Shown: in pieces, positions 1-64,000 of the stretch
Layout: every line of letters begins with the position of its first letter
Numbering within the stretch: position 1 is the first letter of the stretch
Assembly: GCA_027490665.1 (NCBI GenBank)
Contig: JAIXXP010000006.1
Location: 1-64,000, forward strand
Length of the DNA stretch: 64,000 bases
Direction of reading: 5' to 3'
Source of the DNA: Cryomorphaceae bacterium
GTDB taxonomy: Bacteria > Bacteroidota > Bacteroidia > Flavobacteriales_D > Crocinitomicaceae
Program-made: the position numbers and the translations under genes
Notes under the pieces: model-generated
Seen by the model: the letters and a program-made list of their open reading frames with translations, nothing else
The model's database searches: none
What the model was told of the DNA's origin: nothing

Positions 1-1234
1 GTCGGTTAACTACCTCTGCGATGGCTTCGGTGCTTGCACCAGTGCCCAGCGCTTGAATTTGTTTGATTTTATCTTGGTTGAGCGCTTCTTCCAAGCCTTT
101 GATGAGGCCGTAGAAGGAAACTTCTGCGGTGTTCGGGATAAAAGAAAACACGCTGTTGTCGTAGTCGTGGCCAACGCTGTCAAGGACGTCCTTGACGATG
201 AGGCGACCGAGGGCCTTGCGTTCTTTGTAGATGTCGGCGTCAGAGCCTCTGGAGAAATAAATGCGTTCAAAAGAACATTGCGCTAATTTACGCGGAGCAT
301 TGATTTCGATTTCTTTAACCTGACCTTTTTTCTCGATGATGAGCGCGTGTCCTGGTTTCAATTCTTGGATGTCTTCTACTTTAAGGTTGAAGGCTGTTTG
401 GATGACCGGACGCTCAGAGGCTACCACGCAAATTTCGTCGTCTTCGTACCAAAATGCTGGTCGAATGCCGCTTGGGTCTCTTAAGACAAACGCAGAGCCG
501 TGGCCAAGTAAGCCCGCCATAGCGTAGCCTCCATCCCAGCGTTCGGATGCTTTCTTCAGTATTTTATCAATTTTGATTTCGTCTTGAATGCGCGCATAAA
601 TATCAGCTTTTGCATACCCAAGGCTTTTGTAATGGGCGTAGAGTTCGTCGTTTTCGACGTCTAGGAAGTGTCCGATCTTTTCCATGACCGTTACGGTGTC
701 GGATTTTTCTTTGGGATGCTGCCCGAGCTCTACCAAAACGTCAAAGAGTTCGTCGACGTTGGTGAGGTTGAAGTTGCCGGCAACCACTAGGTTGCGGGTC
801 ATCCAGTTGGATTGGCGCAAGAAGGGGTGGCAGCTTTCAATGGAGTTGCGCCCATATGTGCCATAGCGCAAGTGCCCCAAAAAGACCTCGCCGGTAAAAC
901 CAACGTTTTGCTTTAGAAAGTTGACATCTTTTAGGGCAGCAGGGTTTTCATCGTAGATGGCCTTGAACTTGGCATTGATCTGATCGAAGATGTCTTGGGT
1001 TGGGTTTTTTTGAACGGAGCGCGTGCGCGAAATGTAGCGTTCTCCGGGTTGCATATCTAGTTTGATGTTGGCAATACCGGCGCCATCTTGGCCGCGGTTG
1101 TGTTGCTTTTCCATCAACAAATGCATTTTGTTGAGGCCCCATAAGGCTGATCCGTATTTATCGAGGTAGTACTCCAGTGGTTTTTTGAGCCTTAAAAGGG
1201 CTATGCCACACTCGTGTTTGATAGGATCACTCAT
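1..1234 (-). CDS. Amidophosphoribosyltransferase-like protein (PurF family), 3' end outside the window
   Basis: This gene reads leftward off the window edge, so only about 411 N-terminal codons are visible. The ATG at 1232-1234 starts MSDPIKHECG, placing a conserved Cys at residue 9, as expected for a class II (Ntn) glutamine amidotransferase that loses a short propeptide. Typical segments follow, including a KQHNRGQDGAG-like stretch and a GHLRYGTYGRNS loop. The start of a phosphoribosyltransferase-like part lies near the edge. PurF catalyses the first step of purine synthesis, PRPP plus glutamine to phosphoribosylamine. The layout resembles the longer PurF-like protein that many Bacteroidota carry besides the canonical enzyme, so whether it is the main PurF or a paralogue cannot be judged here. 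A TAnnTTTG-type box (1254-1261, minus strand) lies 19 bases upstream. Confidence 0.85.
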   Translation of the reverse strand, partial: MSDPIKHECGIALLRLKKPLEYYLDKYGSALWGLNKMHLLMEKQHNRGQDGAGIANIKLDMQPGERYISRTRSVQKNPTQDIFDQINAKFKAIYDENPAALKDVNFLKQNVGFTGEVFLGHLRYGTYGRNSIESCHPFLRQSNWMTRNLVVAGNFNLTNVDELFDVLVELGQHPKEKSDTVTVMEKIGHFLDVENDELYAHYKSLGYAKADIYARIQDEIKIDKILKKASERWDGGYAMAGLLGHGSAFVLRDPSGIRPAFWYEDDEICVVASERPVIQTAFNLKVEDIQELKPGHALIIEKKGQVKEIEINAPRKLAQCSFERIYFSRGSDADIYKERKALGRLIVKDVLDSVGHDYDNSVFSFIPNTAEVSFYGLIKGLEEALNQDKIKQIQALGTGASTEAIAEVVNR

Positions 1235-1253
1235 GGTCTAGGAAATTGAGTGG

Positions 1254-1261
1254 CAAAGGTA
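1254..1261 (-). promoter_or_regulatory. TAnnTTTG -7 box for the purF-like gene
   Basis: The minus strand reads TACCTTTG, a full match to the Bacteroidota -7 consensus, 19 bases before the start codon. It is divergent to the box at 1274-1281. No clear -33 element was seen. Confidence 0.5.
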
Positions 1262-1273
1262 ATTCATTATTTG

Positions 1274-1281
1274 TAATTTTG
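1274..1281 (+). promoter_or_regulatory. TAnnTTTG -7 box abutting the HYC_CC_PP-like gene
   Basis: TAATTTTG ends four bases before the GTG start at 1286. With the usual distance to the transcription start, this predicts a leaderless or nearly leaderless mRNA, and it supports GTG as the start because no other in-frame start precedes the signal peptide. Confidence 0.5.
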
Positions 1282-1285
1282 TATC

Positions 1286-1732
1286 GTGAAATCAATTTTG
1301 GTCATCTTTCTCATCCTTATTCAACTTGCCCTACAAGTAGGTATTCCAATTCACAAGCATTTTTGTGAAATGGACGGTGCATTTGCGTCCTTGGTACTGA
1401 AGATAGACCACGAGTGTGCGCAACCTCATGAGGCCCTTCCACCGTGTTGTCAAGAAAAGCAAACAGCTGCTTGCGACGCCAATATGCAAGAGAAGGATTG
1501 CTGTTCGGATGAGCTAGAAGTTGTGAAAGCCAACTTTGACCAAGCTTATTCCTCCTTTGATTGGCAATCTATGCATTCCGCAGTTTGTTTGGTGCCAACG
1601 TCTTCAAATTTTACTTTTTTCAAGGCACTTCAGGCTCAGAACATTTTAAAAAAAGGGCTGCACTACAGACCGCCACCGCTGTCTTTGAGGGGTAAACAAA
1701 TTCAAGTGAAAATTCAAGTTTGGCAAATATGA
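1286..1732 (+). CDS. HYC_CC_PP-like small exported protein
   Basis: This 148-residue protein has a GTG start. An N-terminal hydrophobic stretch (residues about 4-20) looks like a signal peptide or anchor. It is followed by an HKHFC motif, then PPCC, CDANM and DCC cysteine motifs, and it ends in a Pro-rich HYRPPP segment. The order H-aromatic-C, CC, PP matches the Bacteroidota HYC_CC_PP family, with Phe for Tyr in the first motif. The cysteine and histidine content suggests metal binding, but no function is established. The next genes encode a TonB-dependent receptor and a secreted HMA-domain protein, so a metal-handling (probably copper) unit is the best inference. The gap to the receptor is 46 bases. 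Confidence 0.75.
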   Translation: MKSILVIFLILIQLALQVGIPIHKHFCEMDGAFASLVLKIDHECAQPHEALPPCCQEKQTAACDANMQEKDCCSDELEVVKANFDQAYSSFDWQSMHSAVCLVPTSSNFTFFKALQAQNILKKGLHYRPPPLSLRGKQIQVKIQVWQI

Positions 1733-1778
1733 GATCGCAATTAGCATAAATGTTAATTGTTGAACTTATTTATTGACC

Positions 1779-3956
1779 ATGAAATTCATTTTTTTATTCG
1801 GAAGCCTTTTAATGGCTTCACATTTTCAAGCTCAAATTAGGGGGGTGGTACAAGGAGCTGATTCCCTGCAAACCAAACCACTCAAAAATGTAAAAATTAC
1901 CTTGCTTCGGGCGGGCACCACTGTCTACTCTAATGAAGACGGAACTTTTGAAATTTTACTCGGGAAGCAAAGCCCAGACACCTTGCTTTTTAGCGCCAAA
2001 GGCTACCGTTCAGACCGCATGGTTGTAACGCGATCAGATCGTTTTGCCGCACTCAATGTAGTGTTGGTTTCTGGTCAGCTGGTTCGAGAAATCGTCGTGT
2101 CAGGCGGGAAAGACGCACATGGTATTTCAAAAATGAAAACCTTGCACGTTGAAGAACTCACGAGTGCTGAATTTCGCAAAGCCGCTTGCTGTAATTTGTC
2201 GGAGTCTTTTGAAACTAACGCCACTGTTGATGTCAGCATGGCAGATGCCGTATCTGGCGCTAAAAAGATACAGCTCTTGGGTCTAGACGCGGTGTATACC
2301 CAATTGCAATTTGAAAATATTCCGTTTTTGCGGGGTCTGGAAAGTGCATTTGGCATGAGCGCTATTCCGGGTACTTGGCTAGAGTCCATTCAAATTACCA
2401 AAGGCACCGGATCGGTGGTCAATGGCTATGAGTCCATGGCAGGGTTGGTCAATTTAGAATTCAAGAAACCCAAAGATATGCCGCTTATGAGTTTGAATGC
2501 TTATCAAAACCGCTTTGGGCGTACCGAACTCAATTTGCAAAGCGGCCAGCGGCTCTCCGAGCGCTGGCACATGGGGCTATTCGCCTCGGGCGCTGCTGTT
2601 TATGGCACTTTTGACCACAATCACGATGGCTTTCGGGATCAAGCGCTCTCCAATACCTTCAGTTTATTGCAGCGCTTCAGCTACCAAGCCCCCCGCATGG
2701 AGGCGCAGCTGGGCTTACAGGCCTACACCGACGACAAAACTGGTGGGCAAATGAGTTTCAGCAAGCAAAACCCAGTGGGCTATGGCATGGCGCTGCAGAG
2801 TCAGCATATTTCTATGTTTTCCAAAACGGGGTTTTTTGGTAAAAAACCAGGGCAAAGCTTGGGTGTTATTGCCAATGTCAAGTTTCAAGACCTCAATGGG
2901 TTTTATGGAGTACGCAATTTTACAGGCAAAGAAAAACGTTTGTATTTGAATGCGATTTACGATGACATCATTGGTAACGCTGATCATAAAATCAAAGCGG
3001 GCGCTAGCTTTTTAGGTTTGCAAATACAGCAATTTGCCACGCAGCCTAATGGTGCAATGGTGGTCGGGAATACCCGAACTGAACTCGTTCCGGGTGTCTT
3101 TACAGAATACACCTATTCGGGCAATCGTTTGTCTGCGGTTATTGGCGCGCGCTACGACCAACACAATATTGCGGGTGCGCAGTTTTCGCCGCGCGCGCAT
3201 CTCAAATATGCCCTTACGCCTCAACTGGACCTGCGCGCAACAGGCGGCCGTGCATGGCGCTTGCCCAATTATGTCGCTGACAACCTTTCTCTTTTGGCCA
3301 GCTCCAAGGCCTGGATCACGTCTCCAACGTTGCTACCCGAGATTTCTTGGAATGTTGGCGCTTCATTGGTGCAAGGTTTCAGTTTCAAAAAACGCAAGGG
3401 TAGCCTTAGTTTGGACGCCTACCACACGCGTTTTTCGCAACAACTTGTCGCCGATCGCGATACAATTTCAAGTTTAGTGGTCTTCAAAAACCTGAGCAAT
3501 AATTCAGTAGCAACTGTAGTACAAGCCGAGTTCGCCTATGAAGTAGTGCGCGGCCTGGACCTCCGTTTGGCCTATAAGTTTCAAGATGTGCGCGCACTTT
3601 ATAATGGCAAGTTGCAAAATCAAGTATTGCTACCGCGCCAGCGCTTTTTTACCAATTTGGCGTATCAGACCCGCAATAGACGTTGGGAATACGACCTCAC
3701 TTATTCGCGCTACAGCGCAGTACGCTTGCCGCATCACGGAATGGGCTCGCCCTGGGCGCTACTCAATGCACAAGTGACGCGCTCCTGGAAAAAAACAGAA
3801 TTATATGTGGGTGGTGAAAACTTATTGAATTTCACGCAGCAACATCCAATTATGGGCGTCGACAACCCTTTTGGTTCCGATTTCGATGCCACCGAAATTT
3901 GGGCCCCAATTATGGGTTGGAATGTCTATTTTGGACTCAGGTATACCTTTAAATAA
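1779..3956 (+). CDS. TonB-dependent receptor, probably for a metal or metallophore
   Basis: About 725 residues. I start at the ATG at 1779 rather than the in-frame TTG two codons earlier, because the ATG begins a clean signal peptide (MKFIFLFGSLLMASHFQAQ). Next come a carboxypeptidase-like regulatory beta-sandwich (about residues 20-100), a plug domain (about 110-225, with an IQITKGTGSV segment) and a long 22-strand-type outer-membrane barrel ending in GLRYTFK, with the terminal aromatic residue typical of barrels. Such receptors import ligands across the outer membrane using TonB energy. The substrate is not readable from sequence. The flanking cysteine-rich HYC_CC_PP-like gene and the HMA gene at 4047 point to copper or another soft metal (inference). 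The plug carries an unusual AACCNLSE motif near residue 133. Confidence 0.85.
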   Translation: MKFIFLFGSLLMASHFQAQIRGVVQGADSLQTKPLKNVKITLLRAGTTVYSNEDGTFEILLGKQSPDTLLFSAKGYRSDRMVVTRSDRFAALNVVLVSGQLVREIVVSGGKDAHGISKMKTLHVEELTSAEFRKAACCNLSESFETNATVDVSMADAVSGAKKIQLLGLDAVYTQLQFENIPFLRGLESAFGMSAIPGTWLESIQITKGTGSVVNGYESMAGLVNLEFKKPKDMPLMSLNAYQNRFGRTELNLQSGQRLSERWHMGLFASGAAVYGTFDHNHDGFRDQALSNTFSLLQRFSYQAPRMEAQLGLQAYTDDKTGGQMSFSKQNPVGYGMALQSQHISMFSKTGFFGKKPGQSLGVIANVKFQDLNGFYGVRNFTGKEKRLYLNAIYDDIIGNADHKIKAGASFLGLQIQQFATQPNGAMVVGNTRTELVPGVFTEYTYSGNRLSAVIGARYDQHNIAGAQFSPRAHLKYALTPQLDLRATGGRAWRLPNYVADNLSLLASSKAWITSPTLLPEISWNVGASLVQGFSFKKRKGSLSLDAYHTRFSQQLVADRDTISSLVVFKNLSNNSVATVVQAEFAYEVVRGLDLRLAYKFQDVRALYNGKLQNQVLLPRQRFFTNLAYQTRNRRWEYDLTYSRYSAVRLPHHGMGSPWALLNAQVTRSWKKTELYVGGENLLNFTQQHPIMGVDNPFGSDFDATEIWAPIMGWNVYFGLRYTFK

Positions 3957-4046
3957 GCTTATGTTTAAAAAAAAAATCTCGTTTATTTCAAGTCAATTTA
4001 TACAAGCAATTCCTAAATCTAATCTTTAAAAAATAAATTCATTCAT

Positions 4047-4373
4047 ATGAAAAAGCTACTTTTCTTACTTTTTATCTCTTTGAGTTCTTCGTTTCTTGCT
4101 CAAAAACCAGCGCATGTCACCATTCAAACTAATGCGCAGTGTGGCGATTGCAAGGAGCGTATTGAAACGGCACTCAATCAGACCAAAGGAGTCGTTTATG
4201 CCGAACTAAATATAGAAACAAAAGTTGTGGAGGTGAAATACAAAGTTTCTAAAACCGACCCAGTAATACTTCATAAAGTAGTGACTTCAATTGGCTACGA
4301 TGCCGATGACCAAAAAGCGGACCCTATAGCTCAAAAGGCCTTGCCGCTCTGCTGTCAGCCGGATGGCCATTGA
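4047..4373 (+). CDS. Secreted heavy-metal-associated (HMA) domain protein
   Basis: A 108-residue protein with a signal peptide (residues 1-19, ending FLAQ) and one ferredoxin-like HMA domain. The metal motif is NAQCGDCKERIE: two cysteines spaced as CxxC, as in copper chaperones (usual form MxCxxC, with Gln here in place of a residue before Cys). A second possible metal site is the C-terminal tail CCQPDGH. It lies 90 bases after the TonB receptor on the same strand, and the three genes probably work together as periplasmic metal capture. Copper is the usual ligand of this fold in this setting; the metal itself is inferred. Its stop codon is directly adjacent to the stop of the convergent gene at 4374. 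Confidence 0.85.
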   Translation: MKKLLFLLFISLSSSFLAQKPAHVTIQTNAQCGDCKERIETALNQTKGVVYAELNIETKVVEVKYKVSKTDPVILHKVVTSIGYDADDQKADPIAQKALPLCCQPDGH

Positions 4374-4997
4374 TTATTCTGAGGAGCCAATATTTCTGTG
4401 GCCAAATGCATAGCCGAGGCCAAAGCCAGCACTCGGATAAAATCCATAGGAGCCTAAGTAGTTGAGTTGCGTATGCACATTTGCTAATACACCAAAACGG
4501 CTATAGTAGGTGAGCTTACATCCCAGGTTCGTATGGTAACGCACGCCTTTATCGAGCATATAAGAATCTGTAAAAACCAATGACAAACCGAGTGGGTTAG
4601 CGTAAGCAGAAAGGTCGTAGCGATAGGCCAATGGGTAATGATAAGCGACACCTTCGGGTATCAGCGCGGTGAGGGCACCAACAGCAAGTGCGCCTAAGAA
4701 GTCGCTGAATGTAAATGAATTCTGCGACAAAAAGCGCGTTACCGGCCCAACAGCAAAAAGACTCATGGGCGCATGAACGTAGAGCTTGCTGGAGTCAAGG
4801 CCACCGATGTTGTAATTGTAAAGTAAACTCCAACGCGCATTGATATGATATTCAGCTTGTAGGTTCCATACCGGCTGAAAATGACCTTGGTAAAAGTTGG
4901 TACCAAGCCCAAAATTCACGTCTAGCTTGGAATAATCTGATTGAGCAAAGGCCTTGCAATTCAAAAGCAAAAGCAGGCTGAGAATAAGCGTTTTCAT
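4374..4997 (-). CDS. Predicted outer-membrane beta-barrel protein
   Basis: 207 residues with a clear signal peptide (MKTLILSLLLLLNCKAFAQ). The rest alternates short polar and aromatic stretches such as WSLLYNYNIGG and GCKLTYYSRFGVLANV, and ends in GFGLGYAFGHRN, which fits a small porin-like barrel. I recognise no named family. Its start overlaps by one base the stop of the upstream DUF3078 gene, so the two form an operon of outer-membrane-type proteins. Function unknown. Confidence 0.7.
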   Translation of the reverse strand: MKTLILSLLLLLNCKAFAQSDYSKLDVNFGLGTNFYQGHFQPVWNLQAEYHINARWSLLYNYNIGGLDSSKLYVHAPMSLFAVGPVTRFLSQNSFTFSDFLGALAVGALTALIPEGVAYHYPLAYRYDLSAYANPLGLSLVFTDSYMLDKGVRYHTNLGCKLTYYSRFGVLANVHTQLNYLGSYGFYPSAGFGLGYAFGHRNIGSSE

Positions 4998-5890
4998 TAG
5001 CGTTCGATTTTATAAGACAAGCCGATGCCAATAACGGATTTAAATTGGGTGCGTGGCCCTGTGTTTCCGTTGGCATCGGTAATACGGATGTCGTCGTCGT
5101 AGATGAGGTTCCATTGAGCCGAAGCAGAAACCAAAGAATTGACCCTAAAGAGGAGTAAAAGTTCGCCGTTGACATCGATGTTTTCCGGATTGTTCAAGTA
5201 GTTACTGAACAACTCCAATTTAGATTTCATTTCAATGTTCTTTGCAAGTGGGCGATTGTATTTCATTTTGAGATAAGCGCCATATTCTTGGCGGTAGCGC
5301 ATACCGGGGTCTACACCAAATGAACCTTTGGCACTGAGGGAGTCGTCTAGTACGAAAGTAGATTTAATGGCGATAGAGGAGAAGAAAATATTAAAGTTGT
5401 CTGACTTGCGGAAGTCGGCACCAAGGGCGAGGTTCATGTAGCCAGGTGCCATGAAGCGCGAAACAGGAATGGAATCGTTGGGGTAGGAGTACCCATTGAT
5501 ACTTTGGGTGCGAAAGCTAGAAGCAAAAGTGAGGAAGAAGCCTTTAGATAATTGCATTCCGAAGGTGCTGGCGAGATCGAGGCGGTCGTCGGTTTTTTGA
5601 GCGCCAATGCCTTTGTTGTCAAAATATTTGATGCCGCCCAAGGCAAAACTGACATCGTTGGTCCATTTCACGTTGTCTTGGGTGTAATAAGCTGAAGCAC
5701 TCGCAGACCCAATAATAGAGATGTTGTTGCGGCCTCCGGCATTCCAATTTACAAATGAAGTTTGGGTGCCGCTCAAGGAGTATAAGGACTTGAATTTCCA
5801 GTAGGAGGTAGAATCTTGTGCGCTGACATCATGCGCAACCAAAAAGGCAAACAAAAGGTAGAAAAATGTGTTACTTTGGTGTCTAGACAT
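4997..5890 (-). CDS. DUF3078 family protein
   Basis: 297 residues with an N-terminal signal peptide (ending DVSAQ). The opening WKFKSLYSLSGTQTSFVNWNAGG, the alternating barrel-like strands and the terminal SVIGIGLSYKIER fit DUF3078, a Bacteroidota family of predicted outer-membrane proteins with no known activity. It is transcribed leftward and shares one base with the next gene (4374). The start is only 16 bases from the divergent start at 5907. A minus-strand TATTTTTG box (5899-5906) lies between the two. Confidence 0.8.
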   Translation of the reverse strand: MSRHQSNTFFYLLFAFLVAHDVSAQDSTSYWKFKSLYSLSGTQTSFVNWNAGGRNNISIIGSASASAYYTQDNVKWTNDVSFALGGIKYFDNKGIGAQKTDDRLDLASTFGMQLSKGFFLTFASSFRTQSINGYSYPNDSIPVSRFMAPGYMNLALGADFRKSDNFNIFFSSIAIKSTFVLDDSLSAKGSFGVDPGMRYRQEYGAYLKMKYNRPLAKNIEMKSKLELFSNYLNNPENIDVNGELLLLFRVNSLVSASAQWNLIYDDDIRITDANGNTGPRTQFKSVIGIGLSYKIER

Positions 5891-5898
5891 TTCGATTA

Positions 5899-5906
5899 CA
5901 AAAATA
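5899..5906 (-). promoter_or_regulatory. TAnnTTTG -7 box for the DUF3078 gene
   Basis: TATTTTTG on the minus strand, eight bases before the DUF3078 start and touching the ATG of the divergent gene at 5907. The upstream promoter half must therefore lie inside the neighbouring coding sequence. Confidence 0.45.
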
Positions 5907-6875
5907 ATGCGTTTTCTAACTCTACTTTTCGTGTTTCTCCCAATTATTTCAACAGGGCTCTATGCACAAACCCCAATTGACTACAGCCAAGCGCAAAATT
6001 GGGCAGCTTTACCTCGGCAATTACCGAGCGGTTTAGCGCAGCATTGTTCAGATACTTCATTATGGGCAAAAGCTGATGTATTTTATGTGTACCCAACACT
6101 CAATACCGCCAACGCTGACAAGCGATGGAATGTACCCCTCGACGACGACAAACAACGCAGCAAGGTACTCGAAACAGCGCTGCCCTTTCAAGGAAGTGCA
6201 TTTGTAGAAGCTGGTCGTTTTTACAGTCCTTTTTACCGTTCTGCGCATTTGCGTTCCTATTATGTCGACGATCCTAAAGGAAAAGAAGCTTTGGAAATGG
6301 CTTATGCTGACGTTCGTGCCGCGTTTTTATACTACCTCGAACACCACAACAATGGCCGGCCTATTATTTTAGCGGGTCACAGCCAAGGTAGCACACATTG
6401 TGGTTTATTGCTACAAGAATTTTTTGATGGACAACCTTTGCAAAAACAATTGGTGGTGGCTTATTTGCCGGGTATCGGCATACGTCCTTCCGAATTGAAA
6501 CAAATTCCACTTTTAACGAGTCCGTCCCAAACCGGCGGTTATGTCGCTTGGAATACCTTCAAAAAACGCCTGGACCGCAAATCTTACGACAAATGGTATA
6601 AGGGCAGGGTTGTTGTGAATCCTGTCACCTGGACACTCGATTCGCTGGCCTCCAAAGAAGCGCACAAAGGATTTTTGTATTTTGACAATAAGCTTTACGC
6701 AGGCCTCTTTCAGACACATTTAATAGATGGCGCCATCTGGATAGACCGCCCCAAAGGCAAGTTTTTCCTGATGAGCCTCACAATGCGCAATTACCATATT
6801 GGCGATATCAATTTATTTTGGCAAGATATTCGGGAAAATGCCCGTTTGAGGGTTCAAAATTTCAATCAAAATTAA
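5907..6875 (+). CDS. DUF3089 family alpha/beta hydrolase
   Basis: 322 residues from the ATG at 5907, chosen because a signal peptide (MRFLTLLFVFLPIISTGLYAQ) begins there; the in-frame extension upstream reads into the divergent gene. The early DVFYVYPT motif and the nucleophile elbow AGHSQGS (about residue 157) are hallmarks of DUF3089, a group of predicted serine esterase or lipase-like exported hydrolases. The substrate is unknown. The end of the gene carries the promoter box for gcvP (6877-6884). Confidence 0.8.
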   Translation: MRFLTLLFVFLPIISTGLYAQTPIDYSQAQNWAALPRQLPSGLAQHCSDTSLWAKADVFYVYPTLNTANADKRWNVPLDDDKQRSKVLETALPFQGSAFVEAGRFYSPFYRSAHLRSYYVDDPKGKEALEMAYADVRAAFLYYLEHHNNGRPIILAGHSQGSTHCGLLLQEFFDGQPLQKQLVVAYLPGIGIRPSELKQIPLLTSPSQTGGYVAWNTFKKRLDRKSYDKWYKGRVVVNPVTWTLDSLASKEAHKGFLYFDNKLYAGLFQTHLIDGAIWIDRPKGKFFLMSLTMRNYHIGDINLFWQDIRENARLRVQNFNQN

Positions 6876-6876
6876 G

Positions 6877-6884
6877 TACTTTTG
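6877..6884 (+). promoter_or_regulatory. TAnnTTTG -7 box for gcvP
   Basis: TACTTTTG, a full consensus match, sits 23 bases before the gcvP ATG and just after the stop of the upstream gene. A matching -33 TTTG at the proper spacing was not found. Confidence 0.45.
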
Positions 6885-6907
6885 TAGACCCAAATTCGAC
6901 ACAACAC

Positions 6908-9742
6908 ATGACACCTTTTGAAAGACGCCACATTGGCCCAGGAGCTTCTGAAGAAGCACAAATGTTAGCAGCAGTTGGCGTAGCGTCACTCGCCACACTC
7001 ATCGATCGTACTATTCCTGCTCAAATTCGCCTCAACCGCGAACTACGCATAGATGCAGCGCTCTCTGAACAAGCTTATCTCGACCACATTACGGCATTGG
7101 GCGCCCTGAACAAAGTCAATAAGTCTTTCATTGGCTTGGGTTACCACGAAACCATTGTGCCATCTGTTATTTTGCGCAACGTTCTCGAAAATCCAGGATG
7201 GTATACTGCCTACACACCGTATCAGGCAGAAATTGCACAAGGTCGTTTGGAGGCTTTGCTCAATTTCCAAACAATGGTCATTGAACTCACCGGCATGACC
7301 ATCGCCAATGCTTCACTTCTCGACGAAGCTACAGCTGCAGCAGAAGCCATGATCATGTTCTACAACTCACGTAGCCGTGCAGATATCCAAGCGGGCCGCA
7401 ATAAATTTTTTGTCGACCATAACACCTTGCCGCAAAGCATTGACGTCATGAAAGGCCGTGCGCTTAATTTGGGCATTGACTTCATCGTTGGCGATGCCAA
7501 TACACTCGCTCCAGACAGCAGCTATTTTGGTGTTTTTGTACAATATCCAAACGCAAAAGGCCACATCCAAGATTGGTCGGCAGCCATCGCTGGCTGGAAA
7601 GCAGCGGGTATGCAAGTTGCCGTTGGTGCCGACTTACTTTCACTCGTTTTACTCAAATCTCCAGGCAGCATGGGCGCCGATGTCGTAATGGGTTCTGCCC
7701 AACGTTTCGGAGTTCCTATGGGCTATGGTGGCCCGCACGCCGCTTTCTTCGCCACCAAAGAAGACTACAAGCGCAACTTGCCAGGCCGTATCATTGGTGT
7801 GTCCAAAGATGCCGACGACAACCAAGCGCTGCGCATGGCTTTGCAAACCCGCGAGCAGCACATCAAAAGAGACAAAGCCACTTCCAATATCTGTACAGCA
7901 CAAGCGCTTTTGGCTGTTATGGCATCAATGTATGCAGTCTACCACGGCCCAGATGGCATTCGTGCTATTGCTGGCCATGTACATGCTTTGGCGAGTTCAG
8001 CAGCAACAAGCCTTCAAAATGCCGGGATTTCAATCGGCTCTTCACATTTCTTTGATACCATTCATGTACAAGGTGTAGACACCTCCAGCATCCGCAGCAA
8101 AGCAGAAGCTGCAGGGCTCAATTTCCATTACATTTCAGAAACCGAACTCAGCATTTCTTTTGGCGAGCCACACACTGCCTCAGACCTTCAAGCAGTATTA
8201 GCAGTATTTGGTGCTCAGGTTCAAAACGCAACAAGTGCCATTCCAACCGAATTAGCGCGTACTGAGGCTGTGCTTTCACACCCGGTATTCAACTCCTACC
8301 ATTCTGAGTCACGCATGATGCGCTACCTCAAGCGCCTTGAAAATAAAGATCTTTCTTTAGTGCATTCCATGATACCACTGGGTTCTTGCACCATGAAACT
8401 CAATGCAGCTTCAGAAATGATGGCCGTTACCAACCCGCAGTTTGCCAACATGCACCCGTTTGCTCCGCTCGACCAAGCAGCTGGTTACCACGCCATGTTT
8501 GCCCAACTCGCAGAAGATCTCTGTGAAGCCACTGGTTTTGCAGCGGTTTCTTTGCAGCCAAACTCTGGCGCGCAAGGCGAATACGCCGGCTTAATGGTCA
8601 TCAAAGCCTACCACGAGTCTCGCGGCGATTTCCAACGCAAAAAAATGATCATTCCGTCGTCTGCTCACGGCACCAACCCCGCATCTGCTGTCATGGCAGG
8701 TTTTGAAGTAGTGGTTACGGGCTGCGACGAAAACGGCAACATCGATATCGAAGAATTGCGCACTGTAGCTACCGACCTTAAAGACGTTCTCGCTGGCATC
8801 ATGGTCACCTACCCATCTACGCATGGTGTTTACGAAGAAGGGATCATCGAAATCACCAGTATTATTCACAACAACGGTGGTCAAGTTTATATGGACGGCG
8901 CCAACATGAATGCACAAGTTGGCCTAACCAATCCAGGTAACATCGGTGCCGACGTCTGTCACCTCAACTTGCACAAAACATTTGCTATTCCACACGGTGG
9001 TGGTGGTCCTGGTATGGGCCCTATCGGTGTGGCAGCACACCTTGCGCCTTTCTTGCCAAGCAATCCATTGGTTGCTACGGGCGGAGCTCAACCTATCCAT
9101 GCTATTTCAGCAGCGCCATATGGTTCTGCGCTCATCCTTACCATTTCATACGCCTACATCAAAATGTTAGGAGCAGAGGGCTTGCGTCGTTCAACCGAAA
9201 TCGCAATTCTCAACGCCAACTACATTGCCGCACGCCTCAAAGGCCACTACGACATCCTTTATACAGGTGCAAACGGCACGGTTGCGCACGAAATGATCCT
9301 AGATTGCCGCGACTTCAAGAAAACCGCTGACGTCGAAGTTGCCGATATGGCCAAGCGCCTCATCGACTTCGGCTTCCACGCACCAACTGTTTCTTTCCCT
9401 GTTGCAGGCACCCTCATGATTGAGCCTACCGAGTCCGAAGACAAAGAAGAGCTAGACCGTTTCTGCGACGCCATGATCAAAATCCGCGAAGAAATCCGCG
9501 AAATCGAGAACGGACATGCAGATAAGCAGAACAACTTGCTCAAAAACGCTCCGCATACCGCAGACTGTATCATCAACAAAAACTGGACTTACCCATACGC
9601 TCCACAAGAAGCAGCGTATCCGTTGCCTTACTTGTTGGAAGCGAAATATTGGGCGCCAGTTCGCCGCGTAGACAACGCTTACGGCGATCGCAATTTGGTA
9701 TGTAGCTGCCCAAGTGTAGAGAGCTACGCGCACATTCAATAA
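6908..9742 (+). CDS. gcvP: Glycine dehydrogenase (decarboxylating), P-protein of the glycine cleavage system
   Basis: 944 residues from the ATG at 6908 (FERRHIGPG is the usual P-protein N-terminus). The longer frame upstream is ignored because it overlaps the previous gene and the promoter box. This is a single-chain, fused alpha-beta type P-protein. It carries the PLP-binding lysine in LNLHKTFAIPHGGGGPG (about residue 690), the SCTMKLNA motif and the C-terminal MIEPTESE segment. It decarboxylates glycine and passes the aminomethyl group to lipoyl-GcvH, feeding one-carbon units to folate. gcvH and gcvT are not in the window. bshB1 follows after four bases. Confidence 0.97.
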   Translation: MTPFERRHIGPGASEEAQMLAAVGVASLATLIDRTIPAQIRLNRELRIDAALSEQAYLDHITALGALNKVNKSFIGLGYHETIVPSVILRNVLENPGWYTAYTPYQAEIAQGRLEALLNFQTMVIELTGMTIANASLLDEATAAAEAMIMFYNSRSRADIQAGRNKFFVDHNTLPQSIDVMKGRALNLGIDFIVGDANTLAPDSSYFGVFVQYPNAKGHIQDWSAAIAGWKAAGMQVAVGADLLSLVLLKSPGSMGADVVMGSAQRFGVPMGYGGPHAAFFATKEDYKRNLPGRIIGVSKDADDNQALRMALQTREQHIKRDKATSNICTAQALLAVMASMYAVYHGPDGIRAIAGHVHALASSAATSLQNAGISIGSSHFFDTIHVQGVDTSSIRSKAEAAGLNFHYISETELSISFGEPHTASDLQAVLAVFGAQVQNATSAIPTELARTEAVLSHPVFNSYHSESRMMRYLKRLENKDLSLVHSMIPLGSCTMKLNAASEMMAVTNPQFANMHPFAPLDQAAGYHAMFAQLAEDLCEATGFAAVSLQPNSGAQGEYAGLMVIKAYHESRGDFQRKKMIIPSSAHGTNPASAVMAGFEVVVTGCDENGNIDIEELRTVATDLKDVLAGIMVTYPSTHGVYEEGIIEITSIIHNNGGQVYMDGANMNAQVGLTNPGNIGADVCHLNLHKTFAIPHGGGGPGMGPIGVAAHLAPFLPSNPLVATGGAQPIHAISAAPYGSALILTISYAYIKMLGAEGLRRSTEIAILNANYIAARLKGHYDILYTGANGTVAHEMILDCRDFKKTADVEVADMAKRLIDFGFHAPTVSFPVAGTLMIEPTESEDKEELDRFCDAMIKIREEIREIENGHADKQNNLLKNAPHTADCIINKNWTYPYAPQEAAYPLPYLLEAKYWAPVRRVDNAYGDRNLVCSCPSVESYAHIQ

Positions 9743-9746
9743 ACAC

Positions 9747-10463
9747 ATGAAACTAGACATACTTGCTTTTGGTGCTCACCCCGACGACGTCGAACTCTCG
9801 GCGGCGGGCACCTTATTGCATTACGCGCGCCAAGGCAAAACTTGCGGTATCGTTGACCTCACCGAAGGCGAGCTCGGCACCCGCGGAAGCGTAGAGAGCA
9901 GGTATGAAGAAGCGGCTGCAGCTGCTGCTATTCTCGGCATTCAACACAGAACAAACTTGCGCTTGCCCGATGGTTTTTTTGAAAATAATCATGCTGCAAA
10001 ACTCCTAATCATTGAGCAAATTCGTTTGCATCAACCACAAATTGTGTTGGCCAACACACTCCATGACCGCCACCCTGACCACGCTAGAGCAGGTCAGTTG
10101 GTAGCAGAGGCTTGTTTTTTAGCAGGTTTGCGCAAGATCCACACAACACATCAAGGAGAGGAGCAACAAGCGTTTCGCCCGAAGACGGTCTTGCATTACA
10201 TCCAAGATTACCACCAAACCCCTTCCTTTGTGCAAGACGTTACGCCGTATGTTGCCCAAAAGATTGAAGCAGTCAAGGCTTATAAAACACAGTTTTTTGA
10301 TCCCAATTCTTCGGAACCCAACACGCCAATTTCAGGCGAGCTTTTCTTCGATTTTTTGAAGGGACGCATGCAAGAAATGGGCAGGCCCGCGGGCTATAAT
10401 TATGCAGAAGGATTTGTTGTGGCACGTTGGTTTGGCGTTCAGGATATCTTTGCCTTAGACTGA
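9747..10463 (+). CDS. bshB1: Bacillithiol biosynthesis deacetylase BshB1
   Basis: 238 residues of the LmbE/PIG-L family. The zinc motif AHPDDVELSAAG (about residues 10-21), the DLTEGELGTRG segment and NTLHDRHPDHARAG are characteristic of BshB1. This enzyme deacetylates GlcNAc-malate to GlcN-malate, the second step of bacillithiol synthesis. Bacillithiol is common in Bacteroidota of this type. It follows gcvP by four bases and is probably co-transcribed. Its 3' end overlaps the convergent VanZ-like gene by 25 bases. bshA and bshC are not in the window. Confidence 0.93.
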   Translation: MKLDILAFGAHPDDVELSAAGTLLHYARQGKTCGIVDLTEGELGTRGSVESRYEEAAAAAAILGIQHRTNLRLPDGFFENNHAAKLLIIEQIRLHQPQIVLANTLHDRHPDHARAGQLVAEACFLAGLRKIHTTHQGEEQQAFRPKTVLHYIQDYHQTPSFVQDVTPYVAQKIEAVKAYKTQFFDPNSSEPNTPISGELFFDFLKGRMQEMGRPAGYNYAEGFVVARWFGVQDIFALD

Positions 10464-10807
10464 TACTTCTTCCATACAAAATTCAAGGCTGTGCCAATAG
10501 CAACGCCTATAGAATTGGCTACGATATCCAAACCGGATACCTCACGCCCTGGTACAAATCCTTGAAGTCCTTCTAGAATTGCGCCCATCCCGAGCAATCC
10601 GATGAAAAGTAGGATGCCCTTTCTAATTGGTTTAAATCCAAAAACCAAAAATGTACTGAGGCTCAGTACTCCATAGCCAATAAAATGTCCAACTTTGTCA
10701 TTGAGCTGCACGTTTACTCCTCCATTCGGGCTTTTCAAGGACAAATAAATAATGCCAAGTAGTTCCAGTAAAAGCAAAAGCAGCAATGCTTTTTGGACTC
10801 TACTCAT
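10439..10807 (-). CDS. VanZ-like family membrane protein
   Basis: 122 residues with four predicted membrane segments (about 5-23, 38-60, 66-85 and 93-112). The motifs NDKVGHFIGYG and a C-terminal DIVANSIGVAIGT match the VanZ-like family, seen in many Bacteroidota and named after a teicoplanin resistance accessory protein. The family's biochemical role is unknown and resistance should not be assumed. The start overlaps the end of the upstream S9 peptidase by eight bases, so the two are co-translated. It is convergent with bshB1. Confidence 0.8.
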   Translation of the reverse strand: MSRVQKALLLLLLLELLGIIYLSLKSPNGGVNVQLNDKVGHFIGYGVLSLSTFLVFGFKPIRKGILLFIGLLGMGAILEGLQGFVPGREVSGLDIVANSIGVAIGTALNFVWKKYQSKAKIS

Positions 10808-13595
10808 ATAAAAGCGTCTTGTCTTTTATAGTAGCTGGGCGTCCTTCGCTCATCCATTTGGGCGCCGGTGCATCCATGAGGTAGTGGTCAAAGAATTGAC
10901 GCATGCGGATTGATAAATCGTATTTATTGGCCAGTTTGGTCAGGTTGTGGTCGTCGCCGTTGTAGTTGAGCATCCAGCAAGGTTTGCCCAAACGACGCAT
11001 ACCGGTGTAGAGTTCGATACCTTGGTACCACGGCACTGCGCCGTCGCGGTCATTGGCCATGATCAAGAGTGGTGTTTGAACCTTAGGCAAGTGAAACAAA
11101 GGTGAGTTTTCTACGTATAAGTCGGGCTTTTCCCAGATAGTGGCGCCAATGCGGCTCTGGGTGCTTTCGTACTGAAACTGTCTGTTGAGCCCACTGCCCC
11201 AACGAATGCCTCCATAGGCCGAGAACATATTGCCTACCGGAGCACCAGCCATGGCGGCGGCAAAGCGGGTGGTCATGGTAATGAGCATGGCACTTTGGTA
11301 GCCGCCCCAACTTTGGCCTTGCAAGCCCATGCGTTTGTCGTCTATCGGGTAATTTTTGATGAGGTAATCGGCCGCACTCATAATAGAGTTGTAGGCCCCT
11401 TGTGCAGGCTTGCCAGGTTTGTAACGGATGTCCGGAATAAACACGAGGTAACCACCGCTTGCGTATTCAGTTGGGTTAATGATACTCGCGGAAGGCTTGG
11501 GTGCTTGGTAGTTGTGTAGGTTGTCTGAGTTGAGTTCGTAGTAATAAAACAAAAGCGGGTATTTCTTGCTAGGGTCGTAGTTTTCAGGTTTGTAGAGCAA
11601 TCCTTCTAATAGTTGTCCATCGTAGGCTTTCCATTTGACGGTCTCAACTGTAGCCCAATTGTAAGCGCTTTGCTGCGGATTGGTTACTGAAATTTGGCGT
11701 CCAGCGTTCCAATTTGCTTTGTGTAGCCAAAGGTCTGGATACGTGCTGACGTCCATTTTTCGGAGTAGGTAGGTATCTGTTTTTTCAGCTTTCTGTATGC
11801 CTGAAATCCTTTGTGGGATTTCAAAAGCACTTTGAAGCCCTGTTTGGTTATACAAATAAAGGAGTTCATTTTTATTGGATTTGCGCAGCCCAATAAAATA
11901 GCCGTCTTGCAAGTCTAAAAAGGCGGAGTCGCGGTGGTTGCGCTCAAAACGCAATTCGATTTGCTCTCTTGTGGCGCTTTCATTTGAAATACTCTTCAGT
12001 GTTTTTGCCGCGATGTCATAGCTCCAGATGTCGTATTCAGACTGAAAACAAACCTCTTTGGCATTTTTAGTGAAGCCCACATAACCAACTGGCCCGGCTT
12101 CCATGGGCTGGCCGTTGAGATCTTCTTCCCATTTGATATCTTTTCGGCTGCAATTCATGCAGGTATGTTGTTGCTTGTCGATGTCGAGGAGCATCCATTT
12201 TTGGCCTTCGGCTAAGTAATAAGTAAAGTAGCGGCCATCGGCAGAAAGTTCGCTTGTGTGGGCCCAACCTTTGCCCAATAACTGCAATTTGCCTGTTTCG
12301 ATGTCGATGCGATAATAATCGCTCTTGGATGGCGCTTTCCATTGCGCTTCAATAGTATACGGGTCGGGGTTGCGCGCAATTAGGTAGGGCGCTTTCATTT
12401 GTTTGTCAATGGATATGCGCAGCGTATCGTTTTCGAGCTGCACCAAGCGGTCTTTATCGAGGTGGTAGACATATAGCAAGCCGCGTTTGAGGTCTTGATC
12501 TTTTTGTAATAGTTGTTGGGGCTGTATTTCTAGATCTTGGTAGTGCCAGATGTCTAGGTTAACCTTTTCGCGCTCTAATAATGTATCTTTTACTTCTTTG
12601 TCTCTTGGTCCAACTGCAAAATAAAGTAGCTGGCTGTCGTCGCTAAACGTGGGTTTTCTGCCTGTAGCGATGGCTTGATACAAGCCTTCTGCGTTTTTGT
12701 CAAAATCTGTAGAGTCGCCAAAATTGGTTGTTTTGAGTTGTACTAAGTCAAAGAGCAAGAATTGCATATTCTTAACTTTGGAGGTGTCTGAACTATACAA
12801 AAAGGTAAGTGCAGTGTTATTTGGACTCCAGTTTAAGTCTGAAACAAGTGGCTGGGCTTCAAATTCTTTGAGTAGTTGCAGGTCTTTGGTTTGGTAAATG
12901 CGTACTTGCATGGAGTCGAGCTTCACTTTGCGCTGCTGGATCACTGCAATTTTAGCACCGTCCGGGCTCAAGGCAAAGGTGGTGACGCTGTCCAAATAAG
13001 GAAAGGTGCTTTGACCAGCAGTATAAACAAGTAAGCGGTTGCCGTCGGTTTTGTAAGGATTTACTTTGGGTGCTGGAGCGGGTTTTTTCCAGAAAAGGTA
13101 TTTCTCGATTTTTTTTGGTTCGACCTTCTCCACTTTTTTAGCAGTGAATTCCTGAAGGAAAGCCAGTACAGGAGCTTCTTCTGCTTGCTGAACTTGTTTG
13201 AGTTTGTCGAATTTGTAGATGGTGTCTTGCACCAAATGATAAATATATAAGGAATCTTTAGGCCATTTCTTTTTATCGACTTTATCGAGTTCTCGCTTGC
13301 GAAGCGTATCGTAGTCAGGGCTCATTTTCCATGCCACATAACTTTCATCGGAAGCAATAAGGGCGGTATTGCCACGCACAATAGAATCATGTTTTTGTGT
13401 TGCAGTATAATATAAATGTAAGATCGGATTGCCTTTGAGCACGGTGAGTTCGTAGCTTACAATTTGCCCATTTCTCGAAATTTGTTCTTTTTCTAGGCGC
13501 TTCCAAGTGTCATATGCTTTGAAATCGAGGGCAGGTTTTTGAGCAAGCATCAATAAGGAATTGCTCAGCAGAAGAAGTAGGATATAGTGTTTCAT
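10800..13595 (-). CDS. S9 family (prolyl oligopeptidase-type) peptidase
   Basis: 931 residues with a signal peptide (ending MLAQ), so exported to the periplasm or the envelope. A long N-terminal beta-propeller region (about 30-640) precedes an alpha/beta hydrolase domain. The catalytic triad can be read: Ser in GQSWGGYQ, Asp in ANDRDGAVPW and His in NGDDHNLTK. The order and spacing fit the S9B/S9C group that trims small peptides. The gene length is usual for exported Bacteroidota members. It is transcribed leftward between the DMT transporter (sharing four bases) and the VanZ-like gene (eight-base overlap), forming a three-gene operon. Confidence 0.93.
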   Translation of the reverse strand: MKHYILLLLLSNSLLMLAQKPALDFKAYDTWKRLEKEQISRNGQIVSYELTVLKGNPILHLYYTATQKHDSIVRGNTALIASDESYVAWKMSPDYDTLRKRELDKVDKKKWPKDSLYIYHLVQDTIYKFDKLKQVQQAEEAPVLAFLQEFTAKKVEKVEPKKIEKYLFWKKPAPAPKVNPYKTDGNRLLVYTAGQSTFPYLDSVTTFALSPDGAKIAVIQQRKVKLDSMQVRIYQTKDLQLLKEFEAQPLVSDLNWSPNNTALTFLYSSDTSKVKNMQFLLFDLVQLKTTNFGDSTDFDKNAEGLYQAIATGRKPTFSDDSQLLYFAVGPRDKEVKDTLLEREKVNLDIWHYQDLEIQPQQLLQKDQDLKRGLLYVYHLDKDRLVQLENDTLRISIDKQMKAPYLIARNPDPYTIEAQWKAPSKSDYYRIDIETGKLQLLGKGWAHTSELSADGRYFTYYLAEGQKWMLLDIDKQQHTCMNCSRKDIKWEEDLNGQPMEAGPVGYVGFTKNAKEVCFQSEYDIWSYDIAAKTLKSISNESATREQIELRFERNHRDSAFLDLQDGYFIGLRKSNKNELLYLYNQTGLQSAFEIPQRISGIQKAEKTDTYLLRKMDVSTYPDLWLHKANWNAGRQISVTNPQQSAYNWATVETVKWKAYDGQLLEGLLYKPENYDPSKKYPLLFYYYELNSDNLHNYQAPKPSASIINPTEYASGGYLVFIPDIRYKPGKPAQGAYNSIMSAADYLIKNYPIDDKRMGLQGQSWGGYQSAMLITMTTRFAAAMAGAPVGNMFSAYGGIRWGSGLNRQFQYESTQSRIGATIWEKPDLYVENSPLFHLPKVQTPLLIMANDRDGAVPWYQGIELYTGMRRLGKPCWMLNYNGDDHNLTKLANKYDLSIRMRQFFDHYLMDAPAPKWMSEGRPATIKDKTLLYE

Positions 13596-14509
13596 CGTTT
13601 AGCTTTATGAAAAGAGACCAAGTAAACTCCGGTAAAAATAAATAACATATACAGAATGCGTTCAGCTGTAATCGTATGCGTGTAGTCAGCGGCCCATCCG
13701 AGCGCAGAAAAGAGTACTGCAAAAAACATGACCATGACCGGCTGGGTATAAATATAGGCAGCTGAAACCGTTGCGCTGACATATTTGAGTCCAAAAATAG
13801 TGAGTAAATAAGTCAGAAAAGTGACCCCGACAATAACGTAAGTAATTTTGTACCAAGCACTGGCCGGAATTTGCTCAAACTGAACGGCTGAAAGATGGCT
13901 CCAGGTAGGAGGGAAGAGCAGTAAAAGGATGAGTCCAATGCTGAAAACATAGGTAATGACCTGAATGGGGCTGTATTTGAGCAAGAGTGGTTTGGAGAGC
14001 ACAAGGTAAAACGCGTAACTCAGTGCATTGATCAATAAAAAGAGGTCGCCTAAAGATGAAGCACCAGGAAGTTTGCCAGAGCTGAGCGTAAGTAAAATAG
14101 CGCCCACAGCACCAATAAAGACGCCGGTATAGTTGTGTGCACTGAGTTTTTCTTTGGTAATGAGGGCTGCTAAAATGAAAACCATCAGTGGGTTGAGCGC
14201 CATGATAATGCCGGCATTGAGCGCCGAAGACAAATTGAGCCCATGGAAAAAGAACAATTGATTGACCGCCACTCCAAAAAGCCCTGCTGCCCCAAAGCGC
14301 CAGTAATCGGCGCGGTCTACGGGCTTTCTTTTCTGACTAAATAGCAAGATCCAAAAAAGCAGCACGGCGCCGCTAACGCGCAATAAAATAAAGGTATTCG
14401 GGTCGAGGTACTGCGGCATCACGCCTTTGGCCAGTACATGGTTGGCGCCATACAGCAAATTGACCAGCAAGAGGGCAAGATGCGCTTTGAGAATTTGTGA
14501 ACCCGACAT
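13592..14509 (-). CDS. DMT-superfamily transporter (EamA domains)
   Basis: 305 residues from the ATG at 14507-14509, beginning MSGSQILKAHLALL. An in-frame upstream extension exists, but it would cross a perfect -7 box at 14514-14521 that lies four bases from this ATG. About ten hydrophobic segments in two EamA repeats fit drug/metabolite exporters of the RhaT/YdcZ-like class. The repeat junction lies near residue 145. The substrate cannot be told. It heads the operon with the S9 peptidase and the VanZ-like protein and is divergent from recF. Confidence 0.88.
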   Translation of the reverse strand: MSGSQILKAHLALLLVNLLYGANHVLAKGVMPQYLDPNTFILLRVSGAVLLFWILLFSQKRKPVDRADYWRFGAAGLFGVAVNQLFFFHGLNLSSALNAGIIMALNPLMVFILAALITKEKLSAHNYTGVFIGAVGAILLTLSSGKLPGASSLGDLFLLINALSYAFYLVLSKPLLLKYSPIQVITYVFSIGLILLLLFPPTWSHLSAVQFEQIPASAWYKITYVIVGVTFLTYLLTIFGLKYVSATVSAAYIYTQPVMVMFFAVLFSALGWAADYTHTITAERILYMLFIFTGVYLVSFHKAKR

Positions 14510-14513
14510 AAGG

Positions 14514-14521
14514 CAAAGGTA
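14514..14521 (-). promoter_or_regulatory. TAnnTTTG -7 box abutting the DMT transporter
   Basis: TACCTTTG on the minus strand, four bases before the ATG at 14509. It decides the start codon and predicts a leaderless message. It is back-to-back with the recF box at 14531-14538. Confidence 0.5.
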
Positions 14522-14530
14522 GTTATTCCG

Positions 14531-14538
14531 TATCTTTG
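14531..14538 (+). promoter_or_regulatory. TAnnTTTG -7 box abutting recF
   Basis: TATCTTTG, full consensus, ends four bases before the recF ATG at 14543. The whole divergent spacer to the DMT gene is only 33 bases, so both mRNAs probably start at or beside their start codons. Confidence 0.5.
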
Positions 14539-14542
14539 TTAC

Positions 14543-15646
14543 ATGCACCTCTCGCACCTGCATTTAGTCAATTACAAGAACTACCCAGACCTCGAACTCG
14601 AATTCGTTGCGGGCATCAACGGAATTGTAGGGCCAAACGGTGCCGGCAAGACCAACATCCTTGATGCAGTCTACTATCTGAGCATGTGCAAAAGTTACCT
14701 CAACGTCAATGACCGCCACAATATGCGCTTTGATCAAACCTTTTTTTCGATTGCCAGCCAATGGCAACTCGATCAAAAAGCATGTGAGGTACAGGTGGCT
14801 TACAAAGCAGGTGTCAAGAAACAAGTCAAGTGGAACAAAAAAGCCTACGACAAGCTCACCGCACACATCGGTAAGTTGCCCGTCGTGTTTATTTCACCTT
14901 ATGATGGCGACCTCATTGCGGAAGGATCTGATTTACGCCGCAAATGGATAGACGGCATTTTATCTCAACTCGACAAAACTTACTTAGAAGAAATTCAGCG
15001 CTATGCCCGTTTGCTCGAACAACGCCATGCCGTTTTGCGCAACATGCACGAACACCGCCTCTTTGACCCCGATGCCATCGAAGTCTGGGATGCCCAACTC
15101 ATACCGAGCGGCAACTACATTCATGCGCAACGCAAAGCGTTTTTAAGTGAATTCATACCGGTTTTCAAGCGCTTTTACCAAGAAATTGGTCAAAACGCTG
15201 AAGACGTCGACGTCACCTATCGCTCGCAACTCACCGATGCTTCTTTTGAAGAACTCATGCAGGCAGCAGCGAGAAAAGACGCCATTACGCAATACACCAA
15301 CGTCGGCATCCATAAAGACGACCTTTTGTTTACCATCAAAGGGCACCCCGTCAAAAAATTCGGTTCGCAGGGGCAGCAAAAATCATTTATTATAGCCTTG
15401 CGCCTTGCGCAGTTCGACTGGCTCAAACAGCACAAGGGGCAAAAACCTGTTTTGTTGCTCGACGACATCTTTGACAAACTCGACAACGAACGTGTTGGGC
15501 GCCTCATAGCGCTGGTGAGCGCCGACTACTTCGGCCAAGTGCTCATCACCGACACCGACCCAGAACGCATGCAAGCGCTCTTTGCGCAACTACCCGGCCA
15601 AACCCAACTTTTTCAAATCAAAGACCAACAAGCCATCGCCTTATGA
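14543..15646 (+). CDS. recF: DNA replication and repair protein RecF
   Basis: 367 residues. Walker A is VGPNGAGKTNILDA (about residues 29-42), the signature-like region is GSQGQQKSFIIALRLAQ and Walker B is LLLDDIFDKLD, all as in RecF, an SMC-like ABC ATPase. RecF with RecO and RecR loads RecA on gapped DNA. The length is typical. Its last four bases overlap the ATG of the DUF721 gene (ATGA), so the two are translationally coupled; recF next to a DUF721/DciA-like gene is common in Bacteroidota. Confidence 0.97.
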   Translation: MHLSHLHLVNYKNYPDLELEFVAGINGIVGPNGAGKTNILDAVYYLSMCKSYLNVNDRHNMRFDQTFFSIASQWQLDQKACEVQVAYKAGVKKQVKWNKKAYDKLTAHIGKLPVVFISPYDGDLIAEGSDLRRKWIDGILSQLDKTYLEEIQRYARLLEQRHAVLRNMHEHRLFDPDAIEVWDAQLIPSGNYIHAQRKAFLSEFIPVFKRFYQEIGQNAEDVDVTYRSQLTDASFEELMQAAARKDAITQYTNVGIHKDDLLFTIKGHPVKKFGSQGQQKSFIIALRLAQFDWLKQHKGQKPVLLLDDIFDKLDNERVGRLIALVSADYFGQVLITDTDPERMQALFAQLPGQTQLFQIKDQQAIAL

Positions 15647-15948
15647 GTTCAGACAACAAAAGACAAGGTCAAGAAAAACCACTTGGCCAATTGGTAAAAG
15701 GCATCATGAAAGCATATGGCTTGGAGGATAAAATGAAATCCTTTGACCTCATTGCTGCCTGGCCCGAGCTCATGGGCCCAGCAGTTGCGCAGCGCACCAC
15801 CGATATCCGTATCGAAAACAACACCCTATACCTCAAAATCGATTCGAGCGTCATGCGCGACGAACTCTTTCACGGCAAGCAAATCATTATTGCACGTTGC
15901 AATCAGTTTGTTGGCGAAGAGCTCATCCGCGATGTTTGGTTCAGTTAA
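15643..15948 (+). CDS. DUF721 (DciA-like) protein
   Basis: 101 residues, start overlapping the recF stop as ATGA. The central part (about 30-95: WPELMGPAVAQRTTDIRIENN, LYLKIDSSVMRDELFHGKQII) is the DUF721 fold. In several bacteria DUF721 proteins (DciA) help load the replicative helicase DnaB. Here only the DUF721 core is present, without the long extra N-terminal region some DciA proteins have, so a helicase-loading role is a family-based inference. Co-expression with recF fits a replication or repair task. Confidence 0.88.
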   Translation: MSSDNKRQGQEKPLGQLVKGIMKAYGLEDKMKSFDLIAAWPELMGPAVAQRTTDIRIENNTLYLKIDSSVMRDELFHGKQIIIARCNQFVGEELIRDVWFS

Positions 15949-15988
15949 GTTGGTTCCTTGCGTTACCTTCTTGCTAGCCAAGTTTTTG

Positions 15989-15996
15989 TAAATTTG
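15989..15996 (+). promoter_or_regulatory. TAnnTTTG -7 box for pruA
   Basis: TAAATTTG, full consensus, 21 bases before the pruA ATG. A TTG at 15971-15973 is a weak -33 candidate with rather short spacing. Confidence 0.5.
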
Positions 15997-16017
15997 TGAA
16001 TCTAATCAATCCATTAT

Positions 16018-17646
16018 ATGTCAAACGCATTTTTTAAGGTCCCTGTTGCAGTCAACGAGCCTGTTAAATCTTATGCAGCCGGATCGCCAGAACGCGCATC
16101 TTTGCTTGCCAAATACCACGAATTCAAGAACCGCAGTCCTATTGATATCCCGATGTATATCGGCGGCGAAAAAGTAACGACCTCCAATAAGAAAGCACTC
16201 ACCATGCCCCACGACCACCAAACGGTTATTGGGTACTACAACCAAGGTGAAGCCGCTCATGTAGCTGAAGCCATTGATGCTGCTTTGGCGGCAAAAGCAG
16301 CTTGGTCTGCTCTCCCATGGCAAGACCGCGCTGCGGTTTTCTTGCGCGCTGCAGACCTCCTTGCGGGTCCTTTCCGCGACCGCATGAACGCAGCCACCAT
16401 GCTTGCGCAGTCAAAAAATGTATTTCAAGCCGAAATCGACGCCGCTTGCGAGCTCATCGATTTTTTCCGCTTCAATGTGCAGTACATGACCCAAATCTAT
16501 AGCGAGCAGCCAGAATCCTTACCTGGTATGTGGAACCGCTTAGAATACCGCCCTTTAGAAGGTTTTATCTTCGCCTTAACGCCTTTCAACTTTACTTCTA
16601 TTGCTGCCAACCTTTCAGCTGCACCTGCCATGATGGGCAACGTAGTAGTTTGGAAGCCAGCAGAAACTCAAATCTATTCTGCCCAAATCATTATGGAGCT
16701 TTTCGAAGCTGCTGGCTTGCCTGCAGGCGTCATCAATATGGTTACTGTTAGCGGACAGGCAGCAGGTGAAGTTATTTTTGCGCACAAAGAATTCGCAGGT
16801 ATACATTTTACAGGTTCTACCGACGTATTCCGTCAGCTCTGGAAAAACATTGCCCACAACATCGAAAACTACCGCTCATATCCGCGTATTGTCGGCGAAA
16901 CCGGAGGCAAAGACTTCGTCATGGTTCACAATAGCGCCAATGCAGCAGAAGTAGCCACAGCGCTTTCACGCGGTGCCTTTGAATTCCAAGGTCAAAAATG
17001 TTCTGCGGCATCACGCGCTTATATTCCAGAAAGCCTTTGGCCGGCAGTTAAAGAAATCTTGGTGGCTCAGGTCAACTCCTTCAAACAAGGAAGCCCAGAA
17101 GACACCTCCAATTTTGTCAATGCAGTCATTAGCGAGCGTGCTTTCGATAGAATTGCCGGATATATCGACTACGTCAAAGCACAGCCAGACGCCGAAATCA
17201 TTACGGGAGGCACCTACGATAAATCAGTTGGTTATTATGTCGCGCCAACAACTGTCGTGACCACCAATCCAAAATTCCGCACAATGGTTGAAGAAATCTT
17301 TGGCCCTGTACTTACCATCTACGTTTATCCAGACGCGCAGTTCTCAGAAACGCTAGACCTCCTCGATCAAACTTCTGAATACGCGCTCACTGGCTCAATT
17401 ATCGCTACAGATCGCTACGCCATTCAGTTGGCGAACCAAAAACTGATGAATGCGGCAGGTAATTTTTACATCAACGACAAACCAACCGGAGCAGTTGTGG
17501 GTCAACAACCATTTGGTGGCGCACGCGGTTCGGGCACCAACGACAAAGCTGGTGCTGCCATGAACCTCATGCGCTGGACTTCCGCGCGCACCATCAAAGA
17601 AACATTTGTTCCGCCTGCCGATTACCGTTATCCTTTCTTAGGTTAA
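16018..17646 (+). CDS. pruA: L-glutamate gamma-semialdehyde dehydrogenase (1-pyrroline-5-carboxylate dehydrogenase)
   Basis: 542 residues of the aldehyde dehydrogenase superfamily. The N-terminal NEPVKSYAAGSPER and the catalytic region FEFQGQKCSAASRAYIP (nucleophile Cys near residue 328) identify P5C dehydrogenase. The general base lies in VGETGGKDFV. It oxidises glutamate semialdehyde to glutamate with NAD, the second step of proline breakdown. No proline dehydrogenase (putA/prodh) gene lies nearby, so the first enzyme is encoded elsewhere. It has its own promoter box. Confidence 0.95.
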   Translation: MSNAFFKVPVAVNEPVKSYAAGSPERASLLAKYHEFKNRSPIDIPMYIGGEKVTTSNKKALTMPHDHQTVIGYYNQGEAAHVAEAIDAALAAKAAWSALPWQDRAAVFLRAADLLAGPFRDRMNAATMLAQSKNVFQAEIDAACELIDFFRFNVQYMTQIYSEQPESLPGMWNRLEYRPLEGFIFALTPFNFTSIAANLSAAPAMMGNVVVWKPAETQIYSAQIIMELFEAAGLPAGVINMVTVSGQAAGEVIFAHKEFAGIHFTGSTDVFRQLWKNIAHNIENYRSYPRIVGETGGKDFVMVHNSANAAEVATALSRGAFEFQGQKCSAASRAYIPESLWPAVKEILVAQVNSFKQGSPEDTSNFVNAVISERAFDRIAGYIDYVKAQPDAEIITGGTYDKSVGYYVAPTTVVTTNPKFRTMVEEIFGPVLTIYVYPDAQFSETLDLLDQTSEYALTGSIIATDRYAIQLANQKLMNAAGNFYINDKPTGAVVGQQPFGGARGSGTNDKAGAAMNLMRWTSARTIKETFVPPADYRYPFLG

Positions 17647-17664
17647 TCCTTACTTAGACAGCAC

Positions 17665-18381
17665 ATGCGCAACGTTGCTCTTTTTGTCTTTTTTACTATT
17701 TGGTCTTTTGGAGCCAATGCCCAGTGGCGTTGGTTCTTACAGGCCGAAGTTGGCGCCAACAAACAAGAAATTCAAGGGGTTTACCAACTTGCGCAACAAC
17801 CCTTTGATCCACAAGCATTTTGGCGCGCTACAGCCGGTGGCGAAGTACAAGTTGGTTACACCGTTTTAAAAGTACTCACTGCCTACAGCGGTTTAGGTTA
17901 TGGCCATCAAAATTTGGCCTATCAAAGCACTGAATGGGCTACCGACGATGCTGGCCAGCCCTTTTTATTACTCTGTCAGAAAACCGCAACGGGCGAGCTC
18001 CTGACCTTGCCAATGGGCCTAGAGCTCAAAGTACTGAGTGTTCATGTCGGTGGGGGCTTGCAATACCGCTATCGCTTTCAGGGTACCATGCAAAAAGATT
18101 TTTATGCTTTTTATCCTGGCACACCGTCTACCAATTTATTGAGTTCTGAAGTCGTGGAGAACACCCAAGAAAAGTTTGACATGGGTTATTTTGCCTATTT
18201 ACAATGGAATCCCACTAAAAGAATTGGCTTACGGGCAAGTGCTTACCGCGGCTTTCGAGACCTCAGCAACGGCCTAGAGGTTGGCGCCTTCAATGAATGG
18301 CAGCAAATATTCAACCAAGAATCTTTTAGTATCAAGAATTTACAATTCAATCTCGGCTTAAACATCCGTTTATCCGAATAA
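17665..18381 (+). CDS. Predicted outer-membrane beta-barrel protein
   Basis: 238 residues with a signal peptide (MRNVALFVFFTIWSFGANAQ). The body has alternating amphipathic strands, a GGGLQYRYRF strand and the C-terminal NLQFNLGLNIRLSE, which fits an OmpW/OprF-like small barrel. No family is named with confidence. It lies 18 bases after pruA and 10 bases before the DUF2141 gene on the same strand. A link to proline catabolism is not implied. Confidence 0.65.
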   Translation: MRNVALFVFFTIWSFGANAQWRWFLQAEVGANKQEIQGVYQLAQQPFDPQAFWRATAGGEVQVGYTVLKVLTAYSGLGYGHQNLAYQSTEWATDDAGQPFLLLCQKTATGELLTLPMGLELKVLSVHVGGGLQYRYRFQGTMQKDFYAFYPGTPSTNLLSSEVVENTQEKFDMGYFAYLQWNPTKRIGLRASAYRGFRDLSNGLEVGAFNEWQQIFNQESFSIKNLQFNLGLNIRLSE

Positions 18382-18391
18382 GTTTGTCATT

Positions 18392-18826
18392 ATGAAGTGG
18401 ACGATTTTTCTTTGTTTATTCACTTTGCTTACGTCATATGTCGGGTCAGGCACCCCAGAATCTAAATTTGATTTACATGTGAGTGTAAGTGCCGTCGGCA
18501 GCTCCAATGGTTGGATAGAGTTTGCGCTCTACAGAAATCCAGACACCTTCGCTAAAGTAGGCACTACCTATCGCTTGTCACGTACCGATGCCCAAAAAGG
18601 GATAGTCAATTACACGTTTAAAGACCTAGAAGCTGGTAAATATGCCGTTGTGGTTTATCACGATGTCAATCAGAACAAAATTTGCGACAAAAATTTCTTT
18701 GGGGTCCCGACCGAAGGTTATGCTTTTTCCAATAATGTCAGGCCAAACCTAAGTGTACCCAGCTTTGAAGACTGTTGCTTCAAATTTCAACAAGACCGCA
18801 ACATCAGTATCAAAATGGTGTATTGA
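18392..18826 (+). CDS. DUF2141 domain protein
   Basis: 144 residues with an N-terminal signal peptide (about 1-19). The motifs NGWIEFALYRNPDTF, YTFKDLEAGKYAVVVYHDVNQNKICDKNFFGVPTEGYAFSN (shown in part: DVNQNKICDKNFFG) are typical of DUF2141, a secreted beta-sandwich family related to transthyretin-like folds. The DxNxNxxxD stretch may bind calcium. Function unknown. It is convergent with coaE, with only ten bases between stops. Confidence 0.85.
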   Translation: MKWTIFLCLFTLLTSYVGSGTPESKFDLHVSVSAVGSSNGWIEFALYRNPDTFAKVGTTYRLSRTDAQKGIVNYTFKDLEAGKYAVVVYHDVNQNKICDKNFFGVPTEGYAFSNNVRPNLSVPSFEDCCFKFQQDRNISIKMVY

Positions 18827-18836
18827 TCACCACTGC

Positions 18837-19418
18837 TTATTGGGCTGTCCTTAATTTAGAAATCACATCCTCAATTTGTCGCAGCAACGGTTGTCCGTCG
18901 TTAATTATGATGTAAGGGGTGAGGTTTATTTTTTTGGAGTCTGGCCACTGATGCGCTATGCGCTGAAGCACTGCCTCCCGACTCAAGCCATCTCGTTTTT
19001 GAACCCGCTGAATTCTCGTTTCAAGTGGGGCAACCACCAAGACCGTTGCGGCAAACTGCTTATAGGCGCCCGTTTCAAAAAGAATAGCCGCTTCATTGAA
19101 GACAAAATCAGCCGTTTGTTGGCCAGCCCATTCGTTGAAACGCTCCCGCACCAACGGATGCACTAAGGCTGTAATTTGTTCCTTTAACGCAGGGTTTTCA
19201 AATAGTTGTGTCGCTAAAACATGTTTTTGAAAGACGCCGTTTTGATAGCTATCCTTTCCTAAAATAGCAATCAGTTCATTTTTTAACGAGGGATGAGTCG
19301 CATATAATTTTTTGGCCTCCTCATCAGAATAAAACACAGGGTAGCCCATGTGTTCGAGTGTTTTTGCAATTGTGCTTTTTCCCGAACCAATTCCGCCGCT
19401 CAAACCAATGTATCTCAT
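18837..19418 (-). CDS. coaE: Dephospho-CoA kinase
   Basis: 193 residues. The P-loop LSGGIGSGKSTIA (residues about 5-17), the following YSDEEAKKLY and the C-terminal IINDG segment are the CoaE signature. It phosphorylates dephospho-CoA to coenzyme A, the last step of CoA synthesis. It is divergent from the methyltransferase gene with 38 bases between starts. A near-consensus minus-strand box (TAATTTCG, 19423-19430) sits exactly four bases from the ATG. Confidence 0.96.
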   Translation of the reverse strand: MRYIGLSGGIGSGKSTIAKTLEHMGYPVFYSDEEAKKLYATHPSLKNELIAILGKDSYQNGVFQKHVLATQLFENPALKEQITALVHPLVRERFNEWAGQQTADFVFNEAAILFETGAYKQFAATVLVVAPLETRIQRVQKRDGLSREAVLQRIAHQWPDSKKINLTPYIIINDGQPLLRQIEDVISKLRTAQ

Positions 19419-19422
19419 GTCC

Positions 19423-19430
19423 CGAAATTA
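19423..19430 (-). promoter_or_regulatory. Near-consensus -7 box abutting coaE
   Basis: TAATTTCG on the minus strand differs from TAnnTTTG at one base and ends four bases before the coaE ATG, the same spacing as at several perfect boxes in this window. Confidence 0.3.
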
Positions 19431-19444
19431 GGAAAAGAAAGTTG

Positions 19445-19452
19445 TAAATTTG
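19445..19452 (+). promoter_or_regulatory. TAnnTTTG -7 box abutting the methyltransferase gene
   Basis: TAAATTTG, full consensus, four bases before the ATG at 19457, predicting a leaderless mRNA. Confidence 0.5.
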
Positions 19453-19456
19453 CAGT

Positions 19457-20212
19457 ATGCCACAAAAAGAATGGTTCGCCACCTGGTTCGATTCCCCTTA
19501 TTATCATTTGTTGTATCAGCACCGCGACGACAACGAAGCCCAACAATTTTTGGATCACCTCATTGCCAAACTTGCGCTTGCGTCCAATGCCCACGTCCTA
19601 GACCTCGCTTGTGGAAAGGGTAGGCATTCGATTACACTTGCACAAAAGGGCTTTACAGTTGTTGGAGCCGATCTAGCGGCTAATAGTATTGCGGCAGCTG
19701 AACTGAATCGTGTTTCACTAGCGCTAGACCACCTTCATTTTGTAGTTCACGACATGCGCAAGCCGTTGGAAGGGCAACAATTTGCCGCCATCTTTAATTT
19801 GTTTACAAGTTTTGGTTACTTTGATACCCTCGAAGAAAACCAAGCGGTTTGTAAGTCGATAGCTCAAATGCTCACACATGAGGGTTTGCTCGTGATTGAT
19901 TTCTTGAACGCACACAAAGTTTGTGAAAATCTAAAGCCAAGTGAAGTCATCAGCAGAGATGGAGTTCTGTTTAACATCGAACGTTGGCACGACCAAAAAC
20001 ATATTTTTAAGCAAATAGAAGTACTTGACACCATTCAAAATACTGTGGTCGGAACTTATACCGAACGTGTTCAAGCTTTGTCTTTGGCCAATTTTGAGGC
20101 CTTGCTTTCTCCTTATTTTGAAATCCAAGCCACTTACGGGTCATACGCGCTCGATTCTTTTAATGAACAAGACAGCGACCGCCTGATTATTATCGCAAAA
20201 AAGAGACTATGA
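19457..20212 (+). CDS. Class I SAM-dependent methyltransferase
   Basis: 251 residues. The SAM-binding motif VLDLACGKGRHSITLAQKGF lies near residues 48-67, with the acidic residue at the end of strand 2 in VVGADLA. The fold is a standard Rossmann-like methyltransferase; the WFDSPYYHLLYQHRD opening is common in Bacteroidota members. The substrate is not known. The stop overlaps the ATG of the ZIP transporter (ATGA), so the two are coupled. Confidence 0.9.
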   Translation: MPQKEWFATWFDSPYYHLLYQHRDDNEAQQFLDHLIAKLALASNAHVLDLACGKGRHSITLAQKGFTVVGADLAANSIAAAELNRVSLALDHLHFVVHDMRKPLEGQQFAAIFNLFTSFGYFDTLEENQAVCKSIAQMLTHEGLLVIDFLNAHKVCENLKPSEVISRDGVLFNIERWHDQKHIFKQIEVLDTIQNTVVGTYTERVQALSLANFEALLSPYFEIQATYGSYALDSFNEQDSDRLIIIAKKRL

Positions 20213-20973
20213 ATTTTTACGCTATAGAATTGATATTGTTGTTTTCGGTAGCATTCGGTGGCGGTGTGGTGAGTTTTCTCAATGCAACCAACAAGAATCA
20301 ATACATCAAACTCGCCTTGGCATTCAGCGGTGGTTTTTTATTGGCGGTCATTTTTCAACACTTACTGCCCGAACTCTACGGGGCACACCAAGGCCATGCC
20401 CACGCACATACCGAAGCGCTGCCTACCTTCCAAGTTGGCGTCTTTATTTTAGTTGGTTTTTTGATACAGCTTGTTTTGGAGTATTTCTCGGGAGGCATTG
20501 AGCACGGACATGTGCATGTGCACAAAGGGCAGGCTATGCCTTGGGCCTTGTTTATTTCGCTGTCGGTACACTCCATTATTGAAGGAATTCCGCTTGGAAA
20601 CATGCTACAAATTGGCGCTGATCATGCAGCAGTGCCTTACAATGCGAGTTTCTTTTGGGGCATTGTATTTCACCAAATTCCGGTGTCAATTGCACTCATG
20701 ACTTTGTTATTAGCAACTAGCCTGAAGAAACGCGACGCGTGGTTGGTCCTGATGGCTTTTGGCCTGATGACACCGTTGGGTGTATTTTTAGGATTGGGAA
20801 TCACTACCGAACAATTAGGACTGAATGTTCAGCTCATCTTGGCGGTTGTGGTTGGGATGTTCTTACACATCTCAACCACGATTATTTTCGAAACCACCGA
20901 GAATCATAAATTCAATTTGCTCAAGCTACTGAGTATTTTACTTGGGGTAAGCTTGGCTTTGGGCTTGTTTTAA
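20209..20973 (+). CDS. ZIP family divalent metal transporter
   Basis: 254 residues with about eight membrane segments. Two His-rich loops (AHQGHAHAHTEA near 64-75 and EHGHVHVHKGQ near 100-110) and the metal-pathway motifs HSIIEGIPLG (TM4) and HQIPVSIAL (TM5) define the ZIP family, which brings zinc or other divalent metals into the cytoplasm. It is coupled to the methyltransferase upstream. No Zur-like operator is evident. Zinc is the default substrate, but iron or manganese cannot be excluded. Confidence 0.92.
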   Translation: MNFYAIELILLFSVAFGGGVVSFLNATNKNQYIKLALAFSGGFLLAVIFQHLLPELYGAHQGHAHAHTEALPTFQVGVFILVGFLIQLVLEYFSGGIEHGHVHVHKGQAMPWALFISLSVHSIIEGIPLGNMLQIGADHAAVPYNASFFWGIVFHQIPVSIALMTLLLATSLKKRDAWLVLMAFGLMTPLGVFLGLGITTEQLGLNVQLILAVVVGMFLHISTTIIFETTENHKFNLLKLLSILLGVSLALGLF

Positions 20974-20999
20974 CAGCCCGCTTTCAATTTTAAACCGAC

Positions 21000-21392
21000 T
21001 TAGAAAGGAAGATCGTCGTCTTCTTCGGTGCTTGCACCAACTCCAGGAAGCGGTTCCGAACCCATATTCATTGCTGAAGGGCCGTTGCTTGGCATGCCCA
21101 TTCCTTGACTTTGTCCTTGTTTTTCGATGCGCCAAGCTTCAATGGTATTGAAATACTTGACCTCTCCTTGAGGGCTCGTCCATTCGCGGCCACGCAAGTT
21201 AAAAGAAACCTCGACACTATCGTTTGCCTGAAATGAATCGAGCAAAGTACATTTGTCTTGGGTTGCCTGAAAAAGGATGTCTTGTGGATACATTGAAGTA
21301 GTATCGGTAACGACAAACTCGCGTTTTTGAAATTTCTCTGAGATGCGTTGGGTGTCTTGGATGACTTTAATGGTGCCGGTGAATTTAAACAT
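21000..21392 (-). CDS. DUF3127 protein with an SSB-like acidic C-terminal tip
   Basis: 130 residues. Residues 1-90 form the DUF3127 domain (small beta-barrel, OB-like; FKFTGTIKVI, QKREFVVTD). After a flexible Gly/Met/Pro/Ser linker the chain ends in EEDDDLPF. This strongly resembles the conserved DDDIPF tip of single-stranded DNA-binding protein, which recruits repair and replication partners. The resemblance is visible; a DNA-binding or partner-recruiting role is inference. It lies 10 bases downstream of the flavin reductase-like gene and is probably co-transcribed with it. Confidence 0.82.
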   Translation of the reverse strand: MFKFTGTIKVIQDTQRISEKFQKREFVVTDTTSMYPQDILFQATQDKCTLLDSFQANDSVEVSFNLRGREWTSPQGEVKYFNTIEAWRIEKQGQSQGMGMPSNGPSAMNMGSEPLPGVGASTEEDDDLPF

Positions 21393-21402
21393 GGACTTGT
21401 TG

Positions 21403-22296
21403 TTAGTTATTAAAAGATAAAAGGGTGAGCCAGGCTTCTTCTAGTTGATTTTGAGCCAGTAACTCGTGAGCTCTTTGGTGTAAGGCTTGTTCGAGTGCAT
21501 TTGCGTCGTGTTCGAGGTCTAGAAAAAGTGTGGAAAGTTCGAGAAGTTTGTATTCGTTGACATCGGTTTCGTTCGGAAGTTCTTCGATGCCCGCAAGCTG
21601 GCCGAGGTCGTTGGCGCTCAGGAGCTGGCTGTTTTTGATGTCTTGGGGCAGGGCATCATAGCCAATGCCACAGGTGGTGATGGGCTTTTTGATTTCAAAC
21701 ATAGAATCGGTATTTGCTCTGCAATACCAGTCGCCGCCCATGCGGGCTACTAAATCGATTTTGTGTTGATCGATAAGGCCGTTTTCATTCAGTAAGTCTT
21801 CTTGGATGTGCATCTGGACGACCTCACAAATAATGAGGTTGCCTGCGCCACCTTCTTGCCCGAGCTCGATGATTTGTTGTACTTTGCATTCAAACTGCAC
21901 TGGCGCTTCGGCAACGCGAAAGGGCGCTACTTTTTGTGAAGCGAGCGCGGTAAAGCCAGCCTTTACGAATTCGTTAATGCCTGGTGCATAAGGAGAGCTT
22001 GCAAGGCTCATTTGGTGCACCATGTTGTAATTGACCACGTTGATCACGACTTCAGGAACTGCTTTTGCGTTTTTGAAGGTGTCTTTGCTTTGACCAGTGC
22101 GCCCAGACCGAGCCGGTGAAAAAACCAGAATAGGTGGGTTGGCACTGAAGACATTGAAAAAACTAAACGGCGCTAAATTGGCATTGCCTTCTTGGTCTAA
22201 AGTAGAGGCAAATGCAATAGGGCGCGGGCCAATAGCACCGAGTAAAAGTTGGTGCACACGTTGGACAGAGAGTTCTTTAGGGTCGAGGCTAAGCAT
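21403..22296 (-). CDS. Flavin reductase-like domain protein
   Basis: 297 residues. The N-terminal two thirds (about 10-210) match the FMN-binding split-barrel flavin reductase domain: GAIGPRPIAFASTLDQEGNANLAPFSFFN is typical, with ISVV-type segments following. The C-terminal third is helical and rich in Leu and Glu, with no recognised domain. Related proteins reduce flavins or use FMN, but the true substrate is unknown. It has a minus-strand -7 box seven bases upstream and is followed by DUF3127. Confidence 0.85.
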   Translation of the reverse strand: MLSLDPKELSVQRVHQLLLGAIGPRPIAFASTLDQEGNANLAPFSFFNVFSANPPILVFSPARSGRTGQSKDTFKNAKAVPEVVINVVNYNMVHQMSLASSPYAPGINEFVKAGFTALASQKVAPFRVAEAPVQFECKVQQIIELGQEGGAGNLIICEVVQMHIQEDLLNENGLIDQHKIDLVARMGGDWYCRANTDSMFEIKKPITTCGIGYDALPQDIKNSQLLSANDLGQLAGIEELPNETDVNEYKLLELSTLFLDLEHDANALEQALHQRAHELLAQNQLEEAWLTLLSFNN

Positions 22297-22303
22297 ACTG
22301 CTT

Positions 22304-22311
22304 CAAAGTTA
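22304..22311 (-). promoter_or_regulatory. TAnnTTTG -7 box for the flavin reductase-like gene
   Basis: TAACTTTG on the minus strand, full consensus, seven bases before the ATG. The divergent gene at 22335 has a near-consensus TAAATTGG (22323-22330) four bases before its GTG start. Confidence 0.45.
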
Positions 22312-22334
22312 GCCAAAATTCGTAAATTGGCGTT

Positions 22335-23174
22335 GTGAATTTACGGACATCTCTTTGTTGTTTATTACTTTTTTTAAGCGCTCAAACCATTGCGCAAAAT
22401 AAGCGCAATGCCGACGGTGAGCGCCAAGGAAAATGGGTTTTTACGGGCAAAGATTATCCCCATAAAAACCTGTCAAAAAATCAAAAGGTAGAAGAAGGTT
22501 ATTATGTTGATGGCCGCAAAGAAGGCACCTGGATCAAATATTTCTCTAACGGTGGTGTGCAGCTCAAAGGAACCTACAACAACAACCGTCCGGAAGGCCC
22601 CTACACTAGGTATTATCCAAATGGTAAAATAGCCGAACAAGGCGAGTTCAAGGCCAATGGCTACAAAGGATTATTATTGCGCTACCACGATAACGGCCAA
22701 CTTGCCTACCGCGCCAATTTCAATAACCAAGGTCAGGAAAGCGGCAAAGTAAGTTACTACCATCCAAATGGAAAATTGGCTCTTAGCTATACGGTCAAGA
22801 ACGGCGAGGTTCAGGGCCAAGTACTTCGTTACAACACCAGTGGTCAATTACAAAGTTCATTTAACGTAGCACCTGATGGCGCAATAAGTGCCGTTCAGAA
22901 AGCAAACAACCAAACGACAGTTGTAGCACCTAAACCTATTCCCACCGCCAACGTATATCCGCCGCGCCTTACCAATCCCAAAACCAAAGGCCTGCGCTTT
23001 GTTCCGAATGGCTATAATAAGGTCTACAACGACAACGACGAAATCTGGATGGACGGAGAATTTAAAAATGGCCAATTGTACGATGGAAAGGTCTATGATT
23101 ACGATTTAGATGGTATTTTACAAAAGGTTCGAATTTACAAATTAGGTAAGTATCATTCCGACGGACAACTCTAA
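22335..23174 (+). CDS. Exported YwqK/MORN-repeat protein
   Basis: 279 residues from a GTG start, with a signal peptide (residues 1-20, ending TIAQ). From about residue 30 to 180 there are repeated units of the type GxWxxYxxNGxLxxxGxYxNxxxxG, as in YwqK-like (MORN-variant) repeats, for example EGTWIKYFSNGGVQLKGTY and NGKIAEQGEFKANG. In databases these are often called toxin-antitoxin YwqK antitoxins, but an exported Bacteroidota protein like this is unlikely to be an antitoxin. The C-terminal part (YNKVYNDNDEIWMDGEF) holds another repeat pair. Function unknown. Confidence 0.82.
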   Translation: MNLRTSLCCLLLFLSAQTIAQNKRNADGERQGKWVFTGKDYPHKNLSKNQKVEEGYYVDGRKEGTWIKYFSNGGVQLKGTYNNNRPEGPYTRYYPNGKIAEQGEFKANGYKGLLLRYHDNGQLAYRANFNNQGQESGKVSYYHPNGKLALSYTVKNGEVQGQVLRYNTSGQLQSSFNVAPDGAISAVQKANNQTTVVAPKPIPTANVYPPRLTNPKTKGLRFVPNGYNKVYNDNDEIWMDGEFKNGQLYDGKVYDYDLDGILQKVRIYKLGKYHSDGQL

Positions 23175-23213
23175 TCGCTTAGTTTTCCTTAAATTTACCC
23201 CCAAATTAACGAC

Positions 23214-24095
23214 ATGAAAGCATATGTTTTTCCTGGGCAAGGCGCCCAATTTTCAGGAATGGGCAAAGACCTCTACGACAATTCCGAACTTGCACGCAGT
23301 TTGTTTGCCAAGGCGAACGATATTCTCGGATTCGACATCCAAAGCATCATGTTCGAGGGCTCTGACGACGCACTCAAACAAACAAATGTAACGCAACCTG
23401 CTATCTTTTTACACAGCACTATTCTTGCGGCTTGTCTTGGCGATAGCTTTCGTCCGGATATGGTTGCAGGTCATTCACTTGGTGAATTTTCTGCCTTAGT
23501 AGCCAACAAAACGCTTTCCTTTGAAGATGGCCTACGCTTGGTTGCCAAGCGTGCTGACGCCATGCAAAAAGCCTGCGAATTGGCACCGAGCACCATGGCG
23601 GCAATTCTCGGTCTTGAAGACGAAATCGTGGAGCGCATTTGTGCCGAAATCGATGGTGTTGTGGTAGCGGCCAATTACAATTGCCCTGGGCAGCTCGTAA
23701 TTTCAGGTAGCCTTGCGGCCATAGATGCGGCTTGTGCTAAGTTAACTGAAGCCGGAGCCAAACGCGCATTGGTTTTGCAAGTAGGTGGTGCTTTTCACTC
23801 TCCACTCATGGAGCCCGCTCGCGAAGAACTCGCTGCAGCCATTGAAGCCACCCACTTTGCACAACCAATTTGCCCGGTTTATCAAAATGTCAATGCGCAA
23901 GCAGTTACTGATCCCGCACAAATCAAAGCGAATCTGGTTACACAACTAACAGGAGCTGTTCGCTGGACGCAAATCATGCAAAACATGCTTGCCGACGGTT
24001 GTACAGAAGTTGTTGAAGTAGGGCCAGGCAAGGTTTTACAAGGTCTTTTCAAGAAAGTAGACCGCGAAATTCCAACAAGTAGCGCAGCACTTTAA
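23214..24095 (+). CDS. fabD: Malonyl-CoA:ACP transacylase
   Basis: 293 residues. The FPGQGAQFSGMGKDL opening, the active-site GHSLGEFSAL (Ser near residue 90) and the catalytic His in GGAFHSPLM identify FabD, which transfers malonyl from CoA to acyl carrier protein to start fatty acid elongation. Length and motif spacing are standard. It stands alone here, 39 bases after the YwqK-like gene, and not in a fab cluster. Confidence 0.96.
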   Translation: MKAYVFPGQGAQFSGMGKDLYDNSELARSLFAKANDILGFDIQSIMFEGSDDALKQTNVTQPAIFLHSTILAACLGDSFRPDMVAGHSLGEFSALVANKTLSFEDGLRLVAKRADAMQKACELAPSTMAAILGLEDEIVERICAEIDGVVVAANYNCPGQLVISGSLAAIDAACAKLTEAGAKRALVLQVGGAFHSPLMEPAREELAAAIEATHFAQPICPVYQNVNAQAVTDPAQIKANLVTQLTGAVRWTQIMQNMLADGCTEVVEVGPGKVLQGLFKKVDREIPTSSAAL

Positions 24096-24140
24096 TTTTT
24101 TTTGTGGAATAAAAGAACCATCAGCATCTTTCTAGAAAAC

Positions 24141-24869
24141 ATGCTGATGAAAAACTTAATGATGGTGTGGATGCTCATGGTAGCAGCAAGCACAGTAGCC
24201 CAATCCGGAACCGGTGATGTCATCGGAACTTTCATTGATTTCAATACCCAAAAACCCATGGCTGGAGCAAAGGCCATGATCCGAGAAAATGGCCGGGTCT
24301 ATTTGGCTTTGGCTAATGAAGATGGCCGTTTTCGTATCACCGGTATTCCTGCAGGAACCTACCAAGTTGCTGGCTATTTTCAAAAAGACAGCACCGAAAA
24401 AGTAACGGTAGAAGTTCCTGTCGAGGCCTACGGAAACGCTGGAGTCATTTATTTTCAAAATAAAACCCAAGACACCAAAGCAGTGCGTGTAGGCGGTGGG
24501 CGCTACGAACAAGCGCGCATCCGCATCGGTGAAACACCCGTGACCACCTTAACAGCCAAAGAAATCAAGAACAGACCCGACAAATTTAGTGTCGTGGACA
24601 TGGTAGCCAATTCCAATTCCGATGTCAAAAAAGACGAAGACGGCGGCCTTATGTTCCGCGGCGCCCGCAAAGGCGACATGATTTATGTGTTAGATGGCAT
24701 CAAATCAAATGAAGTGTTTAATGTGCCAAGTTGTGCGATAGGTCGCGTTACTGTATTTACAGGTGGTTTGCCTGCTAAATATGGCGATACACTTGGCGGC
24801 GCGGTTATATTAGAAACCAAAAGTTATTTTGATCTATACCGCGAATGGGAAATCAATCAGCCCGATTAA
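24141..24869 (+). CDS. Orphan carboxypeptidase-like plus TonB-plug domain protein, without a barrel
   Basis: About 242 residues. I start at the ATG at 24141 (the next ATG at 24147 is equally possible), where a signal peptide begins; upstream codons are less likely coding. A carboxypeptidase regulatory-like domain (about 25-110) is followed by a TonB-receptor plug-like domain (about 125-235) with VDMVANSNSDVKKDED, LMFRGARKGDMIYVLDGIKSNEVF and GLPAKYGDTLGGAVILETK. The chain then stops, so there is no outer-membrane barrel. The downstream gene is on the other strand, so this is not an obvious frameshift. Stand-alone plugs are seen in Bacteroidota; their role is unclear. Confidence 0.75.
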   Translation: MLMKNLMMVWMLMVAASTVAQSGTGDVIGTFIDFNTQKPMAGAKAMIRENGRVYLALANEDGRFRITGIPAGTYQVAGYFQKDSTEKVTVEVPVEAYGNAGVIYFQNKTQDTKAVRVGGGRYEQARIRIGETPVTTLTAKEIKNRPDKFSVVDMVANSNSDVKKDEDGGLMFRGARKGDMIYVLDGIKSNEVFNVPSCAIGRVTVFTGGLPAKYGDTLGGAVILETKSYFDLYREWEINQPD

Positions 24870-25621
24870 CCCTGTAATTGTGGCGCTTTTTCATAAGTGA
24901 TTTCCCACAAGAACAAACCCTGGGCGGGTACCGATACATACGCCTCCGAACGGTTTTTGGCAGCAATTATGCCTGGCAGTTCGGAGGCTTTTATTTTGCC
25001 TAAACCCACCTCAACGAGCGTCCCAACAATGGCGCGTACCATATTGCGCAAAAAGCGATTGGCTGAAATCTCAAAATAAAGGCCGTTTGCTGTTTCGAAC
25101 CATTCTGCCGAAAAAACCTCACAGATATTTGTTTTGACATCGGTGTGAGCTTTTGCAAATGAAGAAAAATCCTGGATGCCAAGTAAGTGTTTGGCGGCTT
25201 GGTTCATTGCATCTATGTCTAAATCTTGCTGTAGGTACCAGCTCTGAGTGCGCACAAAAGGGTCCTTATGTCGATTGATAAAATATCGGTAAGTGCGGCT
25301 ACTCGCGTCAAAACGCGCATGTAAGTCTGAATGGAGCTCCCAAGCTTTCGAAAACGAAATATCAGGAGGGGTCATGCGGTTGAGTTTGAAAACCAATTGT
25401 TGTGGATCCCAAGCTTGCGGAAGGTCGGTGTGTAAGAAATAATTTTTAGCGTGTACGCCGGCGTCCGTTCGACCGCACCCTACAATTTCAATTTTTTCGT
25501 TACCATGTAATTTACCTAACGCTTTTTGGATTTCTTCTTGAACAGAGTTTGCACTCGGCTGAATTTGCCATCCGTGAAAGTTGCTTCCGTCGTAAGCGAG
25601 CTGAATAAAATAACGCGGCAC
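24866..25621 (-). CDS. truA: tRNA pseudouridine(38-40) synthase TruA
   Basis: 251 residues from a GTG start. The catalytic motif CGRTDAGVHAKNY (Asp near residue 53) and the opening YFIQLAYDGSNFHGWQ are diagnostic. TruA makes pseudouridine at positions 38-40 of the anticodon stem of many tRNAs. The start is one base from the stop of the upstream TPR/WD40-like gene, so the two are probably translated from one message. It is convergent with the plug protein gene, overlapping by four bases. Confidence 0.95.
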   Translation of the reverse strand: MPRYFIQLAYDGSNFHGWQIQPSANSVQEEIQKALGKLHGNEKIEIVGCGRTDAGVHAKNYFLHTDLPQAWDPQQLVFKLNRMTPPDISFSKAWELHSDLHARFDASSRTYRYFINRHKDPFVRTQSWYLQQDLDIDAMNQAAKHLLGIQDFSSFAKAHTDVKTNICEVFSAEWFETANGLYFEISANRFLRNMVRAIVGTLVEVGLGKIKASELPGIIAAKNRSEAYVSVPAQGLFLWEITYEKAPQLQG

Positions 25622-25622
25622 T

Positions 25623-26981
25623 TTATTTCTGTTCTTCTGTTTGTATAACGCCTAAAGGGGCCTCGAACAAATTGTAACTAAACAAACCTTCAAGTTCGCT
25701 GACACTTGCCCAAGTGAGGGTAGGGCCACAAATCTGAAAATGGGTATCGTCTAGTGTTGAATTGATAGCAGCGCCTAAATTTTTCGGCGCAGACCAACCT
25801 TCGTTTTCTCTTTTGCAGTAAAAAATATCGTAGCCGCCCATGCCGAGATGGCCGTCGGAGGCAAAAAACAGGAACTTACCGTCTGGGCTTACAAATGGAG
25901 TGGTTTCGCGTCCTTCGGTATTGATCCCTTGCGGCAAAACTTGCACCTCAGCTTGCCAAATGCCATTCACTTTTTTGGCCATATAAATATCAGTTGCGTA
26001 TTTTTCAGCGGCGCGATCAGAAACAAAATAGAGTTCTTCTACATAGGTGAATTCATCGATCCAGATGGTATCGGTTTTGGTTGGGGCGCCTTCAAAATAA
26101 CTCGTGTTCAGTCCTGGAATATTGATAATGATTTGTTTGTCGTCCCAAACACCAACTGTTTCTGCGGTGAGTTCAAAAATATCTGAGCCTTGCGTACTTG
26201 CTTCTTTAGATGCAGTTGTGTTGAGTGTGCCTAATGCGCTCAGTTGGTCTGCTGCTAAGTAGGAGAGTGCATCAAAACCTTCCGTATTGAGCAATTCATC
26301 ATTGCTATAGGTGCGCACCCAAATTTTGTTGTTTTCAGGGTCTGGTTGTGCTTGGTAAATATCCTCAAAAAAGCGTTGGTCGTCGGGGTTGAGGTTGGCT
26401 CCTTTTGCATTTGGATTCCGTGTTGTAAAGTATAGCGTTTGGCCATCCTTACTTAAAATTGGTCCGTATTCGTCGTAATTGGTATTGAGTGTTCCGCCTA
26501 ATAGTTGACGCTCATTCTTGACACCTGCTTGAAGCAGTGCAAAATTGCTTTGTTCTTCGAGTAATTGAAATCCGAGTAGTTTGTAATCTTTTTCTGATTT
26601 GATTAATTTCTTCGCCTGTGCGCACAAATTCTTCGCTTTTTCGGCATCTCCGAGTGAAAGCGCAATTTGCCCTGCTAAATACATGTGTTCTTCTGTGCTG
26701 TTTGATCCGAACAACTCGAGTGCTTTTGAACAGTGTTCTTGGGCATAAGTGTAGGAACGTAGGTCAAATTCGGTGGTGGCGAGCAGGAAATACGCATTGG
26801 CATTGGTAGAGTCTAGGGCTACGGCTTGTTTGAGTAACATATAAGCATTGGTGCTTTGGCCTTCATCGAAAAGCGTACTTGCGTTGGCAACAATGCGCTT
26901 GGCTTTGAGTTTGTCTTTTTTAGTGATGGCCTGTGAAAAGCCGAAGAAAGGTAGGGCGATGAAAAGAAGAAGTGCTCTCAT
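25623..26981 (-). CDS. TPR plus WD40-like (PD40) exported protein
   Basis: 452 residues with a signal peptide (about 1-17). TPR-like helices occupy about 25-150 (NAYFLLATTEFDLRSYTYAQEHC). After a linker, beta-propeller PD40 motifs such as YGPILSKDGQTLYFTTRNP and FVSPDGKFLFFASDGHLGMGGYDIFYCKRENEG follow. The combination resembles the N-terminal part of PorE-like proteins of the type IX system, but the usual OmpA-like peptidoglycan-binding domain is missing. It may be a cell-envelope scaffold protein. The exact role is unknown. It is upstream of and almost touching truA. Confidence 0.78.
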   Translation of the reverse strand: MRALLLFIALPFFGFSQAITKKDKLKAKRIVANASTLFDEGQSTNAYMLLKQAVALDSTNANAYFLLATTEFDLRSYTYAQEHCSKALELFGSNSTEEHMYLAGQIALSLGDAEKAKNLCAQAKKLIKSEKDYKLLGFQLLEEQSNFALLQAGVKNERQLLGGTLNTNYDEYGPILSKDGQTLYFTTRNPNAKGANLNPDDQRFFEDIYQAQPDPENNKIWVRTYSNDELLNTEGFDALSYLAADQLSALGTLNTTASKEASTQGSDIFELTAETVGVWDDKQIIINIPGLNTSYFEGAPTKTDTIWIDEFTYVEELYFVSDRAAEKYATDIYMAKKVNGIWQAEVQVLPQGINTEGRETTPFVSPDGKFLFFASDGHLGMGGYDIFYCKRENEGWSAPKNLGAAINSTLDDTHFQICGPTLTWASVSELEGLFSYNLFEAPLGVIQTEEQK

Positions 26982-27025
26982 ATAAATTGTATATAGTACA
27001 AAGTAAATAAAACTATTAAAAGCAA

Positions 27026-27033
27026 TAACTTTG
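27026..27033 (+). promoter_or_regulatory. TAnnTTTG -7 box for the phosphodiester glycosidase gene
   Basis: TAACTTTG, full consensus, 12 bases before the ATG at 27046 in an AT-rich divergent spacer. Confidence 0.45.
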
Positions 27034-27045
27034 AATAAAGAATAG

Positions 27046-27906
27046 ATGTCAACTATGTTTCGTTTGTTATTGTTTCCATTTATCTTTTTGGTCTTTCAGG
27101 CTTGTTCATATAGTAAACCTAAAAAACAAAAGGAAGTTCCGAATTACGCCAACTGGACCACCCTCATTAAAGGAATGGAATACCGCGAAATCGACGCCCC
27201 CACTAAGTCTTTCCTCGGAGACTCCAAATTGGCCATTTTACGAATGGATCCTGCTGAATTTCAGTTTGATTTATTCACTGCAACCCAGCACGACTCCATT
27301 CCAAAAAGTGTGCAAACTTGGTCCGACTCCTTTCACCTTATGGTTGCTTTCAATGCAGGTATGTACGACCTCAACAAACCCCTCATCAGTAGGGCTTACT
27401 TGCAAAATGGCAAACACCTGAACAACGGCCAATTACTTGAGGACTTCAATTTAATGATGGCATTAGGCCCAAAACCAAAATGTCAGCGTTCCAATATCGA
27501 AGTACTTGACCTCACTTGTGCCAACTGGGAACAAGAAAAAAATAATTTCAAGGGCTTTGCGCAAGGCCTGCGCATGATAGATTGCAACGCCAAGCCCATG
27601 AATTGGCAAAAAAACATACAATCTTGTAGCATGTTGGTGGCGGCAGAAGACGAAAAAGGATGGTTTTATCTCATTTTTACGCGTTCCCCATACACCCACA
27701 ATCAAATGATCAACTTCATGAAGCAAATGCCGGGGGGCTTGCACGATGCCATTTATCTTGAAGGTGGTCCTGAAACCAGCTTGCTCATTAACGTCAATGG
27801 GCACCACATTAAAAAAGTGGGTTCTTGGGTTTCTGATACCTGGGAAAGCGATGCCAACAAGCACTTTTGGCCGCTGCCTAATATTGTGGGTGTCCGTAAA
27901 AAGTAA
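27046..27906 (+). CDS. Phosphodiester glycosidase family lipoprotein (NAGPA-like)
   Basis: 286 residues from the first ATG (27046; a second ATG at 27055 is possible). The N-terminus has a lipobox (LVFQAC, Cys near residue 20), so the mature protein is probably anchored in a membrane. The NAGPA-like domain shows VAFNAGMYDL and YLEGGPETSLLI, matching phosphodiester glycosidases related to the mannose-6-phosphate uncovering enzyme. Bacterial members cut N-acetylglucosamine or similar sugars from phosphodiesters, for example in envelope polymers. The substrate here is unknown. The following 258 bases hold no convincing gene. Confidence 0.85.
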   Translation: MSTMFRLLLFPFIFLVFQACSYSKPKKQKEVPNYANWTTLIKGMEYREIDAPTKSFLGDSKLAILRMDPAEFQFDLFTATQHDSIPKSVQTWSDSFHLMVAFNAGMYDLNKPLISRAYLQNGKHLNNGQLLEDFNLMMALGPKPKCQRSNIEVLDLTCANWEQEKNNFKGFAQGLRMIDCNAKPMNWQKNIQSCSMLVAAEDEKGWFYLIFTRSPYTHNQMINFMKQMPGGLHDAIYLEGGPETSLLINVNGHHIKKVGSWVSDTWESDANKHFWPLPNIVGVRKK

Positions 27907-27997
27907 ATGACCCTTTTGATAAAGTGAAAAACATGATATCAATCAGGTTTTTAATCCTGTAGTACTCATATTTGTTTGAGCGTAAGTACGCCATCTT

Positions 27998-28148
27998 TGT
28001 AGTGTTCAACGGAACAACACTACTGTAATTTACAAATTCAACTACCGTCAAATTACAATGGAGAGAGGATTCAATCAGAGCATGGGTTTAGTATCAATTT
28101 TTTCCTCTTGAAACAGTAGTCAAAAGCCACCTTTAGGGGTGGCTTTTT
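27998..28148 (+). ncRNA. Candidate structured small RNA locus with terminator
   Basis: Between the glycosidase and the reductase gene lies a gene-free stretch with two stem-loops before a terminator: GTAGTGTT (27999-28006) pairs with AACACTAC (28016-28023), and GTAATTT (28025-28031) with AAATTAC (28050-28056). A CATCTTTG at 27992-27999 resembles a -7 box with one change. A 17-codon frame MERGFNQSMGLVSIFSS lies at 28058-28111 just before the terminator. The locus could be a small RNA, a tiny protein gene, or the tail of the upstream transcript. I recognise no Rfam family; exact ends are unknown. Confidence 0.3.
28122..28148 (+). terminator. Rho-independent terminator
   Basis: AAAAGCCACC (28122-28131) pairs perfectly with GGTGGCTTTT (28138-28147) around a six-base loop, followed by T residues. 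The A-rich 5' arm makes it possibly bidirectional, so it may also serve the leftward reductase gene ending at 28165. Confidence 0.8.
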
Positions 28149-28164
28149 CATTTCTTAATTGTAC

Positions 28165-28809
28165 TTAAATGAGGTCCGGGTAGAGGAGTGTCTGCACGCC
28201 TTCTTGATTTTTAAAGGAGTTTCGATGCATGGCTACAGCCAATTCTTTGGCGCTGATGCTGTGGTATTTTTGCAGCGAACCAATGAGCAATTGGTCAAAC
28301 AATGGGCTTAGGAGTTGTGCAATTTTTTCGCCAAAGCGTTTTTCGGGGCGTGGGCCAATTAAGATAGACGGTTGGTAAATGAGCGTGCGTTCAAAATTGA
28401 GCTCTTGAAGGTCGCGTTCAATTTCGCCTTTCAAACGGCTGTAAAAAATCTTGGACTTCGTGTCTGCACCTATTGCACTGATGAGGTGAACTTCTGTTGC
28501 ACCTGCATTTTTGGCTGCGGTAGCTGCGGCGAGGGTCATGCCGTAGTCTATCGCGCGATATTGTGTTTGGTTTGGTGTTTTTTTGCGCGTAGTTCCAATG
28601 CAGCAATACAAGGCTGTAGCATCAGTAAACGCATCTGGCGCTGGCTTACTCAAATCTGTTTGGATGAGCTTGATTTTTTCTGAAGTAAAAGCCAAAGGGC
28701 GCCTGGTTAAAATTCTAATTTCAGATACTTGCTGATCATTGATCAATTCTTCAACGAGGGCAGACCCAACAAGCCCTGTTGCACCGAGTATAACGACTGA
28801 TTTTTGCAT
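28165..28809 (-). CDS. NAD(P)-binding Rossmann-fold protein (NmrA/HTATIP2-like)
   Basis: 214 residues from the ATG at 28807-28809 (MQKSVVILGATG); a TTG two codons upstream is less likely because a perfect -7 box ends three bases before this ATG. The dinucleotide motif GATGLVGSALVE sits at residues about 8-19, with LISAIGADTKSKIFYSRLKGEIERDL carrying a YxxxK-like pair. The family includes HTATIP2-like and YwnB-like short-chain reductases of unknown substrate. It is followed by the terminator region and is divergent from the TetR operon. Confidence 0.85.
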   Translation of the reverse strand: MQKSVVILGATGLVGSALVEELINDQQVSEIRILTRRPLAFTSEKIKLIQTDLSKPAPDAFTDATALYCCIGTTRKKTPNQTQYRAIDYGMTLAAATAAKNAGATEVHLISAIGADTKSKIFYSRLKGEIERDLQELNFERTLIYQPSILIGPRPEKRFGEKIAQLLSPLFDQLLIGSLQKYHSISAKELAVAMHRNSFKNQEGVQTLLYPDLI

Positions 28810-28812
28810 TTT

Positions 28813-28820
28813 CAAAATTA
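28813..28820 (-). promoter_or_regulatory. TAnnTTTG -7 box abutting the reductase gene
   Basis: TAATTTTG on the minus strand, full consensus, three bases before the ATG at 28809. It decides the start and predicts a leaderless mRNA. Confidence 0.5.
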
Positions 28821-28903
28821 CTTATAATGTGGATAAAAAGATGTTATAATAATCCTACCAATTTAGAATAGTGTTGCTATTATTTTTGCAACAAATTACT
28901 TTT

Positions 28904-29572
28904 ATGGATCTTGTTGACCGTTTTCAGATTCCAGTACTCGAAGAAATTGCACTGCGCAACCCGCAGGCGACGCAACTTGGGCAGCGCATCATAGAAGGAA
29001 GCATTCTCTTGATCAATGAACTTGGTTTTGAGCAGTTTACTTTTAAAAAGCTGGCGCTTTCTGTGGGCACAACAGAAGCATCTGTGTACCGGTATTTCTC
29101 AAGTAAGCAAAAGCTTTTGCTCTACCTGATCAACTGGTATTGGGGCAGGCTAGAGTGTCGCTTGCTTCTACAAACGCAAGGAGGTAACCCAAAAGAACGC
29201 CTCGTCAAAGCCCTTGAATTGCTCTTGGTACCACAGCCCACATCGCTTTCATTCACCAATGAAAAACGCCTACAGCGTATTGTCATCCACGAGGCTTCTA
29301 AAGTTTTTCTGACCAAAGCCGTAGATGCCGATCATCAAACCGGATTTCATAGTATATATTTGCAAATAGTGCACTATATTTCTGATCTAGTACGCGCTTA
29401 TCAACCTAAATGCAAGTATCCAGAAATGTTGGTCACTACTTTACTAGAAGGCAGTTTGCAACAACGATTTTTTGGTCAGCATTTGCCAGAAGTCACCAAC
29501 GCATCAGAACAAGAAGATGCAGTGGCTGTTTTTTATACACAACTATTTTTTAGCTATCTCGATCATGAATAA
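28904..29572 (+). CDS. TetR/AcrR family transcriptional regulator
   Basis: 222 residues from the ATG at 28904 (MDLVDRFQIP); the frame extends upstream but lacks conserved sequence there. The N-terminal helix-turn-helix spans about 20-70 with LGFEQFTFKKLALSVGTTEASVYRYFSSKQKLLLYLINWYW (in part: TTEASVYRYFSSKQKL), typical of TetR. The C-terminal ligand-binding domain is not assignable. Its stop overlaps the ABC gene start by eight bases, and the operon continues with HlyD and TolC genes, so it most likely represses its own efflux operon in response to an unknown compound. Confidence 0.9.
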   Translation: MDLVDRFQIPVLEEIALRNPQATQLGQRIIEGSILLINELGFEQFTFKKLALSVGTTEASVYRYFSSKQKLLLYLINWYWGRLECRLLLQTQGGNPKERLVKALELLLVPQPTSLSFTNEKRLQRIVIHEASKVFLTKAVDADHQTGFHSIYLQIVHYISDLVRAYQPKCKYPEMLVTTLLEGSLQQRFFGQHLPEVTNASEQEDAVAVFYTQLFFSYLDHE

Positions 29573-31199
29573 AGACGTCAGCAAACCTTATGAGCGCTTT
29601 TGGGCGCTGCTCAAACCAGACAGCAAAGATATTTCAGACATCTATCTCTTTGCCATCATCGGCGGCCTGCTCAGCCTAGGCTTGCCTTTGGGCATACAAG
29701 CCATCATTAACTTTATTCAGGCGGGAAAAGTCAGCACGTCCTGGTTCTTGTTGGTAGGTTTGGTTGTTTCGGCTATTGGTTTTTCAGGCTACATGAACAT
29801 TGCGCAATTGCGCATTACCGAAAATTTGCAACAGCGCATATTTACACGTTCGGCCTTAGAATTTGCTACGCGCATTCCAAAAATTCAGCTACGCGAACTC
29901 CTATTGCGCTATGCGCCAGAATGGACCAACCGCTTTTTTGACACGCTCACCATTCAAAAAGGAATTTCCAAATTGCTTATAGATTTTACAGCGGCATCTT
30001 TACAGATTTTATTTGGGCTCATCCTGCTGTCATTTTACCATCCATTTTTCATCATCTTTGGCTTTGCCCTTCTTTTGTTACTTATTTTGATTTTTAGAAT
30101 GACGGCTAAACGTGGTTTTGTAACGAGCCTCGATGAATCCAAATACAAATACAAGGTGGCCAATTGGCTCGAAGAAGTTGCTCGCAATCGACTGACTTTC
30201 AAACATCTTGGCAACAATGGCATTTTGCTCAAGCGTTCAGATACTTATTTGCAAGGTTACCTGAAGTCTAGAGATGCGCACTTCAAAGTTTTGGTTCAGC
30301 AGTACAAATACCTGATTGGTTTCAAGATGCTCATTGCATTTGCTTTACTGATCATCGGTGGTTTGTTGGTCCTCAGTCAGCAAATGAATATTGGGCAATT
30401 TGTTGCGGCCGAAATTATTATCGTTTTGGTGCTCAATTCGGTTGAGAAGTTAATCGTTAGCCTTGAGATGGTATACGATGTGCTCACGGCTATTGAAAAA
30501 ATAGGTGAAATTACCGACCTCCCTTTAGATTCTGAAGAAGGCATCGAACTTCAAAAAGTGCCGGCACTTGCAATTGAAGTAACGCAATTAGAGTACCAAA
30601 CCAGCTGGAGTCAAACACCTCTATTGGCTAATTTATCCTGCCGTTTTGAAGCTGGTAAATTCTATCATATCCAAGATTTTGAAGGTAACAAAGCTCAAGG
30701 ATTATTTCTCATGATCACTGCCATGGCCTTTCCCAATAAAGGTCAAGTGCTCATCAACGGCATTCCAACGAGTAACCTGAATGTCGAAACCTTGCGCACC
30801 CAAATTGCCAGTTTGTCTCATCACGACCAACTCATCTACGGAACCGTTCTTGAGAACATCACCATGGGACGCAACTGCGATGTTTCCCAAGTAATGGAAT
30901 TAGCTGTTGCCATAGGACTAGACCAAAAGGTTTTGGCCCTGACCGATGCTTACCAGACCATACTGAATCCAGAAGCAAGCACCCTAGACAGACAACTTAT
31001 TACGCTTGTTTTATTGTGTCGAGCACTCATCGCAAATCCGGCAGTCATCCTTTGGGATACACACACTCATTATTTATCAAATACAACTCTGGAAAGCGTA
31101 TTAAAGTATTTAACCAGCGCATATAAAGGAACCCTCTTATTAGCAAGTATCGATGAGCACAACCTCTCGCTCAACCACGAAAAATTGATCTTATGTTAA
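29565..31199 (+). CDS. ABC exporter subunit with a degenerate nucleotide-binding domain
   Basis: 544 residues from the ATG at 29565, which overlaps the TetR stop. Residues about 1-310 form an ABC exporter membrane domain (six segments; LRITENLQQRIFTRSALEFA is typical of this Bacteroidota efflux family). The nucleotide-binding domain (about 340-540) keeps the fold (LANLSCRFEAG, GQVLINGIPTSNLNVETLRTQIA, GTVLENITMG), but Walker A reads DFEGNKAQG near 371-379 with no GK[ST], the signature is not LSGGQ, Walker B is AVILWDTHT with Thr for the catalytic Glu, and the H-loop His is missing. The protein probably cannot hydrolyse ATP alone. It is overlapped by the hlyD start. Confidence 0.87.
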   Translation: MNKDVSKPYERFWALLKPDSKDISDIYLFAIIGGLLSLGLPLGIQAIINFIQAGKVSTSWFLLVGLVVSAIGFSGYMNIAQLRITENLQQRIFTRSALEFATRIPKIQLRELLLRYAPEWTNRFFDTLTIQKGISKLLIDFTAASLQILFGLILLSFYHPFFIIFGFALLLLLILIFRMTAKRGFVTSLDESKYKYKVANWLEEVARNRLTFKHLGNNGILLKRSDTYLQGYLKSRDAHFKVLVQQYKYLIGFKMLIAFALLIIGGLLVLSQQMNIGQFVAAEIIIVLVLNSVEKLIVSLEMVYDVLTAIEKIGEITDLPLDSEEGIELQKVPALAIEVTQLEYQTSWSQTPLLANLSCRFEAGKFYHIQDFEGNKAQGLFLMITAMAFPNKGQVLINGIPTSNLNVETLRTQIASLSHHDQLIYGTVLENITMGRNCDVSQVMELAVAIGLDQKVLALTDAYQTILNPEASTLDRQLITLVLLCRALIANPAVILWDTHTHYLSNTTLESVLKYLTSAYKGTLLLASIDEHNLSLNHEKLILC

Positions 31200-32551
31200 A
31201 CATTTCTCCGCAAAATCGCAATCAAATTGATACTGATGGGCTTGTTTCAACAGACATGCTGAACAAAGCACCCAAAAAACTCTTGCGCAATGCAATTTAC
31301 TTTCTATTGATTTTTGGCGGAATCATCCTTTTGCTTCCCTGGACGCAAAATATCAGGTCAAATGGGCAGGTGCTCACCCTCCGACCAGAACAACGGCCCC
31401 AAACCATCAATGCGCTCATTGGTGGGCGTATAGAGAAGTGGTTTGTAAAAGAAGGCGATTTGGTCAAAGCGGGTGATACAATTATGTTTATTTCCGAGAT
31501 CAAAGATGGCTATTTTGACCCGCAACTAGTGGGGCGCAGCGAGCAACAGCTCAGAAGTAAGGAGCAAAGTGTCGTCTCCTATGGCGATAAAGTTCAGTCA
31601 CTAGACAGGCGCATCGATGCGCTCATCGAAACTGGAAAGTTGAAAGTCAAGCAGGCGCGAATCAAAACGCAGCAAGCCCAGCTGAAACTAAAGTCAGATA
31701 GTATCGAAAATCAAGCCGCGATGCTCAACTATCAAATTGCAAAGGATCAGTTCGAGCGCTTTGAAAAACTTTACAAAGAAGACCTCAAGTCTAAAACAGA
31801 AGTTGAAACCCGAAAAGTTGCCATGCAGCGCGCACAAGCATCAATGATCAGCGCACAACAAAAGTTTTTACAGAGTCGCAATGATATCATCGATGCTAAG
31901 GTGGAGCTCAATGCTGTAGAAACCAAGTTTCAGGATGAAGTTTCTAAAGCGGAGTCAGAGAAATTTACAGCGCTTTCAAGTATGTACGAAGCAGAAATCG
32001 ATGTAAGTAAAATGCAAACTCAGGTTGCCAATTACTCAATTCGCAACGGCATGTATTATATTTTAGCTCCACAAGATGGCCGCATCACCAAAACGCTATC
32101 AAGTGGCCTAGGAGAAACCATCAAACAGGGCACAGCAATAGCCACCATTATGCCTACCAACTATGACCTTGCTGTTGAAATGTACGTCAGACCAATGGAT
32201 CTTCCTTTATTGCAAGTTGGTCAGCATGTCCGCATACAGTTCGATGGTTGGCCAGCAATTGTTTTTTCGGGTTGGCCTAACACCAGTTACGGAACCTACG
32301 GCGGAACTGTTTTTGCCATTGATCAATTTGCCAACGAGAATGGCGAGTTTCGCGTGCTTGTATCCCCGGACCCCAAAGAAAATAAATGGCCAGAAGCACT
32401 GCGTGTAGGCGGAGGCGCATATGCAATGCTCCTTCTCAACGATGTGCCTATTTGGTACGAGCTCTGGCGAAACGTCAATGGTTTCCCTCCAGATTACTAC
32501 AAAGCACCGGTTAAAAAATCAACTGTAAAAGCCAAGTCAAATGACAAATAA
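31193..32551 (+). CDS. HlyD-family membrane fusion protein
   Basis: 452 residues. One transmembrane helix (about 34-53, FLLIFGGIILLLPW) is followed by a lipoyl-like half-motif (INALIGGRIEKWFVKEGDLVKAGDTIMFI), a long coiled-coil hairpin (about 115-270), the second half (YYILAPQDGRITKTL, about 290) and a beta-barrel. This is the periplasmic adaptor that links an inner-membrane exporter to TolC. Its ATG overlaps the ABC gene, and its end overlaps the TolC gene by 11 bases, so the proteins are made in a coupled way. Confidence 0.93.
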   Translation: MLNISPQNRNQIDTDGLVSTDMLNKAPKKLLRNAIYFLLIFGGIILLLPWTQNIRSNGQVLTLRPEQRPQTINALIGGRIEKWFVKEGDLVKAGDTIMFISEIKDGYFDPQLVGRSEQQLRSKEQSVVSYGDKVQSLDRRIDALIETGKLKVKQARIKTQQAQLKLKSDSIENQAAMLNYQIAKDQFERFEKLYKEDLKSKTEVETRKVAMQRAQASMISAQQKFLQSRNDIIDAKVELNAVETKFQDEVSKAESEKFTALSSMYEAEIDVSKMQTQVANYSIRNGMYYILAPQDGRITKTLSSGLGETIKQGTAIATIMPTNYDLAVEMYVRPMDLPLLQVGQHVRIQFDGWPAIVFSGWPNTSYGTYGGTVFAIDQFANENGEFRVLVSPDPKENKWPEALRVGGGAYAMLLLNDVPIWYELWRNVNGFPPDYYKAPVKKSTVKAKSNDK

Positions 32552-33938
32552 GCACGCTGTACTTTTCATTTTATTGTTTTGCTCTTTTACGAATTGGTCG
32601 CAAAATGCTGAACTGCGCCCAGAGGCATTCATGCTGCAGGTGCTCGAAGGTCACCCTTTGGCAAAGCAAGCCAAACTCATCCCTGAGTTTGCAGAAACCT
32701 ATGTATTAAAAGCACGTGGTGGTTTTGACCCGAAATTGAATTACGACCTCGCTCAAAAATACTACGGCAATAAAATGTACTATAGCTTGTCTGATGCCCA
32801 GCTCAAAGTACCCACTTGGTATGGTTTAAGTGTTCAAACAGGTATCGAACAAAACCGTGGTGCCTACCTAGATCCTCAGGGGCTTACACCTCAAAATGGC
32901 TTGTGGTACGGCGGGCTCACTGCCAATCTCGGTAACGGATTACTCATTGATGAGCGCCGTGCGGAGTTACAAAAAGCAAACGTCTACTTAAAGAGCAGTC
33001 AACTTGAACAACGCTTGGCACTCAATGAGTTGGTTATGGAGGCTGGTTACGCCTATTGGGATTGGTATTTGCAATTTTATGCGGGCCAAATTCTCAAAGA
33101 AGCATTGGAAGTAGGCGCTGTACGTCTTAGGGCTATGCAGCGCATGGCAGAACTCGGCGACCGCCCCTACATCGACACTGTTGAGGCTGCTATTCAATAT
33201 CAGACCAGAGCCGCTGCCTTTGCCGATCAAGAAGCGAGGTCTGCGGCCGCTAGTGCCGTTCTGAATCGCTATCTCTGGAAAGCAGATGGAACGCCTCTTG
33301 AGCTCAGTTCAGAAACCCAGCCTCTTCAGGCCGACAGCTTAAGTGTACAACAGCCTAAATTGGTATTCGCAGGTCCGGTCGATACGCTGGTTCAACAACA
33401 TCCCTACTTAGGAATTTTATCTTACAAATTAGATGTCTTGGCAATCGAAAAGCGCTACAATCAAGAGCAACTGAAACCACAAATTGAACTCAAATATAAC
33501 TTTCTTAACGAACCTATACAGTACAATCCACTCGCGCAATTTTCAATCAATGATTACAAATGGGGTGTGAGTGCAGCAATGCCGCTGTTTCTGAGAAAAG
33601 AGCGCGCTGCAGTACAACAAACCAAACTTAAAATTGAGCAAACCAACTTTGAGCGCCAAGACCGCAGTGCAGAACTTACCGCAAAAATGCTATCTACAAG
33701 AGCAGAATACCTCAATGCCCGCAAACAACTTTTAATTTTCACAGAAAACGCAACCAGTACCAAAAAGTTATTGGCAGCAGAACTCAGTATGTTTGAAGCT
33801 GGTGAAAGCTCCCTTTTCATGGTAAACATGCGCGAAAGCGCCGCGTTTCAGGCTGCGTTAAAAGTGGTGGAGTATCAAGCGAAGTGTGAACAGCTTTGGC
33901 TCAAGTGGGAATTTCTTCAGGCTAACTTAGTGAGATAA
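32541..33938 (+). CDS. TolC-family outer membrane efflux protein
   Basis: 465 residues with a signal peptide (about 1-20). Two repeats of long alpha-helical segments and beta-strands match the outer-membrane efflux protein fold: the AELQKANVYLKSSQLEQRLALNELVMEAGYAYWDWYL stretch (in part LNELVMEAGYAYWDW) is a typical helix start. It forms the outer-membrane duct for the HlyD/ABC proteins encoded just upstream. The gene is convergent with and overlaps by 17 bases the SbtA-like gene. The exported substrate is unknown. Confidence 0.92.
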   Translation: MTNKHAVLFILLFCSFTNWSQNAELRPEAFMLQVLEGHPLAKQAKLIPEFAETYVLKARGGFDPKLNYDLAQKYYGNKMYYSLSDAQLKVPTWYGLSVQTGIEQNRGAYLDPQGLTPQNGLWYGGLTANLGNGLLIDERRAELQKANVYLKSSQLEQRLALNELVMEAGYAYWDWYLQFYAGQILKEALEVGAVRLRAMQRMAELGDRPYIDTVEAAIQYQTRAAAFADQEARSAAASAVLNRYLWKADGTPLELSSETQPLQADSLSVQQPKLVFAGPVDTLVQQHPYLGILSYKLDVLAIEKRYNQEQLKPQIELKYNFLNEPIQYNPLAQFSINDYKWGVSAAMPLFLRKERAAVQQTKLKIEQTNFERQDRSAELTAKMLSTRAEYLNARKQLLIFTENATSTKKLLAAELSMFEAGESSLFMVNMRESAAFQAALKVVEYQAKCEQLWLKWEFLQANLVR

Positions 33939-34881
33939 CGCTGTAATAGAGCGGCATTCCTATGGCAATATTAAAAGGAAAAGTAAGCCCGAGCGCCATC
34001 GGAATATAAAGCCCTGGGTCTGCTTTCGGAGCTGCTAAACGCATAGCGGCGGGTACTGCAATATAAGAGGCACTTGCTGCTAGAACAGCGAATATAAAGC
34101 GGTTGGCTACATCTGTCGTGACAAATTGTGACAACCAAGCTACCACCACACCATTGAATGCAGGTAGCAATAGTGCGAAAGCAGCCATTGCCCAACCATG
34201 GGTTTTGAATGACTTGATACGACGTGCTGTGGTCATACCCATTTCCAATAAAAAGAGTGCTAAAAATCCTTTAAAAATATCCGTTGTAAATGGGGCAATA
34301 TCTGCAGCTTGTTTGCTATCTGAAAGCAAGCCGATCACCAAACTACCCATGATCATGAGTACACTTCCATTGGCTAAAGAATGTCTCAAAAGTTCTGGTA
34401 AGGAGAACTTATTGTCGTTACTTTCATAGATCCGCAAAAGCAAAACGCCCACAATTATTGCAGGAAATTCCATGAATGCCATTACTGCAACCATGTGGCC
34501 ATTGAACTCCAAGTTTTGTAATTCTAGAAACGATAGCGCCGCTACAAATGTCACAGCACTAACTGAACCATAAGCAGCTGCAATTGCAGCTGCGTTAGAC
34601 ACGCCTACACGTTTGCGAATGATAAAAAAACTATAAAGCGGAATAAACGCTGCGATAGCCATTCCGAAAAGCAGCGACCAAAAGATTTCAGACGTAAAAG
34701 CACTATGTTGTAATTCTTGCCCTCCTCTAAAACCAATCGAAAACAGCAAATAAAGCGAGATGAATTTAAAAGACGATTCTGGAATTTCTAAATCGCTTTT
34801 GATGACAACGGCAATTATACCCAGTAGAAAAAAAAGGATTGTTGGGTTGCTCAGATCATGTGATAAAAAGTCTAGATTCAT
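33922..34881 (-). CDS. SbtA-type sodium-dependent bicarbonate transporter
   Basis: 319 residues with about ten membrane segments. The sequence FLLGIIAVVIKSDLEIPESSFKFISLYLLFSIGFRGGQEL (in part IGFRGGQEL) and the AAAYGSVSAVTFVAA stretch match SbtA (DUF897), a high-affinity sodium-bicarbonate symporter first known from cyanobacteria. Non-photosynthetic bacteria may use it to feed carboxylases. No PII-like sbtB gene is adjacent; instead two unusual genes (34908, 35689) lie upstream in the same direction. A divergent LysR gene probably regulates it. Confidence 0.85.
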   Translation of the reverse strand: MNLDFLSHDLSNPTILFFLLGIIAVVIKSDLEIPESSFKFISLYLLFSIGFRGGQELQHSAFTSEIFWSLLFGMAIAAFIPLYSFFIIRKRVGVSNAAAIAAAYGSVSAVTFVAALSFLELQNLEFNGHMVAVMAFMEFPAIIVGVLLLRIYESNDNKFSLPELLRHSLANGSVLMIMGSLVIGLLSDSKQAADIAPFTTDIFKGFLALFLLEMGMTTARRIKSFKTHGWAMAAFALLLPAFNGVVVAWLSQFVTTDVANRFIFAVLAASASYIAVPAAMRLAAPKADPGLYIPMALGLTFPFNIAIGMPLYYSVISLS

Positions 34882-34907
34882 TCGTTAGTTGATTTTGATT
34901 TGAATTG

Positions 34908-35726
34908 TTATGGATTACAATGGTTGCAATATTGCGGGTCCTCGAAATTTTTGTCTTTTCTTTGCTCAATTAGTAGATGATGGCAGTGCGTGCAGGAATA
35001 TTCTAAATATTGGTAAGAATTGGATTTTTGCAAACAAACCTCACAAAGCAGGTTGCCACTGACTTTTTTTACTGAAAAATCTGGCTGACTACATTTAGGG
35101 CAGTAGCTATGCATGCGCTCTATCAAATCTTTCGCAGCAGCAATGATATTTTTTTGACGCAGCGGGTTCATGTGCGCGCGTAAATCTGTTTCGATTTCCC
35201 ATTTTGGATACTGATGCATGAGCTGTTCCAATTGAGTTCGATCCTGAATTCCCTTTGCAAGGACTTGTAGATTTTCAGTATTCTTGAATACCAATCCTTG
35301 TGGTCCGAAAGAACAATTCGCCAAGAATGTCGGGAGTTGTTCGGCGTCTTGATAATCGAGTTTTGAATGGCAAACTTCTAAGGTTGTGCTGCGTCCAAAG
35401 ATTTCGAGGTTGCGGTCTAGGTCAATATAAACTAACCATTCTTCATTGATGGTAAGAAATGGTACGCTAGGGTGCGGTCCAAAAGACCCTTCACTTGCCA
35501 AACCTTGGCGTTTACCGGCGAAGTTCATACCAGCTAAGCACTTTTCTTTAACCGTTATTTTTGGACCTTCTGGTCTTGGAACGGAACCGCAAAAAGTACC
35601 AAAAGCATCTGTGTCAAATCCTTCATTAACCAAAATACTGAGTCCAAAAGATTCGAAAACAGGTTGTAAAAGACTTTCTTTTTGATGCTTACTGCTCAAC
35701 AACAACGGTGAGGTATACATGTCCAT
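34908..35726 (-). CDS. DUF6671-like protein with C-terminal zinc-ribbon motifs
   Basis: 272 residues. The body (about 1-200: SILVNEGFDTDAFGTFCGSVPRPEGP, KCLAGMN, ASEGSFGPHPSVPFL) matches what I recall as DUF6671, a family of unknown function. The C-terminus carries two CxxC pairs (CPKC...CEVC and CTHC...CNHC), forming likely zinc ribbons. It overlaps the 91-aa gene by 38 bases upstream and precedes sbtA by 26 bases. The constant pairing suggests a role with bicarbonate transport, but no reaction can be proposed. The start could be two codons later (35720). Confidence 0.72.
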   Translation of the reverse strand: MDMYTSPLLLSSKHQKESLLQPVFESFGLSILVNEGFDTDAFGTFCGSVPRPEGPKITVKEKCLAGMNFAGKRQGLASEGSFGPHPSVPFLTINEEWLVYIDLDRNLEIFGRSTTLEVCHSKLDYQDAEQLPTFLANCSFGPQGLVFKNTENLQVLAKGIQDRTQLEQLMHQYPKWEIETDLRAHMNPLRQKNIIAAAKDLIERMHSYCPKCSQPDFSVKKVSGNLLCEVCLQKSNSYQYLEYSCTHCHHLLIEQRKDKNFEDPQYCNHCNP

Positions 35727-35964
35727 TGATATGTAAAACGGTCTTAGGGTCTAGTTTTTTGAGGTCTTCAATTAAGCTTTTTTTTATTTTTTGAAGTTCG
35801 ACAAGGCGGATTTCAGCTTGTGCATCTGGCGTACCAAACATTTCTTGATGTCTGAGTGTTTTTTGTGTGTGATAAGCAATTTTCTGCTGAATGAGATTGC
35901 CTAACACCTCCATAGCTTCTTCAGGAAAGTAATTACTTTGAATTAATTCAATTTCTTGTAGCAT
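35689..35964 (-). CDS. Small helical protein, first gene of the sbtA operon
   Basis: 91 residues. Helical heptad-like pattern in the middle (LGNLIQQKIAYHTQKTLRHQEMFG, LVELQKIKKSLIEDLKKL) and a short beta-like tail (TVLHINGHVYLTVVVEQ). No signal peptide and no family recognised. It starts 84 bases from the divergent LysR gene and its 3' end overlaps the DUF6671 gene by 38 bases, so it is most likely translated as part of the operon. It is not a PII-like SbtB, since it lacks that fold's motifs. Confidence 0.6.
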   Translation of the reverse strand: MLQEIELIQSNYFPEEAMEVLGNLIQQKIAYHTQKTLRHQEMFGTPDAQAEIRLVELQKIKKSLIEDLKKLDPKTVLHINGHVYLTVVVEQ

Positions 35965-35995
35965 AGAATTGATATTTTTTGCAAATTTGGCACAT

Positions 35996-36013
35996 TATTT
36001 GCATAAACAAATA
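35996..36013. promoter_or_regulatory. Inverted repeat between sbtA operon and LysR gene
   Basis: TATTTG-N6-CAAATA forms a perfect 6+6 inverted repeat in the divergent spacer. A LysR protein could bind here. The region is AT-rich, so chance is possible. Confidence 0.3.
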
Positions 36014-36029
36014 TATAATAAAGATATAT
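36011..36029. promoter_or_regulatory. Candidate LysR box (T-N11-A)
   Basis: ATATAT-N7-ATATAT (36011-36016 and 36024-36029) contains the T-N11-A core of LysR sites (T36014 to A36026), 18 bases before the regulator's ATG. It overlaps the previous repeat by three bases. Low sequence complexity limits confidence. Confidence 0.3.
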
Positions 36030-36047
36030 CAAACATAAATAATTGTT

Positions 36048-36995
36048 ATGAACTACACCCTCAATCAACTTCGCATCTTTTTAAAAATTGTACAAAAAGA
36101 AAGTATTACTCGAGCTGCAGAAGCGCTATTTCTAACCCAACCGGCTGTTTCTATTCAGCTTAAAAATTTTCAAGATCAATTTGATATCCCACTTACCGAA
36201 ATCGTCAATAAAAAGTTGTATGTAACCGATTTTGGCCGTGAGGTAGCAACTGCAGCAGAAAAGATTTTAGAAGAGGTATATGCCATCAACTATAAAACTT
36301 CGCAATATAAAGGTCAGCTCAGTGGTCGGCTCCGCATCAGTGTAGTGTCTACTGGTAAATATATCATTCCTTATCTCCTAGCTGATTTCATGAAGGCACA
36401 TCCTGGCGTTGAGCTCGTTCTAGATGTGTCTAACCGTGCAAATGTCACGCTTAATTTAGAACGCAATGAAACAGATTTTTCTTTGGTATCGGTTTTGCCT
36501 GATCGCCTCAATCTAGAGGAGATTCCATGTATGAAAAACCAATTGTTCTTGGTTGGAAAAGAACAACTTTCCATTCCTAAAAAAGGACCGTGGCACAAAG
36601 AACTCGAAGAAATTACTTGGGTCAAGCGCGAGACCGGTTCAGCAACTAGAAAAGCATTAGACGAATACCTCAGTAGTCATGAAATACAAGTACGACGACA
36701 TATCGAACTCACCTCTAATGAAGCAGTGAAGCAAGCGCTTATTGCCGGTTTGGGGTATTCTATTATGCCACTCATTGGTATCCGTAACGAACTACAACTT
36801 GGGCAACTCACCATCTCAACTTTGCCTGATTTACCACTAGAATCTATGTGGCGTGTAGTTTGGCCTAAAGGAAAGAAACATAGCGGTGCAGCAGCAGCAT
36901 TTAAGGCTTACTTGGAGCAAAATATGCCGCAAATTATCGAAAAGAATTTTGGTTATATCGATGGGCTTACGGCTGTGCCAAAATCCATGATCTAA
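36048..36995 (+). CDS. LysR family transcriptional regulator (CbbR/CmpR-like position)
   Basis: 315 residues. The N-terminal winged helix-turn-helix (about 1-60: TLNQLRIFLKIVQKESITRAAEALFLTQPAVSIQLKNFQD, in part AAEALFLTQPAVSIQLKNF) is unmistakable, followed by a periplasmic-binding-protein-like effector domain (about 90-295). It is divergent from the sbtA operon with 83 bases between starts, the usual arrangement for a LysR activator of its neighbour; CmpR/CbbR-type regulators of carbon uptake have this layout. The effector is unknown. Its 3' end overlaps the convergent hydrolase by 29 bases. Confidence 0.93.
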   Translation: MNYTLNQLRIFLKIVQKESITRAAEALFLTQPAVSIQLKNFQDQFDIPLTEIVNKKLYVTDFGREVATAAEKILEEVYAINYKTSQYKGQLSGRLRISVVSTGKYIIPYLLADFMKAHPGVELVLDVSNRANVTLNLERNETDFSLVSVLPDRLNLEEIPCMKNQLFLVGKEQLSIPKKGPWHKELEEITWVKRETGSATRKALDEYLSSHEIQVRRHIELTSNEAVKQALIAGLGYSIMPLIGIRNELQLGQLTISTLPDLPLESMWRVVWPKGKKHSGAAAAFKAYLEQNMPQIIEKNFGYIDGLTAVPKSMI

Positions 36996-38430
36996 TCCAA
37001 GACATTATTTTTGGGTCTAGCGTTTGCTCAAGGGTAGCGTATTCACTGAGGTTGCATTCCTTGCATTGCTGAAACAAATGATTGGCACCCGTTAAAACGT
37101 AAAATGCACTTTTGTCCAAGGACGCTGGCGTCATTCCTGTTTTGAATCCAACTTGATTCACAAGCGCAGGTACTTGAACGTCTTTCGATCCGTTGATGAC
37201 TAAAAATGGCACGTTTAATTGCGCGAGATACGTTTTACTCTCAAAGGCCAAAAATTGGCGTGCCCAATCGTTGTTGAAAAAGGCGCTCATTTGCGTTAGT
37301 AGCTCTTCTTGGCTCGCGCCATCGAGAAGTTTGGCAGGAATGCTATCCCATGCTTGACTTAACCAAGTCCCATAACTTTTTCTGAAATCATTGGAATTTG
37401 TGGCAAGTGCAATTTCAGCTCCTTTACTATAAAGGCGTTGGTTCCAAATGCATTCTTCTTTGGAAAAACCCATTGCTTCAGGGATGAGGTATTGCTGAGC
37501 AATGAGCACATCCTTGCCGCTTGTGCCAACAGATGCTGCTTCTATAATTCCAGAAATTTTGTTGGTCAGAACAGCAGCGCGCAGGGCGGTCATGCCACCT
37601 TCTGAGTGTCCGTTGGTCCAAACAATTTTGTTGGTCAGTACTGCTGCACGCAAGGCGGTCATGCCTCCTTCTGAATGTCCGTAAATATAAATCTTGGCTT
37701 TTGGATACGCTTTGCTGAAGTACTCAACAATGGCCACCAAATCTTTGCCGAAATCTACTTGTGTAGCGCTTTCGAATTTTCCACCTGATTTACCTGTGCC
37801 TCTGTCGTCATAGCGGTAAGAGGCGATGCCGTATCTGCCCAAATGATCAGCCAATACCCAAAATGGTTTGTGGCCTAAGATTTCACAGTTGCGGTCTTGG
37901 GCACCTGAGCCCGATACCATAATGACAAGAGGAAAGGCACTTGATTTCTCTAATTCGGGCAAAATGAAGCTTCCAGAAATCTTGATTTTCTTGGCTGTGG
38001 ATATCTCGATTTCTTTTTCAAGATAAGGAAACGGTGCTTTGGGGTCTTGCATTTTACCCTTTACTTCCTTGACGGCTTGCACTTCTTTATAGAACACAGC
38101 CTTCCAGGTCAGGCCTGATTGCGCCATGGTACCCACCAAAGAATCGCCTTGCAGTTTGGCCGCATACGTGAGGCCGATCATTTTCCAACTGAACCACAAG
38201 CTGTCGCTAAACAAAGCGTAGTCTTCCATGGTTTGTGGTTTCAGTTTGGGCTGATCCGGAATAGAAACGATAACCGCGCCATCTCGCCCAACACCTTCAA
38301 TTTGTAAATCCATCAATAGCGATTTGCCCGCCACTTGAAAATTACTATGCCAGGTGCCTTGTATTTGTGCGTAATAAGTGGATTCAATAAATGGAAGGAT
38401 GAATAATAAGACAAGGTAGTTCAGCTTCAT
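36967..38430 (-). CDS. Exported alpha/beta hydrolase with a duplicated nucleophile elbow
   Basis: 487 residues from the ATG at 38428-38430, where a signal peptide begins (MKLNYLVLLFILPFIESTYYAQ). An N-terminal beta domain (about 25-130) precedes an alpha/beta hydrolase domain with VSGSGAQDRN (oxyanion region), YDDRGTGKSGG, and the nucleophile motif GHSEGG. The last occurs twice, 23 residues apart, within an exact 19-residue repeat (DNA at 37555-37682). The late Asp is in INGSKDVQVPAL and the His in TGANHLFQ. Homologous exported esterases have one elbow, so one copy is surplus. Whether the protein folds is uncertain. An assembly join of two strain variants is an alternative. Confidence 0.85.
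   Translation of the reverse strand: MKLNYLVLLFILPFIESTYYAQIQGTWHSNFQVAGKSLLMDLQIEGVGRDGAVIVSIPDQPKLKPQTMEDYALFSDSLWFSWKMIGLTYAAKLQGDSLVGTMAQSGLTWKAVFYKEVQAVKEVKGKMQDPKAPFPYLEKEIEISTAKKIKISGSFILPELEKSSAFPLVIMVSGSGAQDRNCEILGHKPFWVLADHLGRYGIASYRYDDRGTGKSGGKFESATQVDFGKDLVAIVEYFSKAYPKAKIYIYGHSEGGMTALRAAVLTNKIVWTNGHSEGGMTALRAAVLTNKISGIIEAASVGTSGKDVLIAQQYLIPEAMGFSKEECIWNQRLYSKGAEIALATNSNDFRKSYGTWLSQAWDSIPAKLLDGASQEELLTQMSAFFNNDWARQFLAFESKTYLAQLNVPFLVINGSKDVQVPALVNQVGFKTGMTPASLDKSAFYVLTGANHLFQQCKECNLSEYATLEQTLDPKIMSWIRSWILAQP
37555..37682 (-). repeat. In-frame tandem duplication, 69-bp period, inside the hydrolase gene
   Basis: The 59 bases from 37555 and from 37624 align with seven differences, every one synonymous, giving two identical 19-residue blocks that start GHSEGG and end LTNKI. 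The intervening bases encode VWTN. Divergence at silent sites only means the copies are not a fresh slippage product, or that they come from two strains. Confidence 0.9.
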
Positions 38431-38484
38431 TTTTTTCAAATTAGGTTGTAAGAAATTGAATCAACAAATTAATAAATCAACAAA

Positions 38485-39573
38485 TCAAGATTTATATTCA
38501 GGGAATAAGCTTAGAATGCCTTCTTCTGACGCTGCGCAAATGCCGCGTTCTGTGATGAGGCCACTCACCAAACGGGCAGGCGTTACATCAAAACCGTAAT
38601 TGGCTGCAGGGGTAGTTTCAGGACAAATAAGGACAGGTTCTATGTGGCCAGCTGCAGATTTGCCGATGACGTATTTGACTTCATTTTGGTCGCGTTCTTC
38701 AATCGGAATTTCCTTGAGGCCATCTTTAATGGTCATGTCTAGGGTGGTAGAAGGCAGCGCCACATAAAACGGAATGTTGTTGTCTTTAGCTGCCAACGCT
38801 TTTAGATAAGTACCAATTTTATTGGCGACATCGCCGTTGCGTGTGGTGCGGTCGGTGCCTACAATAACGAGATCTACCATTTGGTGCTGCATGAGGTGCC
38901 CGCCGGTGTTGTCTACAATAAGGGTGTGTGGCACACCATGACGAGTGAGTTCATAAGCGGTAAGGTTGGCGCCTTGATTGCGCGGCCGGGTTTCGTCTAC
39001 CCAAACATGGACCTTGATTCCTTTTTGAACTGCCTGATAAATAGGCGAGGTAATGGTACCCCATTCAATACAACCAAGCATGCCTGCGTTGCAATGCGTT
39101 AAAATTTGAACAGGATCGCCATTTTTCTGCGCCGCGATGGCTTCAATCAGTGGCAAGCCGTGCACGCCGATCATGCGGCAAGTTTCGATGTCTTCTTCAA
39201 CAATTCGTCCGGCTTCAGTCCAGGCAGCTTCTAAAAAGTCAGTTGCGTTGTCTAGTGCTGTGCGCATGCGGTCTAAGGCCCAAAATAGATTGACTGCTGT
39301 TGGGCGCGATGCTCTTAAGGTACTGAATGCTTCATCTAGGAAAGCTCCGTCGTAGCCTTCTTTGATCATTTCGCGAACTGCAAGAAAAATGCCGTAGGCA
39401 GCTGTAGCGCCAATTAACGGTGCGCCTCTAACTGTCATGCTTCTGATGGCTAAATCGGCATCTTTGTAAGTGAGCAATTGCACCACAACATAGGCATGAG
39501 GTAACTGGCGTTGGTCAATGACCTCAACATCTCTTTGGGCGGTTGTCCAGATGGTTCTAAATGTAGCTGACAT
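38485..39573 (-). CDS. mtnA: S-methyl-5-thioribose-1-phosphate isomerase
   Basis: 362 residues of the eIF2B-related family. SMTVRGAPLIGATAAYG near the start (about 45), the catalytic-Cys motif LTHCNAGMLG and the catalytic-Asp segment GTDRTTRNGDVANKIGTY identify MtnA. It converts methylthioribose-1-phosphate to methylthioribulose-1-phosphate in methionine salvage. Other salvage genes are not in the window, but metK, which makes the SAM that feeds the cycle, is directly upstream, separated by a terminator. Confidence 0.93.
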   Translation of the reverse strand: MSATFRTIWTTAQRDVEVIDQRQLPHAYVVVQLLTYKDADLAIRSMTVRGAPLIGATAAYGIFLAVREMIKEGYDGAFLDEAFSTLRASRPTAVNLFWALDRMRTALDNATDFLEAAWTEAGRIVEEDIETCRMIGVHGLPLIEAIAAQKNGDPVQILTHCNAGMLGCIEWGTITSPIYQAVQKGIKVHVWVDETRPRNQGANLTAYELTRHGVPHTLIVDNTGGHLMQHQMVDLVIVGTDRTTRNGDVANKIGTYLKALAAKDNNIPFYVALPSTTLDMTIKDGLKEIPIEERDQNEVKYVIGKSAAGHIEPVLICPETTPAANYGFDVTPARLVSGLITERGICAASEEGILSLFPEYKS

Positions 39574-39586
39574 AATGTATAAAATG

Positions 39587-39611
39587 AAAAAAGCCCGTTT
39601 GCACGGGCTTT
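39587..39611 (-). terminator. Rho-independent terminator after metK
   Basis: Read leftward, AAAGCCCG-N6-CGGGCTTT (39590-39611) is followed by a run of T. It lies between the metK stop and the mtnA start, so mtnA depends on read-through or its own promoter. Confidence 0.8.
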
Positions 39612-39621
39612 CTTGTTATGA

Positions 39622-40878
39622 TTAAAGGCCGAAAGCCGTTTTGACTTGATCTACGTAATCGAGTTTTTCCCAAGTGAAGAGTTCTACCTCGCGGCTTACT
39701 TTGGTACCATCAGGTGCTGTGAAGTGTTTGGTGACAACTTCATTCTTGCGCCCCATGTGGCCGTAAGCAGCAGTTTCTTGGTAAATTGGATTGCGTAATT
39801 TGAGGCGTTGCTCAATAAAGTAAGGACGCATGTCGAAGATTTCGCCAATTTTAGTAGCCATTTCACCGTCGGTCATTGACACTTTAGAGGTTCCGTAGGT
39901 GTTGATGTACAAACCACATGGTTCAGCGACACCAATTGCATAGGAAACTTGAACCAGTACTTCGTCGCAAAGACCGGCAGCTACCATGTTTTTGGCGATG
40001 TGACGCGTTGCATAAGCTGCAGAGCGGTCCACCTTAGATGGATCTTTACCAGAGAAAGCACCACCGCCGTGGGCTCCCTTACCACCGTAAGTATCCACGA
40101 TGATTTTACGTCCTGTAAGGCCGGTGTCACCATGTGGGCCACCGATGACGAACTTGCCAGTTGGATTGATGTGGTAGGTAATAGCGTCATTGAAAAGCGC
40201 TTGTAATTCAGGTGTGAGTTTCGCTTTGACGCGTGGAATCACGATTTCAATGATGTCTTTTTTGATTTTGGCCAACATTTCTGCTTCTGGAGCGAAGTCG
40301 TCGTGTTGGGTAGAAACAACAATTGTATCAATGCGTTGTGGAATGTTGTCGTCGGAGTATTCGATGGTTACTTGAGACTTCGCATCAGGGCGCAAGTAAG
40401 GAATCAATGCTGCCTCGTTGTTGCGAATTGCAGACATTTCTTCTAGAATTTTATGAGCGAGGTCTAGTGCCAAAGGCATGTAGTTATCGGTTTCTTTAGT
40501 CGCGTAACCAAACATCATTCCTTGGTCTCCAGCGCCTTGGTCTTCTGGATTGCTGCGCTCTACACCTTGATTGATGTCCGAAGATTGTTCGTGAATAGCT
40601 GATAAGATACCACAAGAGTTGGCGTCAAACATATATTCTGACTTCGTGTAACCAATTTTGCGAATGGTTTCGCGGGCAATTTTTTGAACGTCGAGGTAAA
40701 CGGTAGACTTTACTTCGCCTGCCAAAACAACCTGACCAGTTGTGACGAGGGTTTCGCAAGCTACTTTTGAACTCGGGTCAAAAGCCATAAAGTTATCGAT
40801 GAGTGCATCTGAAATTTGGTCAGAGACTTTATCTGGGTGCCCTTCTGAAACGGACTCGGATGTAAATAGGTATGCCAT
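39622..40878 (-). CDS. metK: S-adenosylmethionine synthetase
   Basis: 418 residues. [34 protein letters not shown] and the P-loop-like [19 protein letters not shown] are the standard MetK signatures. It makes SAM from methionine and ATP and is essential. A minus-strand -7 box (40899-40906) lies 20 bases upstream, overlapping the last codons of the neighbouring dehydrogenase gene, and a strong terminator follows, so metK is its own transcription unit. Confidence 0.98.
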
Positions 40879-40898
40879 GAGCTTGAATAATTTGGACG

Positions 40899-40906
40899 CA
40901 AAGTTA
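40899..40906 (-). promoter_or_regulatory. TAnnTTTG -7 box for metK
   Basis: TAACTTTG on the minus strand, 20 bases before the metK ATG. It overlaps the stop codon of the upstream dehydrogenase gene. Confidence 0.45.
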
Positions 40907-42067
40907 CAAAATAAATTTGCTTTGCTCGCGCACTTTTCTACGCAGCAAAGGATTAGGTCGGTAGCGGTCTTCGCCGTATTCTGAAAATAAGGATTCTAGT
41001 TTGTCGAGCACCCATTCCGCACCGAGTTCATCTGCCCAAGCCAATAAGCCTTTCGGGTAGTTCACACCTTTGGTCATGGCGAGGTCAACGGCATTTGGGC
41101 TTGCCACTTGCATGAAAACGGCATCAGCTGCCTCGTTGATCAATAGCACCAAAATGCGCTCAAAAATTTGCTTGCCCAAGACGGGGTCTTTTGTAGGTGA
41201 AGGTGGGGTACTGCCTTCTTTGTAGTCATAAAATCCTCTGTTTGTTTTTCTTCCTAAAAAGCCGGCCTCCATATGGCGTTTTTGGGTAAACGAGGGTTTG
41301 AATCTAGGGTCGTAGTAAAACGCGGCAAAAACAGTTTCTGTGACGGTATAGTTGATGTCATTACCGATGTAGTCCATGAGCGTAAATGGTCCCATCTTGA
41401 AACCACCCATTTCGGTCATGGCCCAGTCGATAGTAGCGAAGTCGGCCAAGCCTTCTTCGTAAATACGTAGCGCTTCACCATAAAAAGGACGCGCAACCCT
41501 ATTGACGATAAAACCTGGCGTGTCTTTGCATACAACAACAGTCTTGCTCCAGCTGGTGATGAGCTGTTCGATGTGTTGGGTATAAGTAAGGGAAGTAGCT
41601 ACACCTGGTATCACTTCTACAAGCGGCATTATGGTTGCCGGATTGAAAAAATGTATGCCCATGAATCTGCCGGCATCTTGCAGGCAAGCGCCGATAGAGG
41701 CAATGGATAAAGAAGAAGTATTGCTTGCCAGCACACAGGAAGGGTTAACCACTTGCTCAAGTTGTGTAAAAACTTGGTGCTTGATTGCCAGATTTTCGAC
41801 AATAGCTTCGATTACTAAACTAGCTTGGCTGTGGTCGCTGAGTTGTGTAGAAAAATGTAAGTTTTCAAGAATTTCTTGACCTGAATCAGCCGAAAACTTC
41901 CCTTTTTCTACAAGCTTTTCAATACTTTTTTTAATTTGTTGTTCGGCGCGCAATAGTTGCTCGGGGTTGGTGTCGCTGAGCACAACACGATGTCCACTTT
42001 GGGCTGCTACTTGCGCAATGCCGGCGCCCATTGTGCCAGCGCCAATTACACCAATGATTTCTTTCAT
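40904..42067 (-). CDS. 3-hydroxyacyl-CoA dehydrogenase (PaaH-like)
   Basis: 387 residues from the ATG at 42065-42067 ([19 protein letters not shown]); the longer frame upstream overlaps paaG and is ignored. The NAD-binding motif [17 protein letters not shown] is at residues about 8-24; the catalytic His is in the [18 protein letters not shown] region. After the dehydrogenase C-domain (about 185-285) comes an additional, second C-terminal domain (about 295-380), as in PaaH. It oxidises 3-hydroxyacyl-CoA with NAD, in phenylacetate breakdown or fatty-acid oxidation. The start is one base after the stop of paaG. Confidence 0.88.
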
Positions 42068-42068
42068 A

Positions 42069-42845
42069 TTAGTTTCCTTTAAATTCAGGGTTTCTTTTTT
42101 CAAGAAAGGCACTCACGCCTTCTGTGAAGTCATTGGTTTGTCCGGCTTCTGTTTGCAAGATTTCTTCAACTTTCAATTGATTTTCTAATGAATTATACAA
42201 ACTCAGATTCAGGGCTCTTTTTGTGAGTCCTAGACCTTTGGTGGGCATTTGAGCTAATTGAAGCGCAAGTTTGCTGACGGCTGTACTGAAGTCTTCGTCT
42301 GCAACAGCTTTGTAGATCATGTTCATTTGCTCTGCTTCTTTTGCACCTACTTTTTCTGCGGTCATCATGAGGGCCATCGCTTTTTGCAGCCCCACTAAAC
42401 GCGGCAGCAAAAAGGTACCTCCAGGATCTGGAATAAGACCGATTTTCGAAAAGGCTTGAATAAACGACGCGCTTTCTTTGGCTACAACGAGGTCGCAGGC
42501 CAAGGCGATATTTGCACCCGCACCCGCTGCAACGCCATTCACAGCAGCAATAACTGGCTTTTCTAATTCCCGAATTTTGAGAATAATAGGGTTGTAATGT
42601 TCGCCAACTATTTTTTTCAAATCTGGCCCTTCAGGGTCAGTAGCTTCGGCTAAATCTTGACCAGCGCAAAAGGCTTTGCCTTCGCCAGTTAGTACCACAG
42701 CTCTAATGCTTGCATCTGAGCTGCAACGATCGAGTTCGGCTTGCAATTGCAAAGCCATAGTGCGGTTGAAAGAATTGAAGACACTTGGTCTGTTCAGCGT
42801 GATGGTGAGTACCCCATCTTCAAAATGAGAAACAATTTCTGACAT
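42069..42845 (-). CDS. paaG: Enoyl-CoA hydratase/isomerase, PaaG-like
   Basis: 258 residues from the ATG at 42843-42845; upstream in-frame codons cover the end of the WYL gene. The crotonase fold shows LTGEGKAFCAGQDLAEA and an oxyanion-hole Gly in AAGAGANIALACDLVVA. The segment FSKIGLIPDPGGTFLLPR and the ending FTEGVSAFLEKRNPEFKG closely follow E. coli PaaG as I recall it, which isomerises ring-1,2-epoxyphenylacetyl-CoA to the oxepin. No paaABCDE or paaZ genes are in the window, so the pathway may be completed elsewhere, or the enzyme may serve beta-oxidation. Confidence 0.87.
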   Translation of the reverse strand: MSEIVSHFEDGVLTITLNRPSVFNSFNRTMALQLQAELDRCSSDASIRAVVLTGEGKAFCAGQDLAEATDPEGPDLKKIVGEHYNPIILKIRELEKPVIAAVNGVAAGAGANIALACDLVVAKESASFIQAFSKIGLIPDPGGTFLLPRLVGLQKAMALMMTAEKVGAKEAEQMNMIYKAVADEDFSTAVSKLALQLAQMPTKGLGLTKRALNLSLYNSLENQLKVEEILQTEAGQTNDFTEGVSAFLEKRNPEFKGN

Positions 42846-42849
42846 ACTT

Positions 42850-43857
42850 TTAAGATTGATAACGATTGAGTAGTGCTTGACCACGTTCTTTTAAGGTGAG
42901 GCGCAAACTTGCGGGTTCCAGTACTTCGACCTCTCCAGCGTAGCCAAGAAGATTTCTGATGAATTCTTCTGTGATTAGGATGCGGAGTTCGAATAAGCTG
43001 AAATCTGTTTGTTTTTCGAGCAGTTTTTGGGAAGCATGAAATGCTTGTGTTTCAATATAGCGTGCCGCCACTGCATCGGCTTTTAAGACAATTCTGAGTG
43101 CTTCTCCTTTAAATGCGGTAATACCAACAGCATCTCGAAAATAGGCAGTAGCATCGAAGTCGGAAGGTATTTGTGCTGCTTCATCGAGTAATTGGAGCTC
43201 AGACATGCGGTCCAGTGCGAAGGTCATGATGTCTTGTTTTTGAACATCATAAGAGATGAGGTACCAGCGGTTGCGGTATTCTTTCAAGAACAGAGGGCTT
43301 ACCTTTCGAGGCTTGGCTTGCTGCTGCTGAAAACTCGTGTACATAAACCACACCCGTTTTTTAGCTTGTATACCTTCTAGGAGAGTGGGTAAGTATTCGT
43401 TTCCACCAGTAGAAACCGCAGCTTCAAACTGAATAAATTTGGAGAGTTCCTGGCTTTGGTCACCCACTGCAACACGGTCAACAATTTTATCAATAGCGAG
43501 GCCAAATTGCTGAAAAAAAGGCACTTCTCTAAATTGTTGCAAAGTAGAAACTGCAAAACGTATGGAGGAGAGTTCGTCTTCAGATAGGGGAACATCGTTG
43601 ATGCTGAAGTCGGGGTCTTCGTAGAAGTAGCCGCCATTTTTTTTTTTTTTTTTTATAGGGGCATCGTGTTCCATTTTCATCGTAAAGAGGTCCTTTTCGA
43701 TGGTAGAGGCGCAAATGTGTGTACCGGATTCTGATCCAAATAAGGATTCTTCACAAGCTGCTCTGAGTGCTTCTTTCGAAGGGTAGGGCTTGTATTTGTT
43801 GCGCAGCATTCGGTCGATGATGCGGTAGCGTATCAGGGCATTTTTAATATGCGGCAT
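42850..43857 (-). CDS. WYL-domain transcriptional regulator
   Basis: 335 residues. An N-terminal helix-turn-helix-like region (about 1-70, IRYRIIDRMLRNKYKPYPS) is followed by a WYL domain with NRWYLISYD (about residue 210) and a C-terminal WCX-like part. Such proteins sense small ligands, often DNA or nucleotides. The gene carries a run of 18 A on the coding strand (43637-43654) encoding KKKKK between the two parts. Gain or loss of one base would truncate the protein. Its stop is four bases from the paaG start, and its first base is shared with the upstream 471-aa gene. Confidence 0.88.
   Translation of the reverse strand: MPHIKNALIRYRIIDRMLRNKYKPYPSKEALRAACEESLFGSESGTHICASTIEKDLFTMKMEHDAPIKKKKKNGGYFYEDPDFSINDVPLSEDELSSIRFAVSTLQQFREVPFFQQFGLAIDKIVDRVAVGDQSQELSKFIQFEAAVSTGGNEYLPTLLEGIQAKKRVWFMYTSFQQQQAKPRKVSPLFLKEYRNRWYLISYDVQKQDIMTFALDRMSELQLLDEAAQIPSDFDATAYFRDAVGITAFKGEALRIVLKADAVAARYIETQAFHASQKLLEKQTDFSLFELRILITEEFIRNLLGYAGEVEVLEPASLRLTLKERGQALLNRYQS
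43637..43654 (-). repeat. Homopolymer (A)18 in the WYL regulator gene
   Basis: Eighteen T on the plus strand, A on the coding strand, encoding the tail of Ile, five Lys and most of an Asn codon near residues 68-74. The frame is open in this sequence. Such runs are slippage-prone in replication and also a common place for sequencing error. Confidence 0.9.
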
Positions 43858-45272
43858 TAGTTTTTTTCAACTTTTTGCTGGTAACCAAATAGTTCAAAAA
43901 ATTTGATGGCCTTCACGACTTCATACGGAACGTCGTCTTCCCAACTTTGTGCATTAGCCTTGATCTTACTCAGGACATCGTCGGATAGAATATGTAGCAA
44001 ACTCGGGTCGTACTCTTGCAATGCAGTAATTTTGTCGTTGGCCTGCATGTAGTTGAGAAGTCCCATGAGGTTTTCAGGAAGTTTGATATTGCCTAAGTGG
44101 TATAAACTGCCGTCCTCCATGTTGAGGGCAGGATAGATATAAAGTTTGACGTTATGCCCGAAACCGCGGCCAAAAGCCTCGAGTAAGCCACCGGGTAAAT
44201 TGTCATAATACTTTTCATCAAAAATGATGTGTAAGTTGTATATGCCCATTATAACCCCAACTAAATTCCCGCGGGCAATAGAAGAGAGGTATTCAAGCAT
44301 TTTGTAATGCTTGAGGTAGTTAGAAACCATTACGGTATAACCTAGAGAACCCAAAAGTTCGGCGCGGTCTAGGAAGTCTTTATCGGAGATTTTGCCGTCG
44401 GCGGTGAGGTCTTTAAGGGTGAGTTCAAACACCACCTCGAGTTGCTCTGGCTTGACGCGTTTTTCTTTAGCAAATGCAGCTCTGGCGCGTTCGATCATGT
44501 CGATGTGTACCTTGGTTACAGGTCTGAAGCGCCCACGCATGAGCAAAATGTTTTTCTTGTAGAGCGCAGTAGATGGTTGCATCACGTTCTTGGCAAGGTC
44601 AAACATGGTGGCATTGGTGATGCCGCGGCGCACCAAATTGAGCGCAATGATACGGTTGTCCATATCCTCGAAATCGGGTCCAGAAATACGTAGCATGTCG
44701 ATCTCCATGCGGTCTGGTGGCAAGCGGTGTACAATGCCATCAATAAATTCGTCGATGCTTCCCGACTGAAAATAGCAAGCATAGATGAGGTTAACCCCTA
44801 AAATTCCTAAGGCCTCTTGTTGCGCTTTATGGCTATTGTCGTGCATTTTGATATGTAAAATGACGTCGTTGGGTTTTTTGTTAAGTCCGAGTTGAAAACG
44901 TAAGCCAACCCAGCCTTGGCCTTGGTTGGTTTTGTGGTAGTTTAGTGATTCTACTGTGTTGCAAAACGCAAAAAAGCGGGCTTCTCTGTTTTTAACAGGT
45001 AAGATTTCTTGAAGATGCTTGAATTCAGTCTGAAGCATAGTGAGCAATCGCTCTTCACACACGTAACGGACGGTTTCTCCGTACATGGAGTTAGAGACTT
45101 TCATGTCGTAGGCAGATTGCGTATAGGCAATTGTTCCGGAGCTGCCACCCGCCTTGAAGAAGTTAGCGGCAACCTCTTGACCGGCACCAATTTCGGCAAA
45201 ACAGCCGTAGATGTCTTGGGTGAGGTTGATTTTAAGGGCTTTGTCTTCGGTGGTTAAACGACTTGCGCTCAT
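43857..45272 (-). CDS. Conserved 471-aa protein, possibly nucleotidyltransferase-related
   Basis: 471 residues, no signal peptide. I do not recognise a well-characterised family. Visible features are TIAYTQSAYDMKVSNSMYGE near residue 50, a segment MRGRFRPVTKVHIDMI near 245 that resembles a degenerate HxGH-type nucleotidyltransferase start (similar proteins are sometimes labelled nicotinate-nucleotide adenylyltransferase), and GLLEAFGRGFGHNVKLYIYP near 365. It sits between the MbnH-like peroxidase (one-base gap) and the WYL gene (one-base overlap), all leftward. Any function is a guess. Confidence 0.7.
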   Translation of the reverse strand: MSASRLTTEDKALKINLTQDIYGCFAEIGAGQEVAANFFKAGGSSGTIAYTQSAYDMKVSNSMYGETVRYVCEERLLTMLQTEFKHLQEILPVKNREARFFAFCNTVESLNYHKTNQGQGWVGLRFQLGLNKKPNDVILHIKMHDNSHKAQQEALGILGVNLIYACYFQSGSIDEFIDGIVHRLPPDRMEIDMLRISGPDFEDMDNRIIALNLVRRGITNATMFDLAKNVMQPSTALYKKNILLMRGRFRPVTKVHIDMIERARAAFAKEKRVKPEQLEVVFELTLKDLTADGKISDKDFLDRAELLGSLGYTVMVSNYLKHYKMLEYLSSIARGNLVGVIMGIYNLHIIFDEKYYDNLPGGLLEAFGRGFGHNVKLYIYPALNMEDGSLYHLGNIKLPENLMGLLNYMQANDKITALQEYDPSLLHILSDDVLSKIKANAQSWEDDVPYEVVKAIKFFELFGYQQKVEKN

Positions 45273-45273
45273 G

Positions 45274-46347
45274 TTAGTGTGGGTCTTTGAAATTCGGGTT
45301 TGAAATAAAGGAGTTGTCGGTCAGGGTGAGCAAAAACTTCTTGAGGAGATATTTTTCTTGCGCACTCAACTGAACGCCACCTTGGTTGGCAAATTCAATG
45401 AGTGGGTCTATGGTTGGAGAAATATGTACGCCACTTGAGTAGTGTTCAATGACTTCATCTAGGGTCTGAAAGCGGCCGTCGTGCATATAGGGTGCGCTCA
45501 GGGCTATGTTGCGAAGTGTCGGAACTTTGAATTTGCCGTAGTCTTCGGGGTTGCCGGTGACAGCACCGCGCCCGAGGTCAGTAAAATTGGCATCAAGACC
45601 GTTGTTGCTATATTTTTTGACGCGCATGAGCGGGCCGTTGTGGCAGTGAAAGCAGTCGGCGCCATTGAGGCTTTTGAAGAGGTCGTAGCCAGCCCATTCT
45701 TCGACGTCAACGGTTTGTAAAATATTTTGCTCTTGCGCAGTGAGCGACATGCCGTTTTCGTATTTGTACATGACGTCGTATTTGGAAGACGCGGAAATCA
45801 TGGTGCGGATAAACTGCGCGATGGCCTTTGCAACCTTGGTTGAGTCTATGCCTGGTTCGCCAAAGGCACGGTAAAATTTGTTGCGGTAATTGATGTCGAG
45901 GTTGAGCTTGTAAACGGCGTCGGTCCAACTTTGATGCATTTCAATTGGATTTGGAACGGGCTCTAGGATTTGTTGTTCAAGGGTGGTTGCGCGGCCGTCC
46001 CAAAAAAAGAAGTTGTCCCAACCAAGATTAATGAGTGCCATCGAGTTGCGTGTTCCGGCAATGCCATCAATGCCGGTTGAATATTTGTTCGGGTCTGAAA
46101 AACTACTTTGCGCTAAATGACAAGAAGCACAACTCATTGAATCATTGCCAGAAAGGCGTTTTTCGTAGAACAACCAACGGCCAAGGTCCACGCCCTCTTG
46201 GGTCATGGGGTTGTTTGAGGGAATGATCATGTCCGGAAAATGGCTAGGAATTTCTAATGCATAGGGCGTTGCTTGAAAGTTAGCCTTGTCTTTTTTACAA
46301 GAACTCAACAAAAGCAAAACACTTATGAGAAATAAAAAGCCTTTCAT
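45274..46347 (-). CDS. Diheme cytochrome-c peroxidase, MbnH-like lipoprotein
   Basis: 357 residues with a lipobox (LLLLSSC, Cys 17), so likely membrane-anchored. Two heme-c motifs are present: CASCH (residues 73-77) and CFHCH (232-236). The fold is that of the MauG/CcpA diheme family. Because the gene directly follows an MbnP-family gene (sharing one base), it fits MbnH, which in methanotrophs oxidises a Trp of its MbnP partner to kynurenine. That function here is inferred from the pairing. Other options are hydrogen peroxide detoxification or MauG-type protein oxidation. It is followed by the 471-aa gene. Confidence 0.9.
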   Translation of the reverse strand: MKGFLFLISVLLLLSSCKKDKANFQATPYALEIPSHFPDMIIPSNNPMTQEGVDLGRWLFYEKRLSGNDSMSCASCHLAQSSFSDPNKYSTGIDGIAGTRNSMALINLGWDNFFFWDGRATTLEQQILEPVPNPIEMHQSWTDAVYKLNLDINYRNKFYRAFGEPGIDSTKVAKAIAQFIRTMISASSKYDVMYKYENGMSLTAQEQNILQTVDVEEWAGYDLFKSLNGADCFHCHNGPLMRVKKYSNNGLDANFTDLGRGAVTGNPEDYGKFKVPTLRNIALSAPYMHDGRFQTLDEVIEHYSSGVHISPTIDPLIEFANQGGVQLSAQEKYLLKKFLLTLTDNSFISNPNFKDPH

Positions 46348-47084
46348 TAGTACGGACTTATGGCGTTTTTAAAGTTGCTAATAACCTTTTGCGTAAGCGC
46401 TTCTTGACCAGCTGCTGTGTGTGTAAGGTATTCTGAACTTAAATTGATGCTACTTGCTCCTTGGCCCAAAAACGCAAGAAGGTCCAGCTTGAGTTTGAAC
46501 TGACGGGTGTTGTTGCCGATGTCGGTCCAGTTGATATTGTTGAATTGTAAATTTTGCAAGTAGGAATCGGTGCCGATGTGAAAACTAAAGGAGAGGTCTG
46601 GGTTTGTGGTAGCATCGATGAGTGTGTCTACTTTGCCTTCGATATTGATGAAAATATAGCCTGTACTCCAACCCCAATGCATAGGCCCGGCATTGCTAAT
46701 ATTGAGTGGGCTTTCATTCGGAAACGCACTTGGGTCGAGGTGGTTGAGGCTGCTGTCCACGCCTAGAACGGCATTCAAATTGAGAAATTTAGCGTAATCG
46801 CCTTCTCTTTTGAATAGTAAACTGCCGGTTTCGCGGTAGTCGAGCAAAGCGGCTTGATGCAAGGCGTTTGAGCCATTGCCAAAAAGTGTGAAGTAACATT
46901 TGAGTTCAGTGAACTTTACCTTGTAACCTTCTTGGGTAGTATAGATGCTATCCATAAAGAAATTTTGGCCGCCAAAAACTGGTTGGAGGTCAATTTGAAG
47001 CTGGGCTTTTGGGGCCTCAGGTTTGTCGTCGCCACAGGCCGCAGCAATTAGCAAAACTAAGAGGCTGAAAAATATCGTTCTCAT
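46347..47084 (-). CDS. MbnP-family copper-binding lipoprotein
   Basis: 245 residues with a lipobox (LIAAAC, Cys 17). The domain matches the MbnP family: FTELKCYFTLFG near 58 and the MHWGWSTGYIFINIEG motif at 135-150 with two Trp (137 and 139), one being the likely kynurenine precursor by analogy. MbnP proteins bind copper in the periplasm or at the cell surface. It is the first gene of the leftward array, with a perfect -7 box four bases before the ATG. Its stop overlaps the MbnH-like gene start, so a stoichiometric pair is likely. Confidence 0.88.
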   Translation of the reverse strand: MRTIFFSLLVLLIAAACGDDKPEAPKAQLQIDLQPVFGGQNFFMDSIYTTQEGYKVKFTELKCYFTLFGNGSNALHQAALLDYRETGSLLFKREGDYAKFLNLNAVLGVDSSLNHLDPSAFPNESPLNISNAGPMHWGWSTGYIFINIEGKVDTLIDATTNPDLSFSFHIGTDSYLQNLQFNNINWTDIGNNTRQFKLKLDLLAFLGQGASSINLSSEYLTHTAAGQEALTQKVISNFKNAISPY

Positions 47085-47088
47085 CTAA

Positions 47089-47096
47089 CAAAAATA
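47089..47096 (-). promoter_or_regulatory. TAnnTTTG -7 box abutting the mbnP gene
   Basis: TATTTTTG on the minus strand, four bases before the ATG. It predicts a leaderless mRNA for the head of the six-gene array. Confidence 0.5.
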
Positions 47097-47153
47097 CGTC
47101 AAAACGCTCAAAATGTTCTTAATTTTAGGAAAGTTTCAGTCCAAAATCAGCGA

Positions 47154-50100
47154 ATGCCCAAACAAACTTCAAAAGCCCTCCGTGTTTATGCCGCTTCTGC
47201 AGGCAGTGGTAAAACCCATCGCCTTGTTTTAGAGTACCTTAAGATCTTGCTCACCGATGGCAATTACCGACAAAAGTTCAAGCATATCGTTGCCATGACC
47301 TTCACCAACAAGGCAGCCAACGAAATGAAAGACCGCATTCTTCAAACGTTGAGCGGTTTGGCTTATCCGGCTAGTGCAAATGCCAAAACAATAGCGCTCA
47401 AAGCGGACTTACTAGCAGAAACTTCTTTGACTGAAGTTCAATTGCAACAGCGCGCAGCAGGCGCTCTCCAGGGTATATTGCATCACTACGAAGATTTCAA
47501 TATCTCCACTATAGATAAATTCAATCTACGCCTCATTCGCTCTTTTAGCCGAGACCTCGACCTTCCTGCCGACTTCGAGGTGGTTCTGAATGAAAAATTA
47601 ATCCTCGACGAAGTATTAGATTTACTGATTGCCCGACTCGGCCAACCTGACTCACAAGAACTCACGCATTGGATGCTTGCATATGCCCGCACCAAGGTGG
47701 CAGAGGGCGAATCTTGGGACTTCAAAAAATCTTTGTTGCAATTTTCTGAAGTGCTTGGAAAGGAACGCAATGCAAAGGAAGTTGAGCAATTGCTATCCAG
47801 TACTTACACGCCTGACACCTATAATGACTTCAAAGCCGAAGCTGAGCAAATCAAAGCCGCATTTTTAGCACAGTGTTCCCAAGTACATGCATTAGCGGCA
47901 CCGTACAAAGGTTCGCAATTCAAAACTGCAACAGATCAAAAGCGCATTGATGCCTTCATTGAAGATCCAAATTGGGGACTTGGCAAGCAAAAAGGGCCAT
48001 TTTATACGAATACATTTCTAAACGCCCTAGACGAAAATAAATATGACATTCCAACCACGGTTTCAGAAGCGCTATTAGGTTTGTCAAGTGCTTTTGACCA
48101 AGCTTTTGCTGCGCATTTACGCATTGAAACCCAACGCAAAAACTTCTATAACATGGCCCTGCTGCAATATGTCGCGCAGCAAACCAAAGCCCTCATGACT
48201 GCCCAGCAACAAATCCGCATCTCCGAGTTCAATCAGCTGATCAGCCAATTGGTGCAAGGTGAACAAGCGCCCTATATATACGAACGCTTGGGCATACGCT
48301 ACGAACATTTTTTGCTCGATGAATTCCAAGACACCTCTCGCTTGCAGTGGGTCAACATGATCCCGCTTGTACTAGAAGCTATTGCCTATGAGCGCCCTAA
48401 TCTCATCGTGGGCGATGCCAAGCAAAGTATATACCGTTTTAACAATGGTTTGGCCGAACAATTTGTGGCACTACCAAGCCTCTATAACCCCGAAAACGAC
48501 GCTCAAATGGCGCTTACGAGTGCCCGTTTCGAGAGCAGCGGTTTCAAGCAAAGTTTGCTCGATAACTACCGTTCAGCTCCTCAAATTGTGCAATTCAACA
48601 ACGAACTCTTCGAGCGTTTGTCCCTTTCTTTACCACCAGAGCACAACGCATTTTACGACAAATTGAGTCAAAACCCAAAGTCTTCCAAAACGGGTTTTGT
48701 TAGGGTCGAAAGCTTGGTCAATGACCTCCCAGAGGAGCTGCTTTTTGAAAAAATGCTGCACACAATTCATGAGCTACTCCAAGACGACTACAGGCCTTGT
48801 GACATCTGTATCCTGACTGAAACCAACAAAAAAGGTAATTCAATTGCGCTAGCTTTAACTCAAGCGGGCTTACAAGTTGTTTCTCAAGACTCCCTTTTGT
48901 TATATGCGCACCCTTTGGTACAACTCTTTTTGCTTTATCTCAAAAAGCGCGCAAAGCCATCCAACCCAACGCTAGGCAAGCGCTTTGCAGAGGCTTATTT
49001 ACAGCTCAAGGGCAATTTTGATGTGACTGCATTCATGGCTTATTTCAAAACCTATGAAAAAGAAGGTCGACAAATCCGCTATTTCGATGAAGCTGCTTTT
49101 TACAAAGCAGAATTTGGTTCAGAAGATGCGCTTTTTATGCCTTATGAGCATCTTTTTGATCTCCTTCAAAAAGCGGCGGCCTGTTTTCAGATCAACGATA
49201 CCCAAGAACCTTATGTGCATCATTTTTTCGATGTTGCTTTTCAATTTCAGCTCAATCGCAATGCCGAGCTATTGCCATTCATCGATTTCATAGAACAAAA
49301 CAAAGATAAGTTAGCGCTCCAAATGCCAGAGTCTACAGAGGCAATCCGCATCATGACTATTCATAAAGCCAAAGGCTTGGAATTTCCAGTTGTGCTGATG
49401 CCAAGCCTTGATTTTCGTACGGCCCTCCATGGTTTTGCAAAGTTTTTGATGCCAGCAGGCACAGGGTTGGCATATGCTTATCCGTCTGAGCTCATTCCAG
49501 AATTCAAAACTTTTAAAGAAAAAGAACTCGCCGCTATTTTTCTTGACAAATTGAACCTACTTTATGTAGCGCTTACACGACCAGAATCTAGGCTATACAT
49601 TTGGAATCATCACAAAAAGAAAGGATTTGGAGCTCAAATTCATGAGCAACTTACCCAACTTCCTGGTTTAACACTAGAAGAGGAGCACGTCTATGTTGCT
49701 GGAACGGCACTCAAAGTATCAAGTGTAGAAAAGGAAAAACATAGTACCTCAAAAACTAACTTTTACCATCCGATGGCTTTACCAGATCAGCTTTGGTATC
49801 CTTCCTTGGCTTTTAGAACACCCGATACCGAAATGGTGACAGATCAATTATTTGGCTTGGCTTTTCACCGCTTAATGGCTTTGTGTCAAAGTCCTGAACA
49901 GCTGCAAGCCGCACTTCAAGTTGCCTTGCAAGAAGGTACCATTGCACAAGATCAAGTTGAGGAGCTAGCTTTAGCGGCCGAGCGCTTTTGGTTACACGTT
50001 ACCACTCAACAACTCAATGACGGTATTTTGGAAGAATACAACGAGCAGCGTATTATTGCTGATATCAATCAAATGAAGCAGCCCGACAAAGTTTGGGTGA

Positions 50101-50261
50101 AGGCAAATGAAGTGGTGGTTATTGATTTCAAAACCGGGCTGCGCCAAGACAAGCATATGCAGCAAATTATTGCTTACGCGAGCTTGCTACAAACCATATT
50201 TAAATTGCCAGTTCGTCCAATTCTATATTATACGCAACTTGATTTATTCCTGGAGTTGTAA
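47154..50261 (+). CDS. UvrD-type helicase with C-terminal RecB-like nuclease (AddA-like)
   Basis: 1035 residues. Helicase motifs are clear: Walker A ASAGSGKTHRL (about residue 14), MTFTNKAANEMKDRI, Walker B DEFQDTSRLQW, GDAKQSIYRFNNG, IHKAKGLEFPVVLMP and LLYVALTRPESRLY. The C-terminus has a PD-(D/E)xK nuclease signature (VVVIDFKTG with the QIIAYASLL helix), giving the AddA/exonuclease V layout for double-strand-break end resection. A partner AddB-like gene is usually adjacent in Bacteroidota; none is found here, since the flanking genes run leftward. Its end overlaps the convergent glutaminase-like gene by 18 bases. Confidence 0.92.
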   Translation: MPKQTSKALRVYAASAGSGKTHRLVLEYLKILLTDGNYRQKFKHIVAMTFTNKAANEMKDRILQTLSGLAYPASANAKTIALKADLLAETSLTEVQLQQRAAGALQGILHHYEDFNISTIDKFNLRLIRSFSRDLDLPADFEVVLNEKLILDEVLDLLIARLGQPDSQELTHWMLAYARTKVAEGESWDFKKSLLQFSEVLGKERNAKEVEQLLSSTYTPDTYNDFKAEAEQIKAAFLAQCSQVHALAAPYKGSQFKTATDQKRIDAFIEDPNWGLGKQKGPFYTNTFLNALDENKYDIPTTVSEALLGLSSAFDQAFAAHLRIETQRKNFYNMALLQYVAQQTKALMTAQQQIRISEFNQLISQLVQGEQAPYIYERLGIRYEHFLLDEFQDTSRLQWVNMIPLVLEAIAYERPNLIVGDAKQSIYRFNNGLAEQFVALPSLYNPENDAQMALTSARFESSGFKQSLLDNYRSAPQIVQFNNELFERLSLSLPPEHNAFYDKLSQNPKSSKTGFVRVESLVNDLPEELLFEKMLHTIHELLQDDYRPCDICILTETNKKGNSIALALTQAGLQVVSQDSLLLYAHPLVQLFLLYLKKRAKPSNPTLGKRFAEAYLQLKGNFDVTAFMAYFKTYEKEGRQIRYFDEAAFYKAEFGSEDALFMPYEHLFDLLQKAAACFQINDTQEPYVHHFFDVAFQFQLNRNAELLPFIDFIEQNKDKLALQMPESTEAIRIMTIHKAKGLEFPVVLMPSLDFRTALHGFAKFLMPAGTGLAYAYPSELIPEFKTFKEKELAAIFLDKLNLLYVALTRPESRLYIWNHHKKKGFGAQIHEQLTQLPGLTLEEEHVYVAGTALKVSSVEKEKHSTSKTNFYHPMALPDQLWYPSLAFRTPDTEMVTDQLFGLAFHRLMALCQSPEQLQAALQVALQEGTIAQDQVEELALAAERFWLHVTTQQLNDGILEEYNEQRIIADINQMKQPDKVWVKANEVVVIDFKTGLRQDKHMQQIIAYASLLQTIFKLPVRPILYYTQLDLFLEL

Positions 50262-50942
50262 GTCTAGGCCAGAAATTTCAGCAGAAAGTTTCAAAAAGGT
50301 GTAGACAAGAGGGTGGGGGAGGTCGCGGGTAGAAGATATCTGCGGACAAAAACTCGTAGCTAAGAAAAATGGATGCGCTTTCAGGGTAATGATTTCTGGG
50401 TCGTCGAACTGATTGACGGCCTCTATGTCGATAAACTGCCCGATCAATTGCTCAAGGAGTTGAGGATACATGCTGTAGCGAGTTGCACTGAGCTCTACCG
50501 AACTACAATTTTCATAGAGCTTTTCCATGGCAGCTGTTTTTGGCTGCACATCAATGCGTTCAAAATGTGTGCTGTTAATTAAGTTTTCAGAGATCAACTT
50601 CTCGCCATAAGGATTCATGTTATTGGCGGTGATGAGGTAATCAATAAATATTCGAAAACACTCACCGGTAGCAAAAACAGGTATGTCTAGTTCTGCAAGA
50701 TTTCGAAATACGCCATTTAAAAAAAATGGATTGAGATAAGGGCCAGGCGCTACCCAAACGCCATCGTATTGTTCGAAAGATTGTTTTTTGAATTGCAAGG
50801 CTTCATTGACCTTGATCCAATAATAATTGATTTCGATTTCTAGGAACTCGGCGGCGTGGTCCAAGGAAAGGTTTGTCGCGTGGTGCGAATTGTAGGTGAA
50901 GTTGTAGTCGCCTATGATTGCTATTTTAAGTGCTTCACTCAT
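50244..50942 (-). CDS. CTP synthase glutaminase-domain-like protein
   Basis: 232 residues that resemble only the C-terminal class I glutamine amidotransferase half of CTP synthase. The nucleophile elbow is VFATGECFRIF with Cys at about residue 94, where CTP synthase has GVCLGMQ. A family of CTP-synthase-C-terminal-related proteins sometimes uses selenocysteine at this place; here a normal Cys codon is present. The HPFFLATSF segment near 190 supplies the His-x-Glu-like region (Glu not evident). There is no synthase half, so the acceptor reaction is unknown. The start has no consensus box directly upstream. Confidence 0.75.
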   Translation of the reverse strand: MSEALKIAIIGDYNFTYNSHHATNLSLDHAAEFLEIEINYYWIKVNEALQFKKQSFEQYDGVWVAPGPYLNPFFLNGVFRNLAELDIPVFATGECFRIFIDYLITANNMNPYGEKLISENLINSTHFERIDVQPKTAAMEKLYENCSSVELSATRYSMYPQLLEQLIGQFIDIEAVNQFDDPEIITLKAHPFFLATSFCPQISSTRDLPHPLVYTFLKLSAEISGLDLQLQE

Positions 50943-50968
50943 TCAGGCGTTTCTTGGTACAACAGCGC

Positions 50969-51619
50969 TTAGCGCTTAAACCAACTTCTTAACTTGGCGT
51001 TATTGATTTGGATTGATTCCTCCGCAAGCGTTTGTGGATCTACGTACCAAACTTTACAACTGAAGGTTACTTCAAAAAGAGAGTAGTCTCCGGTGGCATC
51101 AGAAGCTTGCTTCAGAATGGTAAAGTTGGCTGTTTGGCCAGGGTCAGTTTCGCGAGATATCCAGAATTTACCAGTGTTGTCGGTGTAAGAAACCTGAACT
51201 CCATTGATGCTGTTGGTAGCCATTGTAGTGACATCTTTGAAAGGAACTGGGTTGCCAGAGTTGGTCATGTGGAAATCATTGAACATTGGAAGCGTAGGCG
51301 TGCTGCTGCCAGTGGCATCCCACTCTAGTGAACCAAAAGCAATAGAAATGTTTTGCAGATTTGCCATTGAAGCAATACCTGAAGTGTAAATCACCTTAGA
51401 CATGACTGGCGCTACATTTACAATTTGAGTGTCTACAGCAAAACCAAGGTAGTTGTTGACATTTTGCGTAAGCTCAACTTGTGTACCATTGATATAACCA
51501 ATGAAACTTGCATTTAAATCTACTTTGTTTGTAGGTGGTGGAATGATTTCGTGTTCAATACAGGCTGAGGAAATCAGTAAAAGAAGTGTTGCTAAAAAGG
51601 CAAAGCGCGTCAGTTTCAT
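50969..51619 (-). CDS. Hypothetical lipoprotein
   Basis: 216 residues from the ATG at 51617-51619; the frame is open further upstream, but the signal sequence begins here (MKLTRFAFLATLLLLISSAC) with a lipobox Cys at 20. The mature part is rich in Asn, Thr and Val with beta character and no motif I recognise. A perfect minus-strand -7 box (51646-51653) is 26 bases upstream, so it is transcribed separately from the DUF6495 gene behind it. Confidence 0.7.
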   Translation of the reverse strand: MKLTRFAFLATLLLLISSACIEHEIIPPPTNKVDLNASFIGYINGTQVELTQNVNNYLGFAVDTQIVNVAPVMSKVIYTSGIASMANLQNISIAFGSLEWDATGSSTPTLPMFNDFHMTNSGNPVPFKDVTTMATNSINGVQVSYTDNTGKFWISRETDPGQTANFTILKQASDATGDYSLFEVTFSCKVWYVDPQTLAEESIQINNAKLRSWFKR

Positions 51620-51645
51620 GCGTTTGTGTTTAGGTGATAATGTCT

Positions 51646-51653
51646 CAAATTTA
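51646..51653 (-). promoter_or_regulatory. TAnnTTTG -7 box for the lipoprotein gene
   Basis: TAAATTTG on the minus strand, full consensus, 26 bases before the start at 51619. Confidence 0.45.
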
Positions 51654-51708
51654 GTTCTATAAACGCAATTGTCCAAAAAAAGATGCTTTCCGAGTAAAAA
51701 AAGAAGAA

Positions 51709-52188
51709 TTAAAGCGCAGCAATTAACTTCAGAAAATCCTGAAGACTTTCTTTGTGAAGTGGTAAAGCGCCTTTACAAATGAGGCCATAGACTTCCTCAG
51801 CTTTGTGTTCAGAACTTTTTTTAGATCCTTTTTTCAGGGTGAGGTCTGACCAGGATGTTTGAAGGAAGGCCAAGAAATTGTCGGAGTTAACTTCCGATAA
51901 AGAAATGTTCGAAGGAATTTGAAAATGATAGAAATTCCAGATGTCTTTTTGAAAATCAAAAACAGTGATGAAATCTATGCCGATGTGCAGCAATCCCGGA
52001 AGTTTTGTGTACACTTTTTCAAGAACAATATTGGAAAATAAGTCAATAAATTCTTGCGCTTTAGAAGGGTTATTGGCTGCTAGTTGACGCCATTCGTCAT
52101 CGTAAATTGCATTGATCACAAGGAAATGCTTGAACTCCGTTTCGAGTTCAGAGAGCTCATTAGGGGTTAAGGCACGAAATTTTAACAT
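51709..52188 (-). CDS. DUF6495-like protein
   Basis: 159 residues, no signal peptide. The MLKFRALTPNELSELETEFKHFLVIN opening and the later LKKGSKKSSEHKAEEVYGLI stretch match a small Bacteroidota family (DUF6495 as I recall it) of unknown function that is often found beside gldH. Its ATG overlaps the gldH stop by one base, so they form an operon with ricT upstream. A gliding or type IX secretion role is not established. Confidence 0.7.
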   Translation of the reverse strand: MLKFRALTPNELSELETEFKHFLVINAIYDDEWRQLAANNPSKAQEFIDLFSNIVLEKVYTKLPGLLHIGIDFITVFDFQKDIWNFYHFQIPSNISLSEVNSDNFLAFLQTSWSDLTLKKGSKKSSEHKAEEVYGLICKGALPLHKESLQDFLKLIAAL

Positions 52189-52655
52189 TATTCTGCTTCG
52201 CTTGGTTGAACCTCTAAACTGATGTCCAATACTTCTGTCACGCGCTTTTCGGTGATGGCTTGTTCGAGTTCAAATTTGTATTTCCCCTTGAAAGGAACTT
52301 TGCGGCGCTTGAAAATAAGCTGGTGTTCGACAATTGTCCCGGATTTGTTGCCAATCCAGTTGCCATTAGGGTCGGCCATTTTGATTTCATAGGGCTCTCT
52401 TACGCTTTTGCCAAAAGGAGGTGTGGTGCGCAAGAAAATCCAGAGGTTGTTGTAGGCGTAATCGGTGGTGCTGCGCAAAGTAAAAATGAAATCGTAGAGC
52501 TGGGTGGTGTCTTGGATGTCTACCTCAAATTTTGGCTTCACGTTTTGCGCCCACTGCTCGTCTTTGAAGCGATAAGCTTTGGTGTAGATTGCTTCTTTGG
52601 TACAACTAGCAAGCACAAGTGCTAAGAGCGCAAATAGACTAATTAGCTTTTTCAT
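52188..52655 (-). CDS. gldH: Gliding motility lipoprotein GldH
   Basis: 155 residues from the ATG at 52653-52655; the frame continues upstream into ricT but the lipobox signal (MKKLISLFALLALVLASC, Cys 18) fixes the start. Motifs YDFIFTLRSTTDYAYNNLWIFL and KGKYKFELEQAI are those of GldH, needed for gliding and for stable type IX secretion in Flavobacterium johnsoniae. The gene overlaps the end of ricT and touches the DUF6495 gene. Presence of GldH does not by itself prove gliding, as many non-gliding relatives keep it. Confidence 0.9.
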   Translation of the reverse strand: MKKLISLFALLALVLASCTKEAIYTKAYRFKDEQWAQNVKPKFEVDIQDTTQLYDFIFTLRSTTDYAYNNLWIFLRTTPPFGKSVREPYEIKMADPNGNWIGNKSGTIVEHQLIFKRRKVPFKGKYKFELEQAITEKRVTEVLDISLEVQPSEAE

Positions 52656-53814
52656 TTTTTGGCCCTCCGGGGTTCGGTTTGCGTGGTTTGCGATTGGGTC
52701 TTCTTTTCTTGTTATTGTTGTTGCTGAAAGATTTTTCAAAGCGCGTGAGGCTGTCCTGACCCACCACGTTTTGATAACCGATTTCTTCTACCTTTTCTTT
52801 GACTTGAGCGAAGTCTGCGAGGTCTTTGGGTTTGACACCGTCTTTGTTGAGTTTTTTGATTTCGGCAACGCGCTCAGGGGTGAGTGCAACCATACCATTT
52901 TCGCCTTTGTAGGCGTACCAAATGATGCGCTTAAATACATCGGTTTTCATGTGAATGGCATCGCCTTTTTCGGTCTGAAGTTTGCCGTCTGCTTTAGGCA
53001 TAGATTTGATGGCGTCGAGGTACATATCGAGCTCATAGTTGAGGCAACATTTGAGCTTGCCGCATTGGCCAGCCAATTTTTGAGGATTCAATGAAAGTTG
53101 TTGGTAACGGGCAGCTGAAGTAGAGACAGATCTGAAGTCGGTGAGCCAAGTACTGCAACAAAGTTCGCGACCGCATGAGCCAATACCTCCAAGACGCGCT
53201 GCTTCTTGACGTGAGCCAATTTGACGCATTTCAACACGAACCTTGAAGCGATCGGCCATGTCTTTGATGAGTTGGCGAAAATCGATACGACCTTCTGCGG
53301 TGTAGTAAAAAGTAGCTTTGCTGAGGTCTGCTTGGTATTCGACATCGGAAATTTTCATGTCGAGGCGCAAGTTTTGGGCAAAAGTGCGCGATTGTGTGAG
53401 GAGTTCCCGCTCCAAACCGCGTCCTTTGATCCACTTGTCGATTTCTTCTTGTGTAGCAATATGCAAGATTTTTTTGCATTCCATTGCTTTGAGGTTGGGT
53501 GCTTTTTTCTTGACTTGAATACGTGCGAGTTCGCCGAGGGCAGATACCACACCGATGTCCCAGCCTGGGCTGGTGTCAACGGCAATGACATCGCCTGTTT
53601 GTAAAGAGATCTGGTCTGCATTGCGATAAAATGCTTTGCGGGCATTTTTAAAACGGACTTCTACAAGATCAAAAGTGCTTTGGCCTTCTGGTAAGCTGAT
53701 GTTGGCAAGCCAATCAAAAACTTCAAGTTTATTGCATCCGCCACTGCTGCATGTGCCGTTGTTTTTACAACCTTTTGGTGTTCCTCCACCGCTACTACAT
53801 GACGCACAACCCAT
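52639..53814 (-). CDS. ricT: PSP1-domain protein RicT
   Basis: 391 residues. The PSP1 domain (about 30-270) carries SCGRELCCSTWL and GKLKCCLNYELDMY, the Cys motifs of RicT/YaaT, and is followed by a Lys-rich tail (NNNNKKRRPNRKPRKPN). RicT joins RicA and RicF in Bacillus in an iron-sulfur complex that affects RNA processing. Here a Cys-rich N-terminus (MGCASCSSGGG, GCKNNGTCSSGGC) adds six cysteines in the first 28 residues. It is downstream of holB by 44 bases and overlaps gldH. Confidence 0.9.
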   Translation of the reverse strand: MGCASCSSGGGTPKGCKNNGTCSSGGCNKLEVFDWLANISLPEGQSTFDLVEVRFKNARKAFYRNADQISLQTGDVIAVDTSPGWDIGVVSALGELARIQVKKKAPNLKAMECKKILHIATQEEIDKWIKGRGLERELLTQSRTFAQNLRLDMKISDVEYQADLSKATFYYTAEGRIDFRQLIKDMADRFKVRVEMRQIGSRQEAARLGGIGSCGRELCCSTWLTDFRSVSTSAARYQQLSLNPQKLAGQCGKLKCCLNYELDMYLDAIKSMPKADGKLQTEKGDAIHMKTDVFKRIIWYAYKGENGMVALTPERVAEIKKLNKDGVKPKDLADFAQVKEKVEEIGYQNVVGQDSLTRFEKSFSNNNNKKRRPNRKPRKPNPGGPKNEKAN

Positions 53815-53858
53815 TTGATTTTTTTTGTGGTAAAGTTAATAAATAAAGTTAGTCAAAG

Positions 53859-54977
53859 CTAAGCCTGATGGATGTAGCGCATTGTTTGGAAACAAAGTTG
53901 AGTAAATAGGATGCGTGCGTTGGCATTGCGGTCAATTTGGTAATAGGTAGCATCTAGCGTGGTCATAAACTCACGTATGTTGTTGCCTGATATGAATGGC
54001 GCAAATTTTTCTAAAAACGCAGCTTCCTCTGAAGAAACCTTAGTGAGGGTGTCGCCCATGTAGTTGGTCAGGATACTCTGGCGCAACATGTGAAGACTGT
54101 ATTGGATGAAGAGTTTTTGTCTTTCCTTGCCAATTGTAGCGAGTTCATCGGCCCAGTCCATCATGGCGAGCACTTCTTTTTTGTAGCAAACCCGCATGAG
54201 TTGGATAAATTGATTGCGCTGCTGGTCTTGGTCATCGGAGGTTTCGAGGTAGGCAAGAGCAACTAAAAACGATCCATCGGCAAACGCCGATACGGCATCG
54301 GCATTGGTGCGGGTTTGATTTTTGGTTTGTTGTAAATATGTACTGAGGTCTTCGGAACTTATTTTAGGAACGCGGATGAGTTGAGTTCTAGACTGAATGG
54401 TGATCATGAGCTTGCTGGCGTCTTCACTGACCAACAAAAATAGTGTTTGCGCTGGGGGCTCTTCTAGAATTTTGAGCAGTTTGTTGGCGCAATCGGCGTT
54501 CATTTCTTCGGGTTGCCAGATGACCATGACTTTGTAGCCTCCTTCGTATCCTTTGAAGTTGAGTTTGCGAATGATTTCTTTACTTTCTTCTGTTCCGATG
54601 ATGGGTTTGCGCAATTTGTTGTCGATGCGCTCGGTCCAATGAAATAAATCGAAGTAAGGATTTTGCTGAAGTTGTGCGCGCCAGTCGGCTAAAAAGAGAT
54701 CGGAAGTTTTGCCAATGCTTTGCACCACTGGATACACAAAATGGAGGTCGGGGTGCTGGAGCTGCTGCACTTTCTGACAAGACGCACATTGGCCGCAGCT
54801 ATCGCTGGCTTGGCGATTTGTACAAAACAAATACTGACTAAATGCCAAAGCGAGTGGAAGCCCTCCATGGCCTGCAGGGCCTTGTAGCAACTGGGCATGT
54901 GCAATTTTGCCCGCTTCGATTTCTCGAATGAGCTCTTGTTTGAGGGTTGTTTGTCCTATGATTTGCTGAAATTGCAC
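53859..54977 (-). CDS. holB: DNA polymerase III delta' subunit-like protein
   Basis: 372 residues from a GTG at 54975-54977 (MQFQQIIGQTTLKQEL). A TTG start two codons earlier is unlikely because a perfect -7 box (54981-54988) covers it. The AAA-type clamp-loader fold shows a weak P-loop region (LLQGPAGHGGLPLALA, not a full Walker A, as usual for delta'), a four-Cys zinc site (CTNRQASDSCGQCASC) and the FKGYEGGYKVMVIWQPEEMN sequence before the SRC-like region (IQSRTQLIRVP). It loads the sliding clamp. It lies 26 bases after rsmI. Confidence 0.9.
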   Translation of the reverse strand: MQFQQIIGQTTLKQELIREIEAGKIAHAQLLQGPAGHGGLPLALAFSQYLFCTNRQASDSCGQCASCQKVQQLQHPDLHFVYPVVQSIGKTSDLFLADWRAQLQQNPYFDLFHWTERIDNKLRKPIIGTEESKEIIRKLNFKGYEGGYKVMVIWQPEEMNADCANKLLKILEEPPAQTLFLLVSEDASKLMITIQSRTQLIRVPKISSEDLSTYLQQTKNQTRTNADAVSAFADGSFLVALAYLETSDDQDQQRNQFIQLMRVCYKKEVLAMMDWADELATIGKERQKLFIQYSLHMLRQSILTNYMGDTLTKVSSEEAAFLEKFAPFISGNNIREFMTTLDATYYQIDRNANARILFTQLCFQTMRYIHQA

Positions 54978-54980
54978 CCT

Positions 54981-54988
54981 CAAAAATA
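54981..54988 (-). promoter_or_regulatory. TAnnTTTG -7 box abutting holB
   Basis: TATTTTTG on the minus strand, full consensus, three bases before the GTG at 54977; this picks the GTG over the upstream TTG and predicts a leaderless message. Confidence 0.5.
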
Positions 54989-55003
54989 GCGAAAATGCCG
55001 CAA

Positions 55004-55678
55004 TTATTCGGTGTTTCCTTTCAAGAGCAAGACGATTTCTCCTTTGGCTTCGTGCGTTGCAAAATAGGTTTGGAGTTCGGCTAATGTGCCTCGGTGGTAG
55101 GTCTCAAATTTCTTGCTGATTTCCCTGACCACACATGCTTCTCTTTGAGGATCAAGCCACTCGCACATTTGGCCAAGTGTTTTGGCAATGCGGTGCGGCG
55201 ACTCATACAAAACAACCGTGCGGTTTTCGAGTGCCAATGCTTGAATGCGTGTTTGGCGTCCTTTTTTATGGGGCAAGAATCCTTCGAAAACAAATTTATC
55301 ACAAGGAAAGCCAGATGCGACTAAGGCTGGAACAAAAGCAGTTGGGCCGGGCAAGCATTCGACTTCAATACCTGCCTGAACACAAGCTCGAACCAATAAA
55401 AACCCTGGGTCTGAAATGCCGGGAGTACCCGCATCAGAAACCAGTACACAAAATTCGTGTTGTTGGATGAGCTCAATGGTTTTGTCTAGGAAGCGGTGTT
55501 CGTTGTGGGCATGGAAAGCCAAAACTTTTTTCTTGATTTCAAAATGATTCAAGAGTTTATTGGTGACACGTGTGTCTTCGGCAAAAATGAGGGGTGTTTC
55601 TTGTAATATACGCAACGAACGAAGCGTGATGTCTTCGAGGTTGCCAATGGGGGTAGGAACGAGGATCAGTCTAGGCAT
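55004..55678 (-). CDS. rsmI: 16S rRNA (cytidine(1402)-2'-O)-methyltransferase
   Basis: 224 residues of the tetrapyrrole methylase fold. LVPTPIGNLEDITLRS, FAEDTRVTNKLLNHF and VSDAGTPGISDPGFLLV are the RsmI signature, and ALVASGFPCDKFVFEGFLPHK follows. It adds the 2'-O-methyl group at C1402 of 16S rRNA. The start lies three bases after the radA stop, so it is co-transcribed with radA. Confidence 0.95.
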   Translation of the reverse strand: MPRLILVPTPIGNLEDITLRSLRILQETPLIFAEDTRVTNKLLNHFEIKKKVLAFHAHNEHRFLDKTIELIQQHEFCVLVSDAGTPGISDPGFLLVRACVQAGIEVECLPGPTAFVPALVASGFPCDKFVFEGFLPHKKGRQTRIQALALENRTVVLYESPHRIAKTLGQMCEWLDPQREACVVREISKKFETYHRGTLAELQTYFATHEAKGEIVLLLKGNTE

Positions 55679-55681
55679 GGC

Positions 55682-57040
55682 TTAAGCAAATACCGCTCGC
55701 ACCACTTCTTCGATTTTGGTGCAAGGGATGATTTCAATTTGGTGTTTGTGACCTTTGATTCCTTTGGAATACTTGGACACGATGATTTTTTTGTAGCCGA
55801 GTTTTTCGAGTTCGCCAAGGCGCTGTTCGAGCCTGTTAACAGGTCGGAGCTCTCCGCTAAGGCCAATTTCGGCCGCAAAAGAAATGGTTTTGTCAATGGC
55901 GAGGTCGGCATTGGAAGATAAAATTGCCATGGCCACAGCGAGGTCGATGGCGGGGTCGTCTACTTTGATGCCACCGGCAATATTTAAAAAGACATCTTTA
56001 GCCGCCAAACGGAAGCCGCAGCGTTTTTCAAGAACCGCGAGCAGCATGTTGAGGCGCTTGACATCAAAACCTGTCGAGGACCGTTGGGGGGTTCCGTAGG
56101 CGGCAGAGGAAACGAGCGCTTGTACTTCAATGAGCAGCGGACGAATGCCATCTACCATTGAAGCAACAGCAACGCCGCTTAGGGCTTCAGAGCCAATGGA
56201 AACCAAAACTTCGGAAGGATTGGCTACAGGTAACAAACCATTGCCTTGCATGCTGTAAATACCGAGCTCATTGGTTGAGCCAAAACGATTTTTGATACTG
56301 CGCAATAAGCGATAAATATGGTGACGGTCGCCTTCGAATTGCAAGACGGAGTCTACCATGTGTTCTAAAACTTTTGGCCCAGCAATAGTACCGTCTTTGG
56401 TGATGTGCCCAATCAAAAATATGGGAATGTCGGTTTGTTTGGCAAAGCGCAGCAAGTTTGCGGTGCACTCGCGTACCTGAACCACCGAACCTGGCGAGCT
56501 TTCTACACTGTCTGTGTAGAGGGTCTGGATAGAATCTATGATGAGTAACTGTGGTTGAATGGCCTCGGCTTGTACCAAAACTTGTTGAAGATTGGTTTCG
56601 GTGAGTAAATAACAATTGGGGTTGTCTAAGCCTAGGCGTTCGGCGCGCATGCGAATTTGTTGTTCGCTTTCTTCGCCGGAAACATAAAGTACTTTGAGTT
56701 GCTCTTTAATGGCGAGTTGGAGCAGAAGGGTTGATTTACCAATGCCGGGGTCGCCCCCGAGTAGGTTGATAGACCCTGGTACGATTCCGCCACCAAGCAC
56801 TCTGTTTAGCTCGAAATCTTTGAGTGCAATGCGGCTTTCTTCGCTCTTTTGCACTTCTTGAATGAGCACCGCTTGTTGTGCTTTGGATGACTTCGAAAAG
56901 CTCACCACGTGTTTGGGTGTTTTTTCGGTGCGCTCTTCTACAAAGGTATTCCACTCTTTGCAACTGGGGCATTTCCCGAGCCATTGGGCCGCTTCATGAC
57001 CGCAATTTTGACAAAAAAAGGCTGATTTTGCTTTTGACAT
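55682..57040 (-). CDS. radA: DNA repair protein RadA
   Basis: 452 residues from the ATG at 57038-57040; the TTG-type upstream extension is disfavoured. The four-Cys zinc finger (CQNCGHEAAQWLGKCPSC), Walker A GGDPGIGKSTLLLQ (about residue 90), the KNRFGSTNELGIYSM motif and a C-terminal Lon-protease-like domain (about 290-450) are those of RadA/Sms, a branch-migration helicase in recombinational repair. A -7 box (57059-57066) is 18 bases upstream. rsmI follows directly. Confidence 0.97.
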   Translation of the reverse strand: MSKAKSAFFCQNCGHEAAQWLGKCPSCKEWNTFVEERTEKTPKHVVSFSKSSKAQQAVLIQEVQKSEESRIALKDFELNRVLGGGIVPGSINLLGGDPGIGKSTLLLQLAIKEQLKVLYVSGEESEQQIRMRAERLGLDNPNCYLLTETNLQQVLVQAEAIQPQLLIIDSIQTLYTDSVESSPGSVVQVRECTANLLRFAKQTDIPIFLIGHITKDGTIAGPKVLEHMVDSVLQFEGDRHHIYRLLRSIKNRFGSTNELGIYSMQGNGLLPVANPSEVLVSIGSEALSGVAVASMVDGIRPLLIEVQALVSSAAYGTPQRSSTGFDVKRLNMLLAVLEKRCGFRLAAKDVFLNIAGGIKVDDPAIDLAVAMAILSSNADLAIDKTISFAAEIGLSGELRPVNRLEQRLGELEKLGYKKIIVSKYSKGIKGHKHQIEIIPCTKIEEVVRAVFA

Positions 57041-57058
57041 GGAATCTTTTCGTTTGAA

Positions 57059-57066
57059 CAAAGGTA
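57059..57066 (-). promoter_or_regulatory. TAnnTTTG -7 box for radA
   Basis: TACCTTTG on the minus strand, full consensus, 18 bases before the ATG. Confidence 0.45.
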
Positions 57067-57160
57067 TTTAAAAAAGCTTGTCGGCTGCTGGCATTTAAGG
57101 ACTTAATCCGTAACATTACGGAAAAGAAAATAATTTTTTTAAAGATTTTTTAATCTGTTG

Positions 57161-57190
57161 TTTGCCACAATATCAAAAAATATAATTTTG
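57161..57190 (+). promoter_or_regulatory. Bacteroidota-type promoter (-33 TTTG, -7 TAATTTTG) for the acidic-tail gene
   Basis: TTTG at 57161-57164 and TAATTTTG at 57183-57190 are 18 bases apart, close to the consensus spacing, inside a 152-base AT-rich spacer. It is the most complete promoter in the window; the ATG follows 23 bases later. Confidence 0.7.
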
Positions 57191-57213
57191 CCGTGTAAAT
57201 AGTTGTCAATCCT

Positions 57214-57558
57214 ATGTCAAAAAGAAGAGCGATCATCAGTTACGACAAGCTGACCATTGAGCAGAAAAAACAAATTCTCCGAGATTTCCCGGACGGATAC
57301 ATCAATCACTTAACTTCCATCAAAACGCCAACTGGAGAGGTGCTAGATGCCCTTGTTTGGGAGACGGACGAAGTCATTTATTTGGTGAAAATTAATAAAG
57401 TAAAGCCCAAAGCCAAGGCTGTAGTTGAAGACGACGACTTCGACGACGACTTCGATAAACCAGACGACATCAAGGACGACGACCTCAATGATGATGAAGA
57501 TGAGGACGACTCCGACGATTTTGACGACGACGAACCTTCCGACGACGACGAAGATTAA
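57214..57558 (+). CDS. Small protein with an Asp-rich tail
   Basis: 114 residues. Residues 1-65 (KRRAIISYDKLTIEQKKQILRDFPDGYI) form a compact basic-to-neutral domain, and residues about 70-114 are almost pure Asp, Glu and Asp-rich repeats (DDDFDDDFDKPDD, DEDEDDSDDFDDDE), encoded by GAC/GAT repeats. The N-terminal part resembles small Bacteroidota proteins of unknown function. The acidic tail might bind basic proteins or cations. It has a good promoter and is followed 34 bases later by deoC. Confidence 0.75.
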   Translation: MSKRRAIISYDKLTIEQKKQILRDFPDGYINHLTSIKTPTGEVLDALVWETDEVIYLVKINKVKPKAKAVVEDDDFDDDFDKPDDIKDDDLNDDEDEDDSDDFDDDEPSDDDED

Positions 57559-57580
57559 AACCTACGTACCCAAGTTTTTT

Positions 57581-57588
57581 TAACTTTG
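57581..57588 (+). promoter_or_regulatory. TAnnTTTG -7 box abutting deoC
   Basis: TAACTTTG, full consensus, four bases before the deoC ATG at 57593. It also forms the right arm of an imperfect hairpin (57570-57590, CCCAAGTT / AACTTTGGG) behind the acidic-tail gene. Confidence 0.5.
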
Positions 57589-57592
57589 GGTC

Positions 57593-58516
57593 ATGCTTGG
57601 AAACCTTTCAACACCTGAATTATCCGCCTTACTCGCACTTTCGCCTTCAATTGATCAAATTGGAACCCTAGAGCGTATTGCACGCATTCAAGCGCGTAGC
57701 ATTAAAGGTGCAGCCAAAATACAAGGTTTGCGCATGGCGCTTTCCATGATTGACCTCACCACATTAGAAGGTAAGGACACCCCCGCTAAAGTTCGACAGC
57801 TTTGCTTCAAAGCCCAACATTTACATGATCAAGCACCAGATTTACCAACAGTTGCTGCGGTTTGTGTGTATCCAACTATGGTCGGAGTGGCTAAAAAAGC
57901 GCTCGGCGCGTCAGGTATTAAAGTAGCGAGTGTTTCAACTGCTTTTCCATCAGGGCAGGCGCCTTTTGAGGTAAAGAAACTTGATACACTTTATGCCTTA
58001 GACCACGGTGCCGACGAAATCGATATGGTCATCTCGCGCGGCCGCTTCTTAGCCGGCGATTACCAATTCGTCTACGACGAAATTGCAGCCATTAAAGCCC
58101 TTTGTGGTGCGGCCCGCCTCAAAGTAATTTTTGAAACAGGTGAGCTCGATTCCTTGGATCAAGTCCGCAGGATTTCCGATTTAGCAATTGCTGCTGGAGC
58201 CGATTTCATCAAAACTTCAACGGGCAAAATTCAGCCTGCCGCTACTTTTCCTGTTGTGCACACCATGCTCAGCGCCATAAAAGACCATTTCGACAAAACA
58301 GGTCAAATGATTGGCATGAAGCCAGCTGGTGGCATTTCGTCCTCCAAACTTGCACTGCAACATTTATTGATGGTCAACGAAGTGTTGGGCGAGGCCTGGC
58401 TGACCAACGAATGGTACCGTTTTGGCGCCAGTAGCTTGGCCAACGACCTTCTGATGCAATATCAAAAACAGCTGACTGGCAAATACCAATCGGCAGCCTA
58501 CTTTTCAATCGACTAA
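57593..58516 (+). CDS. deoC: Deoxyribose-phosphate aldolase
   Basis: 307 residues, somewhat longer than the short (about 220-aa) DeoC. The class I aldolase pattern is clear: ALDHGADEIDMVISRG (with the catalytic Asp) and the Schiff-base Lys in GADFIKTSTGK (about residue 206). It splits deoxyribose-5-phosphate into glyceraldehyde-3-phosphate and acetaldehyde. The next two genes encode aldehyde dehydrogenase-like proteins and follow within two bases, so acetaldehyde is the probable substrate of the first. Confidence 0.94.
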   Translation: MLGNLSTPELSALLALSPSIDQIGTLERIARIQARSIKGAAKIQGLRMALSMIDLTTLEGKDTPAKVRQLCFKAQHLHDQAPDLPTVAAVCVYPTMVGVAKKALGASGIKVASVSTAFPSGQAPFEVKKLDTLYALDHGADEIDMVISRGRFLAGDYQFVYDEIAAIKALCGAARLKVIFETGELDSLDQVRRISDLAIAAGADFIKTSTGKIQPAATFPVVHTMLSAIKDHFDKTGQMIGMKPAGGISSSKLALQHLLMVNEVLGEAWLTNEWYRFGASSLANDLLMQYQKQLTGKYQSAAYFSID

Positions 58517-58518
58517 TC

Positions 58519-59967
58519 ATGAGCAACTCAACTTGGAACCTCGAACCTTCATTGGAGTCTGTCGCACAGGTTCAAATCAAGCCGCAATACGAACTTTTTA
58601 TTGATGGTAAATGGCAAGCGCCATTGTCTGCAACCTATTTTGCAACGGTCAATCCTGCCGATGAAAAACAGCTCTCCCAAATTGCTCAGGCCAATGCTGC
58701 CGACGTAGATTTAGCTGTAAAAGCGGCCCGCGCGGCCCATGCAAACGTTTGGTCTCAACTGAGTGGGGCTGAACGCGGTAAATATTTGTTTCGCATTGCG
58801 CGGCTCATGCAAGAAAAAGCAAGAGAACTCGCTGTTTTAGAAACCTTAGACGGCGGCAAACCTATTCGCGAGTCAAGAGATATCGACATACCTTTGGCAT
58901 GCAATCACTTCTTCTACTACGCAGGTTGGGCCGACAAATTACAAGAAGCTTTTCCTGGTCAGCAAATGGAGGCATTGGGTGTTGCGGGCCAAATTACACC
59001 ATGGAATTTCCCATTGCTCATGCTCGCTTGGAAAATTGCACCCGCTTTGGCATGCGGCAATACCGTTGTACTCAAGCCTGCCGAAACCACCTCGCTCACT
59101 GCACTCAAATTCGCAGAAATTTGTCAAGAAGCGGGGCTTCCTGCTGGGGTGGTCAATATCGTTACAGGTTTTGGCGATACCGGCGCGGCACTGGTGGCGC
59201 ATCCGAATGTGGATAAAATTGCTTTTACGGGCAGTACGGCTGTTGGAAAGCAAATCCAAAAAGCGTGTATCGGTACCCCTAAAAAAGTCACACTCGAACT
59301 TGGCGGTAAGTCGGCAAATATCATCCTTGAAGATGCACCAATTGACCAAGCAGTGGAGGGCATCATCAATTCTATCTTCTTTAACCAAGGCCATGTATGT
59401 TGTGCTGGTTCAAGACTATTTGTTCAAGAATCTATTGCCGAACAAGTGCTCGCCAAGTTGAAATTTCGTTTACAAAGCATTTATGTGGGCAATCCGCTCG
59501 ACAAAAACACCGACATCGGCGCTATCAACTCCAAAAAGCAACTCGAAACCATCGAAAAATACCTTGCCATCGGTTTGGCTGAAGGCGCAGAAATGTATCA
59601 GCCAGAATGCACGCTTCCTAGCCAAGGGTTCTATTGCAAACCAACACTTTTCACTGACGTTGCGCAAAGTGCGCGCATTGCCCAAGAAGAGATCTTTGGC
59701 CCAGTGCTTACCATTCAAACATTCCGCACTATGGAAGAGGTGGTTCAAAAAGCTAATAACTCGCCCTATGGCCTTGCGGCAGGTGTCTGGACGGCCAACG
59801 GTGCGCGTATTTTTGGCCTCAGTAACCAATTGCAAGCAGGTGTGGTTTGGGCCAATACCTACAACAAATTCGATCCCACATCGCCTTTTGGTGGCTACAA
59901 AGAAAGCGGTTTTGGCCGCGAGGGTGGACGCCATGGCCTCAGTGCCTACCTCAAATTCTCAAACTAA
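58519..59967 (+). CDS. Aldehyde dehydrogenase (catalytic)
   Basis: 482 residues. The NAD-binding and catalytic motifs are complete: NPADEKQL opening, [29 protein letters not shown], the general base Glu in LELGGKSAN and the nucleophile Cys in [12 protein letters not shown] (about residue 294). The C-terminal [16 protein letters not shown] is usual. It oxidises an aldehyde to an acid with NAD(P), likely acetaldehyde made by DeoC. Its last base is also the first base of the next gene (TAATG). Confidence 0.93.
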
Positions 59968-60839
59968 TGGAAATCCTTAAAACATATAAACTATACATTG
60001 GTGGTCAGTTTCCGCGCACTGAAAGCGGACGCACCTATCCCGTTCTTGCAGCAGATGGCAGTCACGTAGCTAACGCTTGTTTGGCATCTCGTAAAGATGT
60101 ACGCAATGCCGTTCAGGCTGCACGCAAAGCACAAGGTTCTTGGGCGGGCAAGTCTGCATTTAACCGCAGCCAAATTGCTTACCGAATTGCCGAGATACTC
60201 GAGACTAGAAAAGTTCAGTTTATTACGGAGTTACTAGAAATGGGTCTAGAGAAGCAAAGTGCCGAAAAGGAGGTCCAGATGAGTATAGACCGCTGTGTAT
60301 ATTATGCAGGCTGGGCCGATAAATACCAAGCGTTGATCAGCAGTGTTAATCCTGTGGCCAGTTCACATTTCAATTTCTCTAGCCCTGAAGCAATGGGTGT
60401 GGTGGGCATCGTTGCATGTCAACAAACGGCGCTCCTAGGCCTCATCTCTCAAATTTTACCAATCATTATTGGTGGAAACACGGTAGTTGTCATTGCCAAT
60501 ACACAACAACCCCTTTGTGCAATTTCGTTTGCCGAAGTGCTTGCCACCTCAGATGTGCCCGGCGGAGTAGTCAATATATTAACCGGCGAAGTAGGGGAGT
60601 TGCTACCAACACTGGCAGGCCACATGGATGTCAATGCACTTAGTTTGGCGCCGATCTCTACTGAGTTGAGTATCGCGGCACAAGAAGCTGCCGTAGACAA
60701 CCTCAAGCGTGTCCGAATTTATACGGAACCTTTATACGTAAAAAGCGCACAAGGGTTGACTTATATCTCTGATTTTCAAGAAATCAAAACCACCTGGCAC
60801 CCAATAGAGCAAATCGCCGGCGGTGCGGGTGGGTATTGA
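59967..60839 (+). CDS. Half-length, non-catalytic aldehyde dehydrogenase homologue
   Basis: 290 residues from the ATG at 59967, which overlaps the previous stop. It carries the N-terminal NAD-binding half of the ALDH fold (PEAMGVVGIVACQQTALLGL, GGNTVVVIANTQQPLCAISFAEVL, GGVVNILTG) but ends before the catalytic Cys, and the Glu region is not conserved. The size and order (full ALDH, then about 290-residue dead ALDH) match the two domains of the fused ALDH16 protein. It is likely a structural partner of the upstream enzyme. It is intact, not a decayed pseudogene. Confidence 0.8.
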   Translation: MEILKTYKLYIGGQFPRTESGRTYPVLAADGSHVANACLASRKDVRNAVQAARKAQGSWAGKSAFNRSQIAYRIAEILETRKVQFITELLEMGLEKQSAEKEVQMSIDRCVYYAGWADKYQALISSVNPVASSHFNFSSPEAMGVVGIVACQQTALLGLISQILPIIIGGNTVVVIANTQQPLCAISFAEVLATSDVPGGVVNILTGEVGELLPTLAGHMDVNALSLAPISTELSIAAQEAAVDNLKRVRIYTEPLYVKSAQGLTYISDFQEIKTTWHPIEQIAGGAGGY

Positions 60840-60854
60840 GAAAGTTGCTGTTTT

Positions 60855-62201
60855 TTACTCCACCACCACTTTCTTCATTCCGATCGAAGCACCATTTTCA
60901 TAGAAAGTAATAAAGAATACTCCTTTATTCTCAATTTCAAAAGTTGTTTGCTCATTTATGGATTGAATACTTTGAATTTGTTGGCCAGTTACCGTGTGTA
61001 TAACAGCTGAAATCGGACGATTTGGATCAGTCCCCTTGATTTGAAACGGACCCCGACTCGGATTTGGGTAAAGGATAAGGGCGTCAATAGATGGAATAGT
61101 TGGTGCTAATCCGGCTGTGTTGTCTGCTATTAGCGTAGTTTTCGGATCGCCAATAATTACGCCTTGCCAAGACGCAAAACGCTCAGCCATATAAAAACTT
61201 TCTGCTAGATTATAATGCGCCGCTTGGTCGAGGTAGCGATTGACTAAAATATCGGCTCGAAACAATTGAGAAACATAGATGCAATTGACGTAACCATGCG
61301 CAGCAGTACAGCCCTGGGCTATTAAATCAGATAGGGTAAAGGTGGCGTTGGAACTAGACACGCTATCGAAAGCTGCAGCAGTGGAGCAAGTGGTTAAAGC
61401 TGCAAAGGAACCTGGTACAAAGCTAAAATTTTGCTGGTAGTCGGACAGAGGGCCAAAGCCAGTGCTAAGGTATGAAAGTACATTGGATTGATCAGTAACT
61501 GGCGAAGTATTGTAATCGGTTTGAGTGAGCCAATTCCCTGTTTGAAATGCATTCAAAGCAGTATTGATATAGGTGTCTACGAAGTACAAGGAATCATTGC
61601 TCTGTGCCTCATTCAAATCGAGAATATTCTGAAAAGCTAAAGGGTTAACAGCCGTATTTGGCCCGCTGCGTTCTATCATTTGTTTGACGTCTCCAACCGT
61701 AAAACCGTCAAGTCGGGTTACTAAATACATTCCAAACTGACTTCTCGAGAAGTGCACATTTTGGTTAAAATAAGGATGAATGAAGGCATTGCTCTGCGCA
61801 ATATTTGAAGCATGCGTCCCTAAAATCAAACTAAGCTCAGAATCTACGGAGCCGCAGTCGCCGTTCCCTTGATTTACAATGCAATCTATGCCCAATCTTC
61901 TAAGTGGTACGCCTTTCGTAGTGACCAAATAATTGAGTGTGTTTTCAAGACCTGAATTGAGTATTTCGGCTTCAATTTGTGCACGTAGCACATTAAACAC
62001 GCTGTCATTGATTACCTCTGTGTTCGGCACATTGACATAAATCAAATTTTGGTTAGGGATATTACGTGCAGCTTGAAAATAGTTCCCAATTGCAATAGAC
62101 TCAGGGCTATTCAAATTGACAATTACACCAACGTCTGCATAAGATACGGTTTGTGCTAAAAATGAAAAAGGTAAAAAGGCAAAAAATAGGGAGAATTTCA
62201 T
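60855..62201 (-). CDS. TIGR03790-like exported protein with T9SS sorting domain
   Basis: 448 residues with a signal peptide (about 1-16). The main domain (about 20-350: VGVIVNLNSPESIAIGNYFQAARNIP, YLVTTKGVPLRR) matches TIGR03790, a family of large exported proteins of unknown activity found in several phyla. The last 75 residues (LILYPNPSRGPFQIKG, GVFFITFYENG, KKVVVE) are a type A C-terminal sorting domain for the type IX secretion system, so the protein is secreted or held at the cell surface. It runs convergent with the ALDH pair. Confidence 0.85.
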   Translation of the reverse strand: MKFSLFFAFLPFSFLAQTVSYADVGVIVNLNSPESIAIGNYFQAARNIPNQNLIYVNVPNTEVINDSVFNVLRAQIEAEILNSGLENTLNYLVTTKGVPLRRLGIDCIVNQGNGDCGSVDSELSLILGTHASNIAQSNAFIHPYFNQNVHFSRSQFGMYLVTRLDGFTVGDVKQMIERSGPNTAVNPLAFQNILDLNEAQSNDSLYFVDTYINTALNAFQTGNWLTQTDYNTSPVTDQSNVLSYLSTGFGPLSDYQQNFSFVPGSFAALTTCSTAAAFDSVSSSNATFTLSDLIAQGCTAAHGYVNCIYVSQLFRADILVNRYLDQAAHYNLAESFYMAERFASWQGVIIGDPKTTLIADNTAGLAPTIPSIDALILYPNPSRGPFQIKGTDPNRPISAVIHTVTGQQIQSIQSINEQTTFEIENKGVFFITFYENGASIGMKKVVVE

Positions 62202-62273
62202 GAAGTGATTTTTGATTTGGCTAAAAACGAACCGAAGCCTATCTTATTTGAATCGAAAACTAAAATAGGGCTT

Positions 62274-62996
62274 TTACCCGGGGGTGTTGGCCGGCAAATC
62301 CGTAGTGTTATAATTCATGATTTGTGATATCAGTTGCTTTAATTGCGATGAATTTGTAAATCGAAGCAAATTCGTATACCGTATTTGCCCTGAAATGGTA
62401 CTGATGCCTATTTCATTGCACGCTTGATCAAAACTGCAATCTGAAATTTTAACCTTTAAAATTTTCTTCTCTTGGTATACTGAATAATCAATTTTTGAAT
62501 TGGTTTTATGACCAAGGTTGGTATACAAATCCTTAGGGCAAACCCATATATGTAACTCAAGATGCTGTCGGTCTAGAACCTTGAAGCTTTCAATGAGTGA
62601 GTTGCTTTGCGTGTATTCTCCAGTGATCCGGTTTTTGAGGTAATGCGTTTGTAAAAAACCAATTTTATCCTTGGTTTTATCAGCGTGCAAATAACAAATG
62701 AGCTGATCTTTATTTGCAGTCAAAATGCCATTATTGAAGGTGCAAAAATCCAATAGTTTTTGATGTTTGTCAAAATGAAGTAACACTTTTTTGTGAATCA
62801 AAGGATCACTTACATGCGGGACAGATACCCATAAAACGACTCCGTTTTGCTGTGGGAAAATACGCTCGGTATGCGCTAAAACCTGCTTGTCTAAAAAAGC
62901 TCCGCGCTCAAATTGAAATTTGTAGCGTTCAGAACACCCATAGTTTATGTTGGTAATCAACAATCCCATGAAGATGAACAAGAATATTCGGCTCAT
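62274..62996 (-). CDS. Hypothetical lipoprotein
   Basis: 240 residues. The N-terminus has a hydrophobic segment ending in NINYGC, a possible lipobox (Cys 21). The rest is a mixed alpha/beta chain with several Cys and no recognised domain. Its ATG overlaps the stop of the toxin-antitoxin relic at 62993-63115 by two bases beyond the ATGA pattern, so translation might be coupled to the relic. This gene and the next ones lie in an AT-rich end that differs from the rest of the window. Confidence 0.6.
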   Translation of the reverse strand: MSRIFLFIFMGLLITNINYGCSERYKFQFERGAFLDKQVLAHTERIFPQQNGVVLWVSVPHVSDPLIHKKVLLHFDKHQKLLDFCTFNNGILTANKDQLICYLHADKTKDKIGFLQTHYLKNRITGEYTQSNSLIESFKVLDRQHLELHIWVCPKDLYTNLGHKTNSKIDYSVYQEKKILKVKISDCSFDQACNEIGISTISGQIRYTNLLRFTNSSQLKQLISQIMNYNTTDLPANTPG

Positions 62997-63115
62997 GATG
63001 TTACAGTTATTAAAACGTCATCAATTTTTTGCCAAAATAAATAATCTTCCCAAGATTCGTCGTCAAAGTAACTTTTAATATCTTTTCGAAAATCAGAAAT
63101 GGATGTTGATAACAT
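62993..63115 (-). pseudogene. Remnant of a YefM-YoeB toxin-antitoxin pair (deletion fusion)
   Basis: The 40-codon frame begins MLSTSISDFRKDIKSYFD, the N-terminus of a Phd/YefM antitoxin, and continues with DESWEDYLFWQKIDD, which matches the beginning of the YoeB toxin (E. coli ESWDDYLYWQETD as recalled). The rest of both genes is missing: the antitoxin core, the dimer and toxin-binding tail, and nearly all of the toxin including its catalytic residues. After about codon 33 the frame leaves any match. It stops inside the start of the lipoprotein gene (62996). I judge it a deletion-fused relic; a short functional peptide is less likely. Confidence 0.7.
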
Positions 63116-63265
63116 AAGGTGATTTTTAATTTATATGTACATGCATCTACAATTATATATTGAAAAAAGCGTGTATTCATCAAAATGCCCCCAAAATAAT
63201 TAACAGGATGTAAATATTTTTAGATGTAGTATTTTGACCGATGATTCAACTCAGAAATAAGTGAT

Positions 63266-63685
63266 TTATTTTTTAATTTCCGAGATCAATTTTTGATAAC
63301 CACTTTCATTTTGCATGATGCGATTTACAGTTAAATCTTTACTGTAGTAACGTAAAGAATGCTCAAATTTAAATTGTTTGAATCGAACTGAATTTTCATC
63401 TTTACGGACATATTTCGCCAGATAAACAAAGCATGCTGTGTAATCTTTTTTTCTCTTATAGATCACGGAATCTATCTTTTGCCATCCGTTACCAGAATAA
63501 CTGACCGCCGTAAAGTTATAGTGGTCAAGCGCATAAATTTCCATCTTTTTGTGTTTTTCTTTGTAATCGGTTTGATAAATTGTATAGAAAGTATAGGTTT
63601 CCCTTTTTGGCTTCAGATAAAGATAGATGGGCAATGACAATAGGAGGATTCCTATGGAAAAGGCTATTGTTTTTCTTTTACTCAA
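63266..63685 (-). CDS. Hypothetical single-span membrane protein
   Basis: 139 residues starting at a TTG (63683-63685) that overlaps the stop of the upstream gene by four bases. TTG is chosen because the next in-frame ATG (about residue 48) would remove the membrane helix (about 8-25). The rest is a Tyr- and Lys-rich, AT-rich-coded extracytoplasmic or cytoplasmic domain with no recognised motif. It sits in the AT-rich right end. Function unknown. Confidence 0.55.
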   Translation of the reverse strand: MSKRKTIAFSIGILLLSLPIYLYLKPKRETYTFYTIYQTDYKEKHKKMEIYALDHYNFTAVSYSGNGWQKIDSVIYKRKKDYTACFVYLAKYVRKDENSVRFKQFKFEHSLRYYSKDLTVNRIMQNESGYQKLISEIKK

Positions 63686-64000
63686 ATGTCCTGTTTTTTG
63701 AATTCAACCTGAATAAATCTCGATAACTCCTTTACCTTCTGATCAAAACTTGCTTTCATGGCTATAATTGTTAGCAAGCCAAAAAGGGGTAAAATGATCA
63801 TTGCTTTAAAAAGGAAATGCGTACTTGGGAAATAGTTGTTGAGATATAAAACAAATAGTGTCGCTGCTACACAACTTTGAAAAACAAAAGAAGCAATTAA
63901 GAGTATTTTCAACGGTTGAGTCAAACTGTAAGTACATGTCAAGACATTATAATCCCCTTGTTGATTAAAGTCGATCTGACATGCTACTTGAGCACCTCTT
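63682..64000 (-). CDS. Hypothetical two-span membrane protein, 5' end outside the window
   Basis: The frame stays open from 63942 to the right edge, so the true start is beyond the window; I reject the TTG at 63942 as the start. At least 105 residues are visible: a leading stretch (GAQVACQIDFNQQGDYNVLTC), two membrane helices (about 20 residues each, ILLIASFVFQSCVAATLFVLY and FKAMIILPLFGLLTIIAMKA), then a short Lys-rich cytoplasmic tail. The first part resembles the extracytoplasmic part of DUF3592-type proteins only weakly. It overlaps the next gene by four bases (TTGA). Confidence 0.6.
   Translation of the reverse strand, partial: RGAQVACQIDFNQQGDYNVLTCTYSLTQPLKILLIASFVFQSCVAATLFVLYLNNYFPSTHFLFKAMIILPLFGLLTIIAMKASFDQKVKELSRFIQVEFKKQDI

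What the first reader, a model, noticed from the sequence alone, without database searches (positions are those of the whole stretch)
29565..31199. ABC exporter subunit with every ATPase motif lost but the operon intact
Walker A (DFEGNKAQG), Walker B Glu (Thr), signature and H-loop are all missing, while the membrane domain, fold and the neighbouring HlyD and TolC genes are complete. In the close Bacteroidota family I recall the Walker A as intact with a weak signature. A homodimer of this chain would have no active site, so either it pairs with an unlinked ATPase or transport is driven another way.
Basis: partly seen in the sequence, partly recalled or inferred. Interest (0 to 1): 0.65.

Follow-up and report, generated by a model that had tools for sequence, protein, structure and literature searches.

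The report
ABC exporter that lost its ATPase
This gene makes a bacterial export pump of the ATP-driven ABC type whose ATP-burning engine has decayed beyond use although the rest of the pump operon is intact, and related bacteria have deleted that engine altogether while keeping the pump, so the pump probably runs on another energy source such as the membrane's proton gradient.

Summary
The 544-aa chain (29565-31199) has an ABC-exporter membrane domain and a recognisable, well-modelled nucleotide-binding domain (NBD), but Walker A, Q-loop Gln, signature, Walker B Glu and H-switch His are all replaced. It sits in an overlapping TetR-ABC-HlyD-TolC operon.

It is not a one-off. In 249 relatives from Bacteroidota the operon is conserved and no second ABC half-transporter accompanies it. 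The ATPase decays in steps: a near-canonical outgroup; a large set with Walker A only; about five separate Walker A losses, including the window's clade; and one clade (at least 45 genomes, three family-level groups) in which the NBD is deleted. There the membrane protein ends straight after TM6 and HlyD starts at once. No NBD of this family was found elsewhere in ten such genomes.

The membrane domain stays under strong purifying selection and keeps two nearly invariant TM6 acidic residues. The NBD-docking coupling helix 2 erodes together with the NBD.

Best explanation: a former ABC exporter now driven by an ion gradient, working like SbmA or NBD-less LmrA/MsbA but feeding HlyD-TolC. The energy source is inferred. 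A shared ATPase working in trans is the main rival.

The parts
28871..29572 (+). TetR-family regulator, first gene of the operon; overlaps the ABC gene by 8 nt
   Evidence: PF00440 E=7.4e-10; present upstream of most homologs. The GTG start is mechanical and not verified.
29565..31199 (+). ABC half-exporter, 544 aa, with degenerate NBD
29565..30539 (+). Transmembrane domain (aa 1-325), six TM helices, strongly conserved
   Evidence: PF00664 47.9 bits; model; dN/dS about 0.01-0.03 in close pairs
29889..29906 (+). Coupling helix 1 in ICL1 (aa 109-114 in the model), kept in all groups including the NBD-less one
30189..30209 (+). Coupling helix 2 in ICL2 (aa 209-215), conserved in canonical and Walker-A-only members, eroded in the window's group, no helix in the NBD-less model
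30411..30413 (+). E283 in TM6, acidic in every representative of all four groups
30444..30446 (+). E294 (followed by K295) in TM6, acidic in 92-100% of each group
30573..31193 (+). Degenerate NBD (aa 337-543), ABC fold retained in the model
30675..30701 (+). Walker A position: DFEGNKAQG
30810..30827 (+). Q-loop position: SLSHHD (Gln replaced by His)
30981..31007 (+). Signature position: TLDRQLITL
31041..31067 (+). Walker B position: AVILWDTHT (Asp kept, catalytic Glu is Thr)
31143..31163 (+). H-switch position: ASIDEHN (His replaced)
31193..32551 (+). HlyD-type periplasmic adaptor, 452 aa; ATG overlaps the ABC stop by 7 nt
   Evidence: PF13437 E=1.7e-15; conserved downstream of nearly all homologs
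32541..33938 (+). TolC-type outer-membrane channel, 465 aa
   Evidence: PF02321 E=3e-23; conserved

Best explanation
It is the inner-membrane subunit of a tripartite TetR-regulated exporter (ABC-derived transmembrane homodimer + HlyD adaptor + TolC channel) whose lineage has left ATP behind. SHOWN by sequence: the NBD of this chain lacks the residues needed to bind and hydrolyse ATP in the known way, while the operon and membrane domain are kept under strong selection; the family has degraded the ATPase in steps; and one clade has deleted the NBD cleanly with the operon still intact. [quoted passage not shown] INFERRED order of events: once hydrolysis was gone, ATP binding would tend to trap the transporter, so losing Walker A (the window's clade) or the whole NBD (Cytophagales) freed it; in the window the remaining NBD would be a structural or regulatory remnant. 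The substrate is unknown.
For: (1) Motif loss in the window and about ten near relatives. (2) In 249 homologs: 12 with Walker A and Walker B intact, 149 with Walker A or a near form only, 47 Walker A lost, 41 with no NBD. (3) ML tree of TMD columns only: NBD loss 1 change (SH-aLRT 100), nested in a clade whose Walker A is already GSGKHT/GSGKNT; Walker A loss 5 changes; canonical outgroup split 100. (4) NBD-less genes followed by HlyD at a median of -8 nt (versus +3 in NBD-bearing operons), then TolC; at least 45 genomes in one order plus three from f14. (5) No NBD of this family elsewhere in ten NBD-less genomes: best 103 bits at 31% identity, in ~600-aa exporters, while the sister-clade NBDs with drifted Walker A score 122-541 bits. 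(6) TMD dN/dS 0.007-0.03 in close pairs; NBD 0.05-0.14 in Walker-A-lost pairs; NBD/TMD divergence ratio 1.57 canonical, 1.74 Walker-A-only, 2.15 Walker-A-lost. (7) Coupling helix 2 information 2.97 / 2.59 / 2.38 / 2.12 bits from canonical down to NBD-less; R207 basic in 92% / 95% / 48% / 22%. (8) E283 acidic in 100% of all groups, E294 in 92-100%; ABCB1 has Phe and Gly there. (9) Precedents from papers: SbmA, an ABC-TMD-derived secondary transporter driven by protons (PMC13316013); LmrA-MD and MsbA-MD, engineered NBD-less forms, transport by ion gradient, and nucleotide traps ATPase-dead full-length protein (PMC2704374, PMC4979069, PMC6155054).
Against: No transport or ATPase data exist. E283 and E294 are about equally conserved in the near-canonical outgroup, so they predate the loss and may serve structure or substrate. 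Coupling helix 1 stays strongly conserved even in the NBD-less clade, which could mean a docking partner remains. The NBD in the window is still under purifying selection and still folds in silico, so it does something. Most of the family keeps Walker A, which suggests ATP binding still matters there. The LmrA/MsbA precedents come mostly from one laboratory.
Confidence: 0.55

Rival explanations
1. The degenerate or NBD-less chain is energised in trans: it heterodimerises with a canonical half-transporter encoded elsewhere, or recruits a shared ABC ATPase subunit, as ECF transporters share an energy module.
For: The genome encodes four other PF00664 half-transporters with canonical Walker A and at least one further canonical motif, and ten NBD-less genomes each hold 28-41 NBD hits. 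Coupling helix 1 stays conserved in NBD-less members. Heterodimers with one degenerate site are common (PMC7756269).
Against: No linked partner half-transporter in the loci examined. The relative G008, for which the search with this protein gave no match, has four half-transporters of matching sizes (620, 591, 591, 625 aa against 620, 591, 599, 624), so no extra partner travels with the operon. Coupling helix 2 erodes with the NBD and has no helix in the NBD-less model. No family NBD elsewhere.
Confidence: 0.2
2. The subunit no longer pumps actively: it is a passive gate, facilitator, or scaffold and regulator of a HlyD-TolC conduit, and selection keeps it for assembly.
For: The known energy residues are gone in the window and absent in NBD-less members; a review notes that assembly of the hemolysin system does not need energy consumption (PMC8277102).
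Against: TMD dN/dS of 0.01-0.03 and invariant charged residues inside TM6 fit a working transport path; TetR control and coupled translation suggest an efflux system used on demand (inference).
Confidence: 0.18
3. The NBD still works in an unrecognised way (ATP binding without hydrolysis as a switch, or slow hydrolysis with other residues), at least in the many members that keep Walker A.
For: 149 of 249 homologs keep a Walker A of the G....GK type or close to it while Walker B often reads ED, and the NBD is under purifying selection; Asp in place of the catalytic Glu occurs in degenerate sites such as TmrB (PMC8277102).
Against: Hard to reconcile with the window, where Lys, Ser and most Gly of the P-loop are replaced, and impossible for 41 NBD-less members.
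Confidence: 0.07

Closest known systems
Type I secretion / tripartite ABC exporters (HlyB-HlyD-TolC, PCAT1, LssB/PrtD)
   Same: Same gene trio, same half-transporter fold: model matches HlyB at Z 28.2 and PCAT1 at 28.3; best NCBIfam hits are this group, far below cut-off.
   Different: No working ATPase motifs; no C39 or C39-like N-terminal domain in the window; TetR-regulated; a clade without any NBD.
SbmA/BacA-like peptide transporters (SLiPT)
   Same: Secondary transporters derived from an ABC transporter TMD by loss of the NBD; glutamates in the TMD used for protons (PMC13316013).
   Different: Importers without HlyD-TolC; have TM0 helices and lack the coupling helices. The NBD-less members here hit only PF00664 in Pfam, keep coupling helix 1 and arose inside a different ABC family.
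LmrA-MD and MsbA-MD (engineered NBD-less ABC exporters)
   Same: Truncated after the TMD; reported to move drugs by ion gradients without ATP; LmrA uses a TM6 glutamate, E314 (PMC2704374, PMC4979069, PMC6155054).
   Different: Laboratory constructs; here nature made the truncation and kept it in at least 45 genomes. Positional equivalence of E314 with E283/E294 was not tested.
Heterodimeric ABC exporters with a degenerate site (TM287/288, TmrAB, BmrCD)
   Same: Degenerate catalytic motifs in an exporter NBD; close structural match.
   Different: Those keep one working site supplied by a partner subunit; here no linked partner gene exists and all sites of a homodimer are lost.

Membership tests
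ABC exporter, type IV fold (PF00664 + PF00005) | ABC_membrane transmembrane domain | tested here: met
   PF00664 47.9 bits, cut-off 28; fold match Z about 28
ABC exporter, type IV fold (PF00664 + PF00005) | NBD with Walker A, signature, Walker B Glu and H-switch | tested here: not met
   DFEGNKAQG, LDRQL, WDT, SIDEH; PF00005 below cut-off. NBD fold kept in the model
ABC exporter, type IV fold (PF00664 + PF00005) | Transport driven by ATP hydrolysis | not testable with these tools
   Needs biochemistry
Tripartite HlyD-TolC export system | Inner-membrane transporter, HlyD adaptor and TolC channel in one operon | tested here: met
   Window; homologs
Type I secretion ATPase families (TIGR01846, TIGR03375, TIGR01842, TIGR03796/7) | NCBIfam curated score | tested here: not met
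   Best 93.6 bits against a cut-off of 709; Walker-A-bearing homologs also far below
SbmA/BacA-like transporters (SLiPT) | Sequence membership (SbmA/BacA Pfam model) | tested here: not met
   Window hits only PF00664 and PF00005; NBD-less L146, L147 and L149 hit only PF00664 at E up to 0.1
SbmA/BacA-like transporters (SLiPT) | No NBD | tested here: not met
   Window keeps a degenerate NBD; the Cytophagales clade has none
SbmA/BacA-like transporters (SLiPT) | No coupling helices | tested here: not met
   Window model keeps CH1 and CH2; NBD-less model keeps CH1 only
SbmA/BacA-like transporters (SLiPT) | Conserved glutamate ladder in the TMD and proton coupling | tested here: inconclusive
   E283 and E294 in TM6 nearly invariant but also present in the near-canonical outgroup; coupling needs biochemistry
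Heterodimeric ABC exporter with one degenerate site | A partner half-transporter with a working site | tested here: inconclusive
   No second half-transporter next to the operon in the loci examined and none that travels with it by size in G008; an unlinked partner is not excluded

The most novel reading that the evidence does not exclude
A natural, second and independent conversion of an ABC exporter into a secondary (ion-gradient-driven) transporter, this time inside a HlyD-TolC tripartite exporter, with intermediates still living: near-canonical, hydrolysis motifs lost, ATP site lost (the window), NBD deleted.
Probability: 0.5. Interest if true: 0.87.

Novelty: new variant of a known kind. 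Interest (0 to 1): 0.74.

Why it matters
ABC transporters are defined by their ATPase. How a primary pump becomes a secondary one is an open question, studied so far through SbmA and through laboratory truncations of LmrA and MsbA. This family offers a graded natural series in one conserved operon, so the role of the NBD, the cost of ATP binding without hydrolysis, and ion coupling by the membrane domain can be tested directly. If the mechanism holds, it is a tripartite exporter type driven by an ABC-derived secondary transporter, beside the RND, MFS and ABC types, and names such as 'ABC transporter ATP-binding protein' mislead for such genes.

Tried and rejected
Misplaced motifs or frameshift: rejected, since alignments need no shift and about ten near-identical sequences agree. 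Pseudogene: rejected, with low dN/dS in both domains and no internal stops. Single-lineage oddity: rejected, the family shows graded loss. NBD split off as a separate gene: rejected for ten NBD-less genomes; the ATPase gene downstream in L146 and one in L149 are not shared by the other NBD-less loci scanned. Apparent 'canonical ABC' neighbours: in L114/L115 it is the family gene itself by position; those in L084/L087 are ~910-aa ORFs that look UvrA-sized (not tested); L081's was not examined; ABC ORFs near L193 and L197 match at 25-26% and were not examined; the one beside L198 is an oligopeptide-type double ATPase. A solved structure from this family: none, only general ABC exporters. Defence-system link: none. 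Papers: no description of this family found. The fold lists were dominated by ABC exporters; SbmA was not listed, which says nothing either way.

Full report
WHAT IS THERE. The window lies in a genome of Crocinitomicaceae type (G000, 2.79 Mb, 139 contigs; the nearest named contigs are Crocinitomicaceae and Flavobacteriales MAGs). The ORF at 29565-31199 encodes 544 aa. Pfam finds ABC_membrane at 47.9 bits and ABC_tran only at 23.1 bits, below its cut-off. Alignment to solved ABC exporters and to 109 homologs places every ATPase motif position without a shift, and all of them are replaced except the Walker B Asp. The gene overlaps TetR upstream by 8 nt and HlyD downstream by 7 nt, and HlyD overlaps TolC, so the operon is probably translated as a unit (inference). 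An AlphaFold model from an alignment of locus proteins has mean pLDDT 87.6 and shows a complete half-transporter with an ABC-type NBD. Its best matches are TM287/288, PCAT1, HlyB, TmrAB and MsbA at Z about 28.

THE FAMILY. Searches of the order (88 of 199 genomes positive), genome contigs, the phylum (97 of 395) and the order of an NBD-less genome (224 of 291, which reaches any TMD relative) gave 249 proteins. The ABC-HlyD-TolC order is conserved, TetR somewhat less so, and no second ABC half-transporter accompanies the operon as a rule. Scoring the motifs gives four states: 12 with Walker A and Walker B intact, most with H-switch (for example L161: GKSGAGKTT, LPGGLIRK, LILDEAF, ISHD); 149 with Walker A or a near form but changed signature (typically LPRSIVQK or FSKGIVDK), Walker B (LLLLED, LLIKD) and H-switch (Ser or Asn); 47 with Walker A lost; and 41 with no NBD. 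The scoring is by simple patterns, so single members may be misfiled.

THE NBD-LESS CLADE. These proteins end straight after TM6; the six examined have 7-11 residues left after the TMD. HlyD starts at a median of 8 nt before the stop, and TolC follows. They occur in single-contig genomes (for example G445, G797, G785). I counted at least 46 loci in 45 genomes in the listed rows (open frames of 334-394 aa), and three more in family group f14. The NBD of a sister-clade protein was used to search ten of these genomes: the best hit was 103 bits at 31% identity, in ordinary ~600-aa exporters, whereas sister-clade family NBDs with drifted Walker A score 122-541 bits with the same query (E-value statistics differ, bits compared). 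An NBD-less model has mean pLDDT 82.9, six TM helices and a short helix at coupling helix 1, but no helix at coupling helix 2. It matches ABC exporter TMDs at Z about 23-27.

TREE. A maximum-likelihood tree from TMD columns alone (125 representatives, quick mode) puts all NBD-less proteins in one clade (SH-aLRT 100), nested among Cytophagales relatives whose Walker A has already drifted to GSGKHT or GSGKNT. Walker A loss with NBD retained needs five changes. The window's clade has support 99 and the near-canonical outgroup is split off with 100. Some inner nodes are weak, so 'five' depends on the tree. Loss rather than gain is inferred because canonical motifs are the general state of ABC exporters.

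SELECTION. In close pairs lacking Walker A, dN/dS (Nei-Gojobori) is 0.007-0.03 for the TMD and about 0.05-0.14 for the NBD; many pairs were saturated at synonymous sites and not used. The ratio of NBD to TMD amino-acid distance rises from 1.57 (canonical, only 7 pairs) to 1.74 (Walker A only) and 2.15 (Walker A lost). So the NBD is relaxed but not neutral. In the alignment of 62 NBD-bearing proteins, all invariant columns but one (N431) lie in the TMD. Coupling helix 2 loses information in step with the NBD (2.97, 2.59, 2.38, 2.12 bits), and R207 next to it falls from over 90% basic to 48% and 22%. Coupling helix 1 does not decline.

MECHANISM. Experimental precedents were read. SbmA is a proton-driven secondary transporter derived from an ABC TMD that lost NBD and coupling helices and uses a glutamate ladder (PMC13316013). 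LmrA-MD and MsbA-MD, cut after the TMD, transport by ion gradients without ATP; LmrA needs E314 in TM6 (PMC2704374, PMC4979069). In full-length ATPase-deficient MsbA and LmrA, nucleotide binding traps the transporter in an inactive state. This suggests why loss of hydrolysis could be followed by loss of the ATP site, as in the window, or of the whole NBD. In this family E283 is acidic in every representative and E294 in 92-100%, both inside TM6, where ABCB1 has Phe and Gly. They are candidates for coupling, but the near-canonical outgroup has them too. The energy source is therefore an inference, which I put at about 55%.

PARTNER TEST. The window's genome has four other PF00664 half-transporters, all with a canonical Walker A and with LSGGQ, LDEA or both found by pattern. 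The relative G008, rated 100% complete, gave no match to this protein yet has four half-transporters of nearly the same sizes, so none looks dedicated to the operon. Matching was by length, not by alignment. Among relatives at least 98% complete, those with the operon average about 5.25 PF00664 proteins (8 genomes) and those without about 4.3 (3 genomes); the difference is about one, the operon's own gene. A shared ATPase is not excluded.

VERDICT. It works most like SbmA or NBD-less LmrA, is not a member of the SbmA family by the tests done, and is a new variant of a known kind.

Noticed in passing
window 36967-38439 (-), repeat at 37555-37613 and 37624-37682: An alpha/beta-hydrolase-like ORF carries an in-frame direct repeat (59 nt, 88% identical, spacing 69) that duplicates the GHSEGG nucleophile-elbow stretch. 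It could be real or an assembly artefact.
   Followed up: partly
L148, L150, L151 versus L236-L238: NBD-less genes from family group f14 cluster with those of f21 genus g269 (support 99), although f14 did not appear in the order searched: possible horizontal transfer of the NBD-less operon.
   Followed up: no
L238 and L239 (genome G704): One genome carries at least two NBD-less copies, each with its own HlyD and TolC.
   Followed up: no
L152-L157, L222, L250, L251 and outgroup L158-L163: Many Cytophagales relatives and the near-canonical outgroup have an N-terminal extension of about 150-250 aa; its nature was not identified because the Pfam call on it failed on coordinates.
   Followed up: no
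L014, L025, L048, L052: Four relatives of the window have lost Walker A but keep a textbook Walker B (such as LLLLDEPT), so motifs decay in different orders.
   Followed up: no
L096 (CALQBB020000150.1): A contig filed under the betaproteobacterium Polynucleobacter carries a family member 49% identical to the window protein; probably a contaminant contig in that MAG.
   Followed up: no
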